Of a stretch of 43,493 bases of DNA, positions 1 to 43,493 are shown piece by piece. Position 1 is the stretch's first letter. Every line of letters begins with the position of its first letter. Made by a program: the position numbers and the translations under genes. Origin of the DNA: Flavipsychrobacter sp. (GTDB lineage Bacteria; Bacteroidota; Bacteroidia; Chitinophagales; Chitinophagaceae); assembly GCA_017849575.1 (NCBI GenBank), contig JAFIGV010000022.1:1-43493 (forward strand), given 5' to 3'. The notes beneath the pieces were generated by a model. It did no database searches. It was not told the DNA's origin and saw only the letters and a program-made list of their open reading frames with translations.

Positions 1-1
1 A

Positions 2-94
2 AACTTTACGGTAAAGTATAAGGCTACTCCGGGCTTCGCATTCCCTGCCGGCACTTATTCTACCGATGTAGTTTATACCGCTACACAGCAATAA
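2..94 (+). CDS. C-terminal end of an exported-type protein (5' end outside window)
   Basis: An open frame enters from the left edge and stops at TAA 92-94. The visible 30 residues end in GTYSTDVVYTATQQ, alternating polar and hydrophobic residues like the last beta strands of an immunoglobulin-like or adhesin-type secreted domain. A strong hairpin terminator follows 23 bases later, so this is a genuine gene end. The family cannot be named from this fragment; the beta-rich reading is inference. Confidence 0.6.
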   Translation, partial: NFTVKYKATPGFAFPAGTYSTDVVYTATQQ

Positions 95-116
95 AACTCA
101 AGAGAAAACAGCATAC

Positions 117-142
117 AAAAGCTCCGGAAACGGGGCTTTTTT
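117..142 (+). terminator. Rho-independent terminator
   Basis: A 10-bp stem (AAAAGCTCCG with CGGGGCTTTT, one T-G wobble) closed by a GAAA tetraloop and followed by T residues. It ends the transcript of the truncated gene at the left edge and isolates it from the next operon. Confidence 0.85.
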
Positions 143-199
143 GTTGATCTGATGCCGTGCCGCTTTTGTTCGTGTATGTTAAAACTTTGTGGGGTTAGC

Positions 200-249
200 T
201 TGGTTTTCTGCAAACTTGTCATTTACTTTGTATTGCAAAGTGCTTTTTA
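200..249 (+). promoter_or_regulatory. Promoter with palindromic operator overlapping the -7 element
   Basis: ACTTTG (225-230) and CAAAGT (236-241) form a perfect 6-bp inverted repeat with a 5-bp spacer, directly followed by GCTTTTTA and the ATG at 249. TTACTTTG (223-230) resembles the Bacteroidota -7 element TAnnTTTG, and TTGG (200-203) lies 19 bases upstream, the usual spacing for the -33 element. The leader would then be only about ten bases. An almost identical arrangement precedes creD at 1230-1256, so a shared regulator is likely, most simply the winged-helix protein encoded between them (inference). Confidence 0.6.
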
Positions 250-908
250 TGCAGGAAGATAAAAATTCTGTTTCCCTCGAGACGCTTTCCGAAATACGGA
301 GCATCATGGAGCGGTCTGCCCGTTTTCTTTCCCTCAGTGGGTGGAGCGGTGTATGGGCCGGCTGCACCGCCCTGGCTGGTGCTTACGTGGCCTATAAGAC
401 CCTCACGCTCGATGTGCTTAGTTACAACTATATGCTGCAACCTGTACCCGCGTCGGATAATCCGTTTTGTTTTTGCGGTAGCAATTTTTATAAGCCGCTC
501 ATCCTGGCCGTTGTTATTTTTTTGATCGCTCTGGCGGGAGGATATTATTTCACCCGGCAGAAGGTGCGACGTACCGGCGGTACTTTGTGGAATCCGGCTT
601 CCCGGTCTATGGTGAAGGCTTTAGCCTTACCCCTGGTGGCTGGTGCGATTTTTTGCATCGGATTTATGAAATACGGTCATGCCATTTACCTGGCGCCCGC
701 CTGTCTGATTTTTTATGGTATCGCCCTGTTCAATGGAAGCCGGTACACTCTTTCTGAGATACGTTATCTGGGTTTGTGCGAGATCGTACTTGGTGCAGTT
801 TGCCTTTTTGTGCCCGGTTATGGACTATATTTCTGGGCTTTCGGTTTTGGTATATTGCATATTGTATATGGCATCGCTATGTGGAATAAGTATGATAAGG
901 CGGGATAA
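249..908 (+). CDS. Six-helix integral membrane protein, unknown function
   Basis: A 219-residue protein that I do not recognise beyond its setting. The first ~35 residues are soluble and acidic (MQEDKNSVSLETLSEIRS), followed by about six hydrophobic helices, including GWSGVWAGCTALAGAYVAY, LILAVVIFLIALAGGYYF, ALALPLVAGAIFCIGF and two near the C-terminus. I chose ATG 249 over the in-frame GTG at 189, because the GTG would lie upstream of the palindromic operator. It ends 3 bases before the winged-helix regulator gene, so the two are surely co-transcribed. Its place next to a regulator and creD suggests a cell-envelope role, perhaps as sensor or effector of the same response; this is inference. 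Confidence 0.8.
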   Translation: MQEDKNSVSLETLSEIRSIMERSARFLSLSGWSGVWAGCTALAGAYVAYKTLTLDVLSYNYMLQPVPASDNPFCFCGSNFYKPLILAVVIFLIALAGGYYFTRQKVRRTGGTLWNPASRSMVKALALPLVAGAIFCIGFMKYGHAIYLAPACLIFYGIALFNGSRYTLSEIRYLGLCEIVLGAVCLFVPGYGLYFWAFGFGILHIVYGIAMWNKYDKAG

Positions 909-911
909 AAT

Positions 912-1211
912 ATGAAGCAACAGATCGAACAACTCAACAAGGTATTTGACAGCCGTCTGCGTATTGGCATCATGAGCGCATTGATGGTAAATGATGAGCT
1001 GAATTTCAATGATCTGAAGGCATTAATTGACGCCACCGACGGTAACCTGGCCACACATCTTAAGACGCTGGAAGATAACAAGTTTATCAAGGTGCAGAAA
1101 GGTTTTATTGGTCGGAAGACGAATACGGTTTACTCCATTACAAAGACGGGCGAGAAAGCTTTTCGCAACCATCTGGATGCCCTGGAACAAATCATCCGGA
1201 ACATAGGCTAA
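912..1211 (+). CDS. Winged-helix transcriptional regulator (HTH_34/PF13601 type)
   Basis: A 99-residue single-domain DNA-binding protein. It begins with a helix (MKQQIEQLNKVFDSRLRIGI), continues with a recognition region (LNFNDLKALIDATDGNLATHLKTLE) and ends with a wing (KGFIGRKTNTVYSITKTG) and a C-terminal dimerisation helix. This is the compact MarR/PadR-like fold often paired with membrane proteins in Bacteroidota. It starts 3 bases after the upstream membrane protein and is followed after 59 bases by creD. Matching ACTTTG-type palindromes lie upstream of the first gene and of creD but not upstream of this gene, consistent with this small regulator controlling both transcripts and hence itself. 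No ligand-binding domain is visible. Confidence 0.88.
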   Translation: MKQQIEQLNKVFDSRLRIGIMSALMVNDELNFNDLKALIDATDGNLATHLKTLEDNKFIKVQKGFIGRKTNTVYSITKTGEKAFRNHLDALEQIIRNIG

Positions 1212-1229
1212 AAATTTTTTTTGCTCATT

Positions 1230-1256
1230 TTACTTTGAAATAAAAAGTGCTTTTTA
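1230..1256 (+). promoter_or_regulatory. Second operator/promoter copy upstream of creD
   Basis: TTACTTTG (1230-1237), then AAATA, AAAAGT (1243-1248) and GCTTTTTA (1249-1256). This repeats the site at 223-249 with the same spacing and the same GCTTTTTA tail; only one base of the right arm differs. No clear -33 element is seen 19 bases upstream. creD may therefore be transcribed from its own regulated promoter as well as by read-through. Confidence 0.55.
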
Positions 1257-1270
1257 AAAAATAAAATAAA

Positions 1271-2620
1271 ATGGAAACGACAACACAAACACAAGCCGTC
1301 GGGTTTCTGGAGCGAAACCGAAACATCATTAAGGGATTTATCATTGGTTTTCTCATTCTGGTCATGCTTATTCCTACGGCCTTTATCCAGGATCTTGTGC
1401 ATGATCGTCAGGGACGACAGGAAGAAGTGGTGCAGGAGATCAGCAGTAAGTGGGCCGGCGGACAGGTGGTAGTAGGGCCGGTATTGGCCATACCCTATCG
1501 TATATACGACCATGATAAAGACGGAAAAGTCATCGAATCCAGAAGTGAAGCTTATCTGCTTCCCGAACTTCTTAAGGTCAGCGCTGCTATGGACCCCGAA
1601 GTGCGACATCGTAGTCTGTATGATGTCACTTTGTACCGGTCTTCGGCCACACTCACCGGACAGTTTGATCTGAATGCTTTACAGAAACTACGGATTGACA
1701 GTGCCCGCTTCATTTGGGAAGAGAGCCGGCTGCTGCTGGGGATTGATGATGCCCGTGGCCTGGAGGAAGAAGTGGCCTTGAACTGGGGCGGTAAGACTAT
1801 GGTGCTGGAGGCTGGGGTGCCCGACAATCGGGTGGTCAGCAAGGGACTTGGTGTCGCTGTGCCAACAGCGGGTGCAGAAGTCATACCTTTTTCTATGCAG
1901 TTAAAACTTAAGGGCTCGCAATTGCTTTATTTCACTCCGGTGGGTAATACTACCTCAGTGTCGGTTGCTGCACCCTGGAAAGATCCTTCATTCGACGGGC
2001 AATATCTTCCTGTGCAGTCGGAGTTAACGGACAAAGGGTTTAAAGCCCTTTGGAAAGTACTGCAGATTTCGCGCAATTATCCGCAGGTATGGAACGAGGG
2101 CAGCTACGATCTCCGGGCTTCATCTTTCGGTGTACGCCTGATACAGCCGGCAGATAGCTACGCCAAAACCGAACGTTCGGTGAAATATGCCCTTCTCTTT
2201 ATCGCACTCACTTTTACCGTGTTCTTTTTTGTGGAGATCTTTCAGCGCCAGCAAGTGCATCCTCTTCAGTATATTCTTGTGGGCTTTGCCTTGTGTGTCT
2301 TCTACACCTTGCTTTTATCCATCTCAGAGTATGCCGGCTTCAACACAGCTTACTTCATTGCTGCCCTGGCCACCGTCGCTCTGGTAGGGTTTTATGTACA
2401 GGGTATTTTTAAACGATTTCAGATCGCGCTTTGGTTTGCAATTGCGCTCGGAGGGCTCTACACGTATATCTTCATTCTGATACAGCTACAGGATTATGCA
2501 TTGCTTTTCGGCAGTATAGGCTTGTTCGTAATTATCGCAGCTTTGATGTATAGCTCGCGTAAGATTGACTGGTATGGCGCAGCCCGCTATGGTATCGGTT
2601 CGGGCAATCGTTCTGTGTAG
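1271..2620 (+). CDS. creD: Inner-membrane protein CreD (cell envelope integrity)
   Basis: A 449-residue protein matching the CreD family (PF06123) in length and layout. It has one N-terminal membrane helix (residues ~17-35, IIKGFIIGFLILVMLIPTAF), a large periplasmic region of about 260 residues, and a C-terminal block of about six helices starting at SVKYALLFIALTFTVFFFVE. The family motif around FFVEIFQRQQVHPLQYILVG is clear. In gamma-proteobacteria CreD belongs to the CreBC regulon and affects colicin tolerance and envelope integrity; its biochemical activity is unknown. Here the regulator is a small winged-helix protein rather than a CreBC two-component pair. ATG 1271 is 15 bases after the operator-like site. 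A strong terminator follows the gene. Confidence 0.93.
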   Translation: METTTQTQAVGFLERNRNIIKGFIIGFLILVMLIPTAFIQDLVHDRQGRQEEVVQEISSKWAGGQVVVGPVLAIPYRIYDHDKDGKVIESRSEAYLLPELLKVSAAMDPEVRHRSLYDVTLYRSSATLTGQFDLNALQKLRIDSARFIWEESRLLLGIDDARGLEEEVALNWGGKTMVLEAGVPDNRVVSKGLGVAVPTAGAEVIPFSMQLKLKGSQLLYFTPVGNTTSVSVAAPWKDPSFDGQYLPVQSELTDKGFKALWKVLQISRNYPQVWNEGSYDLRASSFGVRLIQPADSYAKTERSVKYALLFIALTFTVFFFVEIFQRQQVHPLQYILVGFALCVFYTLLLSISEYAGFNTAYFIAALATVALVGFYVQGIFKRFQIALWFAIALGGLYTYIFILIQLQDYALLFGSIGLFVIIAALMYSSRKIDWYGAARYGIGSGNRSV

Positions 2621-2647
2621 GCATTTTAACCATAAAACTACTTTTGT

Positions 2648-2691
2648 GACAACTGCGGCTCCATTCAGGAATGCCGCAGTTGTCTTTTTTT
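2648..2691 (+). terminator. Rho-independent terminator after creD
   Basis: A perfect 12-bp stem (GACAACTGCGGC with GCCGCAGTTGTC), 13-base loop and seven T residues. It ends the creD transcript and lies just before the convergent SRPBCC gene. Confidence 0.9.
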
Positions 2692-2719
2692 GCGCAAAGA
2701 ATATTGCCGGCTGCAAAAT

Positions 2720-3172
2720 CTATCCAGCGTCCGGAATTTCTGGTTCTGTCATTCGGGTAAGCTTGTCGAGCGAGTCCTGCCAACCCAGATAGCAGAATTC
2801 AACGGGTATTGCATCGGGTATTCCTTCCTGAAGTATGCGAAGTTCTGTTCCGGCTATAGTCTTTTTCATCCATACCGAGGTAGTCATTACGCCCGGCAGA
2901 TTGGGGTCGTCAAACTGATCGTTGTATTTCAGAAACTCGTTAGGACGAATTTCAAGAAAGGTGCCTCCAAAGGAATGTGCGTGGCCTGTTGAGAAATTGT
3001 GGAAGGTCATCTTGTATGTTCCTCCTTCTGTTGCATTCAGCTCCTCAACCGTACCTACAAAACCATAAGGCGGTAGCCAGGCGGCCATAGCAGCAGGCTC
3101 GGTAAATGCCCGAAATATTTTTTCTGGTGAGGTGCGAATCATTCTGTGCAGGGACACATGGTTGCTGGTCAT
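2720..3172 (-). CDS. SRPBCC / AHSA1-type START-like domain protein
   Basis: A 150-residue single-domain protein. The N-terminus (SLHRMIRTSPEKIFRAFTEP) followed by MAAWLPP, the central GGTYKMTFHNFSTG and the C-terminal LGWQDSLDKL are hallmarks of the AHSA1 branch of the SRPBCC helix-grip fold, which binds small hydrophobic ligands. The length is normal for the family. It is transcribed alone and convergently to creD. The actual ligand or reaction is unknown; many relatives are poorly characterised general stress or ligand-carrier proteins. ATG 3172 fits the family N-terminus, and no alternative start is needed. Confidence 0.88.
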   Translation of the reverse strand: MTSNHVSLHRMIRTSPEKIFRAFTEPAAMAAWLPPYGFVGTVEELNATEGGTYKMTFHNFSTGHAHSFGGTFLEIRPNEFLKYNDQFDDPNLPGVMTTSVWMKKTIAGTELRILQEGIPDAIPVEFCYLGWQDSLDKLTRMTEPEIPDAG

Positions 3173-3548
3173 AAAAGTGGTTTTTCATTTTTTCCTACTC
3201 TTCTGGCTTTTCGGATTCGCCCGTTTTCAATGGTGTCTGCTCCATACGTCATGGGTACATGTATCGCACGGTAAAATTGCTGAAAGTTTTGTGGAAAGAA
3301 GTAGGCAGGAAGTGACGATTACAGGGGGGGAATACGACAAGTAAAGGCAGAGCAAAACTCATGGCCGGCCTGTCAGCGCTGCGTTTTTCTGTTGGTAAAA
3401 TATGTGCTCTTTTTGAAAGTTGTTATCCGCTCGTTAAGGCCGCACCTTTGTTTGCGCTGACCACGAATTCGCCCATTCTTGTGGCTGATTACCTGTACTA
3501 CCAGCTCATCCTATACCCTCATGAGTCTGTTTCTTTTACTTTCCAAAT
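3173..3548. other. Region without a supported gene
   Basis: About 375 bases upstream of the SRPBCC gene. Short frames exist on both strands, but none shows family features, a signal peptide or conserved composition. It should hold the promoter of the SRPBCC gene (minus strand) and, at its right end, that of the small ORF at 3549, where TTTACTTTCC resembles a weak -7 element. Confidence 0.5.
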
Positions 3549-3650
3549 ATGACACCACTGGGAGTTGCCGTGCTCACAACACTGTCCCTGCTCCTGCTTG
3601 CACTACTTACTACTAAAGGAAGGATAAAAGGAGATAAGGACGAAGATTAG
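3549..3650 (+). CDS. Candidate 33-residue single-pass membrane peptide
   Basis: The frame reads ATG to TAG: a short N-terminus (MTPLGV), one hydrophobic stretch (AVLTTLSLLLLALLTT) and a charged tail (KGRIKGDKDED). That is a clean small-membrane-protein layout with positive then negative residues after the helix. A good terminator begins 8 bases after the stop codon, suggesting a real short transcription unit. No family is recognised. It could instead be chance coding within an intergenic region, or the terminator may belong to an unannotated small RNA. Confidence 0.4.
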   Translation: MTPLGVAVLTTLSLLLLALLTTKGRIKGDKDED

Positions 3651-3657
3651 AATTACT

Positions 3658-3686
3658 AACGCTGTGCGAGGGTGCAGCGTTTTTTG
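3658..3686 (+). terminator. Rho-independent terminator after the small ORF
   Basis: AACGCTG (3658-3664) and CAGCGTT (3675-3681) form a perfect 7-bp stem with a 10-base loop, continuing into a T run. It may serve the small plus-strand ORF; the MscS gene ends nearby on the other strand. Confidence 0.75.
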
Positions 3687-3712
3687 CATTGATTTTTCGT
3701 TCATCCTCGTTA

Positions 3713-5557
3713 CTACGATGCCTTCCCCTGGTTCATGCTTCGGGAAGGTGATGAATTTTCTTTGCTCAGGTATGGCTCCGGAAGGGTAGAGGCGTTGCCG
3801 TCGCGCATGGCCCGGTAATGCGGTGAAAGTATTTCGATACCCGCTTCATTACAGCAATCTTGTATGTTTTGGTGTAGTTGGGAATAGATGATGGCCAGCT
3901 TCTCCGGAGCGCGGGTATAGGCGTTGACCTCATAAGCAACATAGAAATCCTGCAGTGAAGTTTGCAGCACAAAGGGTGAAGGTTGGTTTTCTATGAGTTC
4001 CGTACGCAGGGCCGCTGCGATCAGCGCTTCATGCACTTTTTTCCAGGGTAAATCATAGCCTAGCGTCACTGTAGTGTGGACAATTATCCCATGCCCTTCC
4101 GCACCGCGGGTGTAGTTGGTCGTATGGCTCGAGAGCACGGTGGCATTGGGTACAGTTATTTCTTCGTTCTTTATGGTCCTGATGCGCGTAACTAACAAAG
4201 TCTTTTCCAGGACATCGCCGGTGATGTCTCCGATTTTCACTCTGTCGCCCATTCGAAAAGGACGCATGTAGGTAATCACCAGCCCTGCCACGATATTGGC
4301 AATCGCTGAGGACGAACCCAGAGAAAACAAGATGCCTAAAAAAACGGATACGCCCTGAAAAGCGGGTGAGCCGGAACCGGGCAAATAGGGAAATATGATG
4401 ATCAGCATAAAAGCATAAAGCAAAAACTTAACAATGCTGAACGTAGGTTGTGCCCAATCACTGTAAAAGCCTGCAATCTTCAGGTCGCCTCGCTCCACCT
4501 CATCAGCCAGAAACCGGATGCCGCGTATAGCATACCGCGTGAAAAAGTAAACAACCAAAATGGTGAAGAGCTTGGGGAGATAACCGAAAATGCCGCCCAG
4601 CAAGGCTTTGGCGGGGTCAATCACCCAGCGTAGCAAGGTGAAGGTGTACACTTCTGTCTGCGGAAAAATGCTGAACAAAACGGGTAAGGAAAGGTAAAAG
4701 GCCAGTAGAATCACCGCAAACCGAACCACAGCAAGGCTTTTCAGGGAAAACCGGAGGTGCTGTGCCGGCGAAAAGAGCTGATAGTTTTTCAGGGTCACTC
4801 CTTTGAAATATTGATCTTTTCGAAGAATAAGGTAGCGCGACAGACGGCGAAAGAGCCGGTTGATGCCGGAAACCATCAGAACCATACCGGCAAGCGCCAG
4901 TACAACAAAACCTATTCGCTTTCCCCAGTTGATCAGACTATTGTCTCGCTTTTCTTTGCTGATGGTGTCACGTATGGCTTCTGTGTACTGTTTCCCCAGT
5001 GTTTCGGGTGTCTTATCAAAAAAAAGTGCGTCCAGCTCTGTGATCGTCATGATTACCTGATCGTGCCCATAGACTATATCGTAGCCATCGTCGCCCTTGC
5101 TCATATGCAGCGAATCCGGTTTGAAAAAATCGTCGTTGTAGAGATGAGCGATACGCCCGGTAACCGCCGCAGCCCGTTCCGCAGCACTGAAGGAACCCAA
5201 TCGAACATAGATGCTGAACATCGTATCGTGATGGAGCACGACCGGGAAGGCTTGGGCAGTGCGGATGAGTATCGCCACCTTATTTTTCTGCTCCGCTCTC
5301 CTTGCACTATCGCGAAGGCCTATCTCCCGGATCTGTTGTTCGAGTTGTTTTTTCTTCTCATTATCTCCGGCAATAAGTTCCATCTCGTTTCTCAGGCGAG
5401 ACATCAGCATATCGTCTATCTTTTGCTGTTGTTGTTGCATCAGCAATTGTTCTGCCACACGGGTTGTATCGTTCACAGTGCTGTCAGCTTGTGGGCTTTG
5501 CGCCGAGGTATTGATCTGTGCGGCGAGGAACCATAGCAGGAAAACGATTTTTCGCAT
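3713..5557 (-). CDS. MscS-family mechanosensitive ion channel
   Basis: A 614-residue membrane channel, larger than E. coli MscS (286). I start it at ATG 5557 because the protein then opens with a signal peptide (MRKIVFLLWFLAAQINTSAQ); the upstream alternative adds 27 unlikely residues. Next come a periplasmic coiled-coil-rich region rich in Gln and Glu (residues ~30-200), several helices, then the conserved pore helix and beta domain: GSSSAIANIVAGLVITYMRPF followed by RMGDRVKIGDITGDV and VPNATVLSSHTTNY. A cytoplasmic alpha/beta domain ends the protein. Such channels open under membrane tension and release solutes during osmotic downshock. It is the last gene of the minus-strand run behind the metal efflux operon, 142 bases away, and is probably transcribed separately. 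Confidence 0.9.
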   Translation of the reverse strand: MRKIVFLLWFLAAQINTSAQSPQADSTVNDTTRVAEQLLMQQQQQKIDDMLMSRLRNEMELIAGDNEKKKQLEQQIREIGLRDSARRAEQKNKVAILIRTAQAFPVVLHHDTMFSIYVRLGSFSAAERAAAVTGRIAHLYNDDFFKPDSLHMSKGDDGYDIVYGHDQVIMTITELDALFFDKTPETLGKQYTEAIRDTISKEKRDNSLINWGKRIGFVVLALAGMVLMVSGINRLFRRLSRYLILRKDQYFKGVTLKNYQLFSPAQHLRFSLKSLAVVRFAVILLAFYLSLPVLFSIFPQTEVYTFTLLRWVIDPAKALLGGIFGYLPKLFTILVVYFFTRYAIRGIRFLADEVERGDLKIAGFYSDWAQPTFSIVKFLLYAFMLIIIFPYLPGSGSPAFQGVSVFLGILFSLGSSSAIANIVAGLVITYMRPFRMGDRVKIGDITGDVLEKTLLVTRIRTIKNEEITVPNATVLSSHTTNYTRGAEGHGIIVHTTVTLGYDLPWKKVHEALIAAALRTELIENQPSPFVLQTSLQDFYVAYEVNAYTRAPEKLAIIYSQLHQNIQDCCNEAGIEILSPHYRAMRDGNASTLPEPYLSKENSSPSRSMNQGKAS

Positions 5558-5699
5558 GAGCACTTTGCTTTGATAGAGGTCTAAGATAAGCAATGTGCCT
5601 TTGCACTGGAGCTCACCAACCCTGAGCCGGACTGCCATAGCCTACCTCTGCGATGGTACAGCATGCCCTCATTCCGCCTCTGAGCGCGGGTCTTTATCT

Positions 5700-8600
5700 T
5701 CAGATCGTCATGTGCTTCTTCTTCACCGCCCAGAAGTAGAAGATGGGAAACACCAATAGCGTAAAGATGCTTGCCGTGACGAGTCCACCAATGATGACGA
5801 TAGCCAGTGGCTTCTGCGATTCAGAGCCGATGCCTGTAGAAATAGCCGCTGGCAGCAAGCCGATAGCAGCCATCAGTGCGGTCATCACCACCGGACGGGT
5901 TCTTGCCCTCACGCCTTCTTTTATCGCCGTTTCAAGATCCATTTTTGCTTTAAGGTTGTTGTGGAATTGCGAAATGAGGATCACCCCATTTTGTACGCAG
6001 ATACCAAACAAGGCTATAAAGCCAACGCCTGCAGAAATGCCGAAGTTCATGCCTGTAAGATGCAATGCCAGAATGCCACCCACCAGCGCAAAAGGCACGT
6101 TGGCAAGCACAAGTGTTGCATCCTGAATGTTGCCAAACATAATGAAGAGCAACACGAAGATGAGTACCAGACTGATGGGCACTACCTGCGCCAGGCGGTT
6201 TGTTGCACGTACCTGATTTTCAAATTCGCCGGTCCAGCCAATGCTGTAGCCCGATGGGAGTTTTATATTCTTGGCAACATTACGCTGCGCTTCGGCAATA
6301 GTGCTGCCCAGGTCGCGATCGCGAACGGAAAACTTCACACCAATAAAACGCTTGGTATTGTCGCGATAGATAAATGCCGGTCCGGTCACTTTACTGATCT
6401 CGGCAATTTCTTTCAAAGGCACTTTATCGCCACGCATGGTAGGCACCATCAGCCGCATAATGTCGTCTTCATCTTTCCGGTACTCTCTCAGGTAACGGAC
6501 GCGAATGTCGAACTTTTTTTCACCTTCATATTTTACTGTTGCTGTTTTACCGCCTATTGCCATTTCAATAATGCTTTGCGCGTCTGCTTTCGACACGCCA
6601 TAAATTGCCATTTTTTCTTCGTCCAGTGTTACACTTATTTCCGGCTGACCGATGTTTCGGAGAATGCCTACATCTTTGATGCCCTGCACATTCTCTATTT
6701 GTGGTATCACCTGATTAGCGATAGCATCCAGTTCATTGAGGTCATCGCCATAGATCTTCACCGCATTCGATGCATTGATACCCGCCACGGCTTCTGCCAC
6801 ATTATCAATAATAGGCTGCGAATAATTGTAGATAATGCCCTGATAATGTTTCAGTTTTTTATCCATCTGATCTACCAGTTCATCTGTGCTGATCTTTCTT
6901 TTCCATTCTTCCTTCGGCTTTAGATTTACCTGCATCTGCACATAATAAAATCCGCTGGGATCGGTTCCGTCATTGCTTCTTCCCGTTTGCGAGAGTACGC
7001 CATTCACCTCAGGAAATGACATCAGTTCTTTGCGCAGCACGCTCACCATTTTCACGGTTTCGGTAAGCGAAGTGCTCATGGGCAGTTTTGCTTCCACCCA
7101 AAGTGCGCCTTCGTTAAGCGGTGGTAGAAATTCGGTTCCGAGAAACTTTGTAGAGAAAAGCGTAAGTGCAAGTATAGCGATGGATATAATGAAGGAGATA
7201 CGACGGTTGCCAAAGGTCTTTGCAAAGCCGCTGCTTACCATTTTGTTGATGACGTTCACAAATTTGTTGTCCTTTTCGCGAACATCCTTTCGCAATAATA
7301 TCGAGCACAGCACGGGCACAAGCGTGAGCGTAAAAATCAGCGCGCCGAGCAAGGCAAAGCCAAGCGTATAGGCGAGCGGTGAGAACATTTTACCTTCCAC
7401 CTTCTGAAAGGCGAAAATGGGGAGCAGGGCAGAGATGATGATGAGCTTAGAGAAGAAGATTGCCTTGCCCATTTCACTTCCGGTCTTTTTGATCAGTCCG
7501 AGTTTGGAGAGTTTATTGAATTTCTCCATTCCCCATTTATGCGCCAGGTTGTCGAGCGCAACAAAAATCCCCTCTACCATTACCACCGCACCGTCTATGA
7601 TGATACCGAAGTCCACTGCGCCCAGCGAAAGCAGGTTGGCGCTCATGCCTTTTAATTTGAGGCACATAAAGGCAAACAGTAAAGCGAGCGGAATGATGAT
7701 AGAAACGATGACTGTAGTACGCCAGTCTGCCATAAACAAAAAGACGATGACCGTAACGAGAATGATCCCTTCCAGCAGGTTGTGCAGCACTGTTTTGGTA
7801 CAATAGTGCATCAGGTTGTCGCGGTCATAGAAGGTCTTCATTTTCACATCGGGCGGCAGCACCTTTGTGTTCAGTTCTTCGACCTTTGCCTTCAACCGTT
7901 CCAGCACTTCACTCGGGTTCTCACCCTTGCGCATCACCACGATACCTTCTACCACGTCGTCGTTGTTGTTGAGTCCTACCTGTCCTACACGCGGCGCGCT
8001 TGACTCTTGTACTGTGGCAATATTTTTTACCAGCACAGGGTTGCCGTTGAAGTTATCCACCACGGTGTTTTCGATATCGGCTCTCGATGAAAGCAAGCCA
8101 AGTCCGCGCACTACATAAGCCTGTCCGTTTTTTTCTATCACATCGCCGCCCACATTCAGGTTGGCTTTGCTCACGGCTGTGTAGATTTCGAGCGGAGTTA
8201 GGTCGTAGATCTGAAGTTTTGCGGGGTCAACCGATATTTCGTAGATCTTTTCCTGTCCGCCAAAAGCCACTACGTCGGCGATGCCCGGCACGGCGCGCAA
8301 CTGACGGTCAATGGTCCAGTTTTGAAGGGTGAGCAGATCGCGGGTATCGCGCTGCGGACTTTGCAATACATAACGATATATTTCTCCGGTGGGTCCGTAA
8401 GGTGGCTGTACATCAGGCTCAACGCCTTCCGGCAGTTGCACATTGCGTAGCTGATTATTTACTTGCTGCCGCGCAAAAAAGTCTTCCACGTCATCATCGA
8501 AAATGATCTTGATAACCGACAAGCCAAACATAGTAATGCTGCGCACATTGGTTTTGCGCTGCACGGAGTTCATGGCAATTTCTATGGGTGTGGTCACAAA

Positions 8601-8798
8601 TCGCTCTACTTCTTCCGCACTCCTGCCATTCCATTCCGTCACGATGATGATCTGCGTGTTGGTGACATCGGGGAAAGCTTCAATAGGGAGGTTTTTATAA
8701 CTAATGACGCCGGCAATGACCAGAATGCCCACCCAGAAAAAGGTAAACATTTTATTGCGCAGCGAAAAGGCGACAATATTGCGAATGAACTTGTTCAT
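5700..8798 (-). CDS. czcA: CzcA-type heavy-metal RND efflux pump
   Basis: A 1032-residue inner-membrane RND proton antiporter, full length for the heavy-metal efflux (HME) subfamily. The N-terminus (NKMFTFFWVGILVIAGVISY) and NLPIEAFPDVTNTQ are typical. Helix IV, about residues 393-407, reads DFGIIIDGAVVMVE. That is the DFGxxxDGAxxxVE pattern of divalent-cation (Co/Zn/Cd/Ni) pumps and differs from the A-GxxxDA pattern of Cu(I)/Ag(I) CusA pumps. The second half repeats the fold (GNRRISFIISIAILAL, then FGIxxGVGFIALFGICVQNGV). With the adaptor and TolC genes just upstream it makes a complete tripartite exporter. The exact metal is inferred from the motif only. Confidence 0.93.
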   Translation of the reverse strand: MNKFIRNIVAFSLRNKMFTFFWVGILVIAGVISYKNLPIEAFPDVTNTQIIIVTEWNGRSAEEVERFVTTPIEIAMNSVQRKTNVRSITMFGLSVIKIIFDDDVEDFFARQQVNNQLRNVQLPEGVEPDVQPPYGPTGEIYRYVLQSPQRDTRDLLTLQNWTIDRQLRAVPGIADVVAFGGQEKIYEISVDPAKLQIYDLTPLEIYTAVSKANLNVGGDVIEKNGQAYVVRGLGLLSSRADIENTVVDNFNGNPVLVKNIATVQESSAPRVGQVGLNNNDDVVEGIVVMRKGENPSEVLERLKAKVEELNTKVLPPDVKMKTFYDRDNLMHYCTKTVLHNLLEGIILVTVIVFLFMADWRTTVIVSIIIPLALLFAFMCLKLKGMSANLLSLGAVDFGIIIDGAVVMVEGIFVALDNLAHKWGMEKFNKLSKLGLIKKTGSEMGKAIFFSKLIIISALLPIFAFQKVEGKMFSPLAYTLGFALLGALIFTLTLVPVLCSILLRKDVREKDNKFVNVINKMVSSGFAKTFGNRRISFIISIAILALTLFSTKFLGTEFLPPLNEGALWVEAKLPMSTSLTETVKMVSVLRKELMSFPEVNGVLSQTGRSNDGTDPSGFYYVQMQVNLKPKEEWKRKISTDELVDQMDKKLKHYQGIIYNYSQPIIDNVAEAVAGINASNAVKIYGDDLNELDAIANQVIPQIENVQGIKDVGILRNIGQPEISVTLDEEKMAIYGVSKADAQSIIEMAIGGKTATVKYEGEKKFDIRVRYLREYRKDEDDIMRLMVPTMRGDKVPLKEIAEISKVTGPAFIYRDNTKRFIGVKFSVRDRDLGSTIAEAQRNVAKNIKLPSGYSIGWTGEFENQVRATNRLAQVVPISLVLIFVLLFIMFGNIQDATLVLANVPFALVGGILALHLTGMNFGISAGVGFIALFGICVQNGVILISQFHNNLKAKMDLETAIKEGVRARTRPVVMTALMAAIGLLPAAISTGIGSESQKPLAIVIIGGLVTASIFTLLVFPIFYFWAVKKKHMTI

Positions 8799-8845
8799 GT
8801 AGGAGTGGATGAAGTTGTAGTCAGTGAATCAAAGGGTGTTGTGGG

Positions 8846-9937
8846 TCAGTCGTTGAGCGCGTCGTAAATAAGCAGTCCGTTTTTTGAGATCACTTTCTCT
8901 CCATCTTTCAGACCGGAGGATACATAGGAGATGTTCCCGAGTTGCCGATAGATTTCTACCAGTCGTGTTTCAATATTGGTGCGGCTTTTAAACACCATCA
9001 CCCAGTTTTTACTCTTGTCGAAAATCACAGCAGAAGACGGAATGGCAATCATGCGTGCGGGTTCTTCGAAACGCAATGTTACTGTGGCATTCATATCGGG
9101 CTTCAGCGAAAGGTCCTGATTGGGAATCCGTACCCGCACTTTCATCGCATGGGTTTGCGGATCGATTACGTTGAATATCTTATCTACATGTCCTTTATAT
9201 ACTTTATCGGGATAACTGAGTGTCGTGATGTCTGCCTCGAGGCCTTCGCGCACTTTGGCAATGTCGGATTCATTTACATTGGCAAGTACCCATACTTCAT
9301 CAATTTGTGCAATAGAGAAAATGGCATCCGAGCGATCGCTGCGGAGCTGTTCATTCTGATTGATGTTCTTACTCACGATAAATCCGCTGATCGGCGCTTT
9401 GATATTATACACCGAGCCGCTGCCAATACTGTAAATATTATAGACTTCGTTGCTTCGGTTTTTTGCTGCAAGGGCCTTGTCATATTCTTTTTCAGCAGCA
9501 ATCACATCTTTTTCCGATGCCAGCTTTCCGGCATACATATCTCTTGCTACCTGCAGATTTTTTTCGGCAAGTGCCAGATCGCTTTGCGCATCAAGACGGT
9601 CTTTCTGAAATCCGGCAACCTCTGTACTTTTTACCGTTGCCAGCACCTGCCCCTGCTTTACATAGTCGCCAAGTTCTACAAACACTTTCACCACATTGCC
9701 ACCTACTACCGGCACTATTTCTGCCTGCTTGCTATTGTCTGGTACTATTTTACCAAAGAGGCGCATTGCGGCTTTCACCTGTTCGGTTTGTGCCGTGGCA
9801 AATTCACATTTAGCCATCATGGTATCGCTCATGGAAAAGCTGGTGCCTATATCTTCAGTGCTCGCCTTGTGGCTGCAGCCGGTGGCAAATGGTAAGGCAC
9901 AAATTGCGAGGGCAAAAAGTTTTTGGGTCTTTTTCAT
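8846..9937 (-). CDS. RND efflux periplasmic adaptor lipoprotein (CzcB/CusB-like)
   Basis: A 363-residue membrane-fusion protein. Starting at ATG 9937 gives a lipoprotein signal peptide with Cys at residue 21 (PFATGC) followed by Ser, so outer-membrane retention is likely. The lipoyl/barrel-sandwich half-motifs are visible (VVGGNVVKVFVELGDYVKQG and SGFIVSKNINQNEQL), separated by a helical hairpin, then the beta-barrel (DEVWVLANVNESDIAKV) and membrane-proximal domains. It bridges the pump and the TolC protein. The gene begins one base after the TolC stop and is followed by the pump gene after 47 bases, so the three are one operon. No His-rich metal-binding tail is apparent. Confidence 0.92.
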   Translation of the reverse strand: MKKTQKLFALAICALPFATGCSHKASTEDIGTSFSMSDTMMAKCEFATAQTEQVKAAMRLFGKIVPDNSKQAEIVPVVGGNVVKVFVELGDYVKQGQVLATVKSTEVAGFQKDRLDAQSDLALAEKNLQVARDMYAGKLASEKDVIAAEKEYDKALAAKNRSNEVYNIYSIGSGSVYNIKAPISGFIVSKNINQNEQLRSDRSDAIFSIAQIDEVWVLANVNESDIAKVREGLEADITTLSYPDKVYKGHVDKIFNVIDPQTHAMKVRVRIPNQDLSLKPDMNATVTLRFEEPARMIAIPSSAVIFDKSKNWVMVFKSRTNIETRLVEIYRQLGNISYVSSGLKDGEKVISKNGLLIYDALND

Positions 9938-9938
9938 G

Positions 9939-11192
9939 TCAATATACTTCAGTGGTTGTGACAAAATTTATTTTCTCAGTTGCGAGTGCCAGTTGCATTT
10001 TGATGCGCTCCAGCTCGGCAATAGATTCGTTGTAGGATTCGATAAAATCTACAAACTCGAGCAGTGAAATATTCCTTTTTTGAAAGTTGTCGGATACGCC
10101 GTGAAATACGGTTTCGAAATCCGAGTTGTAGAGTTGCTGCGACTTTCGGTACTCCCTGATGCTGCGCAGCAACTCATCGTAAGCCGATGTTACTTCGGTC
10201 TGCACTTCAAGTTCTTTCTGTTGTTGTTGCAGCCTGGCAAGATCTGTCTGTGTGCGCGCCGATTGTATATTTCCCTTGTTGCGGTTCCACAGCGGAAGCG
10301 GAATGCTGAAGCCACCGTTCACCTGGTTGTTGAACGCACCGCCACGCTGATCGTAAGATGTGTTGAGCGTAATGTCTGGTATCGCCTGTTGTTTCTGATA
10401 GCGCAGGTTTAGTCCGGCAATGTCATTTTGCAGCGCTGCTATTTTTACGTCCGGTCGTTTTTCATTAGCAAGTGCAAGCAATTCATCGCGAGTGGGCATT
10501 TTAGAAAGTGCAGGAGATTCATTTTCCCTTACCAAAGGATGAACGTAGCTTTCTGTGCGCAGGAGCAACCGGAGCTTTACCATTTCTTCTGCCTGATTGC
10601 TGAGGAGTTCGGCACGTTCGTTATTGAGGGAGAGGTACACCGCCTTTAGTCTCACTACTTCCTTCACCGGCAGATTCCCTTTTTGCACCTGCACCTCGTA
10701 GTTGCTGATGATGGTGTCGAGAAATTTGAGCTGCTCATTGAATTTTTTCAGCACTACCTGCTGCTGCCGTACTTCGTAGAAGCTGGTATGGAGCTGGTAT
10801 TTGAGGTTGCGCAGCAGATCTTCGAATTCCAGCTTTGCCAGATTACTGTTTTGCCGGGCAAGGGCAATTTCACTTTTACGCTTTCCTCCCAACAAGATCA
10901 CCTGTTCTAGTGCAAAAGCTTTTTCCCCGCTGCGATCTACATGAAATGTTTTTTGATTGTCGGGATCGTACACGTTGAAATCGGCGGTGAAAACAGGATT
11001 GGGATAGAGTTTTGCCTGCACCACCGCTGCATCATTCAAAGCGATATTGTATTGCGATGCTAGGAGGTCGAGATTATTTTCCAGAAATCGTTTGTCGGCT
11101 TGCTGTAGCGTAAGCGAAAGCGTGTCGGTGGTTTGTGCGCTTGTTGCGCCGGCAGCCAGCAGGACGATCCCTATCATTCGGCGGAGGTACAT
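9939..11192 (-). CDS. TolC-family outer-membrane efflux protein (CzcC-like)
   Basis: A 417-residue protein with a signal peptide (IGIVLLAAGATSA, cleavage near residue 19) and two copies of the outer-membrane efflux protein repeat: long amphipathic helices such as LTLQQADKRFLENNLDLLA and KLYPNPVFTADFNVYDP, with the second half near LNLRYQKQQAIPDITLNTSY. It forms the outer-membrane channel of the metal exporter. It is first in the efflux operon; the 145-base gap to the sensor kinase gene carries three direct repeats that look like the response regulator's binding site. ATG 11192 gives a sensible signal peptide; M6 is a possible alternative. Confidence 0.92.
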   Translation of the reverse strand: MYLRRMIGIVLLAAGATSAQTTDTLSLTLQQADKRFLENNLDLLASQYNIALNDAAVVQAKLYPNPVFTADFNVYDPDNQKTFHVDRSGEKAFALEQVILLGGKRKSEIALARQNSNLAKLEFEDLLRNLKYQLHTSFYEVRQQQVVLKKFNEQLKFLDTIISNYEVQVQKGNLPVKEVVRLKAVYLSLNNERAELLSNQAEEMVKLRLLLRTESYVHPLVRENESPALSKMPTRDELLALANEKRPDVKIAALQNDIAGLNLRYQKQQAIPDITLNTSYDQRGGAFNNQVNGGFSIPLPLWNRNKGNIQSARTQTDLARLQQQQKELEVQTEVTSAYDELLRSIREYRKSQQLYNSDFETVFHGVSDNFQKRNISLLEFVDFIESYNESIAELERIKMQLALATEKINFVTTTEVY

Positions 11193-11215
11193 GCCGCAAG
11201 GATAGAAGCATGCAG

Positions 11216-11257
11216 CTTAAGAACAGCTTAAGACAGTTAAAAAGGTCCTTAAGACAG
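11216..11257 (-). promoter_or_regulatory. Phased direct repeats, likely OmpR-family operator of the efflux operon
   Basis: On the minus strand CTGTCTTAAG occurs twice (11248-11257 and 11227-11236, 21 bases apart) and CTGTTCTTAAG once directly after (11216-11226). Spacings of 21 and 11 bases put all three on the same DNA face, as for tandem OmpR/PhoB-family sites. They lie 24-65 bases upstream of the TolC start. The response regulator at 12713-13390 is the obvious candidate binder (inference). Confidence 0.65.
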
Positions 11258-11337
11258 AGACGCTCCCGGCTGTTTTCAGAGGTTTTTGTGTTTTCTGTAA
11301 CAGTCAGCAACACGCAGGCTGAAGGTACCATTGCGGC

Positions 11338-12771
11338 TCATCCCTCTATGGGCAACGTAAGCAGAAACCGGTTTTTTCCTTCACGGGTCACTTCGTAATG
11401 CAGCGTTCCGCGGTGCAACATTGTGATGCGATGCGTTAACACTAAGCCCAATCCGAAACCTTTTACATTCCTGCTGTTTCTGCCACGGTAAAGATGTCTG
11501 AAGATTTTGTCGTGCTCATCATCCTCCAGAACAGCGCCGTCGTTTTCTATACTCACTTCAATGCTTCGGGGTTGCAGACCCACTTCAATGATCGGATTAC
11601 TGCCGGTCGAGTAGTGCACTGCATTTTTCAACAGGTTCATCAACGCCATTTTCAGCATCCTGTAGTTGCCAAGTACCGTAAGGTTTTCGCTGGATTCGAT
11701 ATGGGCATCCATGCGGAAATCGAAGCGCACACTGTTGTTCAGCAGGTTGATCTCGTCCATACATTCAAACAGCAGCTCGTCTATCCGCACCTTGTCGGTA
11801 AGTATCTGTTTCGCCTGGGTTTCGGTCTTAGATATTTCCAGCATCGCGTTGATGATGTTAGAAAGTTCCATCAGCGAATTTTTCTGAAACTGCAGGCTAT
11901 TGATGAGGTTTTCTTCACCACCTTCGGCAATGCTACGTTCGGCATTGGTCATCATCACGGCAAGCGGTGTTTTCAGTTCGTGCGACAGATGATGGATAAA
12001 ATGGTATTGAAAACGGAAGGCGCTTTCTACTTTGTCGAGCAATTCATTGAACTTATGCGCCAGAAAACCCACCTCGTCGTTAGAGTCCGGCGCAGCTACA
12101 CGCTGGCTCAAATCTTCGGGCGAGATACGGTCAATGGCGGTGGCGAGATTTGCCAGTGGCTTGGTGATGAGCCCCGAGAGGTAGCGCGCAAGAAAGACAA
12201 ATAGTGCGGCTACTACAAAAAAAGTGATGAGCAGCAGCATTCCGAGAAATTGAAGTTTGCTGCGCCCAAAGCGATCAAACGCTTTGGTAATGCCGAAATA
12301 CGTCTTACCGCCATATTCAAACCGAATGCCTACAAGTTCATATTCACCTTCCATCATTTCCAGTTCTTTGGCGCCCACCTGCAGTTTTCTGAGCACTTCT
12401 TCGGGATAGTCAATGCGGGTATCATCAATGCTGGCATAAATCACTTTTCCGTTGTGGTCGAAAATGAGGGTCTTTTCCTCATACAGTTTATTAATCGTGT
12501 GCTTGTCAAACAACTGCAGAATGTCGTGGTCGATCTGTTCTACTTCCAGCAAAAGCGTGAACGTGGTAATCGTGCGGTCTTCCAGTCGTTGATAAAATTC
12601 TTCGCGTCGGTATTTGTCGGAAATGATGTAGATGGCGATAAAGGTGATCGCAAAGACAAGAATATAGCTGAAAGCAAAGCCCAGAAACACTTTGTTCCGC
12701 AGCCGCAGCCGGCTAATCTTTCGATAGATAATATCCGAACCCGATGCGTGTTTTGATGAGTTTTGGCTCAA
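11338..12771 (-). CDS. Sensor histidine kinase (HAMP, HisKA, HATPase)
   Basis: A membrane kinase of up to 477 residues. The order is: TM1 (VFLGFAFSYILVFAITFIAI), a periplasmic sensor of ~130 residues, TM2 (FLGMLLLITFFVVAALFVFL), HAMP (ARYLSGLITKPLANLATAID), an H-box (HHLSHELKTPLAVM), an N-box (LMNLLKNAVHYS) and a G-box (GFGLGLVLTHR). It should phosphorylate the adjacent response regulator. The frame is open to a TTG at 12771, overlapping the regulator gene by 59 bases. There is no ATG before TM1. A GTG at 12690, 22 bases after the regulator's stop, would start inside TM1 and lose its basic flank, so the true start is uncertain. The context implies metal sensing in the periplasm (inference). 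Confidence 0.88.
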   Translation of the reverse strand: MSQNSSKHASGSDIIYRKISRLRLRNKVFLGFAFSYILVFAITFIAIYIISDKYRREEFYQRLEDRTITTFTLLLEVEQIDHDILQLFDKHTINKLYEEKTLIFDHNGKVIYASIDDTRIDYPEEVLRKLQVGAKELEMMEGEYELVGIRFEYGGKTYFGITKAFDRFGRSKLQFLGMLLLITFFVVAALFVFLARYLSGLITKPLANLATAIDRISPEDLSQRVAAPDSNDEVGFLAHKFNELLDKVESAFRFQYHFIHHLSHELKTPLAVMMTNAERSIAEGGEENLINSLQFQKNSLMELSNIINAMLEISKTETQAKQILTDKVRIDELLFECMDEINLLNNSVRFDFRMDAHIESSENLTVLGNYRMLKMALMNLLKNAVHYSTGSNPIIEVGLQPRSIEVSIENDGAVLEDDEHDKIFRHLYRGRNSRNVKGFGLGLVLTHRITMLHRGTLHYEVTREGKNRFLLTLPIEG

Positions 12772-13390
12772 AGTGCTTATCTATTTTATTTCTCAGCAAG
12801 TTGATAAAGACTTCAATGGTATTGGTATTGCCTTCAAAGGTGGTTCCCCATACTTTGCTCAGCAAATCCTTTTTCGATACCGGACTGCCTTCTGCTTCGG
12901 CCAGTAATCGCAACAATTCGTACTCGCGTGCGGTGAGCTTGATGATATTTCCCGCCCGGCTTACCTGTTTGCTTTTCAGGTCAATACTCAGGTCCTCTAT
13001 CTTCAGTGTCTCTGTTGCGGCGGTATAATGCTCCGATCTTTTTAGAAACACTTTGATCCGTGCCAGCAGTTCTTTAAAGTAGAAGGGTTTGGTGATATAA
13101 TCGTCTGCGCCCGATTCAAAACCCAGCAGTTTGTCTTCTATCTCTCCAAAGGCGGTGATCATAATAACCGGTGTGGCAAGCTGTTGCCGCCGGCAAGACT
13201 GAAGCAGCTCGTAGCCATTTTTGCCCGGTAGATTGGCATCGAGCAGAATGCAGTCGTAGCGTACCCGGTTGAGGAGTTTTTCTGCAATGATACCGTCGAA
13301 TGCCGCATCCACTTCGAAGCCTTCCGCTTCCAACTGATATTTCAGATCGGAAGACAGACTTGCATCATCTTCAACTAAAAGCAGCTTCAT
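12713..13390 (-). CDS. OmpR/PhoB-family response regulator
   Basis: A 225-residue regulator. The receiver domain spans residues 1-~115, with acidic pocket residues D8/D9, the phospho-acceptor D51 (CILLDANLPG) and the conserved Lys in DYITKPF. The winged-helix effector domain spans residues ~130-225 (KLTAREYELLRLLAEAEGS, then VEVFINLLRNKID with Ile before Glu). It is first in the two-component unit and overlaps the kinase frame. Family members of this type (CzcR/CusR-like) activate metal efflux operons; the direct repeats in front of the TolC gene fit its expected binding mode. Confidence 0.93.
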   Translation of the reverse strand: MKLLLVEDDASLSSDLKYQLEAEGFEVDAAFDGIIAEKLLNRVRYDCILLDANLPGKNGYELLQSCRRQQLATPVIMITAFGEIEDKLLGFESGADDYITKPFYFKELLARIKVFLKRSEHYTAATETLKIEDLSIDLKSKQVSRAGNIIKLTAREYELLRLLAEAEGSPVSKKDLLSKVWGTTFEGNTNTIEVFINLLRNKIDKHFEPKLIKTRIGFGYYLSKD

Positions 13391-13542
13391 CGGGTCAAAG
13401 ATAAAATGAAAATAGGCATAGCGCTCTTCGGCAGCAGGCCTGTCGGAACACTCCTGCTGTGCAGAACGATCTCTCGGAAAGAGCGGTGCTGTGAGGCGGG
13501 CAAAAAGGGAAAGCGCCTTGATAGTTCTGGCCTACGTGCCCG

Positions 13543-14037
13543 TTAGTGGATGGATGCGCGACTGTACTGACCGTGCTGCTCTAGTATTTCCCGTGCGCGT
13601 GCCACCTCTTCTTCCGTTCCCTGCGCAACAAGGATATACTTGCCTTCTTCCAGTTCTGTCTTGTAGCGTTCGTGCTCCTCGTCTTTTACCCCCACCGTAG
13701 TGAGCACCGATGCAATTCCACCGCCAATCAACCCGAAATCAATACCGGCAATAGCTCCCACCAGTGCACCCGCACCGTACAAAAAGCCAAGTCCCGGAAT
13801 AGCGAATACGCCCACACCTGTGAGGATACCCAAAGCTGCGCCCACCGTGGTGCCAATGCCTACGCCCGCAGGATTGATGGGGTTTTTCGACTGTATATGC
13901 ATTTCTTCGTCCACTACTTCTACATCTGCGCGCCCCAGGATGGAAAGCTGACTTGCAGGGAAGTTGGACTCTTTGAGTTTTTTTACGGCATCCACCGCCT
14001 TGTCGTGCGTGTCGTAAATGCCTATTGCGCTGTTCAT
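13543..14037 (-). CDS. General-stress-protein-17M-like glycine-zipper protein
   Basis: A 164-residue protein. The N-terminal ~45 residues (IGIYDTHDKAVDAVKKLKES) form a small alpha/beta domain like the YflT/general stress protein 17M N-terminus. The middle is a Gly/Ala-rich helical pair (GVGIGTTVGAALGILTGVG and LYGAGALVGAIAGIDFGLIGG) that could insert in a membrane as a glycine zipper. The C-terminus is charged (KYILVAQGTEEEVARAREIL), again DUF-like alpha/beta. Function is unknown; relatives are stress-induced. It stands alone, divergent from the restriction locus that starts 116 bases away, and marks the left border of ordinary chromosome. Confidence 0.75.
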   Translation of the reverse strand: MNSAIGIYDTHDKAVDAVKKLKESNFPASQLSILGRADVEVVDEEMHIQSKNPINPAGVGIGTTVGAALGILTGVGVFAIPGLGFLYGAGALVGAIAGIDFGLIGGGIASVLTTVGVKDEEHERYKTELEEGKYILVAQGTEEEVARAREILEQHGQYSRASIH

Positions 14038-14373
14038 ACGGATGAGTTTGGAATCAATGCTAAAAAATCGTTCCGGTGGGGGATGGGGGGTGTTACTTTG
14101 ATCAGTAGGAGTTAATTAGATTTACAACTTCATAATTTTTTTCGCCGCAACAAATGTTCGAACAAACCTTCAAAAATATTGACGACATACTTCACAAAGA
14201 CCAGGTTGCGGTAGTGAATTAGACTATGTAGAGCAAACCTCCTGGATTTTGTTCCTGAAATATTTGGACGACTTGGAGAAAGACCGAGCCACAGCAGCAG
14301 AACTAACAGGCAAGACTTACACGCCTATCATTGACAGAGAGTATCAATGGACAGTTTGGGCAATGCCAAAAAT

Positions 14374-14407
14374 CTCCTCCCCTGACGGGGGAGGTCGGGA
14401 GGGGGCT
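14374..14407 (+). repeat. GC-rich palindromic repeat in hsdM (family D)
   Basis: A hairpin CTCCCC-TGAC-GGGGGAG followed by GTCGGGAGGGGGC, inside an otherwise ordinary hsdM frame. It encodes ISSPDGGGREGAG between WAMPK and KLDHHKALTGDD, where I recall HsdM homologues having a shorter loop. It looks like an in-frame insertion of a repeat resembling the CTCCCC/GGGGAG repeats seen in many Bacteroidota genomes (recalled, not checked). Confidence 0.6.
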
Positions 14408-15439
14408 GGAAAACTGGACCACCACAAAGCCCTGACGGGTGACGACCTCACCGACTTTGTAAACAACAAACTCTTTCCTTACCTCAAAAAGTTTAAGCTA
14501 AATGCCGAAAGTGCCGACACCATTGAATACAAGATTGGCGAGATTTTCAGCGAACTGAAAAAACGCATACAAAGCGGCTACAATTTGCGTGAAGTGATTA
14601 ACCGTATTGACGAGTTGCGTTTCCGCACCCATGCAGAGAAGCACGAAATGAGCCACCTGTATGAAGACAAAATCAAAAATATGGGCAACGCTGGACGAAA
14701 CGGTGGCGAATACTACACGCCTCGTCCGCTCATTACCACCATTGTAAGAGTGGTTGCCCCAAAAATTGGCGACAAAATTTATGACGGTGCTTGCGGTTCT
14801 GCAGGTTTCCTTTGCGAAGCCTTTGCTTACCTCAACAAAAATGGGCTTTCAACAAAAGACACGGTAACGCTTCAAAAGAAAACCTTTTACGGCAAGGAGA
14901 AAAAATCATTGGCGTATATCATTGGTATTATGAATATGATTTGCGCGGTGTGGAAGCTCCCAACATCATACATACGAACACCCTTGCCGAAAACCTTGCC
15001 GATATACAGGAAAAAGACCGCTATGATGTGGTGCTTGCCAATCCGCCTTTTGGTGGAAAGGAACGTGCCGAAGTGCAACAAAACTTCCCGATTAAAACGG
15101 GTGAAACTGCTTCGCTCTTTTTGCAGCACTTTATTAAAATTTTGAAAGCAGGTGGCAAGGCAGGTGTGGTCATCAAAAGCACGTTTTTAAGCAATACCGA
15201 CAATGCCACGGTTGCCATACGCAAAACCTTGTTGGAAAACTGCAACCTGCATACCGTGTTGGATTTGCCGGGCGGAACTTTTACCGGTGCAGGAGTAAAA
15301 ACTGTTGTGATGTTTTTTGAAAAAGGCAAAGCCACGCAAAAAGTTTGGGTTTATCAGTTGAACCTTGACCGCAATTTGGGCAAGACCAACCCACTCAACG
15401 AAAACGACTTGGCAGAATTTGTAGCACTGCAAAAACTTG

Positions 15440-15459
15440 CCCTGAGCGGAGCCGAAGGG
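15440..15459 (+). repeat. GAGC/TCGA hairpin A1 (in hsdM)
   Basis: Arms CCCT/AGGG around core GAGCGGAGCCGA. Read in frame as LALSGAEGT. First of eight copies of this family in the hsd locus. Confidence 0.75.
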
Positions 15460-15552
15460 ACTGCCGATAGCGAAAACTCCTGGACGGTAAATGTGAAAGA
15501 CATTGACCAAAGCACATTTGATTTAAGCGTAAAAAGCCCGAACAAAAAAGAA

Positions 15553-15574
15553 GTGGTTCGACTACGCTCACCAC
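15553..15574 (-). repeat. GAGC/TCGA hairpin A2 (in hsdM)
   Basis: In minus orientation: arms GTGGT/ACCAC around core GAGCGTAGTCGA. Read in frame on the plus strand as VVRLRSPHE near the HsdM C-terminus. Confidence 0.75.
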
Positions 15575-15656
15575 ACGAGATTTTGGAAGAGATGCAAATG
15601 CTTGATGAAGAAGCCGAAAATGTCCGAACCGTGATTAGCAGGATTATTGGATTATA

Positions 15657-15762
15657 GTCTTGAACCATGATTAAAAGGATTTAAGAATTACCATGATTTC
15701 AATAAGTGAGATAATGAAAAATCAAGTTATCAAGAAAATCAAGAATAATCAAGGTTCAAGAC
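15657..15762. repeat. TCTGAACC/GGTTCAGA palindromic element C1
   Basis: The left arm GTCTTGAACCATGATTA (15657-15673) and the right arm TAATCAAGGTTCAAGAC (15746-15762) are inverted copies with a ~72-base interior. The right half contains ATCAAG four times at 8-10-base spacing (15721, 15729, 15738, 15748). It starts on the last base of the hsdM stop codon and ends one base before the ATG of the GxxExxY gene, which the repeat's trailing ACAATG in fact supplies. Confidence 0.8.
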
Positions 15763-15763
15763 A

Positions 15764-16141
15764 ATGAAAGAGCAGGAGTTAACACATAAAATTATTGGGG
15801 CAGCTATGGAGGTGCACAAGCACTTAGGCAATGGATTTCAGGAAGTGGTATATCAACGGGCCTTAGCTATTGAGATGCAATTGCAGAATATAAATTTTAT
15901 CAGAGAGCAAGAAATGCCTTTGCAGTATAAAGGCTACGATGTGGGAACAAGGCGAGTAGATTTTTTTGTGGAAGAAAAAATAATGGTAGAAATAAAAGCC
16001 ATTATCAATTTAGAAGATGTGCATTTGGCTCAGGCGATGAATTATGTGGAAGCATACAATTTGGAAATAGGATTGCTGATAAACTTTGGTGCAAAAAGTT
16101 TGCAATTCAAACGTGTTCACAATAACAACAAGAAGTCTTGA
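15764..16141 (+). CDS. GxxExxY protein (PD-(D/E)XK_3 nuclease-like), between two palindromic elements
   Basis: A 125-residue protein of the GxxExxY family (PF13366 / TIGR04256). The signature is G24-F-Q-E27-V-V-Y30, and a PD-(D/E)XK-like core is visible: D66 (RRVDFF) and E76-I-K78 (IMVEIKAI). The function of the family is not established; the fold suggests DNA cleavage. Its ATG lies at the end of repeat element C1 (GACAATG) and its TGA stop is formed by the left arm of element C2 (GTCTTGAACC), so the gene exactly fills the space between two copies of the same repeat. It interrupts the usual hsdM-hsdS order and is not part of the restriction enzyme. The arrangement suggests a repeat-linked mobile module (inference). 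Confidence 0.88.
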   Translation: MKEQELTHKIIGAAMEVHKHLGNGFQEVVYQRALAIEMQLQNINFIREQEMPLQYKGYDVGTRRVDFFVEEKIMVEIKAIINLEDVHLAQAMNYVEAYNLEIGLLINFGAKSLQFKRVHNNNKKS

Positions 16142-16230
16142 ACCATGACTATGAAGGATTATCGAATTACCATGATTACAAATCAAAAAAATCAAGAAAT
16201 CACGTCAATCTTGAAAATCAAGGTTCAGAC
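16135..16230. repeat. TCTGAACC/GGTTCAGA palindromic element C2
   Basis: The left arm GTCTTGAACCATGACTA (16135-16151) contains the stop codon of the GxxExxY gene; the right arm is AATCAAGGTTCAGAC (16216-16230). The interior shares ATTACCATGATT with C1 and is rich in ATCA units. Confidence 0.8.
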
Positions 16231-16245
16231 AACAAGTGCCGAAAT

Positions 16246-16336
16246 TCTGACCATGATTAAAGGATTAATAGGTTAACATGATTAAGACAGAAAAAAAATC
16301 AAGCAATCAAGCCAATCCTATAAATCATGGCTCAGA
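16246..16336. repeat. TCTGAACC/GGTTCAGA palindromic element C3 (diverged)
   Basis: The left arm TCTGACCATGATTA (16246-16259) and right arm TAAATCATGGCTCAGA (16321-16336) match with a few differences. The right half closely resembles that of C4. It ends 4 bases before the hsdS ATG at 16341. The upstream in-frame ATG at 16278 lies within this repeat and is not taken as the start. Confidence 0.7.
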
Positions 16337-16340
16337 CAAT

Positions 16341-17759
16341 ATGAAGCAAGGTTGGGAAATAAAGAAGTTGGGAGACATCTGTTCAATTCAGTTGGGCAAA
16401 ACGCCTTATCGTAAAAATCCAAAGTTTTGGGATAAGGAAAAATTAAGTGGAAACGTGTGGCTATCAATTTCTGATTTGAAACACGGTGAATATATCTTTG
16501 AAAGTGCGGAACAGGTTACTGATTTAGGAGCAAAAGAAATTGTAAAAATCCCGAAAGGCACAATGCTTTTAAGTTTCAAACTAACCTTGGGGCGTGTATC
16601 TTTTGCGGGAACAGATTTATATACAAATGAAGCGACTGCGGCTTTATTGAATTTAAACAAGAAAATTTCAAAAGACTTTCTGTTTTATTATTTCAGTTTA
16701 TTTGATTGGGATAAAGCAGCAGAAGGTGATGTAAAAGTAAAAGGCAAAACTTTAAACAAACAGAAATTAAAGGAGCTGCAAATCCCCCTTCCCCCTCTCC
16801 CCGAACAACAACGCATCGTTTCCATCTTAGATGAAGCCTTTGCGGTTATTGAGCGAAGTCGAAATAATGCCGAACAAAACCTCAAAAACGCCAAAGAATT
16901 GTTTGAAAGCTATTTGCAGGGGGTGTTTGAAAGAAGAAGTCTGAACCTTGATTCAAATGATTTTCTTGATGCCCCTGATTCTAAACCCAATAAAAAATCA
17001 AGCAATCAGGCGAATCAAAAAAATCAAGGTTCAGACAATTTGCAGGGGGTGTTTGAGAATCGGAATTGGGAGAAAAAGAAATTACAAGATGTTGCAAAAG
17101 TTTTTGGACGTGGAAAATCGAAACACAGACCAAGAAATTGGGAAGGATTGTATGGCGGTAACTATCCATTTATTCAAACAGGTGAAGTTCGCAATGCAAA
17201 CAAATACATTACAAGTTATACCCAGACTTATAACGAAGCAGGATTAGCACAAAGTAAACTTTGGAAGAAAGGAACCATTTGCATAACTATTGCTGCAAAC
17301 ATAGCCGAGACAGCAATTTTAGATTTTGATGCTTGTATTCCTGATAGTATCATCGGTTTTGAAGTTGACGAGAAAAAAGCCGACTTAAATTTTGCTTATT
17401 ACTTGTTGCAATATTTCAAGGCAGAATTACAAAAGTTAGGAAAAGGAAGTGCCCAAGACAACATCAATTTAGGAACATTTGAAAATCAGTATTTCCCTTT
17501 TCCAACTTTAATTGAACAACAAACCATCGTCCGCCGATTAGATACTCTGCGAGCCGAAACACAAAAGCTGGAAGCGGTGTATCAAAAGAAAATGGATGAT
17601 TTGGAGGAGTTGAAAAAATCCATCTTGCAAAAGGCATTTGCGGGGGAGTTGCGTGGTGGTGAGCCTGCCGAACCAAAAATTGAAAAATCCCGAAGGGATG
17701 ACAAGATTATAGAAAACAAGATTAACCACCCACGAACCAACCCCGAAGGGGTGAAATAG
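16341..17759 (+). CDS. hsdS: Type I restriction specificity subunit HsdS, with in-frame repeat insertions
   Basis: An open 472-residue HsdS, starting at ATG 16341 (MKQGWEIKKLGDICSIQLGK). Two target-recognition domains each end in the conserved region: PLPPLPEQQRIVSILDEAF with ENAKELF-like helix for the first, and PTLIEQQTIVRRLDTLRAE for the second. HsdS directs HsdM and HsdR to a bipartite DNA site. Three foreign inserts are read through: hairpin A3 at the start of the central helix, palindromic element C4 adding 42 codons (residues ~197-238) between the two halves, and a C-terminal tail (from ~439) encoded by hairpin A4 and two CCCGAAGGG repeats. It is the only intact hsd gene, but without HsdM and HsdR it has no enzyme to guide. 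Confidence 0.9.
   Translation: MKQGWEIKKLGDICSIQLGKTPYRKNPKFWDKEKLSGNVWLSISDLKHGEYIFESAEQVTDLGAKEIVKIPKGTMLLSFKLTLGRVSFAGTDLYTNEATAALLNLNKKISKDFLFYYFSLFDWDKAAEGDVKVKGKTLNKQKLKELQIPLPPLPEQQRIVSILDEAFAVIERSRNNAEQNLKNAKELFESYLQGVFERRSLNLDSNDFLDAPDSKPNKKSSNQANQKNQGSDNLQGVFENRNWEKKKLQDVAKVFGRGKSKHRPRNWEGLYGGNYPFIQTGEVRNANKYITSYTQTYNEAGLAQSKLWKKGTICITIAANIAETAILDFDACIPDSIIGFEVDEKKADLNFAYYLLQYFKAELQKLGKGSAQDNINLGTFENQYFPFPTLIEQQTIVRRLDTLRAETQKLEAVYQKKMDDLEELKKSILQKAFAGELRGGEPAEPKIEKSRRDDKIIENKINHPRTNPEGVK
16846..16867 (+). repeat. GAGC/TCGA hairpin A3 (in hsdS)
   Basis: Arms TTATT/AATAA around core GAGCGAAGTCGA. Read in frame as VIERSRNNA at the start of the central helix. Confidence 0.75.
16912..16930 (+). 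repeat. Left copy of 19-bp direct repeat flanking element C4
   Basis: ATTTGCAGGGGGTGTTTGA, identical to 17038-17056. It encodes LQGVFE on both sides of the inserted element and looks like a target-site duplication. Confidence 0.85.
16939..17036. mobile_element. TCTGAACC/GGTTCAGA palindromic element C4 inserted in hsdS
   Basis: Perfect 15-bp inverted arms GTCTGAACCTTGATT (16939-16953) and AATCAAGGTTCAGAC (17022-17036), with ATCA units in the right half as in C1-C3. It is flanked by the 19-bp direct repeat 16912-16930 / 17038-17056. The extra DNA, 16931-17056, is 126 bases, exactly 42 codons, so HsdS stays in frame. There is no coding capacity of its own; it is a non-autonomous MITE-like element. 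Confidence 0.8.
17038..17056 (+). repeat. Right copy of 19-bp direct repeat flanking element C4
   Basis: Identical to 16912-16930, beginning one base after the right arm of C4. Confidence 0.85.
17657..17675 (+). repeat. GAGC/CCGA hairpin A4 (3' end of hsdS)
   Basis: Arms TGGT/ACCA around core GAGCCTGCCGA. Read in frame as GGEPAEPK, just past the point where HsdS proteins normally end (KAFAGEL). Confidence 0.7.
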
Positions 17760-18297
17760 CATTATGGCAGGAACATTTTCACAAATTTATATCCAATGCG
17801 TTTTTGCTGTAAAAGGCAGAGAAAACCTATTGCAAAAACCTTGGCGAGATGAAGTGTTCAAATACATTGCAGGGATCATTAAAGGCAAAAGTCAAAAACC
17901 TATTATCGTAAATGGTGACGCAGACCACGTTCACGTATTTGTGGGTTTAAAGCCAGCAATGAGCATTTCAGATTTAGTGAGAGACATTAAAAACAATTCT
18001 TCCAATTTTTTTAACGAACAAAAATTCGTCAAAGGAAAATTCTCTTGGCAGGAAGGATATTGTGCATTCTCTTATGCTCATTCGCAAATTGAAAATGTGT
18101 ATCAAAACATTGCTAATCAGGAAGAACATCACAGGAAAAAAACATTCAAAGAAGAATACCTTGTTTTCTTCAAAAATTTGAAATTGAATACAACGAAAAA
18201 TATTTATTTGAATGAATAGATTAAACATATCACCCCTTCGGGGTTTAGTTGACTTTTGGTTTGCATTGAGCTATAATCTTTTCATCCCTTCGGGATT
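17686..18297 (+). mobile_element. Y1-transposase element bounded by nested CCCGAAGGG repeats
   Basis: The outer inverted repeats, 27 bases at 17686-17712 and 18271-18297, agree at 26 of 27 positions (AATCCCGAAGGGATGA then AAGATTATAG). Inner hairpins ACCCCGAAGGGGT (17740-17752) and ACCCCTTCGGGGT (18232-18244) also mirror each other, at nearly equal distances of ~40 bases from the outer ones. The only gene inside is the HUH transposase. This is the layout of a REP-associated tyrosine transposase or IS200-like unit. Its left side forms the last codons of hsdS. Confidence 0.8.
17764..18219 (+). CDS. IS200/RAYT-like Y1 (HUH) transposase
   Basis: A 151-residue single-strand DNA transposase. The HUH metal motif is H55-V-H57 (DADHVHVFVGL). 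The catalytic tyrosine is most likely Y113 in NVYQNIANQEEHH, preceded by the family motif FSWQEGYCAFSY. The length is normal for the Y1_Tnp family. These enzymes recognise hairpins and move single-stranded DNA; REP-associated members act on short palindromes scattered in a genome. Here nested CCCGAAGGG hairpins flank the gene on both sides, so they are its probable substrate. It starts 4 bases after the hsdS stop, on the same strand, and separates hsdS from hsdR. The protein looks intact. Confidence 0.92.
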   Translation: MAGTFSQIYIQCVFAVKGRENLLQKPWRDEVFKYIAGIIKGKSQKPIIVNGDADHVHVFVGLKPAMSISDLVRDIKNNSSNFFNEQKFVKGKFSWQEGYCAFSYAHSQIENVYQNIANQEEHHRKKTFKEEYLVFFKNLKLNTTKNIYLNE

Positions 18298-18515
18298 GCA
18301 AAACAAAATCGGTATTCTATTGAGCAAAATATGCAAGAAAATCAATAAACACTCGATAGGATGCTCAATAGATATCAAGAAAATATGCCAGTTACATACC
18401 ATTTTGGGCTTAAAATCTTATTTGATGGTTATTTGAGGACAAGGCATGTTATCATTGCTATAACACTGATTAGCAATAGTGTTTTATTTGATGGTCATTT
18501 GATAAAAGTGAAATT
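18220..18515. other. Gene-free interval between transposase and hsdR with inverted and direct repeats
   Basis: No coding frame is supported. After the transposase repeats there is an 11-bp perfect inverted repeat (TCTATTGAGCA 18316-18326, TGCTCAATAGA 18362-18372), two 19-base near-identical direct repeats (TTATTTGATGGTTATTTGA and the same with C at position 13, ~63 bases apart) and a small AACACT/AGTGTT hairpin between them. It may hold the hsdR promoter. Confidence 0.55.
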
Positions 18516-18911
18516 ATGAACGAAGCAGAAACATGAGCAGAACTCATAGACCCAAAACTAAAGGCTTGCGGTTGGGGCGTTGTGGAAGGCTCTAAAGTCC
18601 TTCGTGAATACAACATAACGGCAGGTAAAATTCAAGCAGGCGGTGGCAGGGGTAAAAGAGAAATTGCCGATTATGTGTTGGTTTACAAAGGCATCAAACT
18701 TGCGATAATTGAAGCCAAAAGCAGTTTCTGTGAAGTGGCGGAAGGTGTGATGCAAGCGAAGAAATATGCTGAGAAACTAAAGTTAGAAACCACCTATAAC
18801 ACCAACGGAAAAGCCATTTACCAAATCTGTATGAAATCAGGCGAAGAAGGCTTGGTAACAGATTTTCTAAGCCCTGACGAACTTTGGAATAAAACCTTTC
18901 CGAAAGGCAGT

Positions 18912-18934
18912 CACACTGAGCCTGTCGAAGTGTG
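18912..18934 (+). repeat. GAGC/TCGA hairpin A5 (in hsdR)
   Basis: Arms CACACT/AGTGTG around core GAGCCTGTCGA. Read in frame as SHTEPVEVW. Confidence 0.8.
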
Positions 18935-19134
18935 GAGAGAAAAATTTGCCAATGTTCCTTTTGAAGATAAAAGTGGAAGTTGGCAGTTAAGATATTATCA
19001 GGAAATAGCCGTTCAACGCACCGTTGAAGCCATTGCACAAGGCAAAGAAAGAATATTGCTGACCCTTGCCACCGGAACAGGAAAAACGGCAATCGCTTTT
19101 CAAATAGCGTGGAAACTTTTTCAAACCCGTTGGA

Positions 19135-19153
19135 CGGTTCGACAGGCTCACCG
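19135..19153 (-). repeat. GAGC/TCGA hairpin A6 (in hsdR)
   Basis: In minus orientation: arms CGGT/ACCG around core GAGCCTGTCGA. Further outside, CGTTGG and CCAACG also pair. Read in frame as TVRQAHRPN. Confidence 0.8.
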
Positions 19154-19345
19154 ACCCAACGAACCGGCAAGAAGACCGAGAATTTTATTTTTAGCAGACA
19201 GAAACATTTTAGCCGACCAGGCCTACAATTCATTTTCAGCATTTCCCGAAGATGCTTTGGTGCGGATAAAACCCAACGAGATAAAGAAAAGCGGAAAAGT
19301 GTCCACCAACGGCAGCATTTTCTTTACCATTTTTCAAACCTTTAT

Positions 19346-19364
19346 GACTTCGACAAGCTCAGTC
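19346..19364 (-). repeat. GAGC/TCGA hairpin A7 (left side of GIY-YIG module)
   Basis: In minus orientation: arms GACT/AGTC around core GAGCTTGTCGA. Read in frame as TSTSSVT. Confidence 0.8.
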
Positions 19365-19711
19365 ACCAAGGATGAAAAAGAAGATTTTGCTGAAATTCTC
19401 AATGTTGAAAAAGGAAAACAAGGCTATATGTACATTCTTCAATGTGCAGATGGGAGTTTTTATACGGGAAGTACAAAAAATTTGCAAAGAAGAATTGAAG
19501 AACATAAAAGTGGTGAAGGAGCAAAATTCACAAAGGAACATTTTCCAATTAAATTAGTTTATTACGAATCATTTGAAAGAATAGATTTAGCATTTAAAAG
19601 GGAAAAACAAGTTCAAGGTTGGAGCAGGGTAAAGAAAATTGCTCTAATCAAAGGAGATAAGGAGCAACTCATAAAACTTTCGAAGAATAAAGCTGAAAAT
19701 GAGCCAAAGGT

Positions 19712-19730
19712 CGCTGAGCCTTTCGAAGCG
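19712..19730 (+). repeat. GAGC/TCGA hairpin A8 (right side of GIY-YIG module)
   Basis: Arms CGCT/AGCG around core GAGCCTTTCGA, inverted relative to A7. Read in frame as VAEPFEAF, directly before the HsdR sequence FGEYPADYF. Confidence 0.8.
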
Positions 19731-21421
19731 TTTGGCGAATATCCAGCCGACTATTTTGATTTCATCATTATTGACGAGTGCCACCGTGGTGGAGCCAATG
19801 ACGAAAGCAATTGGAGAAGCATTTTAGAATATTTCAGTCCGGCAGTGCAATTGGGTTTAACCGCCACACCTAAGCGGAAAGACAATGTTGATACTTACAA
19901 ATATTTTGGCGAACCAGTTTACATCTATTCGCTGAAAGAAGGTATCAATGACGGTTTCTTAACGCCTTTCAAGGTAAACGCATCAAAACTACTTTGGACG
20001 ATTACCGCTATACTTCGGACGATACGATTGTGGAAGGAGAAATTGAAGAAGGCAAATTGTATGAAGAAAAAGACTTTAACCGCACGATTGAAATTGTAGA
20101 GCGAGAAGCGAAAAGAGTAAACATCTTTTTAGAAGAAGCCAACCAAAACGAAAAGGCAATAATCTTTTGTGCCAATCAAGGACATGCAGCATTGATACGG
20201 GATTTGGTAAATCAAAATGCAAAAAGCAAAGACCCTTTTTATTGTGTTCGTGTTACTGCCAATGACGGAGAAGAAGGCGAAAGACTGTTGAGAGAATTTC
20301 AGGACAATGAAAAAACAATCCCTACCATTCTGACCACTTCGCAAAAGCTCTCTACGGGCATAGATGCAAGGAACATTCGGAACATCGTTTTGCTTCGTCC
20401 GGTCAATTCAATGATTGAGTTTAAACAGATTGTTGGACGTGGCACACGTCTGTTTGAAGGCAAAGAGTTTTTTACCATTTACGACTTTGTAGATGCCTAC
20501 AAACATTTTTCAGACCCTGAATGGGACGGAGAACCTTTGGAAGAAGAACCAAGTGGAGTGAAAGAACCTAAAGGCGAATACAAACCCAGAGGACCTAAAG
20601 AACCGACTGAAACCGAACGCAAGCAGAAGATAAAAATCAAATTGCGAAACGGAAAGGAAAGAGAAATTCAATCAATGATTTCCACGTCGTTTTGGAGTGC
20701 GGACGGTAAACCGATTTCGGCAGAAGAATTTTTGAATAACCTATTTGGCGAGTTACCCAAGCTTTTTAAAGACGAAGAAGAGTTGCGGTAACTGTGGAGC
20801 AATCCAATGACAAGAAAAGTTTTGTTGGAAAATTTAGATGCAGCAGGATTCCCAAAAGACGATTTACTGACTTTGCAGAAGTTGGTAGATATGGAAAAAA
20901 GCGACTTGTATGATGTGTTGGAATACGTTTTTAATGGTGACTATATCGCAATGACAAGAGAAGCCAGAGCCCAAGCAGCCGAAGCGACCATTTTTGCATT
21001 ACTCAACGACAAACAAAAAGAGTTTATCACTTTCGTTTTGAGCAAATACATAGAAACAGGCGTGGACGAACTCGACCAGGAGAAACTACCCATCTTGCTG
21101 ACCAACAAGTATCAATCTTTGCAAGACGCCAAAGAAGTTTTGGGAAATGTGGCAAACATCAGCCGACTGTTTATAGAATTTCAAGAACATCTTTACCAAC
21201 AGAAAGCAGCGTGAAACCTTAAGTCTGAAGATTGGCATTTCGTCATTTTGCCTTCCCCCTTTCATCAGGCAGACTGTTGAACTTTAACGTTTCCTACAGC
21301 GTTTACATAAAGAGTATCTATTAGTTATGCAGCAAATCAAATAGGTCTTATTGATGGGCTCGCATAATTTGCGCCCCGGAAAACAAGGCTGCCCATTGTT
21401 TTTAACCTCTACCGGTTGCTT

Positions 21422-23104
21422 ATGGCTACAAAGAAGACAACTACAATCAGTAAGTTATTCACCATCCTGCGCTTTCAGCGGCAGGAAATTTCTTCTATTT
21501 ACAGCTATGCCGTTTTCGCCGGTTTGGTGCAGCTTTCACTGCCCTTGGGTATTCAGTCTATCATCAGCTTTGTGTTGGGGGGCGCTATCTCTACTTCGCT
21601 CATCCTGCTGATCATCTTTGTTATCATGGGTGTATTCGTTACGGGTATGCTACAGGTCAATCAGATGAAGATCATTGAGCGCATCCAACAGCAATTGTTT
21701 ACCCGCTACGCTTTTCTATATGCTCATACTATTCCCCGGCTCAGTATGCGCCATATCAACGATTATTACCTTCCCGAACTGACGAACCGTTTTTTTGATG
21801 CCGTGTCACTGCAAAAAAGTTTGTCCAAACTTTTGCTGGATGTTCCCACGGCCACCATTCAGATCTTATTCGGCCTGATCCTGCTTTCCTTCTATCATCC
21901 GTTTTTTATCTTCTTTGGTATTTTGTTGTTGTTCATTCTGTTCGTCATCATCCGTTTTACAGGCAACCGTGGCCTGGCAACGAGCTTGCAGGTGAGTGAA
22001 CATAAATATAAAGTGGCGGGCTTTTTACAGGAAAGTGCGAGGCTCATCACTCCGCTTAAGTTTTCGAGAGACAGCGGTATGCCCGTGAAGAAGACCGATG
22101 AGTACGTACATAATTACCTGAAAGCGCGCACCGCCCATTTTCGCATATTATTGTCGCAGTACTGGACGCTTATCGCCTTCAAATTGCTTATTGTATCGTC
22201 CATGCTCATTGTGGGCTCTTATTTGCTGGTCAATCAGCAGTTGAACATTGGTCAGTTTATTGCGGCAGAGATCGTCATCATTGCCATCATCGAGTCGGTG
22301 GAGAAGCTGATAGTCAATCTTGACAAGGTCTATGATACGCTTACTTCTGTAGAGAAAGTGAACAAGCTGGTGGATAAGGAAAAGGATCAGGAAGGAGTGC
22401 AGACCGTGCAACCCACCCCAGGAGGCTGGTCGCTGAAACTACAGGATGTAGCCTTTGGCTATGCACCGGAAAAACCCGTACTGCGCAATATTTCCTTTAC
22501 CGTAGCCGGAGGCGAAAAGGTGTGTATCATGGGAAAATACGGCTCGGGCAAATCCACACTTATAAAACTGATTGGAGGATTGCATGTGCCAGATGCCGGC
22601 TTTGTTTGGATCAATGATCTTTCTGTTGAGCAGTACGATCCGCGAAGTTTGAGACCCGGCATGGGCATCTTAACAGGATCGCGCGAGATATTTGAAGGCA
22701 CTATCCGCGAGAACATATGCATGGGCGCCCGGGATGTACCTGACGAAAAAATAAACCGCATTGCCGCACAGTTCGGCCTCACATCTTTTCTTGAAGAATG
22801 TGCCGGCGGATTGGATTATATGCTCCATCCGCAGGGTCAGCATTTGTCGGAACGGACAGTGAAAAAGATCATGCTGATCAGAGCGCTGATACACAACCCC
22901 CGGCTGGTTATGCTCGAAGATCCCTGGCTGGGACTCGAAGATGAATTCGGGCAGGCTATTCAGGACTATCTGCTGCAGCTTAAAGACACTACGGTGATCG
23001 TAATCTGTAACGATCCGTTTTTTGCGGAACGCTGCGATAAAACAATACTGATGGAGAGTGGAAGTGTTGTAACCATAAAACAAAGACAACATGGAAGAGG
23101 TTAA
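21422..23104 (+). CDS. ABC transporter (type I secretion-like) with degenerate ATPase motifs
   Basis: A 560-residue half transporter: six-helix membrane domain (residues ~15-310) fused to a nucleotide-binding domain, like HlyB/LapB but without an N-terminal C39 peptidase. ATG 21422 is preferred to the TTG two codons earlier. Walker A is intact (GKYGSGKST). The Q-loop position reads GILTGS, the signature is LSERTVKK instead of LSGGQ, the Walker B end reads LVMLEDP instead of LDE-P (Asp and Glu swapped), and the switch His is replaced (ICNDPF). ATP binding seems possible but hydrolysis is doubtful. It overlaps the HlyD gene by 14 bases and forms an operon with it and a TolC gene. Confidence 0.88.
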   Translation: MATKKTTTISKLFTILRFQRQEISSIYSYAVFAGLVQLSLPLGIQSIISFVLGGAISTSLILLIIFVIMGVFVTGMLQVNQMKIIERIQQQLFTRYAFLYAHTIPRLSMRHINDYYLPELTNRFFDAVSLQKSLSKLLLDVPTATIQILFGLILLSFYHPFFIFFGILLLFILFVIIRFTGNRGLATSLQVSEHKYKVAGFLQESARLITPLKFSRDSGMPVKKTDEYVHNYLKARTAHFRILLSQYWTLIAFKLLIVSSMLIVGSYLLVNQQLNIGQFIAAEIVIIAIIESVEKLIVNLDKVYDTLTSVEKVNKLVDKEKDQEGVQTVQPTPGGWSLKLQDVAFGYAPEKPVLRNISFTVAGGEKVCIMGKYGSGKSTLIKLIGGLHVPDAGFVWINDLSVEQYDPRSLRPGMGILTGSREIFEGTIRENICMGARDVPDEKINRIAAQFGLTSFLEECAGGLDYMLHPQGQHLSERTVKKIMLIRALIHNPRLVMLEDPWLGLEDEFGQAIQDYLLQLKDTTVIVICNDPFFAERCDKTILMESGSVVTIKQRQHGRG

Positions 23105-24401
23105 ACGGCAAATCACAAAAGACACGGATCTGGGAAATCTCAGGTCGTTCTCCGGCATCTTTCTGGAGGGCCGGCCGAGCCATGTGCGCCGCTGGCTGGT
23201 GGCCGCCATCCTTGCGGGTATTGTGCTGCTTTTTCTGCCCTGGACACAGAATATTCGCGCCAAGGGAAATGTCACTACCCTAAGGCAGGAAGGACGTCCG
23301 CAACACATCCATTCCGTCATTGCCGGCCGCATAGCGAAATGGTATGTGCGCGAGGGCGATTTTGTGCGCAAGGGCGATACACTGGTGCAACTGGCCGAAA
23401 TAAAAGACAGTTACCTCGACCCTATGTTGCTGAGCCGCAGTGAGGGACAGCTTCGGGCAAAAAACGAATCGGTATCGCTTTACGAAACCAAGGTCCGCGC
23501 CATCGACGATCAGATAGAAGCCATGCAAAGCTCCCTTCAGGCCAAAATCAGCCAGTTGCGCAGAAAAGTGATCAGTGACAGCATGGACGTGCTTGCTGCA
23601 GAAAACGACTACCGCATTGCCGATGCGCAGTTTCAACGAATGCAGGTGATGCGAGACAGCGGGCTGGCCTCGGCAGTGCAGCTCGAACAACGATCGCAGA
23701 GCCGGCAGAGCGCACTGGCCAAAAAGGTAAGTGCAGAAAATAAGTATCAGAATACCAAAACTGAGATCAGCCAGGTGTTGCAGGATTATAATGAAAAAGT
23801 GTTCAAGGCTCGCAGCGAACAGGCATCTGCACGCAGCGACATGGCCAATGCTAATGCGGAAGTGCTGAAGCTGAGCAATCAAAACGCCAATTACCAGATA
23901 CGGAATCAACTATACTTCATTATCGCTCCGCAGGATGGACAGGTCGTCAATGCTGTAAAAGCGGGTATCAACGAGATTGTGAAAGAAGGCGAAAACATTG
24001 CAGACATTGTGCCTGCACCGGGTTCTTTTGCAGTAGAGGTTTTTGTGTCGCCGGTAGATGTGCCCCTGCTATCAGTGGGACAGACGGTTAAGTTTCTCTT
24101 CGACGGATATCCGGCCATAGTCTTCAGTGGCTGGCCCGGTGCGTCTTATGGCATCTTTAGCGGCAGGATTGTGGCCATAGAAAATACAGTGAGTGCTAAC
24201 GGAAAATTCAGAATTCTGGTGGGTGAGGATGACCGGGATAAGCCCTGGCCGAAGACCCTGCGCATGGGCGTGGGCGCTTCTGCCATAGCCCTGTTGAAAG
24301 ATGTGCCGGTGTGGTACGAACTCTGGCGAAATATCAATGGATTTCCGCCTGACTATTACAAACCGAAAACCACTGAGAGCGCCTATGCGGAGAAGAAGTA
24401 A
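23091..24401 (+). CDS. HlyD-family membrane-fusion protein
   Basis: A 436-residue type I secretion adaptor. It has a cytoplasmic N-terminus (~33 residues), a single helix (WLVAAILAGIVLLFLPW), a lipoyl half-motif (SVIAGRIAKWYVREGDFVRKG), a long coiled coil (residues ~110-280, e.g. KSEVS-type heptads in SVSLYETKVRAIDDQIEAMQ), the second lipoyl half (IAPQDGQVVNAVKAGINEIV) and a beta-barrel. It joins the ABC protein to the TolC protein. The start overlaps the ABC stop by 14 bases and the end overlaps the TolC gene by 17, so translation is coupled. No substrate gene is adjacent. Confidence 0.92.
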   Translation: MEEVKRQITKDTDLGNLRSFSGIFLEGRPSHVRRWLVAAILAGIVLLFLPWTQNIRAKGNVTTLRQEGRPQHIHSVIAGRIAKWYVREGDFVRKGDTLVQLAEIKDSYLDPMLLSRSEGQLRAKNESVSLYETKVRAIDDQIEAMQSSLQAKISQLRRKVISDSMDVLAAENDYRIADAQFQRMQVMRDSGLASAVQLEQRSQSRQSALAKKVSAENKYQNTKTEISQVLQDYNEKVFKARSEQASARSDMANANAEVLKLSNQNANYQIRNQLYFIIAPQDGQVVNAVKAGINEIVKEGENIADIVPAPGSFAVEVFVSPVDVPLLSVGQTVKFLFDGYPAIVFSGWPGASYGIFSGRIVAIENTVSANGKFRILVGEDDRDKPWPKTLRMGVGASAIALLKDVPVWYELWRNINGFPPDYYKPKTTESAYAEKK

Positions 24402-25779
24402 ATACCTGCTTTTACTACTTTGGTCCGTGGGGTCGCTCAACGCTGCTGCCTCGGAAACGGAAATACTGACGAGCGATGCTTTTTTACAAATCGTTCGTAG
24501 TTACCACCCTTTCATCCGGCAGGCGCAACTCCGGTACGACCGGGCCGGTGCAGAAGTGCAACAGACCCGCGGAGCCTTCGATCCTACGGTGTCGGCCACG
24601 GTACAGCGCAAAGACCTCGAAAATAAGCTATACTATTCCTACTTCAATCCGGAAGTGACCATCCCAACATGGTATGGCCTTGATCTGAAGGTGGGCATGA
24701 ATGATATTGCCGGGGAGCGGCTCAATCCGGAGGCTACGCTCGGAGAGGTAGGATACGCAGGACTTAAGCTCAGTCTCGATGAGCTGGTGTTCGACAAAAG
24801 GCGGGCGGCCGTACAGCAGGCGCGCCTTGCCCGCACCATGAGCCGGCACGAACAAAGACTGGTGGTCAATGATATCTTGTATGATGCCTTGAGCACCTAT
24901 TGGATGTGGGCCAGGGATTTTGCCCTTGTTGACATGCTTTCTAATCAGGTCACTGCCGTGCGGCAACGTATCCGCATGGTTCGCATAGAAGTGGAGCAGG
25001 GATCGCGTGCGGCTATTGATACCGCCGAGATCACGGCACAGTATCAGGCTTTGGTGCAACAGCAGCGTATGGCCCAGCTTCAACTCCTGCAAAGTGGTCT
25101 GCAGCTTTCGTCTTTTCTATGGACAGAAGATGGCAGTCCTGCGGCATTGCCCGGCAATGTTGTTCCCAGGGTCGATGCTCTTGCCACGTTGCCTGCAGAA
25201 CTGCCGGGCATGGATAGCCTTGCCTCCGTGCTTACAACGCACCCCAAGCTGCTGATGCTGGAGAGTAAGATCGGCATCCTGCAGGTAGAGCAACGACTCA
25301 AGCAACAGTCGCTTCTGCCTAAGGTTTCGGTTAATGCAGCCTTACTCAGCAAAGACATCAATGTTTTGCAGGGCGCTTCGCTGCAGCCTTCAGAAAACTA
25401 TAAGGCAAGTGTTGACTTCAATTTGCCACTTTTGTTGCGCAGTGCAAGAGGGGCCGTAAGGAGCGCACGTCTTAAGGTGGGCGAAACCCGCTGGGAGCAA
25501 TCCTATACCCAGTTACAACTCGAAAACAAACTGAGATCGGTCTATGCCGAGTGTACGTCGCTGCAGCAACAAATACGCGACTACAACGTTGCCTACACCG
25601 CTTACCAGGCTTTGTATCGCGGTGAGCTGACCCGCGTGAACACGGGTGAAAGCACGCTTTTTATGCTCAACACCCGCGAGCTAAAAATGCTCGAAGCCGC
25701 TCAGAAATTAATTGACCTGCGGTCGAAATTGCAAAAAAGTTACGCGGCAGTTTTCCATGCTGTTGGCCTGTTGGAATGA
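24385..25779 (+). CDS. TolC-family outer-membrane protein of the secretion operon
   Basis: A 464-residue outer-membrane factor. ATG 24385 gives a signal peptide (RRRSKYLLLLLWSVGSLNAA); the longer frame upstream lies inside hlyD and is ignored. Two efflux-protein repeats are visible: SDAFLQIVRSYHPFIRQAQL followed by RGAFDPTVSATVQR, and later LESKIGILQVEQRLKQQSLL followed by PKVSVNAALL. Long helices carry many Gln and Arg residues. It would supply the outer-membrane channel for the ABC/HlyD pair. A terminator begins 26 bases after the stop, closing the three-gene operon. Confidence 0.92.
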   Translation: MRRRSKYLLLLLWSVGSLNAAASETEILTSDAFLQIVRSYHPFIRQAQLRYDRAGAEVQQTRGAFDPTVSATVQRKDLENKLYYSYFNPEVTIPTWYGLDLKVGMNDIAGERLNPEATLGEVGYAGLKLSLDELVFDKRRAAVQQARLARTMSRHEQRLVVNDILYDALSTYWMWARDFALVDMLSNQVTAVRQRIRMVRIEVEQGSRAAIDTAEITAQYQALVQQQRMAQLQLLQSGLQLSSFLWTEDGSPAALPGNVVPRVDALATLPAELPGMDSLASVLTTHPKLLMLESKIGILQVEQRLKQQSLLPKVSVNAALLSKDINVLQGASLQPSENYKASVDFNLPLLLRSARGAVRSARLKVGETRWEQSYTQLQLENKLRSVYAECTSLQQQIRDYNVAYTAYQALYRGELTRVNTGESTLFMLNTRELKMLEAAQKLIDLRSKLQKSYAAVFHAVGLLE

Positions 25780-25805
25780 TCATACAAATCTGAAGTCCAT
25801 CGTTT

Positions 25806-25832
25806 TCCTCCGGTACCCGGGGGATTTTTTTT
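25806..25832 (+). terminator. Rho-independent terminator after the secretion operon
   Basis: The stem CCTCCGG with CCGGGGG (one T-G wobble), loop TAC, then A and eight T residues. Confidence 0.85.
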
Positions 25833-25855
25833 GCCTGGGCCGAAGATAATTTCCC

Positions 25856-25871
25856 TGTGATCTGAGTCACC
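25856..25871 (+). promoter_or_regulatory. Possible Crp/Fnr-family site upstream of the NO-stress cluster
   Basis: TGTGA-TCTGAG-TCACC matches the TGTGA-N6-TCACA pattern at 9 of 10 fixed positions. It is ~190 bases upstream of the hemerythrin-like gene, rather far, so either the start site is upstream or the match is chance. Crp/Fnr relatives commonly control nitric-oxide genes in Bacteroidota. Confidence 0.35.
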
Positions 25872-26062
25872 AAAAGAACTGACGCCTGTCATATGCAAGC
25901 CAACCGGGGTTGCGTTGTTTTGGTGTCTGTTTGATAAGCTATACAATGAAAAAAATATAGCGTTTAATGTTTACCTGTTCGGGTGCTCTCGTTTGTTGCA
26001 ACAACTGTATGACCACATCAAGCCCTGCATTATGGACGAAGCCCGACAAAATGATCTGAAAC

Positions 26063-26560
26063 ATGACCCAACCTCACTTACCTCCCCAGGGACCGATAAA
26101 ACGGTCGGAGGCTTTGAAGCCCTTGTCGCGAGACCATCATGAAGGATTGTTGCTCTGTTGGAAGATTCGAAAAGGCTTGAAAGATGACCTCGATTGCCGA
26201 AGGATCGCCGCCTATGTAACCACATTCTTTGGGCAGGCCCTGCAGCCGCATTTTACGGAGGAAGAACAATTTGTATTTACACTGTTGCCAGAGGCGAACG
26301 AACAGGTGCAAACCGCTGTGAAGCAGCACCAGTCCCTGAAAGATCTGGTGAACGATATTTCGGCTTATCGCGACCATTGTAAAGACCTGCTCGCGCAATT
26401 TGCCGACCAACTCGACCAGCATATAAGATTTGAAGAAAGAGTATTGTTCCCAGGTATAGAGCAAATAGCATCTGAAGGGCTGGAGGATGTCGGCAAAGTG
26501 ATAGCGGCCCATCATGAACAGCTCAAACCGATATCCTGGGACGATCAGTTCTGGATGTAA
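26063..26560 (+). CDS. Hemerythrin-like (HHE) domain protein
   Basis: A 165-residue four-helix protein with the expected series of di-iron ligands: DHHEGLLL (helix 1), QPHFTEEEQFVF (helix 2), KQHQSL (helix 3) and HIRFEERVLFPGIE (helix 4), plus a C-terminal AAHHEQL. Such proteins bind O2 or NO at a non-haem di-iron centre in the cytoplasm. It is 13 bases upstream of an NsrR-like Rrf2 regulator, and the iron-sulfur repair gene follows, so a role in nitric oxide sensing or scavenging is likely (inference). ATG 26063 agrees with the family start; an upstream ATG at 26032 is out of frame. Confidence 0.9.
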   Translation: MTQPHLPPQGPIKRSEALKPLSRDHHEGLLLCWKIRKGLKDDLDCRRIAAYVTTFFGQALQPHFTEEEQFVFTLLPEANEQVQTAVKQHQSLKDLVNDISAYRDHCKDLLAQFADQLDQHIRFEERVLFPGIEQIASEGLEDVGKVIAAHHEQLKPISWDDQFWM

Positions 26561-26573
26561 ACCAAGTTGCATC

Positions 26574-27005
26574 ATGTTTTCAAAATCCTGCGAATACGCT
26601 ATCAGAGCCACGCTCTACATTGCTTCGGAAACCTCCGGAGAGCACCGTGTCGGTATTGAGGCGATCTGCAGGCATATTGAAGCACCCAAACATTTTACGG
26701 CCAAAATACTGCAGATACTTACCCGAAACGGGATTGTGCATTCGCAGAAAGGTGTGAACGGTGGATTTTATATGGATGCTCAACAGACAAAGCAAGCCCT
26801 TAAGCGCATTGTAGCGGCGGTAGATGGCAATAAAATCTTTACAGGCTGCGGACTGGGATTGAAGGAATGCTCTGATCATAAGCCTTGCCCGCTGCATGAA
26901 CAATTTAAGGCTGTACGGGAAAGTTTGGGGAATATGATGGAGCAAACCTCTATAGAACTTTTGGCTTTGCAGTTGAAGAATGGAAAGGCCGTGCTCAAGC
27001 GCTAA
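26574..27005 (+). CDS. Rrf2-family regulator with three-cysteine Fe-S motif (NsrR-like)
   Basis: A 143-residue winged-helix regulator. The helix-turn-helix is in the first ~65 residues (SKSCEYAIRATLYIAS, then HFTAKILQILTRNGIVHSQK). The cluster ligands C92, C99 and C105 with H108 (GCGLGLKECSDHKPCPLH) closely match IscR/NsrR spacing. ATG 26574 is chosen over an in-frame upstream ATG at 26514, which lies inside the hemerythrin gene. NsrR relatives repress NO-detoxification genes until NO destroys their cluster. Its place between a hemerythrin-like gene and RIC supports that role here. Its operator could be in the leader of RIC at 27006-27186, where I see only a weak AAAG...CTTT dyad near 27027-27045. 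Confidence 0.92.
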   Translation: MFSKSCEYAIRATLYIASETSGEHRVGIEAICRHIEAPKHFTAKILQILTRNGIVHSQKGVNGGFYMDAQQTKQALKRIVAAVDGNKIFTGCGLGLKECSDHKPCPLHEQFKAVRESLGNMMEQTSIELLALQLKNGKAVLKR

Positions 27006-27186
27006 CTAAAATTTTTTTGAAAAAATAAAAGATAAAAATGTCCTTTATTAACCTTTCGCAGCACTTATTCGAATACACCGTTCAGCCCGCCGGGTGCCAC
27101 CCTGTGGGTCAACCGAATATTGCCGGTTTGCCAACACACTACCTGAAAAACATCACACCTAAATACTAACACTAAACTGAAACAAA

Positions 27187-28125
27187 ATGAACCAGATTAT
27201 TATCGACGTAACCCGTCTGGAGCCCCGGCAAAAGCATCCTGCTGTATTTCAGGCTTTCGATAATGTGGAGGACGGACATGCTGTAGTGATCCACAACGAC
27301 CACGACCCTAAACCCCTGTACTACCAACTACTCGGCGAAAGAGGCAATACTTTTTCCTGGACCTATCTGCACCAGGGACCTGAAATATGGCAGGTGGAGA
27401 TCAGAAAAAGACAGGCAGATGAAGAAACCGTCGGTGAACTGGCCGCAAGCGATACCCGCAAGGCCGAATATTTTAGAAAACTAGGCATTGACTTCTGCTG
27501 CGGGGGCAGGAAGACCCTCACTGAGGCCTGTATGGAAAAAGGTCTTGACGTGATGAAGATCCGGCAAGACCTGCACAACACACAACGACAGCCGTCACTG
27601 GGGCCACAACTCGATTTTAACTCCTTTACTCTGGCTTTTTTGTGCGACTATATTGTGAACGTACATCACGGTTTTGTGCAGCAGCAGCTACCCCTTATCG
27701 AAGAGCTTTGTCAAAAGGTGGCGGCTCATCATGGCGATCACTATCCTTTTTTGCAGGAAGTATATGAGCTGTTTTATCGTTTGCGTTGTGAATTGCTCAC
27801 GCATCTAAAAAAGGAAGAGCAAATCGTTTTCCCGTCTATCAGACTACTGGAATCGGGTGGGTCAGCCATTGGTTTCGACTCAATCGGCGATCCGTTGGTA
27901 CTGATGGAACAAGATCATGATCAGGCTGGCGAAATACTGCACAGCATACGCAGGCTGACACAGGGATTTACTGTGCCGGCCGGTGCCTGTAATAGTATGC
28001 GTCTGCTGTATCATAAACTTCAGTTGTTTGAAGAAGACATGTTTCAGCATGTACACCTTGAAAACAACATCTTGTTTCCAAAGGCTGCCGAGCTTGACAG
28101 AAAACGGGCGGCGCAGGCGCCATAG
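27187..28125 (+). CDS. ric: RIC/YtfE iron-sulfur cluster repair protein with N-terminal DUF2249
   Basis: A 312-residue fusion. Residues 1-~78 are a DUF2249 domain (IIIDVTRLEPRQKHPAVFQA, ending QVEIRK). Residues ~85-130 are the ScdA_N motif (RKAEYFRKLGIDFCCGGRKT). From ~145 follows a hemerythrin domain with ligands in NVHHGFVQQQLP, AAHHGDHYPFLQ, HLKKEEQIVFPSI, MEQDHDQAGEIL and HLENNILFP. RIC proteins repair Fe-S clusters damaged by NO or oxidants, using a di-iron site. The DUF2249 fusion is known in several phyla. A 181-base leader separates it from the Rrf2 gene, so it may have its own promoter. Start ATG 27187 is preceded by an A-rich leader, as usual for Bacteroidota. Confidence 0.94.
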   Translation: MNQIIIDVTRLEPRQKHPAVFQAFDNVEDGHAVVIHNDHDPKPLYYQLLGERGNTFSWTYLHQGPEIWQVEIRKRQADEETVGELAASDTRKAEYFRKLGIDFCCGGRKTLTEACMEKGLDVMKIRQDLHNTQRQPSLGPQLDFNSFTLAFLCDYIVNVHHGFVQQQLPLIEELCQKVAAHHGDHYPFLQEVYELFYRLRCELLTHLKKEEQIVFPSIRLLESGGSAIGFDSIGDPLVLMEQDHDQAGEILHSIRRLTQGFTVPAGACNSMRLLYHKLQLFEEDMFQHVHLENNILFPKAAELDRKRAAQAP

Positions 28126-28209
28126 CTTCGTTGCGGAAATACCTGACCAGCTCAGGATCGATACCGGCCCTATGATCCGAAAGCAGTCTGGAGATGTGGG
28201 TACGTTCCT

Positions 28210-29214
28210 TTAGCCTGCTTCAGCATTGTTGATGGATAACAGTATTTTACCGGTATTCGCATTGTTTTTCTGGTATTCGAGCGCTTCAAAAAAATCAGAC
28301 ATCGGGAAAACAGCGGATACCGGCATTTGAAAATCAGGTGCTGCAAGCGTGGCCACCAACGAGCGGTATATGTCCTGTATGTCTTTAGCCCGGGTGGCAA
28401 GCCACGCGTCGATACCGAAACCGGTGATGCTGAGATTTTTAAAAACCACTGTGGCGTTGTGGTAGCTTACATTTCCTTTTCCCAGCAGGCCGTATGAAAC
28501 CACCTTTCCAAAAGGCGCCATAGCCGTGAGGAGTTCGGACAATAACTCATCGCCCACAGCATCGAGCACACAGGCCACTCCTTTTCCGTCGGTGATGTTT
28601 ACTATTTTTTCTGCGAGGTTACCGCTCGCCGAAGTGAGGAGTTTTGTTGCCCCGAGTAGCCCGAGTCCTTCTCCTTCTTTTTCATTGCGGGTCACCACAA
28701 TGGTTTTTATTCCCCTCAGTCGGGCCAGTTGCAGGATGATTTTAGAAACCAGCGAGCTGCCTGCATTGACCAGCAGCCAATCGTATTCCTTCAATTGGGC
28801 TTCTTCCAGAAGGGCATAGGCCGTAATAGGATTTAGCGATATCTGGCACCCTTTTTCCGGAGGAAAATTATCGGGCAGGGGTATCAACCTATTTTCGGGA
28901 ACAATAGCATATTCCGCCCACAGACCTTTGTGTCTAAAAGCAACCCGTTCATTTTTGCGAAACCGAGCGTTCGAATGTACTTTGTCAATTATGCCCATAC
29001 CTTCCAGTCCTGCAGTTTGCGGAAATTCTGGCCGGATACGATAAGCCCCCTGGATAAATAACATGTCGGCAGGGTTGATGGGACTTGCGAGCATTTTCAC
29101 CCTTACTTCGCCCTCGCCGGGTTCGGGTATGTCTATTGTTTTTAGTTTCAATACATCCTGAGGCGAACCTGTTTGTTCGAACACTACAGCGTTCATGCTA
29201 TTTTTCATGGTCAT
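28210..29214 (-). CDS. MDR-family NAD(P)H-dependent oxidoreductase (quinone/enoyl reductase type)
   Basis: A 334-residue zinc-free medium-chain dehydrogenase/reductase. The GroES-like N-terminal half contains SPINPADMLFIQGAYRI, where catalytic zinc-ligand Cys/His are absent. The Rossmann half opens with WLLVNAGSSLVSKIILQLAR in place of the canonical GxGxxG (here NAGSSLVS). The layout resembles the MECR/ETR 2-enoyl thioester reductase and quinone oxidoreductase branches. I cannot assign a substrate. ATG 29214 is used; Met3 and Met6 are alternatives. It is transcribed alone towards the RIC gene. A hairpin (GAGGCG/CGCCTC, 29227-29248) lies in its promoter region. Confidence 0.88.
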   Translation of the reverse strand: MTMKNSMNAVVFEQTGSPQDVLKLKTIDIPEPGEGEVRVKMLASPINPADMLFIQGAYRIRPEFPQTAGLEGMGIIDKVHSNARFRKNERVAFRHKGLWAEYAIVPENRLIPLPDNFPPEKGCQISLNPITAYALLEEAQLKEYDWLLVNAGSSLVSKIILQLARLRGIKTIVVTRNEKEGEGLGLLGATKLLTSASGNLAEKIVNITDGKGVACVLDAVGDELLSELLTAMAPFGKVVSYGLLGKGNVSYHNATVVFKNLSITGFGIDAWLATRAKDIQDIYRSLVATLAAPDFQMPVSAVFPMSDFFEALEYQKNNANTGKILLSINNAEAG

Positions 29215-29406
29215 GGTTCTCTATTGGAGGCGAATCATTTGCCGCCTCGTAGAATGTAGCCCTGCGGGTATGCCCTACCAACCTAACTGCTGGCAAGAAT
29301 GGGTTGCTATCCCCAGGGAGTGCCCGCACCCGTTGCGCCCGGCACATCAGCGAGGCAAATGGACGGGCAAAGCTAAACTAAAGAATCAAGGCTTTGAACC
29401 GGCCCT

Positions 29407-31125
29407 CTATTCTACCCACAGTTTTGTCGCAGAACTACTGCCCTCATTGTTGATGATGACAACATACAGTTGGCTGGCAAGTTGTGAAAGGTCAAGCCGC
29501 AGCCTATCACTTCTCTGGTGTGTTGTTTCCAGCACAGTGCGTCCGGTCACATCTGTCACCCGGATGGCGGCGTTGACATGTTCCACCTGCGTGAAGTCAA
29601 CGATCACAATATCTTTTGCGCTGTAAATCTTCGGAGTGGCTTGCGCCTTCGCCGTTTCGGCTATACCCGACACCGTTCCGTCGGTATATTTTGCGATGAA
29701 GCCCGCTTTCGTAGAAGGCGCTACAATATTGACGGTTCCGCTGCCGGGGTCCATATCCACCGTTCCTTCAAAATACCCGCAAGTCCATACGTTTCCCTGG
29801 TCGTCTGTATAGAGACCGGTAAAATAGTCGCCCCCGGAGTCGCCAAAGGAGTGTGCAAATACATAAGCTCCGTTTACATCGAATTTGCAGATAAAGCCAT
29901 CCTGTCCGCCATTAGAGATGAGCGCCCCGGTAGTAGTATTGCCGGGCTGGCAGTACATGGTATCGGGAAATCTTCCGGCCATGTATAGTGCGTTTTGGCC
30001 ATTAGTTGATATCGCATTCTGGATGCAGGTGGCGTTACTTTCAAAAACATGAGCATTGAGGTAGTTGCCGTTAGCATCGTACCGGGCAAAGTAAATATCG
30101 AAGCTGTTTTGTGAAACGATGTTGGCAACAGCGGGGCCAGGATCCATATCCATGGTGTCATAAGCTCGTCCGGACACGTAAAAATTCCCGGCGGCATCGC
30201 AGAGTACCAGGTTGACGCCTCCGTTATAGGAATAAGAATTGAGATAATTGCCCGATACATCATACTTAGCCCAGAATCCGTCCAGACCGAGCATAGCATT
30301 TATCGTTTGCACACCTGCACCTGGGTCAACATCAATATCCACCTGAAACACCCCTCCCGCATATACATTGCCGGCGGCATCTATGGCGAGGTCCAGTATG
30401 AAACTTGAATTGCTGCTGGGGAATGAGGAGGCATATACGAGGCTGCCGCTTGCAGTGTACTTCGCATAAAATCCGTAGTCGAGGAAATTGGGACATGTAT
30501 AACTGGTGGTACCCGGACCCGGATCAAAATCCACGGTGTTCCTGAAGGCACCGCAGATATAGATGTTATCGGAAGCGTCAATGCTCACCTTCTCTGGCTT
30601 GTCAGGACCGGTACCGCCGATGCCAAAGGCATTCATCAGGTTGCCGTTGGCATCATAACGGGCAACAAATATATCATGACTACCGGAATAAGGGAGCGAC
30701 AGAACGCCGGTACCGGGATCGAAATCTGCTGTTGCGTCGTAATAGGTGCCTAAGGTAATGATGTCGCCGCCGGAGTTGATGGCGATAGATTTGAATATTA
30801 TGTTACCACCAGTTCCAAGCTTGAAAGCAAACATATAATTGCCTTGGGCATCATATTTAGCCAGGAAAGCATCATCCATTCCAAAACCACTGCTAGCTGT
30901 AAGGTTTGCAGTACCCGGTCCGGGATCAAAATCTGCGGTACCCTGGAAGCTGCCTACGACGTAAATATTGCCCTGAGCATCTGCAGCGCATTGTGTGACA
31001 CTTACGGGGTCTGTGCCCGCAATAGCGTTAGCCCATTGCAATGAGAGACCTTGCGCGTGGCTGGTAAAATGCATGGCTGCCGTGAACATTGCAGTAAGAA
31101 GGCTGCTTGTTAGTGCATTTCGCAT
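29407..31125 (-). CDS. T9SS-secreted beta-propeller-like repeat protein (SBBP type)
   Basis: A 572-residue exported protein. ATG 31125 gives a signal peptide (RNALTSSLLTAMFTAAMHF, cleavage after HAQ); the longer frame adds 19 unlikely residues. Seven or more ~55-residue repeats follow, each with D-x-x-G-N-x-Y near the start and DFDPGPGT or a variant (DMDPGPAV, DVDPGAGV), the SBBP-like beta-strand pattern. The last ~75 residues (KIYSAKDIVIVDF...GRTVLE...SQLYVVIINNEG) are a type A T9SS sorting domain, which directs the protein across the outer membrane and is then removed. The cargo function is unknown; the repeats may bind calcium through the Asp-rich turns (inference). Confidence 0.87.
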   Translation of the reverse strand: MRNALTSSLLTAMFTAAMHFTSHAQGLSLQWANAIAGTDPVSVTQCAADAQGNIYVVGSFQGTADFDPGPGTANLTASSGFGMDDAFLAKYDAQGNYMFAFKLGTGGNIIFKSIAINSGGDIITLGTYYDATADFDPGTGVLSLPYSGSHDIFVARYDANGNLMNAFGIGGTGPDKPEKVSIDASDNIYICGAFRNTVDFDPGPGTTSYTCPNFLDYGFYAKYTASGSLVYASSFPSSNSSFILDLAIDAAGNVYAGGVFQVDIDVDPGAGVQTINAMLGLDGFWAKYDVSGNYLNSYSYNGGVNLVLCDAAGNFYVSGRAYDTMDMDPGPAVANIVSQNSFDIYFARYDANGNYLNAHVFESNATCIQNAISTNGQNALYMAGRFPDTMYCQPGNTTTGALISNGGQDGFICKFDVNGAYVFAHSFGDSGGDYFTGLYTDDQGNVWTCGYFEGTVDMDPGSGTVNIVAPSTKAGFIAKYTDGTVSGIAETAKAQATPKIYSAKDIVIVDFTQVEHVNAAIRVTDVTGRTVLETTHQRSDRLRLDLSQLASQLYVVIINNEGSSSATKLWVE

Positions 31126-31396
31126 GGTGGGATGTTTTCTGGTGATGAAAGACAAGTTAAGATAAATGAAGGGAATCGTCAATTATTATTGTATGCTTTT
31201 TTGTGCAGTTATTCGATCAAATGGTCAGCCTGGAAATTAGAGATGATTGTACGGTTGTTCTTCGGCCTTCACACTAAAAACTTACCGTTCGGCTCGGCTC
31301 CGTCTAACTTCTTCTCGCCTTGAGCATCCTTTATCTACAGTTACTTCCCAGTTTACACGGTTTATTTTATACTACCCCAAGGACGGAAATTGCATA

Positions 31397-31798
31397 TTAT
31401 TTTAGTCTCTCTAACTTCCCTTTCTTTTTCATTAGGTTTTTATAGTCCCACTGGATATCTCTTGATTTTTTCAGCCAGCGAATTATTTCGTTAGTGTCTA
31501 TTTCCGTCGGACTATTATAAAAAATAGAAGCGTCTTTGAATTTTTGTCCTCTAACGTTCAAATTTTCTTCGTCAAAGTCTGCACCGCTCCAAAACATGAG
31601 GCGAATCCCCTTTTTCTGTGCGCTATATCCAACTGTCGGGTTGTTGTCCAAAAACCAAACCGGGTGAGCGTGCCAAATTTTACTTTCTGCTTCAGTCAGT
31701 TCATTGTTTATTGTCTCAGCAAGCAAGTCGCAAATTTGCTTGTCTATTTCTGTTTGCTGGTCATTGTAGGATTTAATTTCTGTTTGCTTTTCAGCCAT
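31397..31798 (-). CDS. DUF1801 family protein
   Basis: A 133-residue cytoplasmic protein. The conserved features of the family are present: KIWHAHPVWFLDNNPTVGY, GIRLMFWSGADF, and IDTNEIIRWLKKSRDIQWDY. ATG 31798 is preferred; the frame extends 34 residues upstream, but these are basic, low-complexity and unlike the family. It looks AT-richer than the genes around it and stands alone, so it may have arrived separately. Function is unknown; structures of DUF1801 relatives suggest a small alpha/beta fold without known catalysis. Confidence 0.82.
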   Translation of the reverse strand: MAEKQTEIKSYNDQQTEIDKQICDLLAETINNELTEAESKIWHAHPVWFLDNNPTVGYSAQKKGIRLMFWSGADFDEENLNVRGQKFKDASIFYNSPTEIDTNEIIRWLKKSRDIQWDYKNLMKKKGKLERLK

Positions 31799-32017
31799 AG
31801 TGTCGTGTTTACTGTCGTTCAAGATAGACAAAAACGTTTTCAGGCTTTGCGTTTGGGTGGGTTTCGGAGTACAAAGTTTCAATTTATTACTAAAGATCAT
31901 TAGAAGTACAATCCCGATACCTATCTACCGTGTACCGACATCTTTTGCTATTTGCCAGCCGAATTAGATAGAGCTAAACTTGTCATGTCCTCAGTACTGC
32001 TCGTCCTCGTTGAGCGC

Positions 32018-32239
32018 TCAATTTTCTCGATCCGCCGTCGTTTTGTCTTTTAGCTTTTGGGCACCGTATATTCCTGCTATTACCACCAGTAAGGATGCTC
32101 CACCATCAATAGGCACACTATCCGGCCCGCCTCCCGGATCGGGGGGATCGCCTGCAAGGGATATAACCGGCAATAGCAGGAACAGTAAAACATAGATGAT
32201 ATTGAAAAGGCTTTTTTTGTTATTGTTTCTTGCTTTCAT
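32018..32239 (-). CDS. Small PID-CTERM sorting-domain protein
   Basis: A 73-residue protein with a signal peptide (SLFNIIYVLLFLLLPVISLA), a short Pro/Gly/Asp spacer (GDPPDPGGGPDS) and the PID-CTERM motif VPIDGGASLLVVIAGIYG followed by basic residues (AQKLKDK). PID-CTERM is a proposed protein-sorting tail in Bacteroidota, with a processing enzyme not yet firmly known. Almost the whole mature protein is the tail itself. It follows the T9SS gene at 32306 on the same strand by ~66 bases. ATG 32239 or 32263 are both possible. A second copy of the same gene pair lies at 42346-43493. Confidence 0.8.
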   Translation of the reverse strand: MKARNNNKKSLFNIIYVLLFLLLPVISLAGDPPDPGGGPDSVPIDGGASLLVVIAGIYGAQKLKDKTTADREN

Positions 32240-32305
32240 AGTGTCAAGTTTTTTAAGTTTCATTTACAAGACTCTGCTGGTAATTAAAAACAGGAAGGCT
32301 TCTTC

Positions 32306-34438
32306 CTACGGGCTAATGACTTTCAATGTGGCTGTATATGCTCCATGCTCAACCTGTAGCAGGTAAATACCTTTCGCCAATGTGCCGGTATGCATCGTAT
32401 ATGTTGCAGAACCGTTTGCATGGGTGATGCTGCCGGCATATACCTCCTGACCCGTGCTGTTGTAAAGGCGAACGATATAATTTCCACCTGCCATACCTGT
32501 AAAATGTAACCCTATGATATTCCCCTTTACAGGATTAGGAGCAACAGCTATCGTTCCTGCACCCAGGGTAGCGCTTATCCGTACGGTAGGACTATAAAGC
32601 ACATCATTGTTGTAAGCAAGGGCTTTTACGCGATAGTAATTTTCGCCTTCCAGGGGCTTTTCATCCGCCCATTGATAGATCACCTTCTCGCCATTGTTTT
32701 GTTTGGCTGCTACCCTATGCACTATCTCGAATAGCGTTCCGTCAGCGCTGCGCTCCAGTTCGTAGCTGTGCTGATTTTGTTCTGCAAGGTTGTTCCACTG
32801 TAGCCTGATGTCATTGCTTTCTCTTTTTGCGAACAACTCCAGCGATTGTTCTGCAAGAGGAATGGCGTTCTGGAAAACGATCTTGAAGCGATTGCCATAT
32901 GAACCCGCATTGCTGTTAGTTGCAAAGTTTATGATGGAAAGATTGTTCAGATCGAGCGGGGTAATGGTGTTTTGATAAAGGTCGAGCAGGTATGCATTCA
33001 GGTTGCTGCCTGCAAAGTTTTGCGGGTCTATCTCAAACTGGTAGTTGCTGCTGCCCATATTGTGCAGGAACAAGTGGAGCGTATCGGTAACGATAGGGAA
33101 GGGATATTTTTCGATGCTCAGATAAGAGGTGCTTCTTTTAAAAGAAAGATTAGCTCCGAAGTTCCAGAACTTTCTTCCGTCTTCATCGTCCACATTTGCG
33201 CTGTAGGCTCCGCCAAGGGCAGCTATTATACCATCGGCTGGCAGGTATGACGTGCTGTTATCTGGATCGGGCATGTTGAGCTTGATCTTCAATAAGGTGT
33301 CGTTGCCTGCGGTGGTCTTAAATGCATTCAGGTAGTCCACCACTTTATCGTTCTCTTCTATTCTCAGATTGCCCGCGTTTCCATTGCTTCTTACAAAAAA
33401 GCCTTGTCCGCTTTGTATCGTGCTGGTAGCGCCACTATAGCTACCCCCTGTTACTGTAGGTGTGTAGCCCAGAGTTCCGTCGAATAAAACATAGCCACCA
33501 CTCACATTTAGTTTGGGATCCCACACCCAGAACTTTTCCAGCACATTCGTAGTGGCAGTATTGGCAAAGGCGGCGGCAAAGTCTATCTGGGATACGTATG
33601 GGTTGGATACGAGCGTGAAGTTGGTGGAAGATAATGCCTGATCCTGATCTCCGGTTTTAAGTTGGCCGGTCATCCTTAAGGTGGTATTGCTGCTGTTGCC
33701 GGAGCCGCTCACCGTTCTGTCGCCTCTCACATAGAGAAACCAGGATGCATGGTCCGTAATGGGAATGTTGGTGCCAGTGGGCGTGGGCAGAGTATTGGTA
33801 GTAGCGTCGTAATATTTGAGAGAAGAATTAGGGGCTCCGTTCACGCCGGCATCCCAACTTCCTGTTACTGCTGCACCACCGTAATTGGTTATCTGTGTGC
33901 CATAGCCCGCGGTGCTGTTGCCGGCTTCCTGCCAGCTATTGAAAAGGGTAGGGGCGCCACTACTCTGGATAGGCACTGCCAGCAACTGCCAGGCGCGGTT
34001 GCCGTAGGCGGGTATAAATCTTTCTACCGTCACATCGCCGGTAATAGTGCCGCCGGTCACTACTGCCATACGGGAGTCGGAGCCTGCTACGGACTTCATG
34101 GTCAGGTTGCCATTGGCAGATAAGGTGCCGCCGGTGAGGGTGAGCACGTTGTTGATGCTTTGCATGCCGGAGGTGATGGTGGCGGTGCCGGAGGTATTTA
34201 CTTCCAGGTTGTTGATGCTGCCGGTGCCGGTGATGCTCTGCGAGGAAGATCCGTTGAGCAGAAGGGTACCGTTGCCGGATAGTTCGCCATCATTCTGCAC
34301 ATCGCCGCTTACGCTTACCGCCGCACCGGAGGAAACGTAGATATTTGCGCCGGAGGTGGTAGTGAACTGGGCGTTAACGATAGCGTATTGACAATTGAAG
34401 AGCAGTAAGAGTATTATTACTTTGAATGAGCTTTTCAT
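32306..34438 (-). CDS. T9SS-secreted protein with type A sorting domain
   Basis: A 710-residue exported protein. It has a signal peptide (SFKVIILLLLFNCQYAIVNA), then short beta-helix-like repeats with N-T/G-x-G steps (GANIYVSSGAAVSVSGDVQ, GTLLLNGSSSQSITGTG), a middle domain beginning VERFIPAYGNRAWQLLAVPI with a conserved FTLVSNPYVSQIDF, and a fibronectin-like domain (IRLQWNNLAEQNQHSYELER...GENYYRVKALA). It ends in a type A T9SS domain (IAVAPNPVKGN...GIYLLQVEHG). It is co-directional with the giant YadA-like gene (29 bases apart) and with the PID-CTERM gene, so these probably form one transcript. Surface or biofilm-matrix function is inferred from the fold only. Confidence 0.88.
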   Translation of the reverse strand: MKSSFKVIILLLLFNCQYAIVNAQFTTTSGANIYVSSGAAVSVSGDVQNDGELSGNGTLLLNGSSSQSITGTGSINNLEVNTSGTATITSGMQSINNVLTLTGGTLSANGNLTMKSVAGSDSRMAVVTGGTITGDVTVERFIPAYGNRAWQLLAVPIQSSGAPTLFNSWQEAGNSTAGYGTQITNYGGAAVTGSWDAGVNGAPNSSLKYYDATTNTLPTPTGTNIPITDHASWFLYVRGDRTVSGSGNSSNTTLRMTGQLKTGDQDQALSSTNFTLVSNPYVSQIDFAAAFANTATTNVLEKFWVWDPKLNVSGGYVLFDGTLGYTPTVTGGSYSGATSTIQSGQGFFVRSNGNAGNLRIEENDKVVDYLNAFKTTAGNDTLLKIKLNMPDPDNSTSYLPADGIIAALGGAYSANVDDEDGRKFWNFGANLSFKRSTSYLSIEKYPFPIVTDTLHLFLHNMGSSNYQFEIDPQNFAGSNLNAYLLDLYQNTITPLDLNNLSIINFATNSNAGSYGNRFKIVFQNAIPLAEQSLELFAKRESNDIRLQWNNLAEQNQHSYELERSADGTLFEIVHRVAAKQNNGEKVIYQWADEKPLEGENYYRVKALAYNNDVLYSPTVRISATLGAGTIAVAPNPVKGNIIGLHFTGMAGGNYIVRLYNSTGQEVYAGSITHANGSATYTMHTGTLAKGIYLLQVEHGAYTATLKVISP

Positions 34439-34467
34439 GGTGCGTAGTTTAAACCGGCCTTATGTAA

Positions 34468-37400
34468 TTAATTGATGACGGTAACATAAAAATCCATGGG
34501 GGGAGGGTTTTCTGCACAATTGTTATAACAGGTATTCGTGAACTTAACCTCTACAGTATCCGCAGCAGTAACACGGGCATACATAATGCCTATTCCTGCC
34601 TGCAACTTTTGCGATGGTGAAACAAAAACCGTAGCTCCCACCTGCGCGCCTGTAATGGTGAAACTCGCGTATTCGTTATCATTGGCACCCAATTGCGGAA
34701 TATTGTAATTCACCGTGGCTTTAATGATGCCGTTTATTGCCGTGCCGGTGCTGCCTAAGGTTACCTGTCCGTCTTTATTCCAGGAAAGAACACTTTTTTG
34801 TCCGCCATTGGTGGTGCCCAACACACCACCTGAATAGCCATAAACCACCGGTCCGTCAGGGCTAACACCTGCCCATGTTTTGCCTGAGCCGTACCAACCT
34901 ACACCGTGGTTTACATCCGAGCCGTCACGCAGGTACATATCATTGTTATTTATCCTCACATTTCCAGCCACATCAAGCTTTTCATCAGGGCTGTCTTTGC
35001 CGATACCTACATTACCGGTAAAGTAGGCTGATGAATCACCATGTAGTTCCAGTACCGGATGATTTTTTACGGAGAAATTCAGTTGATATTGATCATCTGT
35101 AGGTGAGGATAATATAGAGGGGGAAACACCAACAATGCTGCTGGTGTTGCTTCCGTCCGCAAAGCTGATCCCAAGGTTACTGCCGTAATTGGGTATACCC
35201 GATACTAACTGAAAGGTATTATAACTCATTTTGAAGTTTTCGACACCACCCAGCGTAAACCTGATCGTATTATCGTTGGACGTCCGTACTGTTGTTGATT
35301 GAGCGGCATTCGCAATAATGCTCATCGTATCTGTCAATGTATTTACATCCTTCCAGCTCGCATTGCCATTGGCATCGCTGGTCAGCACATAACCGTCAGT
35401 CTGTGTGCCGTCCTGATATTTCATCTTGCCTACCAGGTGGAAAGTGGTGTCGGGTGCGGAGGTGCCGATACCTGTGTTGCCGTTTTTCAGGACTACCATT
35501 GCATCGGAACGATTTATAGTAGATGTGCCTTTCCCGATAGTGAAGAGACGGTCATCTGCATTCCATCCTGTGGTATCCGCCGGAGTGTATGCGGTATTAT
35601 AGTGCCCTATGGTGGTTTCGTATCCCGAAGGGGCAGATGTATTTTTCCCCATGGCAGTGGCATAGCTTCCGCTGGCTGTTGTTTGGTACCCCATAGCGGT
35701 GGAATAGGTCCCGCTGGCTGTTGTCTGGTACCCCATGGCTGTGGCGTTGCTTCCAGCAGCAGTTGTCTGGTTTCCCATGGCGATAGCATAGTTTCCACCG
35801 GCTGCTACAAGATTCCCAACGGCGGTGGAATAGATGCCGCTTGCCGTTGATTGTCTTCCTATGGCAGTGGAATAGTCTCCACTTGCCGTTGTTTGTATTC
35901 CCATGGCGGTGGAAGCTCCGCCACTTGCTGTTGTTCCGTTCCCCATGGCGGTGGAAGCTCCCCCGCTGGCGATAGTTTCTCTCCCCATGGCGGTGGAACT
36001 GTATCCACTGGCTGTTGCTTCATTCCCCATGGCGGTGGAACGCTCTCCGCTTGCCGTTGACACATACCCCATGGCCGTAGAAAAGTCACCGATTGACTTG
36101 GTATCGTATCCCAGGGCAATGCTATTGTTCCCGATGCTATCGGCATCCCAATTCTTACTGGGCGCTTGCCCGGCGCGGAAAGCACCCTTGCCCTTATCAA
36201 AGAAGAAACGCTTGCTGTGATTGGCAATTCCGTCATAGTCCAGTTGCGGTGAGCCGAATACGAAGTTATCGTAGTCGCTGACGATACTTCCCGGCACCAC
36301 CACACCATTTAGCGTATCGAACGCTGTTTTGACTGCCAGCAATGAAGCCGACGTCCAGCTTGCATTGCCTGCAACATCACTGGTAAGCACATAGCCATTG
36401 GCCTGTGTACCGTCCTGGTATTTCATCTTGCCTATCAGGTGGAAGGTGGTATCGGGTGCGGAGGTACCGACACCTGTATTGCCATTTTTCAGGACAACCA
36501 TGGCATCTGAACGATTTGAGGAAGCGGTTCCGTTACCAATGGTGAAGAGGCGATCATTTGTAACCCATCCTGTCGGACTAGTGGGAGTGTAAGTAGTACT
36601 AAATCTACCAATAGTGGTTTCGAATCCCGAAGGGGCTGTGGTGTTATTACCCATGGCGGTGGAATAGTCTCCACTGGCCGTTGTTGCAGTTCCCATGGCG
36701 GTGGATGTGTTTCCACTGGCTATTGTTGCAGATCCCATGGCTGTAGATGCTGTTCCACTTGCCGATGTACTGTTCCCAATGGCGGTAGCAATGTTTCCAC
36801 TTGCTGTTGTATTATTTCCCATGGCGGCGGATTTATCTCCACTTGCTGTTGTATTATTTCCCATGGTGGTGGATTTATCTCCACTCGCTTCAGTAAGATA
36901 TCCTAAGGCCACGGAGTTATTGCCACTGGCCTTCGTATCATACCCCATGGCCATGCTGTTAGTACCAAGGCTGTCGGCATCCCAGTTCGCGCCTGGAACT
37001 TGTCCGGCCCGGAATGCCCCCTTGCTCTTATCAAAGAAGAAACGGCTGTCGTGGTTGACATTTCCGTCATCATCCAGTTGGGTTGAGCCGAATACAAAGT
37101 CGTTTGTATTTGCATTTACCGCTATGCCGGGTATCACCACACCGCCCGATGTATCGAACACGGCAGGAGCGTAAAACGATTTCCAGGTGGCTTTTCCTGC
37201 ACTATCGCTGGTAAGGATATAACCGCTCCCCTGTGTACCGTCCTGGTATTTCAACTGCCCTACCAGGTGGAATGTAGCATCAGGTGTAGAAATCCCGATA
37301 CCTGTTTTCCCATTTTTCAGGACGACCATAGCATCGGAACGATTTGTATTGGATGTGCCTTTTCCAATGGAGAAGAGGCGGTCGTTTGGGTTCCATCCCG

Positions 37401-39495
37401 CAGTGGAATCGGCAGGAGTGTACGTGGTATTATAGCGACCTATGACGGTTTCGTATCCAGATGGCGCCTTCGTATTGTTCCCCATGGCAGTAGCGTAGGA
37501 TCCACTTGCCGTTGTTGCCGTTCCCATGGCTGTCGCATTGTCTCCCCCAGCCGTCGTTTGGTATCCCATGGAGGTGGAAAAGTCTCCGATTGCCTTTGTA
37601 TTCCGTCCCATGGCGGTGGATGTGTTTCCGCTGGCGGTCGTACCATACCCAATGGCGGTGGCGTCGTTTCCACTGGCCATCGCATTATCCCCCATGGCGG
37701 TAGAAGAGATTCCGCTTGCCGTTGTTGAAGAGCCCAGGGCGGTCGAGTAGTTTCCACCGGCCGTTGTCTGATACCCCAGAGCTGTTGCAACGTATCCATT
37801 GGCTAACGCCTCTCTCCCCATGGCGGTAGCATAACTGCCGCTTGCCGTATCCTGAAACCCTATGGCGGTGGAACTATTTTCACTTGCCGAAGCCCGAAAT
37901 CCTATTGCGGTGGCATTGGTTCCACTTGCCTCTGCCTGATTGCCTATGGCGGTGGAGTAGTCTCCACTCGCTTCAGTAAAATATCCTAAGGCCACGGAGA
38001 CATTGCCATTGGCCTTCGTATTATACCCCATAGCAACGCTGTTAGTACCGATGCTATCGGCATCCCAGTTCGTGCTTAGCACCTTTCCGGCTCTAAAAGC
38101 TCCCTTGCTCTTATCAAAGAAGAAACGGCTGTCGTGACTGGCATTTCCGTCATCATCTAGTTGCGGTGAGCCGAAGACGAAGTCGTTTGTAGTTGCATTT
38201 ACCGCGCTGCCGGGTATCACCACACCCCCCAATGTATCGAACACTGTTTTTATAGCCAGCGATGAAGCTGAAGCCCAGGTTGCGTTGCCTGCATTATCGC
38301 TGGTAAGGATATAACCGCTCCCCTGTGTGCCATCCTGATATTTCATCTTACCTACCAGGTGGAAGGTAGTATCGGGTGCGGAGGTGCCGATACCTACATT
38401 GGCGTTATACCCCAGCACTATACTGTTGCTTTTGGCTACTGTGGTATTGGCACCGATGGCGGTGGCATTGGTAAGGTTTCCGCTGGCTACATCGGCAAAG
38501 TAACCCACTGCCGTATTGTATGTTCCGGTGGTATTTGAGCCCAGTGCCTCCATTCCAAAACCTGCATTATTTGCACCGGTAGTATTATTGTAAAGAGAGT
38601 GGTCGCCAAAAGATGAGTTATTATTTGCCGTACTGTACCTCTGTGATAAATTTCCGAAGGCACTGTTGGCCACGCCATTCACATTGTCAGCAAGAACCTG
38701 AGAACCAAACGCACTGTTTTCATAGGCATTCGTGGCGTTCTCCATGGCTTTAAACCCTGCCGCCGTGTTATCGTTAGCCAGCGATTTGCTCAGTGCATGG
38801 TAACCTATGGCAACGCTTTGATAAGTTGATTGACCGTCCTTTAGTGCACTCTCGCCAATGCCCACATTTTGATTACCGTTGAAATAACTGCTCAGCCCTG
38901 CATTGTTGCCGATAAATACGTTACCTCCGGTATTGACTACTTCCAGTCTTCCGCTGTCCATCCTGAAATACTCGGTGCCTCCCATATCAAAACGGATGAT
39001 GTCTTCATTAGGGCTTTCCTCTACCTGTATTTTGGTATTCCTATCGGCATCGGCCAATAGGGTCATCGTATCGGCGGGTAAAATAATGCTGTTGCCGTTT
39101 TGTATGCTCAGGGTATCTCCGCTTAAAGTCAGTGCCTGGCTGTCTGTGCCGGAAGGCAGCACCGCATACCCGCCGTTTTGCAGAAACAGCGTATCATTAG
39201 AGATGGACAACATCTGGTTGGTTGCGCTTCCTTCTATGTTCTCCCAACTGGTGCCGTCGAAGAACCAGAATGAACCATACTCATTGTCGAATACCATCAG
39301 CCCTTTGGCCGGGTTGACGATGGCTTTGCGCACATTGCTGTCCATACGGGGTATCAGCAGCCCCCGGGAATTTGAATTCAGTTCCAATATGGCACTGGCA
39401 TCGGGTGTTGTTGTACCTATACCAACATTTTGTGCAAAGCTCACCTGCCGTAGCAGCAGGAGCATGATCGTGATGACGAAAGTGTTTTTTTTCAT
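34468..39495 (-). CDS. 1675-residue surface protein with three YadA-head-like repeat blocks
   Basis: A signal peptide (KKNTFVITIMLLLLRQVSFA) is followed by NVGIGTTTPDASAILELNS, a start common to Bacteroidota tail-fibre-like proteins. A variable head region (residues ~200-390) precedes three modules, each made of a linker (KYQDGTQ..GYILTSD, FVFGSPQLDDDG, FFFDKSKGAFRAG, NWDADS) plus 14-residue repeats such as GSYATAMGNNTTAS. The blocks contain 14, 8 and 12 repeats, with each unit 42 bases. Such left-handed beta-roll heads form trimers in YadA and other adhesins. The C-terminus has no YadA membrane anchor and no recognisable T9SS domain, so the export route is unclear. ATG 39495 is preferred; 39513 is possible. 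Confidence 0.88.
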   Translation of the reverse strand: MKKNTFVITIMLLLLRQVSFAQNVGIGTTTPDASAILELNSNSRGLLIPRMDSNVRKAIVNPAKGLMVFDNEYGSFWFFDGTSWENIEGSATNQMLSISNDTLFLQNGGYAVLPSGTDSQALTLSGDTLSIQNGNSIILPADTMTLLADADRNTKIQVEESPNEDIIRFDMGGTEYFRMDSGRLEVVNTGGNVFIGNNAGLSSYFNGNQNVGIGESALKDGQSTYQSVAIGYHALSKSLANDNTAAGFKAMENATNAYENSAFGSQVLADNVNGVANSAFGNLSQRYSTANNNSSFGDHSLYNNTTGANNAGFGMEALGSNTTGTYNTAVGYFADVASGNLTNATAIGANTTVAKSNSIVLGYNANVGIGTSAPDTTFHLVGKMKYQDGTQGSGYILTSDNAGNATWASASSLAIKTVFDTLGGVVIPGSAVNATTNDFVFGSPQLDDDGNASHDSRFFFDKSKGAFRAGKVLSTNWDADSIGTNSVAMGYNTKANGNVSVALGYFTEASGDYSTAIGNQAEASGTNATAIGFRASASENSSTAIGFQDTASGSYATAMGREALANGYVATALGYQTTAGGNYSTALGSSTTASGISSTAMGDNAMASGNDATAIGYGTTASGNTSTAMGRNTKAIGDFSTSMGYQTTAGGDNATAMGTATTASGSYATAMGNNTKAPSGYETVIGRYNTTYTPADSTAGWNPNDRLFSIGKGTSNTNRSDAMVVLKNGKTGIGISTPDATFHLVGQLKYQDGTQGSGYILTSDSAGKATWKSFYAPAVFDTSGGVVIPGIAVNANTNDFVFGSTQLDDDGNVNHDSRFFFDKSKGAFRAGQVPGANWDADSLGTNSMAMGYDTKASGNNSVALGYLTEASGDKSTTMGNNTTASGDKSAAMGNNTTASGNIATAIGNSTSASGTASTAMGSATIASGNTSTAMGTATTASGDYSTAMGNNTTAPSGFETTIGRFSTTYTPTSPTGWVTNDRLFTIGNGTASSNRSDAMVVLKNGNTGVGTSAPDTTFHLIGKMKYQDGTQANGYVLTSDVAGNASWTSASLLAVKTAFDTLNGVVVPGSIVSDYDNFVFGSPQLDYDGIANHSKRFFFDKGKGAFRAGQAPSKNWDADSIGNNSIALGYDTKSIGDFSTAMGYVSTASGERSTAMGNEATASGYSSTAMGRETIASGGASTAMGNGTTASGGASTAMGIQTTASGDYSTAIGRQSTASGIYSTAVGNLVAAGGNYAIAMGNQTTAAGSNATAMGYQTTASGTYSTAMGYQTTASGSYATAMGKNTSAPSGYETTIGHYNTAYTPADTTGWNADDRLFTIGKGTSTINRSDAMVVLKNGNTGIGTSAPDTTFHLVGKMKYQDGTQTDGYVLTSDANGNASWKDVNTLTDTMSIIANAAQSTTVRTSNDNTIRFTLGGVENFKMSYNTFQLVSGIPNYGSNLGISFADGSNTSSIVGVSPSILSSPTDDQYQLNFSVKNHPVLELHGDSSAYFTGNVGIGKDSPDEKLDVAGNVRINNNDMYLRDGSDVNHGVGWYGSGKTWAGVSPDGPVVYGYSGGVLGTTNGGQKSVLSWNKDGQVTLGSTGTAINGIIKATVNYNIPQLGANDNEYASFTITGAQVGATVFVSPSQKLQAGIGIMYARVTAADTVEVKFTNTCYNNCAENPPPMDFYVTVIN
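35623..36132 (-). repeat. YadA-head block 3: twelve 42-bp coding repeats
   Basis: 510 bases encoding twelve 14-residue units (consensus G-x-x-S-T-A-M-G-x-x-T-x-A-S) and ending APSG. GCCATGGG recurs on the coding strand in most units. Confidence 0.85.
36625..36966 (-). repeat. YadA-head block 2: eight 42-bp coding repeats
   Basis: 342 bases, eight units of the same consensus, ending APSG. The flanking linkers are close copies of those around blocks 1 and 3. Confidence 0.85.
37456..38049 (-). repeat. YadA-head block 1: fourteen 42-bp coding repeats
   Basis: 594 bases, fourteen units, ending APSG. It is the longest of the three blocks. Confidence 0.85.
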
Positions 39496-39537
39496 GTGGG
39501 TGAAATTTTTCATCGTACTTACATCTGTGTAAATGTT

Positions 39538-39747
39538 TTAGTCGCCTTTTGAGGGCTTTTTTTGTTGATTTTTCCTCATTTCCAGCTCATACTTCTTTGC
39601 ATCCTCTTCCAGCATCTGCAACTGGTGTTTCAATGAATCGTTTTCTTCGCTCAGGCGGGCTGCCAACGCTTTGATCTTTTCTTTAATGTTCAGGTATTTT
39701 TCAGCCAGGCTGACTTGCAGCTTTTCATCAAATTTTTCGTTCTCCAT
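39538..39747 (-). CDS. Small coiled-coil protein
   Basis: A 69-residue, highly charged, all-helical protein. Heptads run through most of its length (EKYLNIKEKIKALAARLSEE, then NDSLKHQLQMLEEDAKKYEL), with a basic tail (KNQQKKPSKGD). No signal peptide or membrane helix. It precedes the giant repeat protein by ~42 bases on the same strand, so it is probably the first gene of that transcript. Family and function are not recognised. The composition and long uninterrupted coiled coil argue for a real gene. Confidence 0.65.
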   Translation of the reverse strand: MENEKFDEKLQVSLAEKYLNIKEKIKALAARLSEENDSLKHQLQMLEEDAKKYELEMRKNQQKKPSKGD

Positions 39748-39978
39748 AAGAAGTTCTTTGAAAGATTTATCCGGCTAAAAGTAGAATGGCGGACTGCCCT
39801 GTTCCAAATGAAAGGGGGGTGACAAGGAGTTGACACCGGACAGGCAGAAATACTATGTGTTGCCAGTCTTTACCTTATACAGTTGGCGTCTTAGCATGTG
39901 TCAACCCTTTGTACCCGCACTAACCCGGTAAGGTGGCGGCATTTTTGCCAAAAGATTAGTCACAAAAAGGGAAAGGAA

Positions 39979-41721
39979 TTACATGTTCAGGAGAAAATCG
40001 TGGAGATCAGTACCGGAGAAAAGTTCTAGTTTTTTCCGCAGGCGGTTTTTATTTCTTTTCACCGATTCGGGCGCAATATTTCTTAGCGAGGCGATCTCCT
40101 TATTGGAAAGCTGGAGTCTTAAATAGCCGCAAAGTTCCAGGTCGGAAGCTGTAAGCGACGGGAATGTTTTCTTGAGCTTGGAGTAAAAATCAGCGTTGAT
40201 TACTTCTATATTTTTTTGAATATTGATAAACTCTTCGTTCTTCTGATCTTTTAGCTGCACGCCTTTCAACAGGGAGCGTAAAGACACGATGGCGTCTTCC
40301 TTACTATTGGCAATTTCCTGTAGTTCGTTGATCAGCTCCTGGTTGGTTTCGTATATCCTGCTGGTTTGCAGCGCAAGGTTGGTGATATCCTTTTGTTTCA
40401 TCTGCACATCATGCCTTGCTATCTCGGCTTCCATGTTCTTTTTGTCCAGCTCTGTTTTGGCTGCCAGTTGTTCTGCTTTGTGTTTTCGCCTGCGGCTGAT
40501 GATCAGTAAGCAGAGCAGACTTATAATTATGACACTGAGGCATATAGTGATTCCTATGGAAAAACGATGGTAGAAGATTAATTTTTTCGTCGCCTTCAGC
40601 ATTTCGTTGCGGGCGGCTATTTCATTTTCAAAAGCTTTGCTCTGGAGGTGGAGTAATGTTTCTGTAATGCTCTGTTGCTTCAGGTTCCTTTCCTTGCGCA
40701 GGCTATCATTCAGGTTCAGGTACAACTGCCTGTAGCTTCTGGCTTTTTCTACATTTGCATGTCTTAAAAAATAGCCGGTGGCAAACTTGTAGAAATCAAG
40801 CATTTCCTGCCTGTTCTCGTAAGAATAATGGCCTTTAATAAAGTGATGTAGTTCGTTCAACTGCTTTTCTGCGCCGCCTGCACCCCGTTTTTCCAGGGCG
40901 TCGGCCAGTTTGATCTTATTGGTAATGTAGCGGTGATATTTGCGGTATTCATCGTTCTTATACTTATCACTTTCCGACAATTGAAACGTAATGCTGTCGT
41001 TAGACCGGTAAACAGAAACTGCCTCCTGATACTGCCCGTTCTTCATGTATTCTTCTGCAATATTATCCCTGATGCTGCACTGCAATAAACTATCTATCCG
41101 TCCTGACTTTAGCGCTATAATTGCCTGGTTGTAGTAATACATAGAACTGTCAGCGTGGTTTAACCGGCTGTGATAAATGCCGATGTTATTCAGTGCTGCC
41201 GCTATCAGAATACTGTTGTTGACGGAACGGGCAAATTCGAGGGCTTTCAGGTAGTTCTCATAAGCTGCGGAATATTTCTGCTGCCCAAGCTGCATACTAC
41301 CGTAGGCTCCGTGCAACCGCTCCATTACCTCCGGCGCAATAGCTACCCGCTGCGCTATTTGTATTGCCCTGTCATAATATTTAGCAGCCTGGTGCGGATC
41401 CATGGTATAGAGCAGTACAGCCATAGCGCAGTTCAGTTCAAAGCTTATCCTGGATGGGGCGGGCAACTGCTCCTCGAGCAGCAAACCCATCTGGAATTTT
41501 TTTATCTGGTCTAAGGAACGTCCGTTTTTTCCATCTTCCACAGCGAGATCAAGCAGCTCCTGAATTTTTTGATTGATGTCGCCATCGGCGCTCAGGTAAT
41601 TTTCTATAAGTTGATCTTCCGCGCTGATGGCATTACCATTCCTGTCTTGCCCCGTCTTTTGGGAGAAGACAACCGTAACAGAGGTTAGCCAACAGCAGAG
41701 AAATAACAACAGGCGTTTCAC
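39979..41721 (-). CDS. TPR-containing membrane protein with C-terminal LuxR-type HTH
   Basis: A 580-residue one-component regulator typical of Bacteroidota. It starts with GTG at 41721, giving a signal peptide (KRLLLFLCCWLTSVTVVFSQ); no ATG is available upstream. Residues ~60-300 hold TPR-like repeats (AAKYYDRAIQIAQRV, SAAYENYLKALEFARSV, SSMYYYNQAIIALKSG) placed in the periplasm. One helix follows (FSIGITICLSVIIISLLCLLI), then a cytoplasmic coiled coil and a helix-turn-helix (LTASDLELCGYLRLQLSNKE...IAPESVKRNKNRLRKKL). It is upstream of, and co-directional with, the coiled-coil, giant repeat and T9SS genes, which it may control (inference). Confidence 0.87.
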   Translation of the reverse strand: MKRLLLFLCCWLTSVTVVFSQKTGQDRNGNAISAEDQLIENYLSADGDINQKIQELLDLAVEDGKNGRSLDQIKKFQMGLLLEEQLPAPSRISFELNCAMAVLLYTMDPHQAAKYYDRAIQIAQRVAIAPEVMERLHGAYGSMQLGQQKYSAAYENYLKALEFARSVNNSILIAAALNNIGIYHSRLNHADSSMYYYNQAIIALKSGRIDSLLQCSIRDNIAEEYMKNGQYQEAVSVYRSNDSITFQLSESDKYKNDEYRKYHRYITNKIKLADALEKRGAGGAEKQLNELHHFIKGHYSYENRQEMLDFYKFATGYFLRHANVEKARSYRQLYLNLNDSLRKERNLKQQSITETLLHLQSKAFENEIAARNEMLKATKKLIFYHRFSIGITICLSVIIISLLCLLIISRRRKHKAEQLAAKTELDKKNMEAEIARHDVQMKQKDITNLALQTSRIYETNQELINELQEIANSKEDAIVSLRSLLKGVQLKDQKNEEFINIQKNIEVINADFYSKLKKTFPSLTASDLELCGYLRLQLSNKEIASLRNIAPESVKRNKNRLRKKLELFSGTDLHDFLLNM

Positions 41722-41791
41722 TACAGAAAATGAACTGCAATGTAAAAAAGTCTGTGCTACTTATGATATGTGCGTGTGGGTGGACAACGAT

Positions 41792-41935
41792 TGCAAACTC
41801 AATTCACGTCCGCTTGGTGCGCAAGTCACATTTTTATTTCCGTCAGCCTTCACAAAGCAAGCTTTGCCGGCTCCCGAAAACAAAAATGCCAGCCGAAGCT
41901 GGACATTTATTGAGTTTGGCGGAGAGAGAGGGATT
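41792..41935. repeat. Duplication copy 1: tRNA-Ser acceptor end plus terminator
   Basis: Nearly identical to 41970-42112. On the minus strand it reads AATCCCTCTCTCTCCGCCA (41917-41935), the 3' end of a typical tRNA-Ser including discriminator G and CCA, followed by a hairpin CCAGC-TTCG-GCTGG (41889-41902) and CATTTTTG, a UUCG-capped terminator. No tRNA body is attached. Confidence 0.7.
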
Positions 41936-41969
41936 ATTAGCTTGATCCCTTCGCCTGCGGCGGGCGTGC

Positions 41970-42112
41970 TGCAAACTCAATTCATGTCCGCTTGCTGCGC
42001 AAGTCACATTTTTATTTCCGTCCGCCTTTGCAAAGCAACTTTGCCGGCTCCCGAAAACAAAAATGCCAGCCGAAGCTGGACATTTATTGAGTTTGGTGGA
42101 GAGAGAGGGATT
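41970..42112. repeat. Duplication copy 2: longer tRNA-Ser 3' relic plus terminator
   Basis: Same unit as copy 1, but the tRNA part extends to the T-loop (GGATTCGAATCC, up to 42119) with discriminator A. The hairpin is at 42066-42079. The matching 5' acceptor strand GGAGAGA is not found upstream on the minus strand, so it is not a complete tRNA. Confidence 0.7.
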
Positions 42113-42345
42113 CGAATCCAGAAAGCTTTCTCTTTCGAGACCCATTCTACGGGTGAAATGGTTTTTTAAGGAAATCCGAACAAGTTCGCCAGCCTCTTTA
42201 AGTCCGAACATTTCCGTGCGTCAACTGGTGACAGTTGTACAACGATGGTTTTTTTCTATGGAGTATCCAGCTCCCGATCAAAAGGCACCTAAAAAACATC
42301 GCCAGCTAAGTGCCGGCGTTTGCTTTTGTTTGCTTGTTGATTGCG

Positions 42346-42546
42346 CTATCTGAAGTCTTTTGATTTCTTGCTCAGCTTTCTAGCGCCATATACCGCCGCC
42401 GCTCCTACGAGTAGTGATGCTCCCCCATCAATGGGTGCGCCTGCGTCTCCGCCAAAGTCGGGTGGTGTTTCAGCATGGCTTAGAAAAGGTAGGGCTGCGA
42501 TGAGCAGTATGAGCATGGATAATATCGGTAAGATTTTATTCTTCAT
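42346..42546 (-). CDS. Second small PID-CTERM sorting-domain protein
   Basis: A 66-residue protein: signal peptide (NKILPILSMLILLIAALPFL, cleavage near SHA), spacer ETPPDFGGDAGA and the PID-CTERM tail PIDGGASLLVGAAAVYGARK with basic end (LSKKSKDFR). It shares PIDGGASLLV exactly with the protein at 32018-32239. It follows a T9SS type A gene on the same strand by 87 bases, repeating the gene order of the first copy. The mature product would be little more than the sorting tail, so it may be anchored as a tiny surface or membrane peptide (inference). Confidence 0.82.
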   Translation of the reverse strand: MKNKILPILSMLILLIAALPFLSHAETPPDFGGDAGAPIDGGASLLVGAAAVYGARKLSKKSKDFR

Positions 42547-42633
42547 TGCAATGATTTTTTATGGATGATTTTGAAGCATGGACTCAGGCGTTCGTGTGCT
42601 GGGTCCATGCTGTTTGTATGGTGTGGATGAGAC

Positions 42634-43493
42634 TTATTGTTTGATGATCTTTTGCTCGGCAATCGTTTGTCCTTTATCGCTACTGAGCTGCAGCAGGTAC
42701 ATACCCGGTGTGAGCTTCGCGATGTTTAGCGATACTGTTGCATTACCGCCCTGGTGGTCTAATGACTGTTGCAATACTTTTTGTCCTGCAGTGTTGTAAA
42801 GGCATAGCTGGTATGTGCCTTCTTCGAGGTTGGCGATGGTTGCCTTCAGTTCATTGCCTGTTGCGGGGTTAGGACCCACAGAAAGCTGTGTAGCGGTCGT
42901 GCCGGTTAAGACGGTTACCACTGATGAATAGATACTGCTGTGGCTTCTGGCTACACCCTTGATGCGGTAGTAGTTGACGCCATTGATGGGTGTTTCGTCT
43001 ATGCTGTGGTATTCCTCATCATTGCCAGCCGCAAGCGTTGCAATCCTGTCAAAGCTTCTTCCATCCCCACTTCTTTCTACTTCATATTGGGTAATGCCTT
43101 CCTGATGACTCACCTTCCATTGTAACTGTACCTGCTCTTTTTGTTGCTTTGCCGTGAGGGTGATAAACTGCAGATCGAGCGGTGTAGATCCACTCACCAT
43201 AATTTTGAACCTGCCGCTATTTGAAGAAGCGCTGTTGCTGGTTACGGTAAAAGGATAAACTGTATTGGCAGTAAGCGATACCGGTGCCGTGGTGTTCAGA
43301 AAATTATCATACAGTGTCGCAGTAAGTCCCGGTGCATTGATGCTGCCCGGTACGAGTTCCAGCTCATAATTTCTCTGGCGCATGCTGGTAAATCCAATGA
43401 CTACGGTGTCGCCATTATCCAACAAGGGTCTGCCATCGAGTGCCAGTTTGCTGCTGCCTCTGAGGATGGAGATGGCTTCATTGGGATTAGAGA
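42634..43493 (-). CDS. T9SS type A sorting-domain protein, C-terminal part (5' end outside window)
   Basis: 286 visible residues, open to the right edge. It contains SMRQRNYELELVPGSINAPG, a fibronectin-like segment (VQLQWKVSHQEGITQYEVER, then GVNYYRIKGVARSHSSIYSS) and a type A T9SS domain (LSVGPNPATGNELKATIANL...PGMYLLQLSSDKG). The layout matches the last part of the protein at 32306-34438, including position relative to a PID-CTERM gene, so the two are paralogous cargo proteins. The N-terminal cargo domain cannot be seen. Confidence 0.88.
   Translation of the reverse strand, partial: SNPNEAISILRGSSKLALDGRPLLDNGDTVVIGFTSMRQRNYELELVPGSINAPGLTATLYDNFLNTTAPVSLTANTVYPFTVTSNSASSNSGRFKIMVSGSTPLDLQFITLTAKQQKEQVQLQWKVSHQEGITQYEVERSGDGRSFDRIATLAAGNDEEYHSIDETPINGVNYYRIKGVARSHSSIYSSVVTVLTGTTATQLSVGPNPATGNELKATIANLEEGTYQLCLYNTAGQKVLQQSLDHQGGNATVSLNIAKLTPGMYLLQLSSDKGQTIAEQKIIKQ

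What the first reader, a model, noticed from the sequence alone, without database searches (positions are those of the whole stretch)
15440..19730. Eight GAGC/TCGA hairpins with different but always self-complementary arms, all read in frame
Copies A1-A8 share a short core, GAGC-(3-4 nt)-TCGA or CCGA, but their arms differ in every copy: CCCT/AGGG, GTGGT/ACCAC, TTATT/AATAA, TGGT/ACCA, CACACT/AGTGTG, CGGT/ACCG, GACT/AGTC, CGCT/AGCG. In each case the two arms pair with each other. The structure is conserved while the arm sequence varies, which ordinary copying of a fixed repeat does not give. Either the core inserts into pre-existing palindromes, or arms co-evolve because a single-strand enzyme needs the hairpin. 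All eight are in hsdM, hsdS or hsdR, all are frame-neutral, and I saw none in the flanking ~36 kb.
Basis: partly seen in the sequence, partly recalled or inferred. Interest (0 to 1): 0.88.

Follow-up and report, generated by a model that had tools for sequence, protein, structure and literature searches.

The report
Shape-kept hairpin repeats with nuclease partner
Eight short DNA hairpins sit in frame inside the genes of a bacterial restriction system; relatives elsewhere show that their stems change in matched pairs while the tip stays the same, and that they keep company with a small GIY-YIG nuclease, one copy of which is itself lodged inside one of these genes.

Summary
All eight copies are real, with perfect 4-6 nt arms; shuffled windows gave none. 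Elsewhere in this 3.6-Mb genome no core has arms over 4 nt, so they probably came with the hsd operon. They behave like REPs whose partner is a GIY-YIG nuclease, not the nearby IS200-type transposase. One GIY-YIG gene lies in frame inside hsdR between two hairpins. GIY-YIG relatives in Bacteroidota are flanked by the same hairpin (12 of 29 loci) or a variant core (3 more). The hsdR insertion probably has one origin, yet orthologous hairpins carry different, paired arms (95% and 92% of cells paired, 0 of 500 shuffles), and in the three closest copies hairpin codons have almost no synonymous change while the rest is near saturation. 'Inserts into pre-existing palindromes' is not supported at four sites. 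Six of 18 hand-picked plasmid GIY-YIG loci, all six alphaproteobacterial, have CGTC-tagged REPs on both sides; that REP class was said to lack a dedicated transposase (PMC3733652). Cleavage, mobility and single-strand recognition are inferred. The 2025 Ssn work (recalled, not readable here) probably covers part.

The parts
15440..15459 (+). Hairpin A1 in hsdM, CCCT[GAGCGGAGCCGA]AGGG; about 21 nt longer than repeat-free homologues L127 and L131
15553..15574 (-). Hairpin A2 in hsdM, GTGGT[GAGCGTAGTCGA]ACCAC; same length as repeat-free homologues, which have GCGGT on one side only
16846..16867 (+). Hairpin A3 in the hsdS coiled coil, TTATT[GAGCGAAGTCGA]AATAA; same length as repeat-free homologues
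17657..17675 (+). Hairpin A4 near the hsdS 3' end, TGGT[GAGCCTGCCGA]ACCA
18912..18934 (+). Hairpin A5 in hsdR (site S1), CACACT[GAGCCTGTCGA]AGTGTG; 11 residues against 5 in the commonest repeat-free homologues
19128..19161 (-). Hairpin A6 in hsdR (site S2), inner arms CGGT/ACCG, outer arms CGTTGG/CCAACG, of which + strand 19128-19133 is conserved host sequence; 12 residues against 6-7 in the commonest repeat-free homologues
19339..19371 (-). Hairpin A7 in hsdR, left border of the GIY-YIG insertion (S3), inner arms TGACT/AGTCA, outer CCTT/AAGG
19703..19736 (+). Hairpin A8 in hsdR, right border of the GIY-YIG insertion (S3), inner arms CGCT/AGCG, outer GCCAAA/TTTGGC
19428..19703 (+). GIY-YIG nuclease domain lodged in frame in hsdR between A7 and A8
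18582..20099 (+). hsdR (5' part of the frame; continues in another frame as ORF 19994-20791)
16278..17759 (+). hsdS
14249..15657 (+). hsdM, split by a frameshift into ORFs 14249-15145 and 14791-15657

Best explanation
The eight hairpins are in-gene copies of a REP-like palindrome whose partner enzyme is a small GIY-YIG nuclease. The constant part is the tip, GAG-N5/6-CGA; the stem is read as a shape. The nuclease probably binds or cuts the repeat when it is single-stranded, recognising the tip and a paired stem of any sequence, so a copy stays usable only if both arms change together. In hsdR the nuclease gene itself sits in frame between two such hairpins, whose 3' sides face the host. Insertions that kept the frame survived in tolerant stretches of hsdM, hsdS and hsdR, and the operon carried them by horizontal transfer into this genome. 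Shown: the arms, the covariation, the GIY-YIG association, synonymous constraint on the two border hairpins. Probable: a single origin of the insertion in hsdR. Inferred: single-strand recognition, cutting, mobility and the transfer route.
For: Covariation: window 8 of 8 copies paired over four positions against a mean of 1.25 when shuffled; genus g17 44 of 56 against 12.6, maximum 22; S3 right border 95% of cells paired, score 0.744 against 0.159, 0 of 500 shuffles; S3 left border 91.7%, 0.681 against 0.118, 0 of 500. Association: hairpins with arms of 4 or more lie within 250 nt of 12 of 29 GIY-YIG loci fetched by protein similarity; reversed-motif control 0 of 29; a variant core in 3 of the other 17 (no control run). 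In 80 loci chosen by hsdR, 10 of 13 GIY-YIG places but 1 of 10 IS200-type transposase places have a hairpin within 250 nt; 8 of those 10 are the hsdR-lodged copies and so not independent. Phylum: the consensus 15-mer is in 51 of 296 genomes, reversed control 0; GIY-YIG relatives at 1e-10 in 32 of those 51 against 93 of the other 245 (counted by hand; Fisher P 0.0017). The in-hsdR GIY-YIGs cluster: 10 rows, 2 changes against 9.3 shuffled. dN/dS about 0.03 between window, L125 and L129. In 13 hairpin codons 0, 1 and 1 synonymous differences per about 11 sites against 0.51-0.61 per site in the other 142 codons. CGTC- or TGTC-tagged palindromes on both sides of GIY-YIG in 6 of 18 plasmid loci, reversed-tag control 0.
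Against: Free hairpins are predicted to be weak: -1.3 to -4 kcal/mol as DNA, z from -1.07 to +0.54, and for 16842-16871 the best fold is not the arm pairing. 14 of 29 GIY-YIG loci had neither core, and 19 of 51 genomes with the 15-mer had no GIY-YIG hit at 1e-10. Of 18 plasmid loci 12 had no tagged palindrome. Window copies lack the TGTC/CGTC tag. The same constraint could come from an RNA hairpin, and identical hairpins beside diverged codons could come from gene conversion between copies; the constraint rests on three sequences and 13 codons, and non-synonymous change there is like that of the rest. No cutting or movement was shown.
Confidence: 0.66

Rival explanations
1. The arms are made to match by a copying process, not by selection. 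Once a seed hairpin is in place, fold-back template switching at replication copies one flank into the other (quasi-palindrome correction, recalled), so the stem grows into host sequence and changes on both sides at once. Not fully exclusive of the best explanation.
For: Stems extend outward beyond a 1-3 nt bulge more often than chance in the hsd loci (6 of 28 de-duplicated sites with 5 or more further pairs against 0.8, 0 of 500 shuffles) and in other Bacteroidota loci (4 of 64 against 0.9, 6 of 500) (L095 in the second set is the same hsdR site as L183 in the first). At S2, both ends of S3, the 16851 site, L127 and L179 the 3' outer arm is host sequence also present in repeat-free homologues (read by eye). 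The S3 alignments show 20 cells with two-sided changes and none with a one-sided standard change, whereas stepwise compensation should leave some.
Against: It does not explain why the non-palindromic tip is kept, nor the near absence of synonymous change. The genus g17 copies show no outer stems (0 of 38) yet covary strongly. At 15558 the older arm is on the 5' side, and L129 has a half-changed GTGGT/ACCGC pair there. Five cells in the S3 alignments are unpaired.
Confidence: 0.25
2. The core inserts into pre-existing palindromes, which supply both arms.
For: At 15558 repeat-free homologues have the same length and already carry GCGGT on one side.
Against: At S1, S2, S3 and 15444 the commonest repeat-free homologues are 5-7 codons shorter (or lack the whole insertion), and I saw no matching palindrome in them by eye. 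Copies in a genus with many repeats keep arm positions 2 (C-G, 55 of 56) and 5 (A-T, 38 of 56) (position 1 was fixed by the search pattern), as an element with its own arms would.
Confidence: 0.03
3. The hairpins are REPs of the IS200-type (RAYT-like) transposase at 17764-18219.
For: The gene lies between hsdS and hsdR, and such transposases are thought to mobilise other REPs (PMC3733652, abstract).
Against: It is flanked by different palindromes, CCC(C)TTCGGG(G). In hsdR-chosen loci only 1 of 10 related transposase places has a GAGC hairpin within 250 nt.
Confidence: 0.03
4. The constraint acts on messenger RNA: in-frame RNA hairpins that tune translation or protect the transcript.
For: Synonymous constraint does not tell DNA from RNA.
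Against: Copies occur in both orientations within one operon. In the S3 alignments no G-U type one-sided change was seen. Closeness to a nuclease gene points to DNA.
Confidence: 0.08

Closest known systems
CGTC/TGTC-tagged REPs (Di Nocera and others 2013, PMC3733652; include Neisseria dRS3 and Rickettsia RPE-4 and RPE-6)
   Same: Short palindromes with a few major loop types, varying stems, dimers in opposite orientation, intragenic copies (paper, sections 6 and 17 part 1); a TGTC tag is present in genus g17 relatives of the window repeat. GIY-YIG genes are flanked by such REPs in six plasmid loci.
   Different: The paper's Table 1 gives no association with transposase genes for this class and its main text does not contain 'GIY'. 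Window copies lack the tag and have 4-6 bp arms.
Ssn family of GIY-YIG single-strand nucleases with their repeat in Neisseria (recalled; the paper is not held)
   Same: Small GIY-YIG protein paired with a high-copy repeat, as recalled.
   Different: Cutting was not tested here; the lodging inside hsdR and the arm covariation are not known to me from that work, but I could not read it.
REP/RAYT systems (GTAG REPs, REPINs)
   Same: Enzyme gene flanked by its own palindromes; eight inverted doublets of the repeat 57-74 nt apart among 40 stretches, some fetched because of them.
   Different: The enzyme is GIY-YIG, not a tyrosine transposase.
Rickettsia palindromic elements in protein genes
   Same: Palindromes read in frame inside protein genes (PMC3733652, passage).
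   Different: No sequence comparison was made here.
Homing endonucleases in inteins
   Same: Nuclease domain lodged in frame in a conserved enzyme.
   Different: No splicing domain was among the Pfam hits; the frame reads straight through.

Membership tests
CGTC/TGTC-tagged REPs | Unpaired 5' tag CGTC or TGTC next to the stem | tested here: not met
   No window copy has it (contexts). It is present in many genus g17 copies and in the REPs of 6 of 18 plasmid GIY-YIG loci. So the window copies work like this class but are not filed in it.
CGTC/TGTC-tagged REPs | 8-9 bp stem and 4-5 nt loop | tested here: inconclusive
   Window arms are 4-6 bp plus a possible G.A, A.G and G-C at the tip, then 5-6 nt; it depends on counting the G.A pairs.
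CGTC/TGTC-tagged REPs | Many copies per genome | tested here: not met
   Only the hsd cluster in this genome has paired arms over 4 nt; met in G012, 76 matches against 6 for the reversed pattern.
REP/RAYT | Repeat flanks a REP-associated tyrosine transposase | tested here: not met
   1 of 10 places in hsdR-chosen loci.
Ssn-type GIY-YIG nuclease | GIY-YIG domain | tested here: met
   PF01541, E 2.5e-16.
Ssn-type GIY-YIG nuclease | Site-specific cleavage of single-stranded DNA at its repeat | not testable with these tools
   Needs purified protein; the definition itself is recalled.
Ssn-type GIY-YIG nuclease | Cognate repeats beside the gene | tested here: met
   A7 and A8; 12 of 29 relatives.
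Intein-borne homing endonuclease | Protein-splicing domain | tested here: not met
   No such domain among the five Pfam hits of the hsdR frame.

The most novel reading that the evidence does not exclude
A GIY-YIG nuclease is the missing dedicated enzyme of the CGTC/TGTC class of REPs across phyla. It reads the loop and the stem shape, not the stem sequence, so stems drift in matched pairs and are rewritten together, partly by copying the neighbouring host sequence. In the window's lineage it has become a non-splicing in-frame passenger of hsdR whose hairpins are still maintained at DNA level.
Probability: 0.3. Interest if true: 0.85.

Novelty: new variant of a known kind. Interest (0 to 1): 0.64.

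Why it matters
It ties a class of REPs that was said to lack a dedicated transposase to a specific nuclease family, with a rule that can be tested (constant tip, any paired stem). It gives a natural set of covarying DNA hairpins for measuring how such an enzyme recognises shape. It also shows a small nuclease gene that sits inside hsdR in several Bacteroidota genomes and in one assembled Ignavibacteria genome, without a splicing domain and with its flanking hairpins kept.

Tried and rejected
Pre-existing palindromes as targets: rejected at four sites by repeat-free homologues. The neighbouring IS200-type transposase as partner: rejected. Chance: rejected. Inverted duplication of the target as a general rule: weakened, since genus g17 copies show no outer stems and at 15558 the older arm is on the 5' side; the direction elsewhere rests on six places read by eye, and the printed output was cut, so other sites were not read. 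Free-energy evidence for the hairpins: tried, not supportive. Literature: no held paper contains any of six spellings of the repeat; searches found 0 papers, 11 found 2 and 50 found 5, none about this pairing by title; one found 207 and listed 20, 80 found 508 and listed 8, so most of those were not seen. Of PMC3733652 I saw the outline with abstract, passages, section 6 (54) and part 1 of 2 of section 17 (55). For all other papers I saw search listings only. The Ssn paper is recalled, not read. A structure prediction was considered and dropped.
Full report
1. Observation. A scan for GAGC-N3/4-YCGA found 12 cores in the window. The eight between 15444 and 19726 have perfect arms of 4-6 nt, the other four have none, and 60 shuffles gave a mean of 4.0 cores and none with arms of 4 or more. 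All eight lie in hsdM, hsdS or hsdR. In the whole 3.6-Mb genome 58 places match TGAGCN{3,4}YCGAA, against 11 for the reversed pattern; 57 were read, and of the 49 outside the cluster 2 have arm 4 and none 5 or more; three of the 49 have consensus loops but arms of 1-2. The simplest reading is that the repeats came with the operon; transfer itself was not tested. The eight use both orientations and several frames; by hand reading none is in the frame in which T-GAG reads as TGA. hsdM and hsdR are each split by a frameshift elsewhere.

2. What sits in hsdR. Pfam finds a GIY-YIG domain in the hsdR frame (residues 281-351, E 2.5e-16). It lies between hairpins A7 (minus strand) and A8 (plus strand). 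The best 80 hsdR relatives were fetched from named genomes (557 qualified). At this site (S3) 78 of 82 sequences (window, L095 and the 80) could be read; by my count 43 of the 78 have a short linker of about 14 residues (such as SGTDAEGKPAPYFG). L095 has an open frame of 999 codons (931 within the piece held). L201 has a hairpin at each end, the left one with a decayed core, and only a few bases between, like a nuclease-less derivative. The ten GIY-YIGs lodged in hsdR cluster in a tree of 48: 2 changes against 9.3 in shuffles, and a starred branch separates them, with one long-branched row (L032), from the rest. Few columns support that tree; a single origin is likely, not proven.

3. Arms at orthologous hairpins. 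For the right border of S3, 11 sequences (10 distinct) have arms CGCT/AGCG, TGGT/ACCA, CCCT/AGGG, GCCT/AGGC and others: 95% of cells paired against 64.5% in shuffles, covariation score 0.744 against 0.159, 0 of 500. For the left border, 11 sequences (9 distinct): 91.7% against 61.9%, 0.681 against 0.118, 0 of 500. Slid partners give at most 0.36 and 0.33. I chose sequences with a recognisable hairpin, L201 and (left only) L172 have no GIY-YIG between the borders, and related rows inflate such scores; the slid control keeps relatedness. Over both alignments 20 cells carry two-sided changes, none a one-sided standard change, and 5 are unpaired, so intermediates are scarce. Cells count sequences, not events.

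4. Constraint. Between the window, L125 and L129 the lodged GIY-YIG has dN about 0.05, dS 1.6-1.9 and dN/dS about 0.03; for the other pairs that could be computed the ratio is 0.07-0.25, and for many dS was saturated (8 of the 10 were extracted). In the 13 hairpin codons of these three there are 0, 1 and 1 synonymous differences per about 11 synonymous sites, against 0.51, 0.61 and 0.58 per site in the other 142 codons of the block; non-synonymous change is similar in both. Selection on the protein does not explain that. Gene conversion between repeat copies, or an RNA role, remain possible.

5. Partner enzyme. Of 29 loci fetched by GIY-YIG similarity (L095-L123, one for each of the best-matching genomes out of 125 positive of 296), 12 have hairpins with arms of 4 or more within 250 nt and the reversed motif gives 0. 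One of the 12, L095, is itself a copy lodged in hsdR. Of the other 17, L098 and L108 have palindromes with a variant core GAGGNNCTCGA and L116 has GAGCTTGACGA (no control). In the 80 hsdR-chosen loci, 10 of 13 GIY-YIG places but 1 of 10 IS200-type transposase places have a hairpin within 250 nt; 8 of those 10 are the lodged copies. By genome, 32 of 51 with the consensus 15-mer have a GIY-YIG hit against 93 of 245 without it (P 0.0017); 19 of the 51 have none at that threshold.

6. The repeat where it is numerous. In genus g17 (G012, with some stretches of G210 and G265) the commonest form is TGTC-ANNCT[GAGC..YCGA]AGNNT. Stretches were fetched by core and loop, not by arms beyond the first pair, which the search pattern fixed. 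Fifty-six copies with canonical loops pair in 50 cases each at arm positions 3 and 4 against 25.2 and 23.6 when right arms are shuffled. Position 6 is paired in 6 of 56, no more than shuffled (9.2). Eight pairs of copies in opposite orientation lie 57-74 nt apart (some stretches were fetched because such pairs had been seen), as in REPINs. The stem is thus held as a shape over about five base pairs with the tag unpaired.

7. Outer stems. In the hsd loci stems often continue after a 1-3 nt bulge: 6 of 28 de-duplicated sites with 5 or more further pairs against 0.8 in mismatched pairs, 0 of 500; other Bacteroidota loci 4 of 64 against 0.9, 6 of 500; genus g17 0 of 38. At S2, both ends of S3, the 16851 site, L127 and L179 the 3' outer arm is host sequence also found in repeat-free homologues, and the 5' outer arm is new (by eye). 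At 15558 it is the 5' arm that is older. This fits copying from the flank, or selection that tunes the free arm to the fixed one. I did not separate the two.

8. Repeat-free homologues. S1: commonly 5 residues against 11; S2: 6-7 against 12; S3: 14 against 130; the 15444 site about 21 nt shorter. Other lengths and other repeats occur at S1-S3 as well. These homologues lack the arms. The 15558 and 16851 sites have the same length with and without the repeat, and the old sequence partly resembles the core, so there the repeat replaced rather than added.

9. Other phyla. A protein search of plasmids found 46 records. I fetched 18 by hand (13 alphaproteobacterial, 3 betaproteobacterial, 1 cyanobacterial, 1 of Bacteroidota). 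Six, all alphaproteobacterial (Azospirillum, Novosphingobium, Rhizobium, Neorhizobium, Shinella, Sphingobium), have CGTC- or TGTC-tagged palindromes on both sides of the GIY-YIG gene within about 350 nt; the reversed tag gives 0 of 18. Their stems differ (ATCCCCGC, GCCCCGTG, ATCCCAGGG, ATCCTCGGG, ACCCCGGG) while the loop is CTTGA in at least one copy in five of the six. Di Nocera and others (PMC3733652) describe such repeats, note TGTC variants and in-gene copies, include dRS3 and RPE-4/6, and conclude that this class apparently lacks a dedicated transposase; 'GIY' does not occur in the main text.

10. Verdict. The finding is real. It is best read as a shape-kept palindrome of a GIY-YIG nuclease, of REP-like behaviour, with one nuclease gene lodged in hsdR. 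It is a new variant of a known kind, because REPs with alternative complementary stems are known and, as I recall, a GIY-YIG nuclease family with its repeat (Ssn) was published in 2025; I could not read that paper. Against the reading: predicted folding is weak, 14 of 29 GIY-YIG loci lack both cores, and no activity was shown.

Noticed in passing
window 15654-16346 and 16939-17045; loci L285-L313: A GxxExxY (PDDEXK_3) gene at 15764-16141 lies between copies of a second repeat (AATCAAGGTTCAGAC and its inverse), also read in frame in hsdS. In 17 of 30 GxxExxY loci of Bacteroidota (window included) the best inverted repeat between the flanks is longer than the longest of 20 plain shuffles; in 7 of the 17 it contains GTCTGAA, often followed by GATT units. 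Possibly another nuclease-repeat pair.
   Followed up: partly
window 17686-18297: An IS200-type transposase gene (17764-18219) is flanked on both sides by CCC(C)TTCGGG(G) palindromes, a REP/RAYT-like unit between hsdS and hsdR; close relatives (85-89%) lie within 1 kb upstream of the hsdR match in L127, L138, L141 and L142.
   Followed up: partly
L095 and L183: The hsdR-lodged GIY-YIG is bordered by tandem in-frame copies of the hairpin unit (six in a row in L183; PELVDSV repeats in L095).
   Followed up: no
window 14249-15657 and 18519-20791: hsdM and hsdR reading frames are broken (frameshift in each; by eye a TGA close to the likely hsdR start), so the system may be decaying here or the assembly may have errors.
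   Followed up: no
L159, L165, L171, L195 at hsdR sites S1 and S3: Other repeats (of the ATTGACAATTGAC kind) occupy the same variable hsdR linkers in other genomes, so these linkers collect several kinds of in-frame repeat.
   Followed up: no
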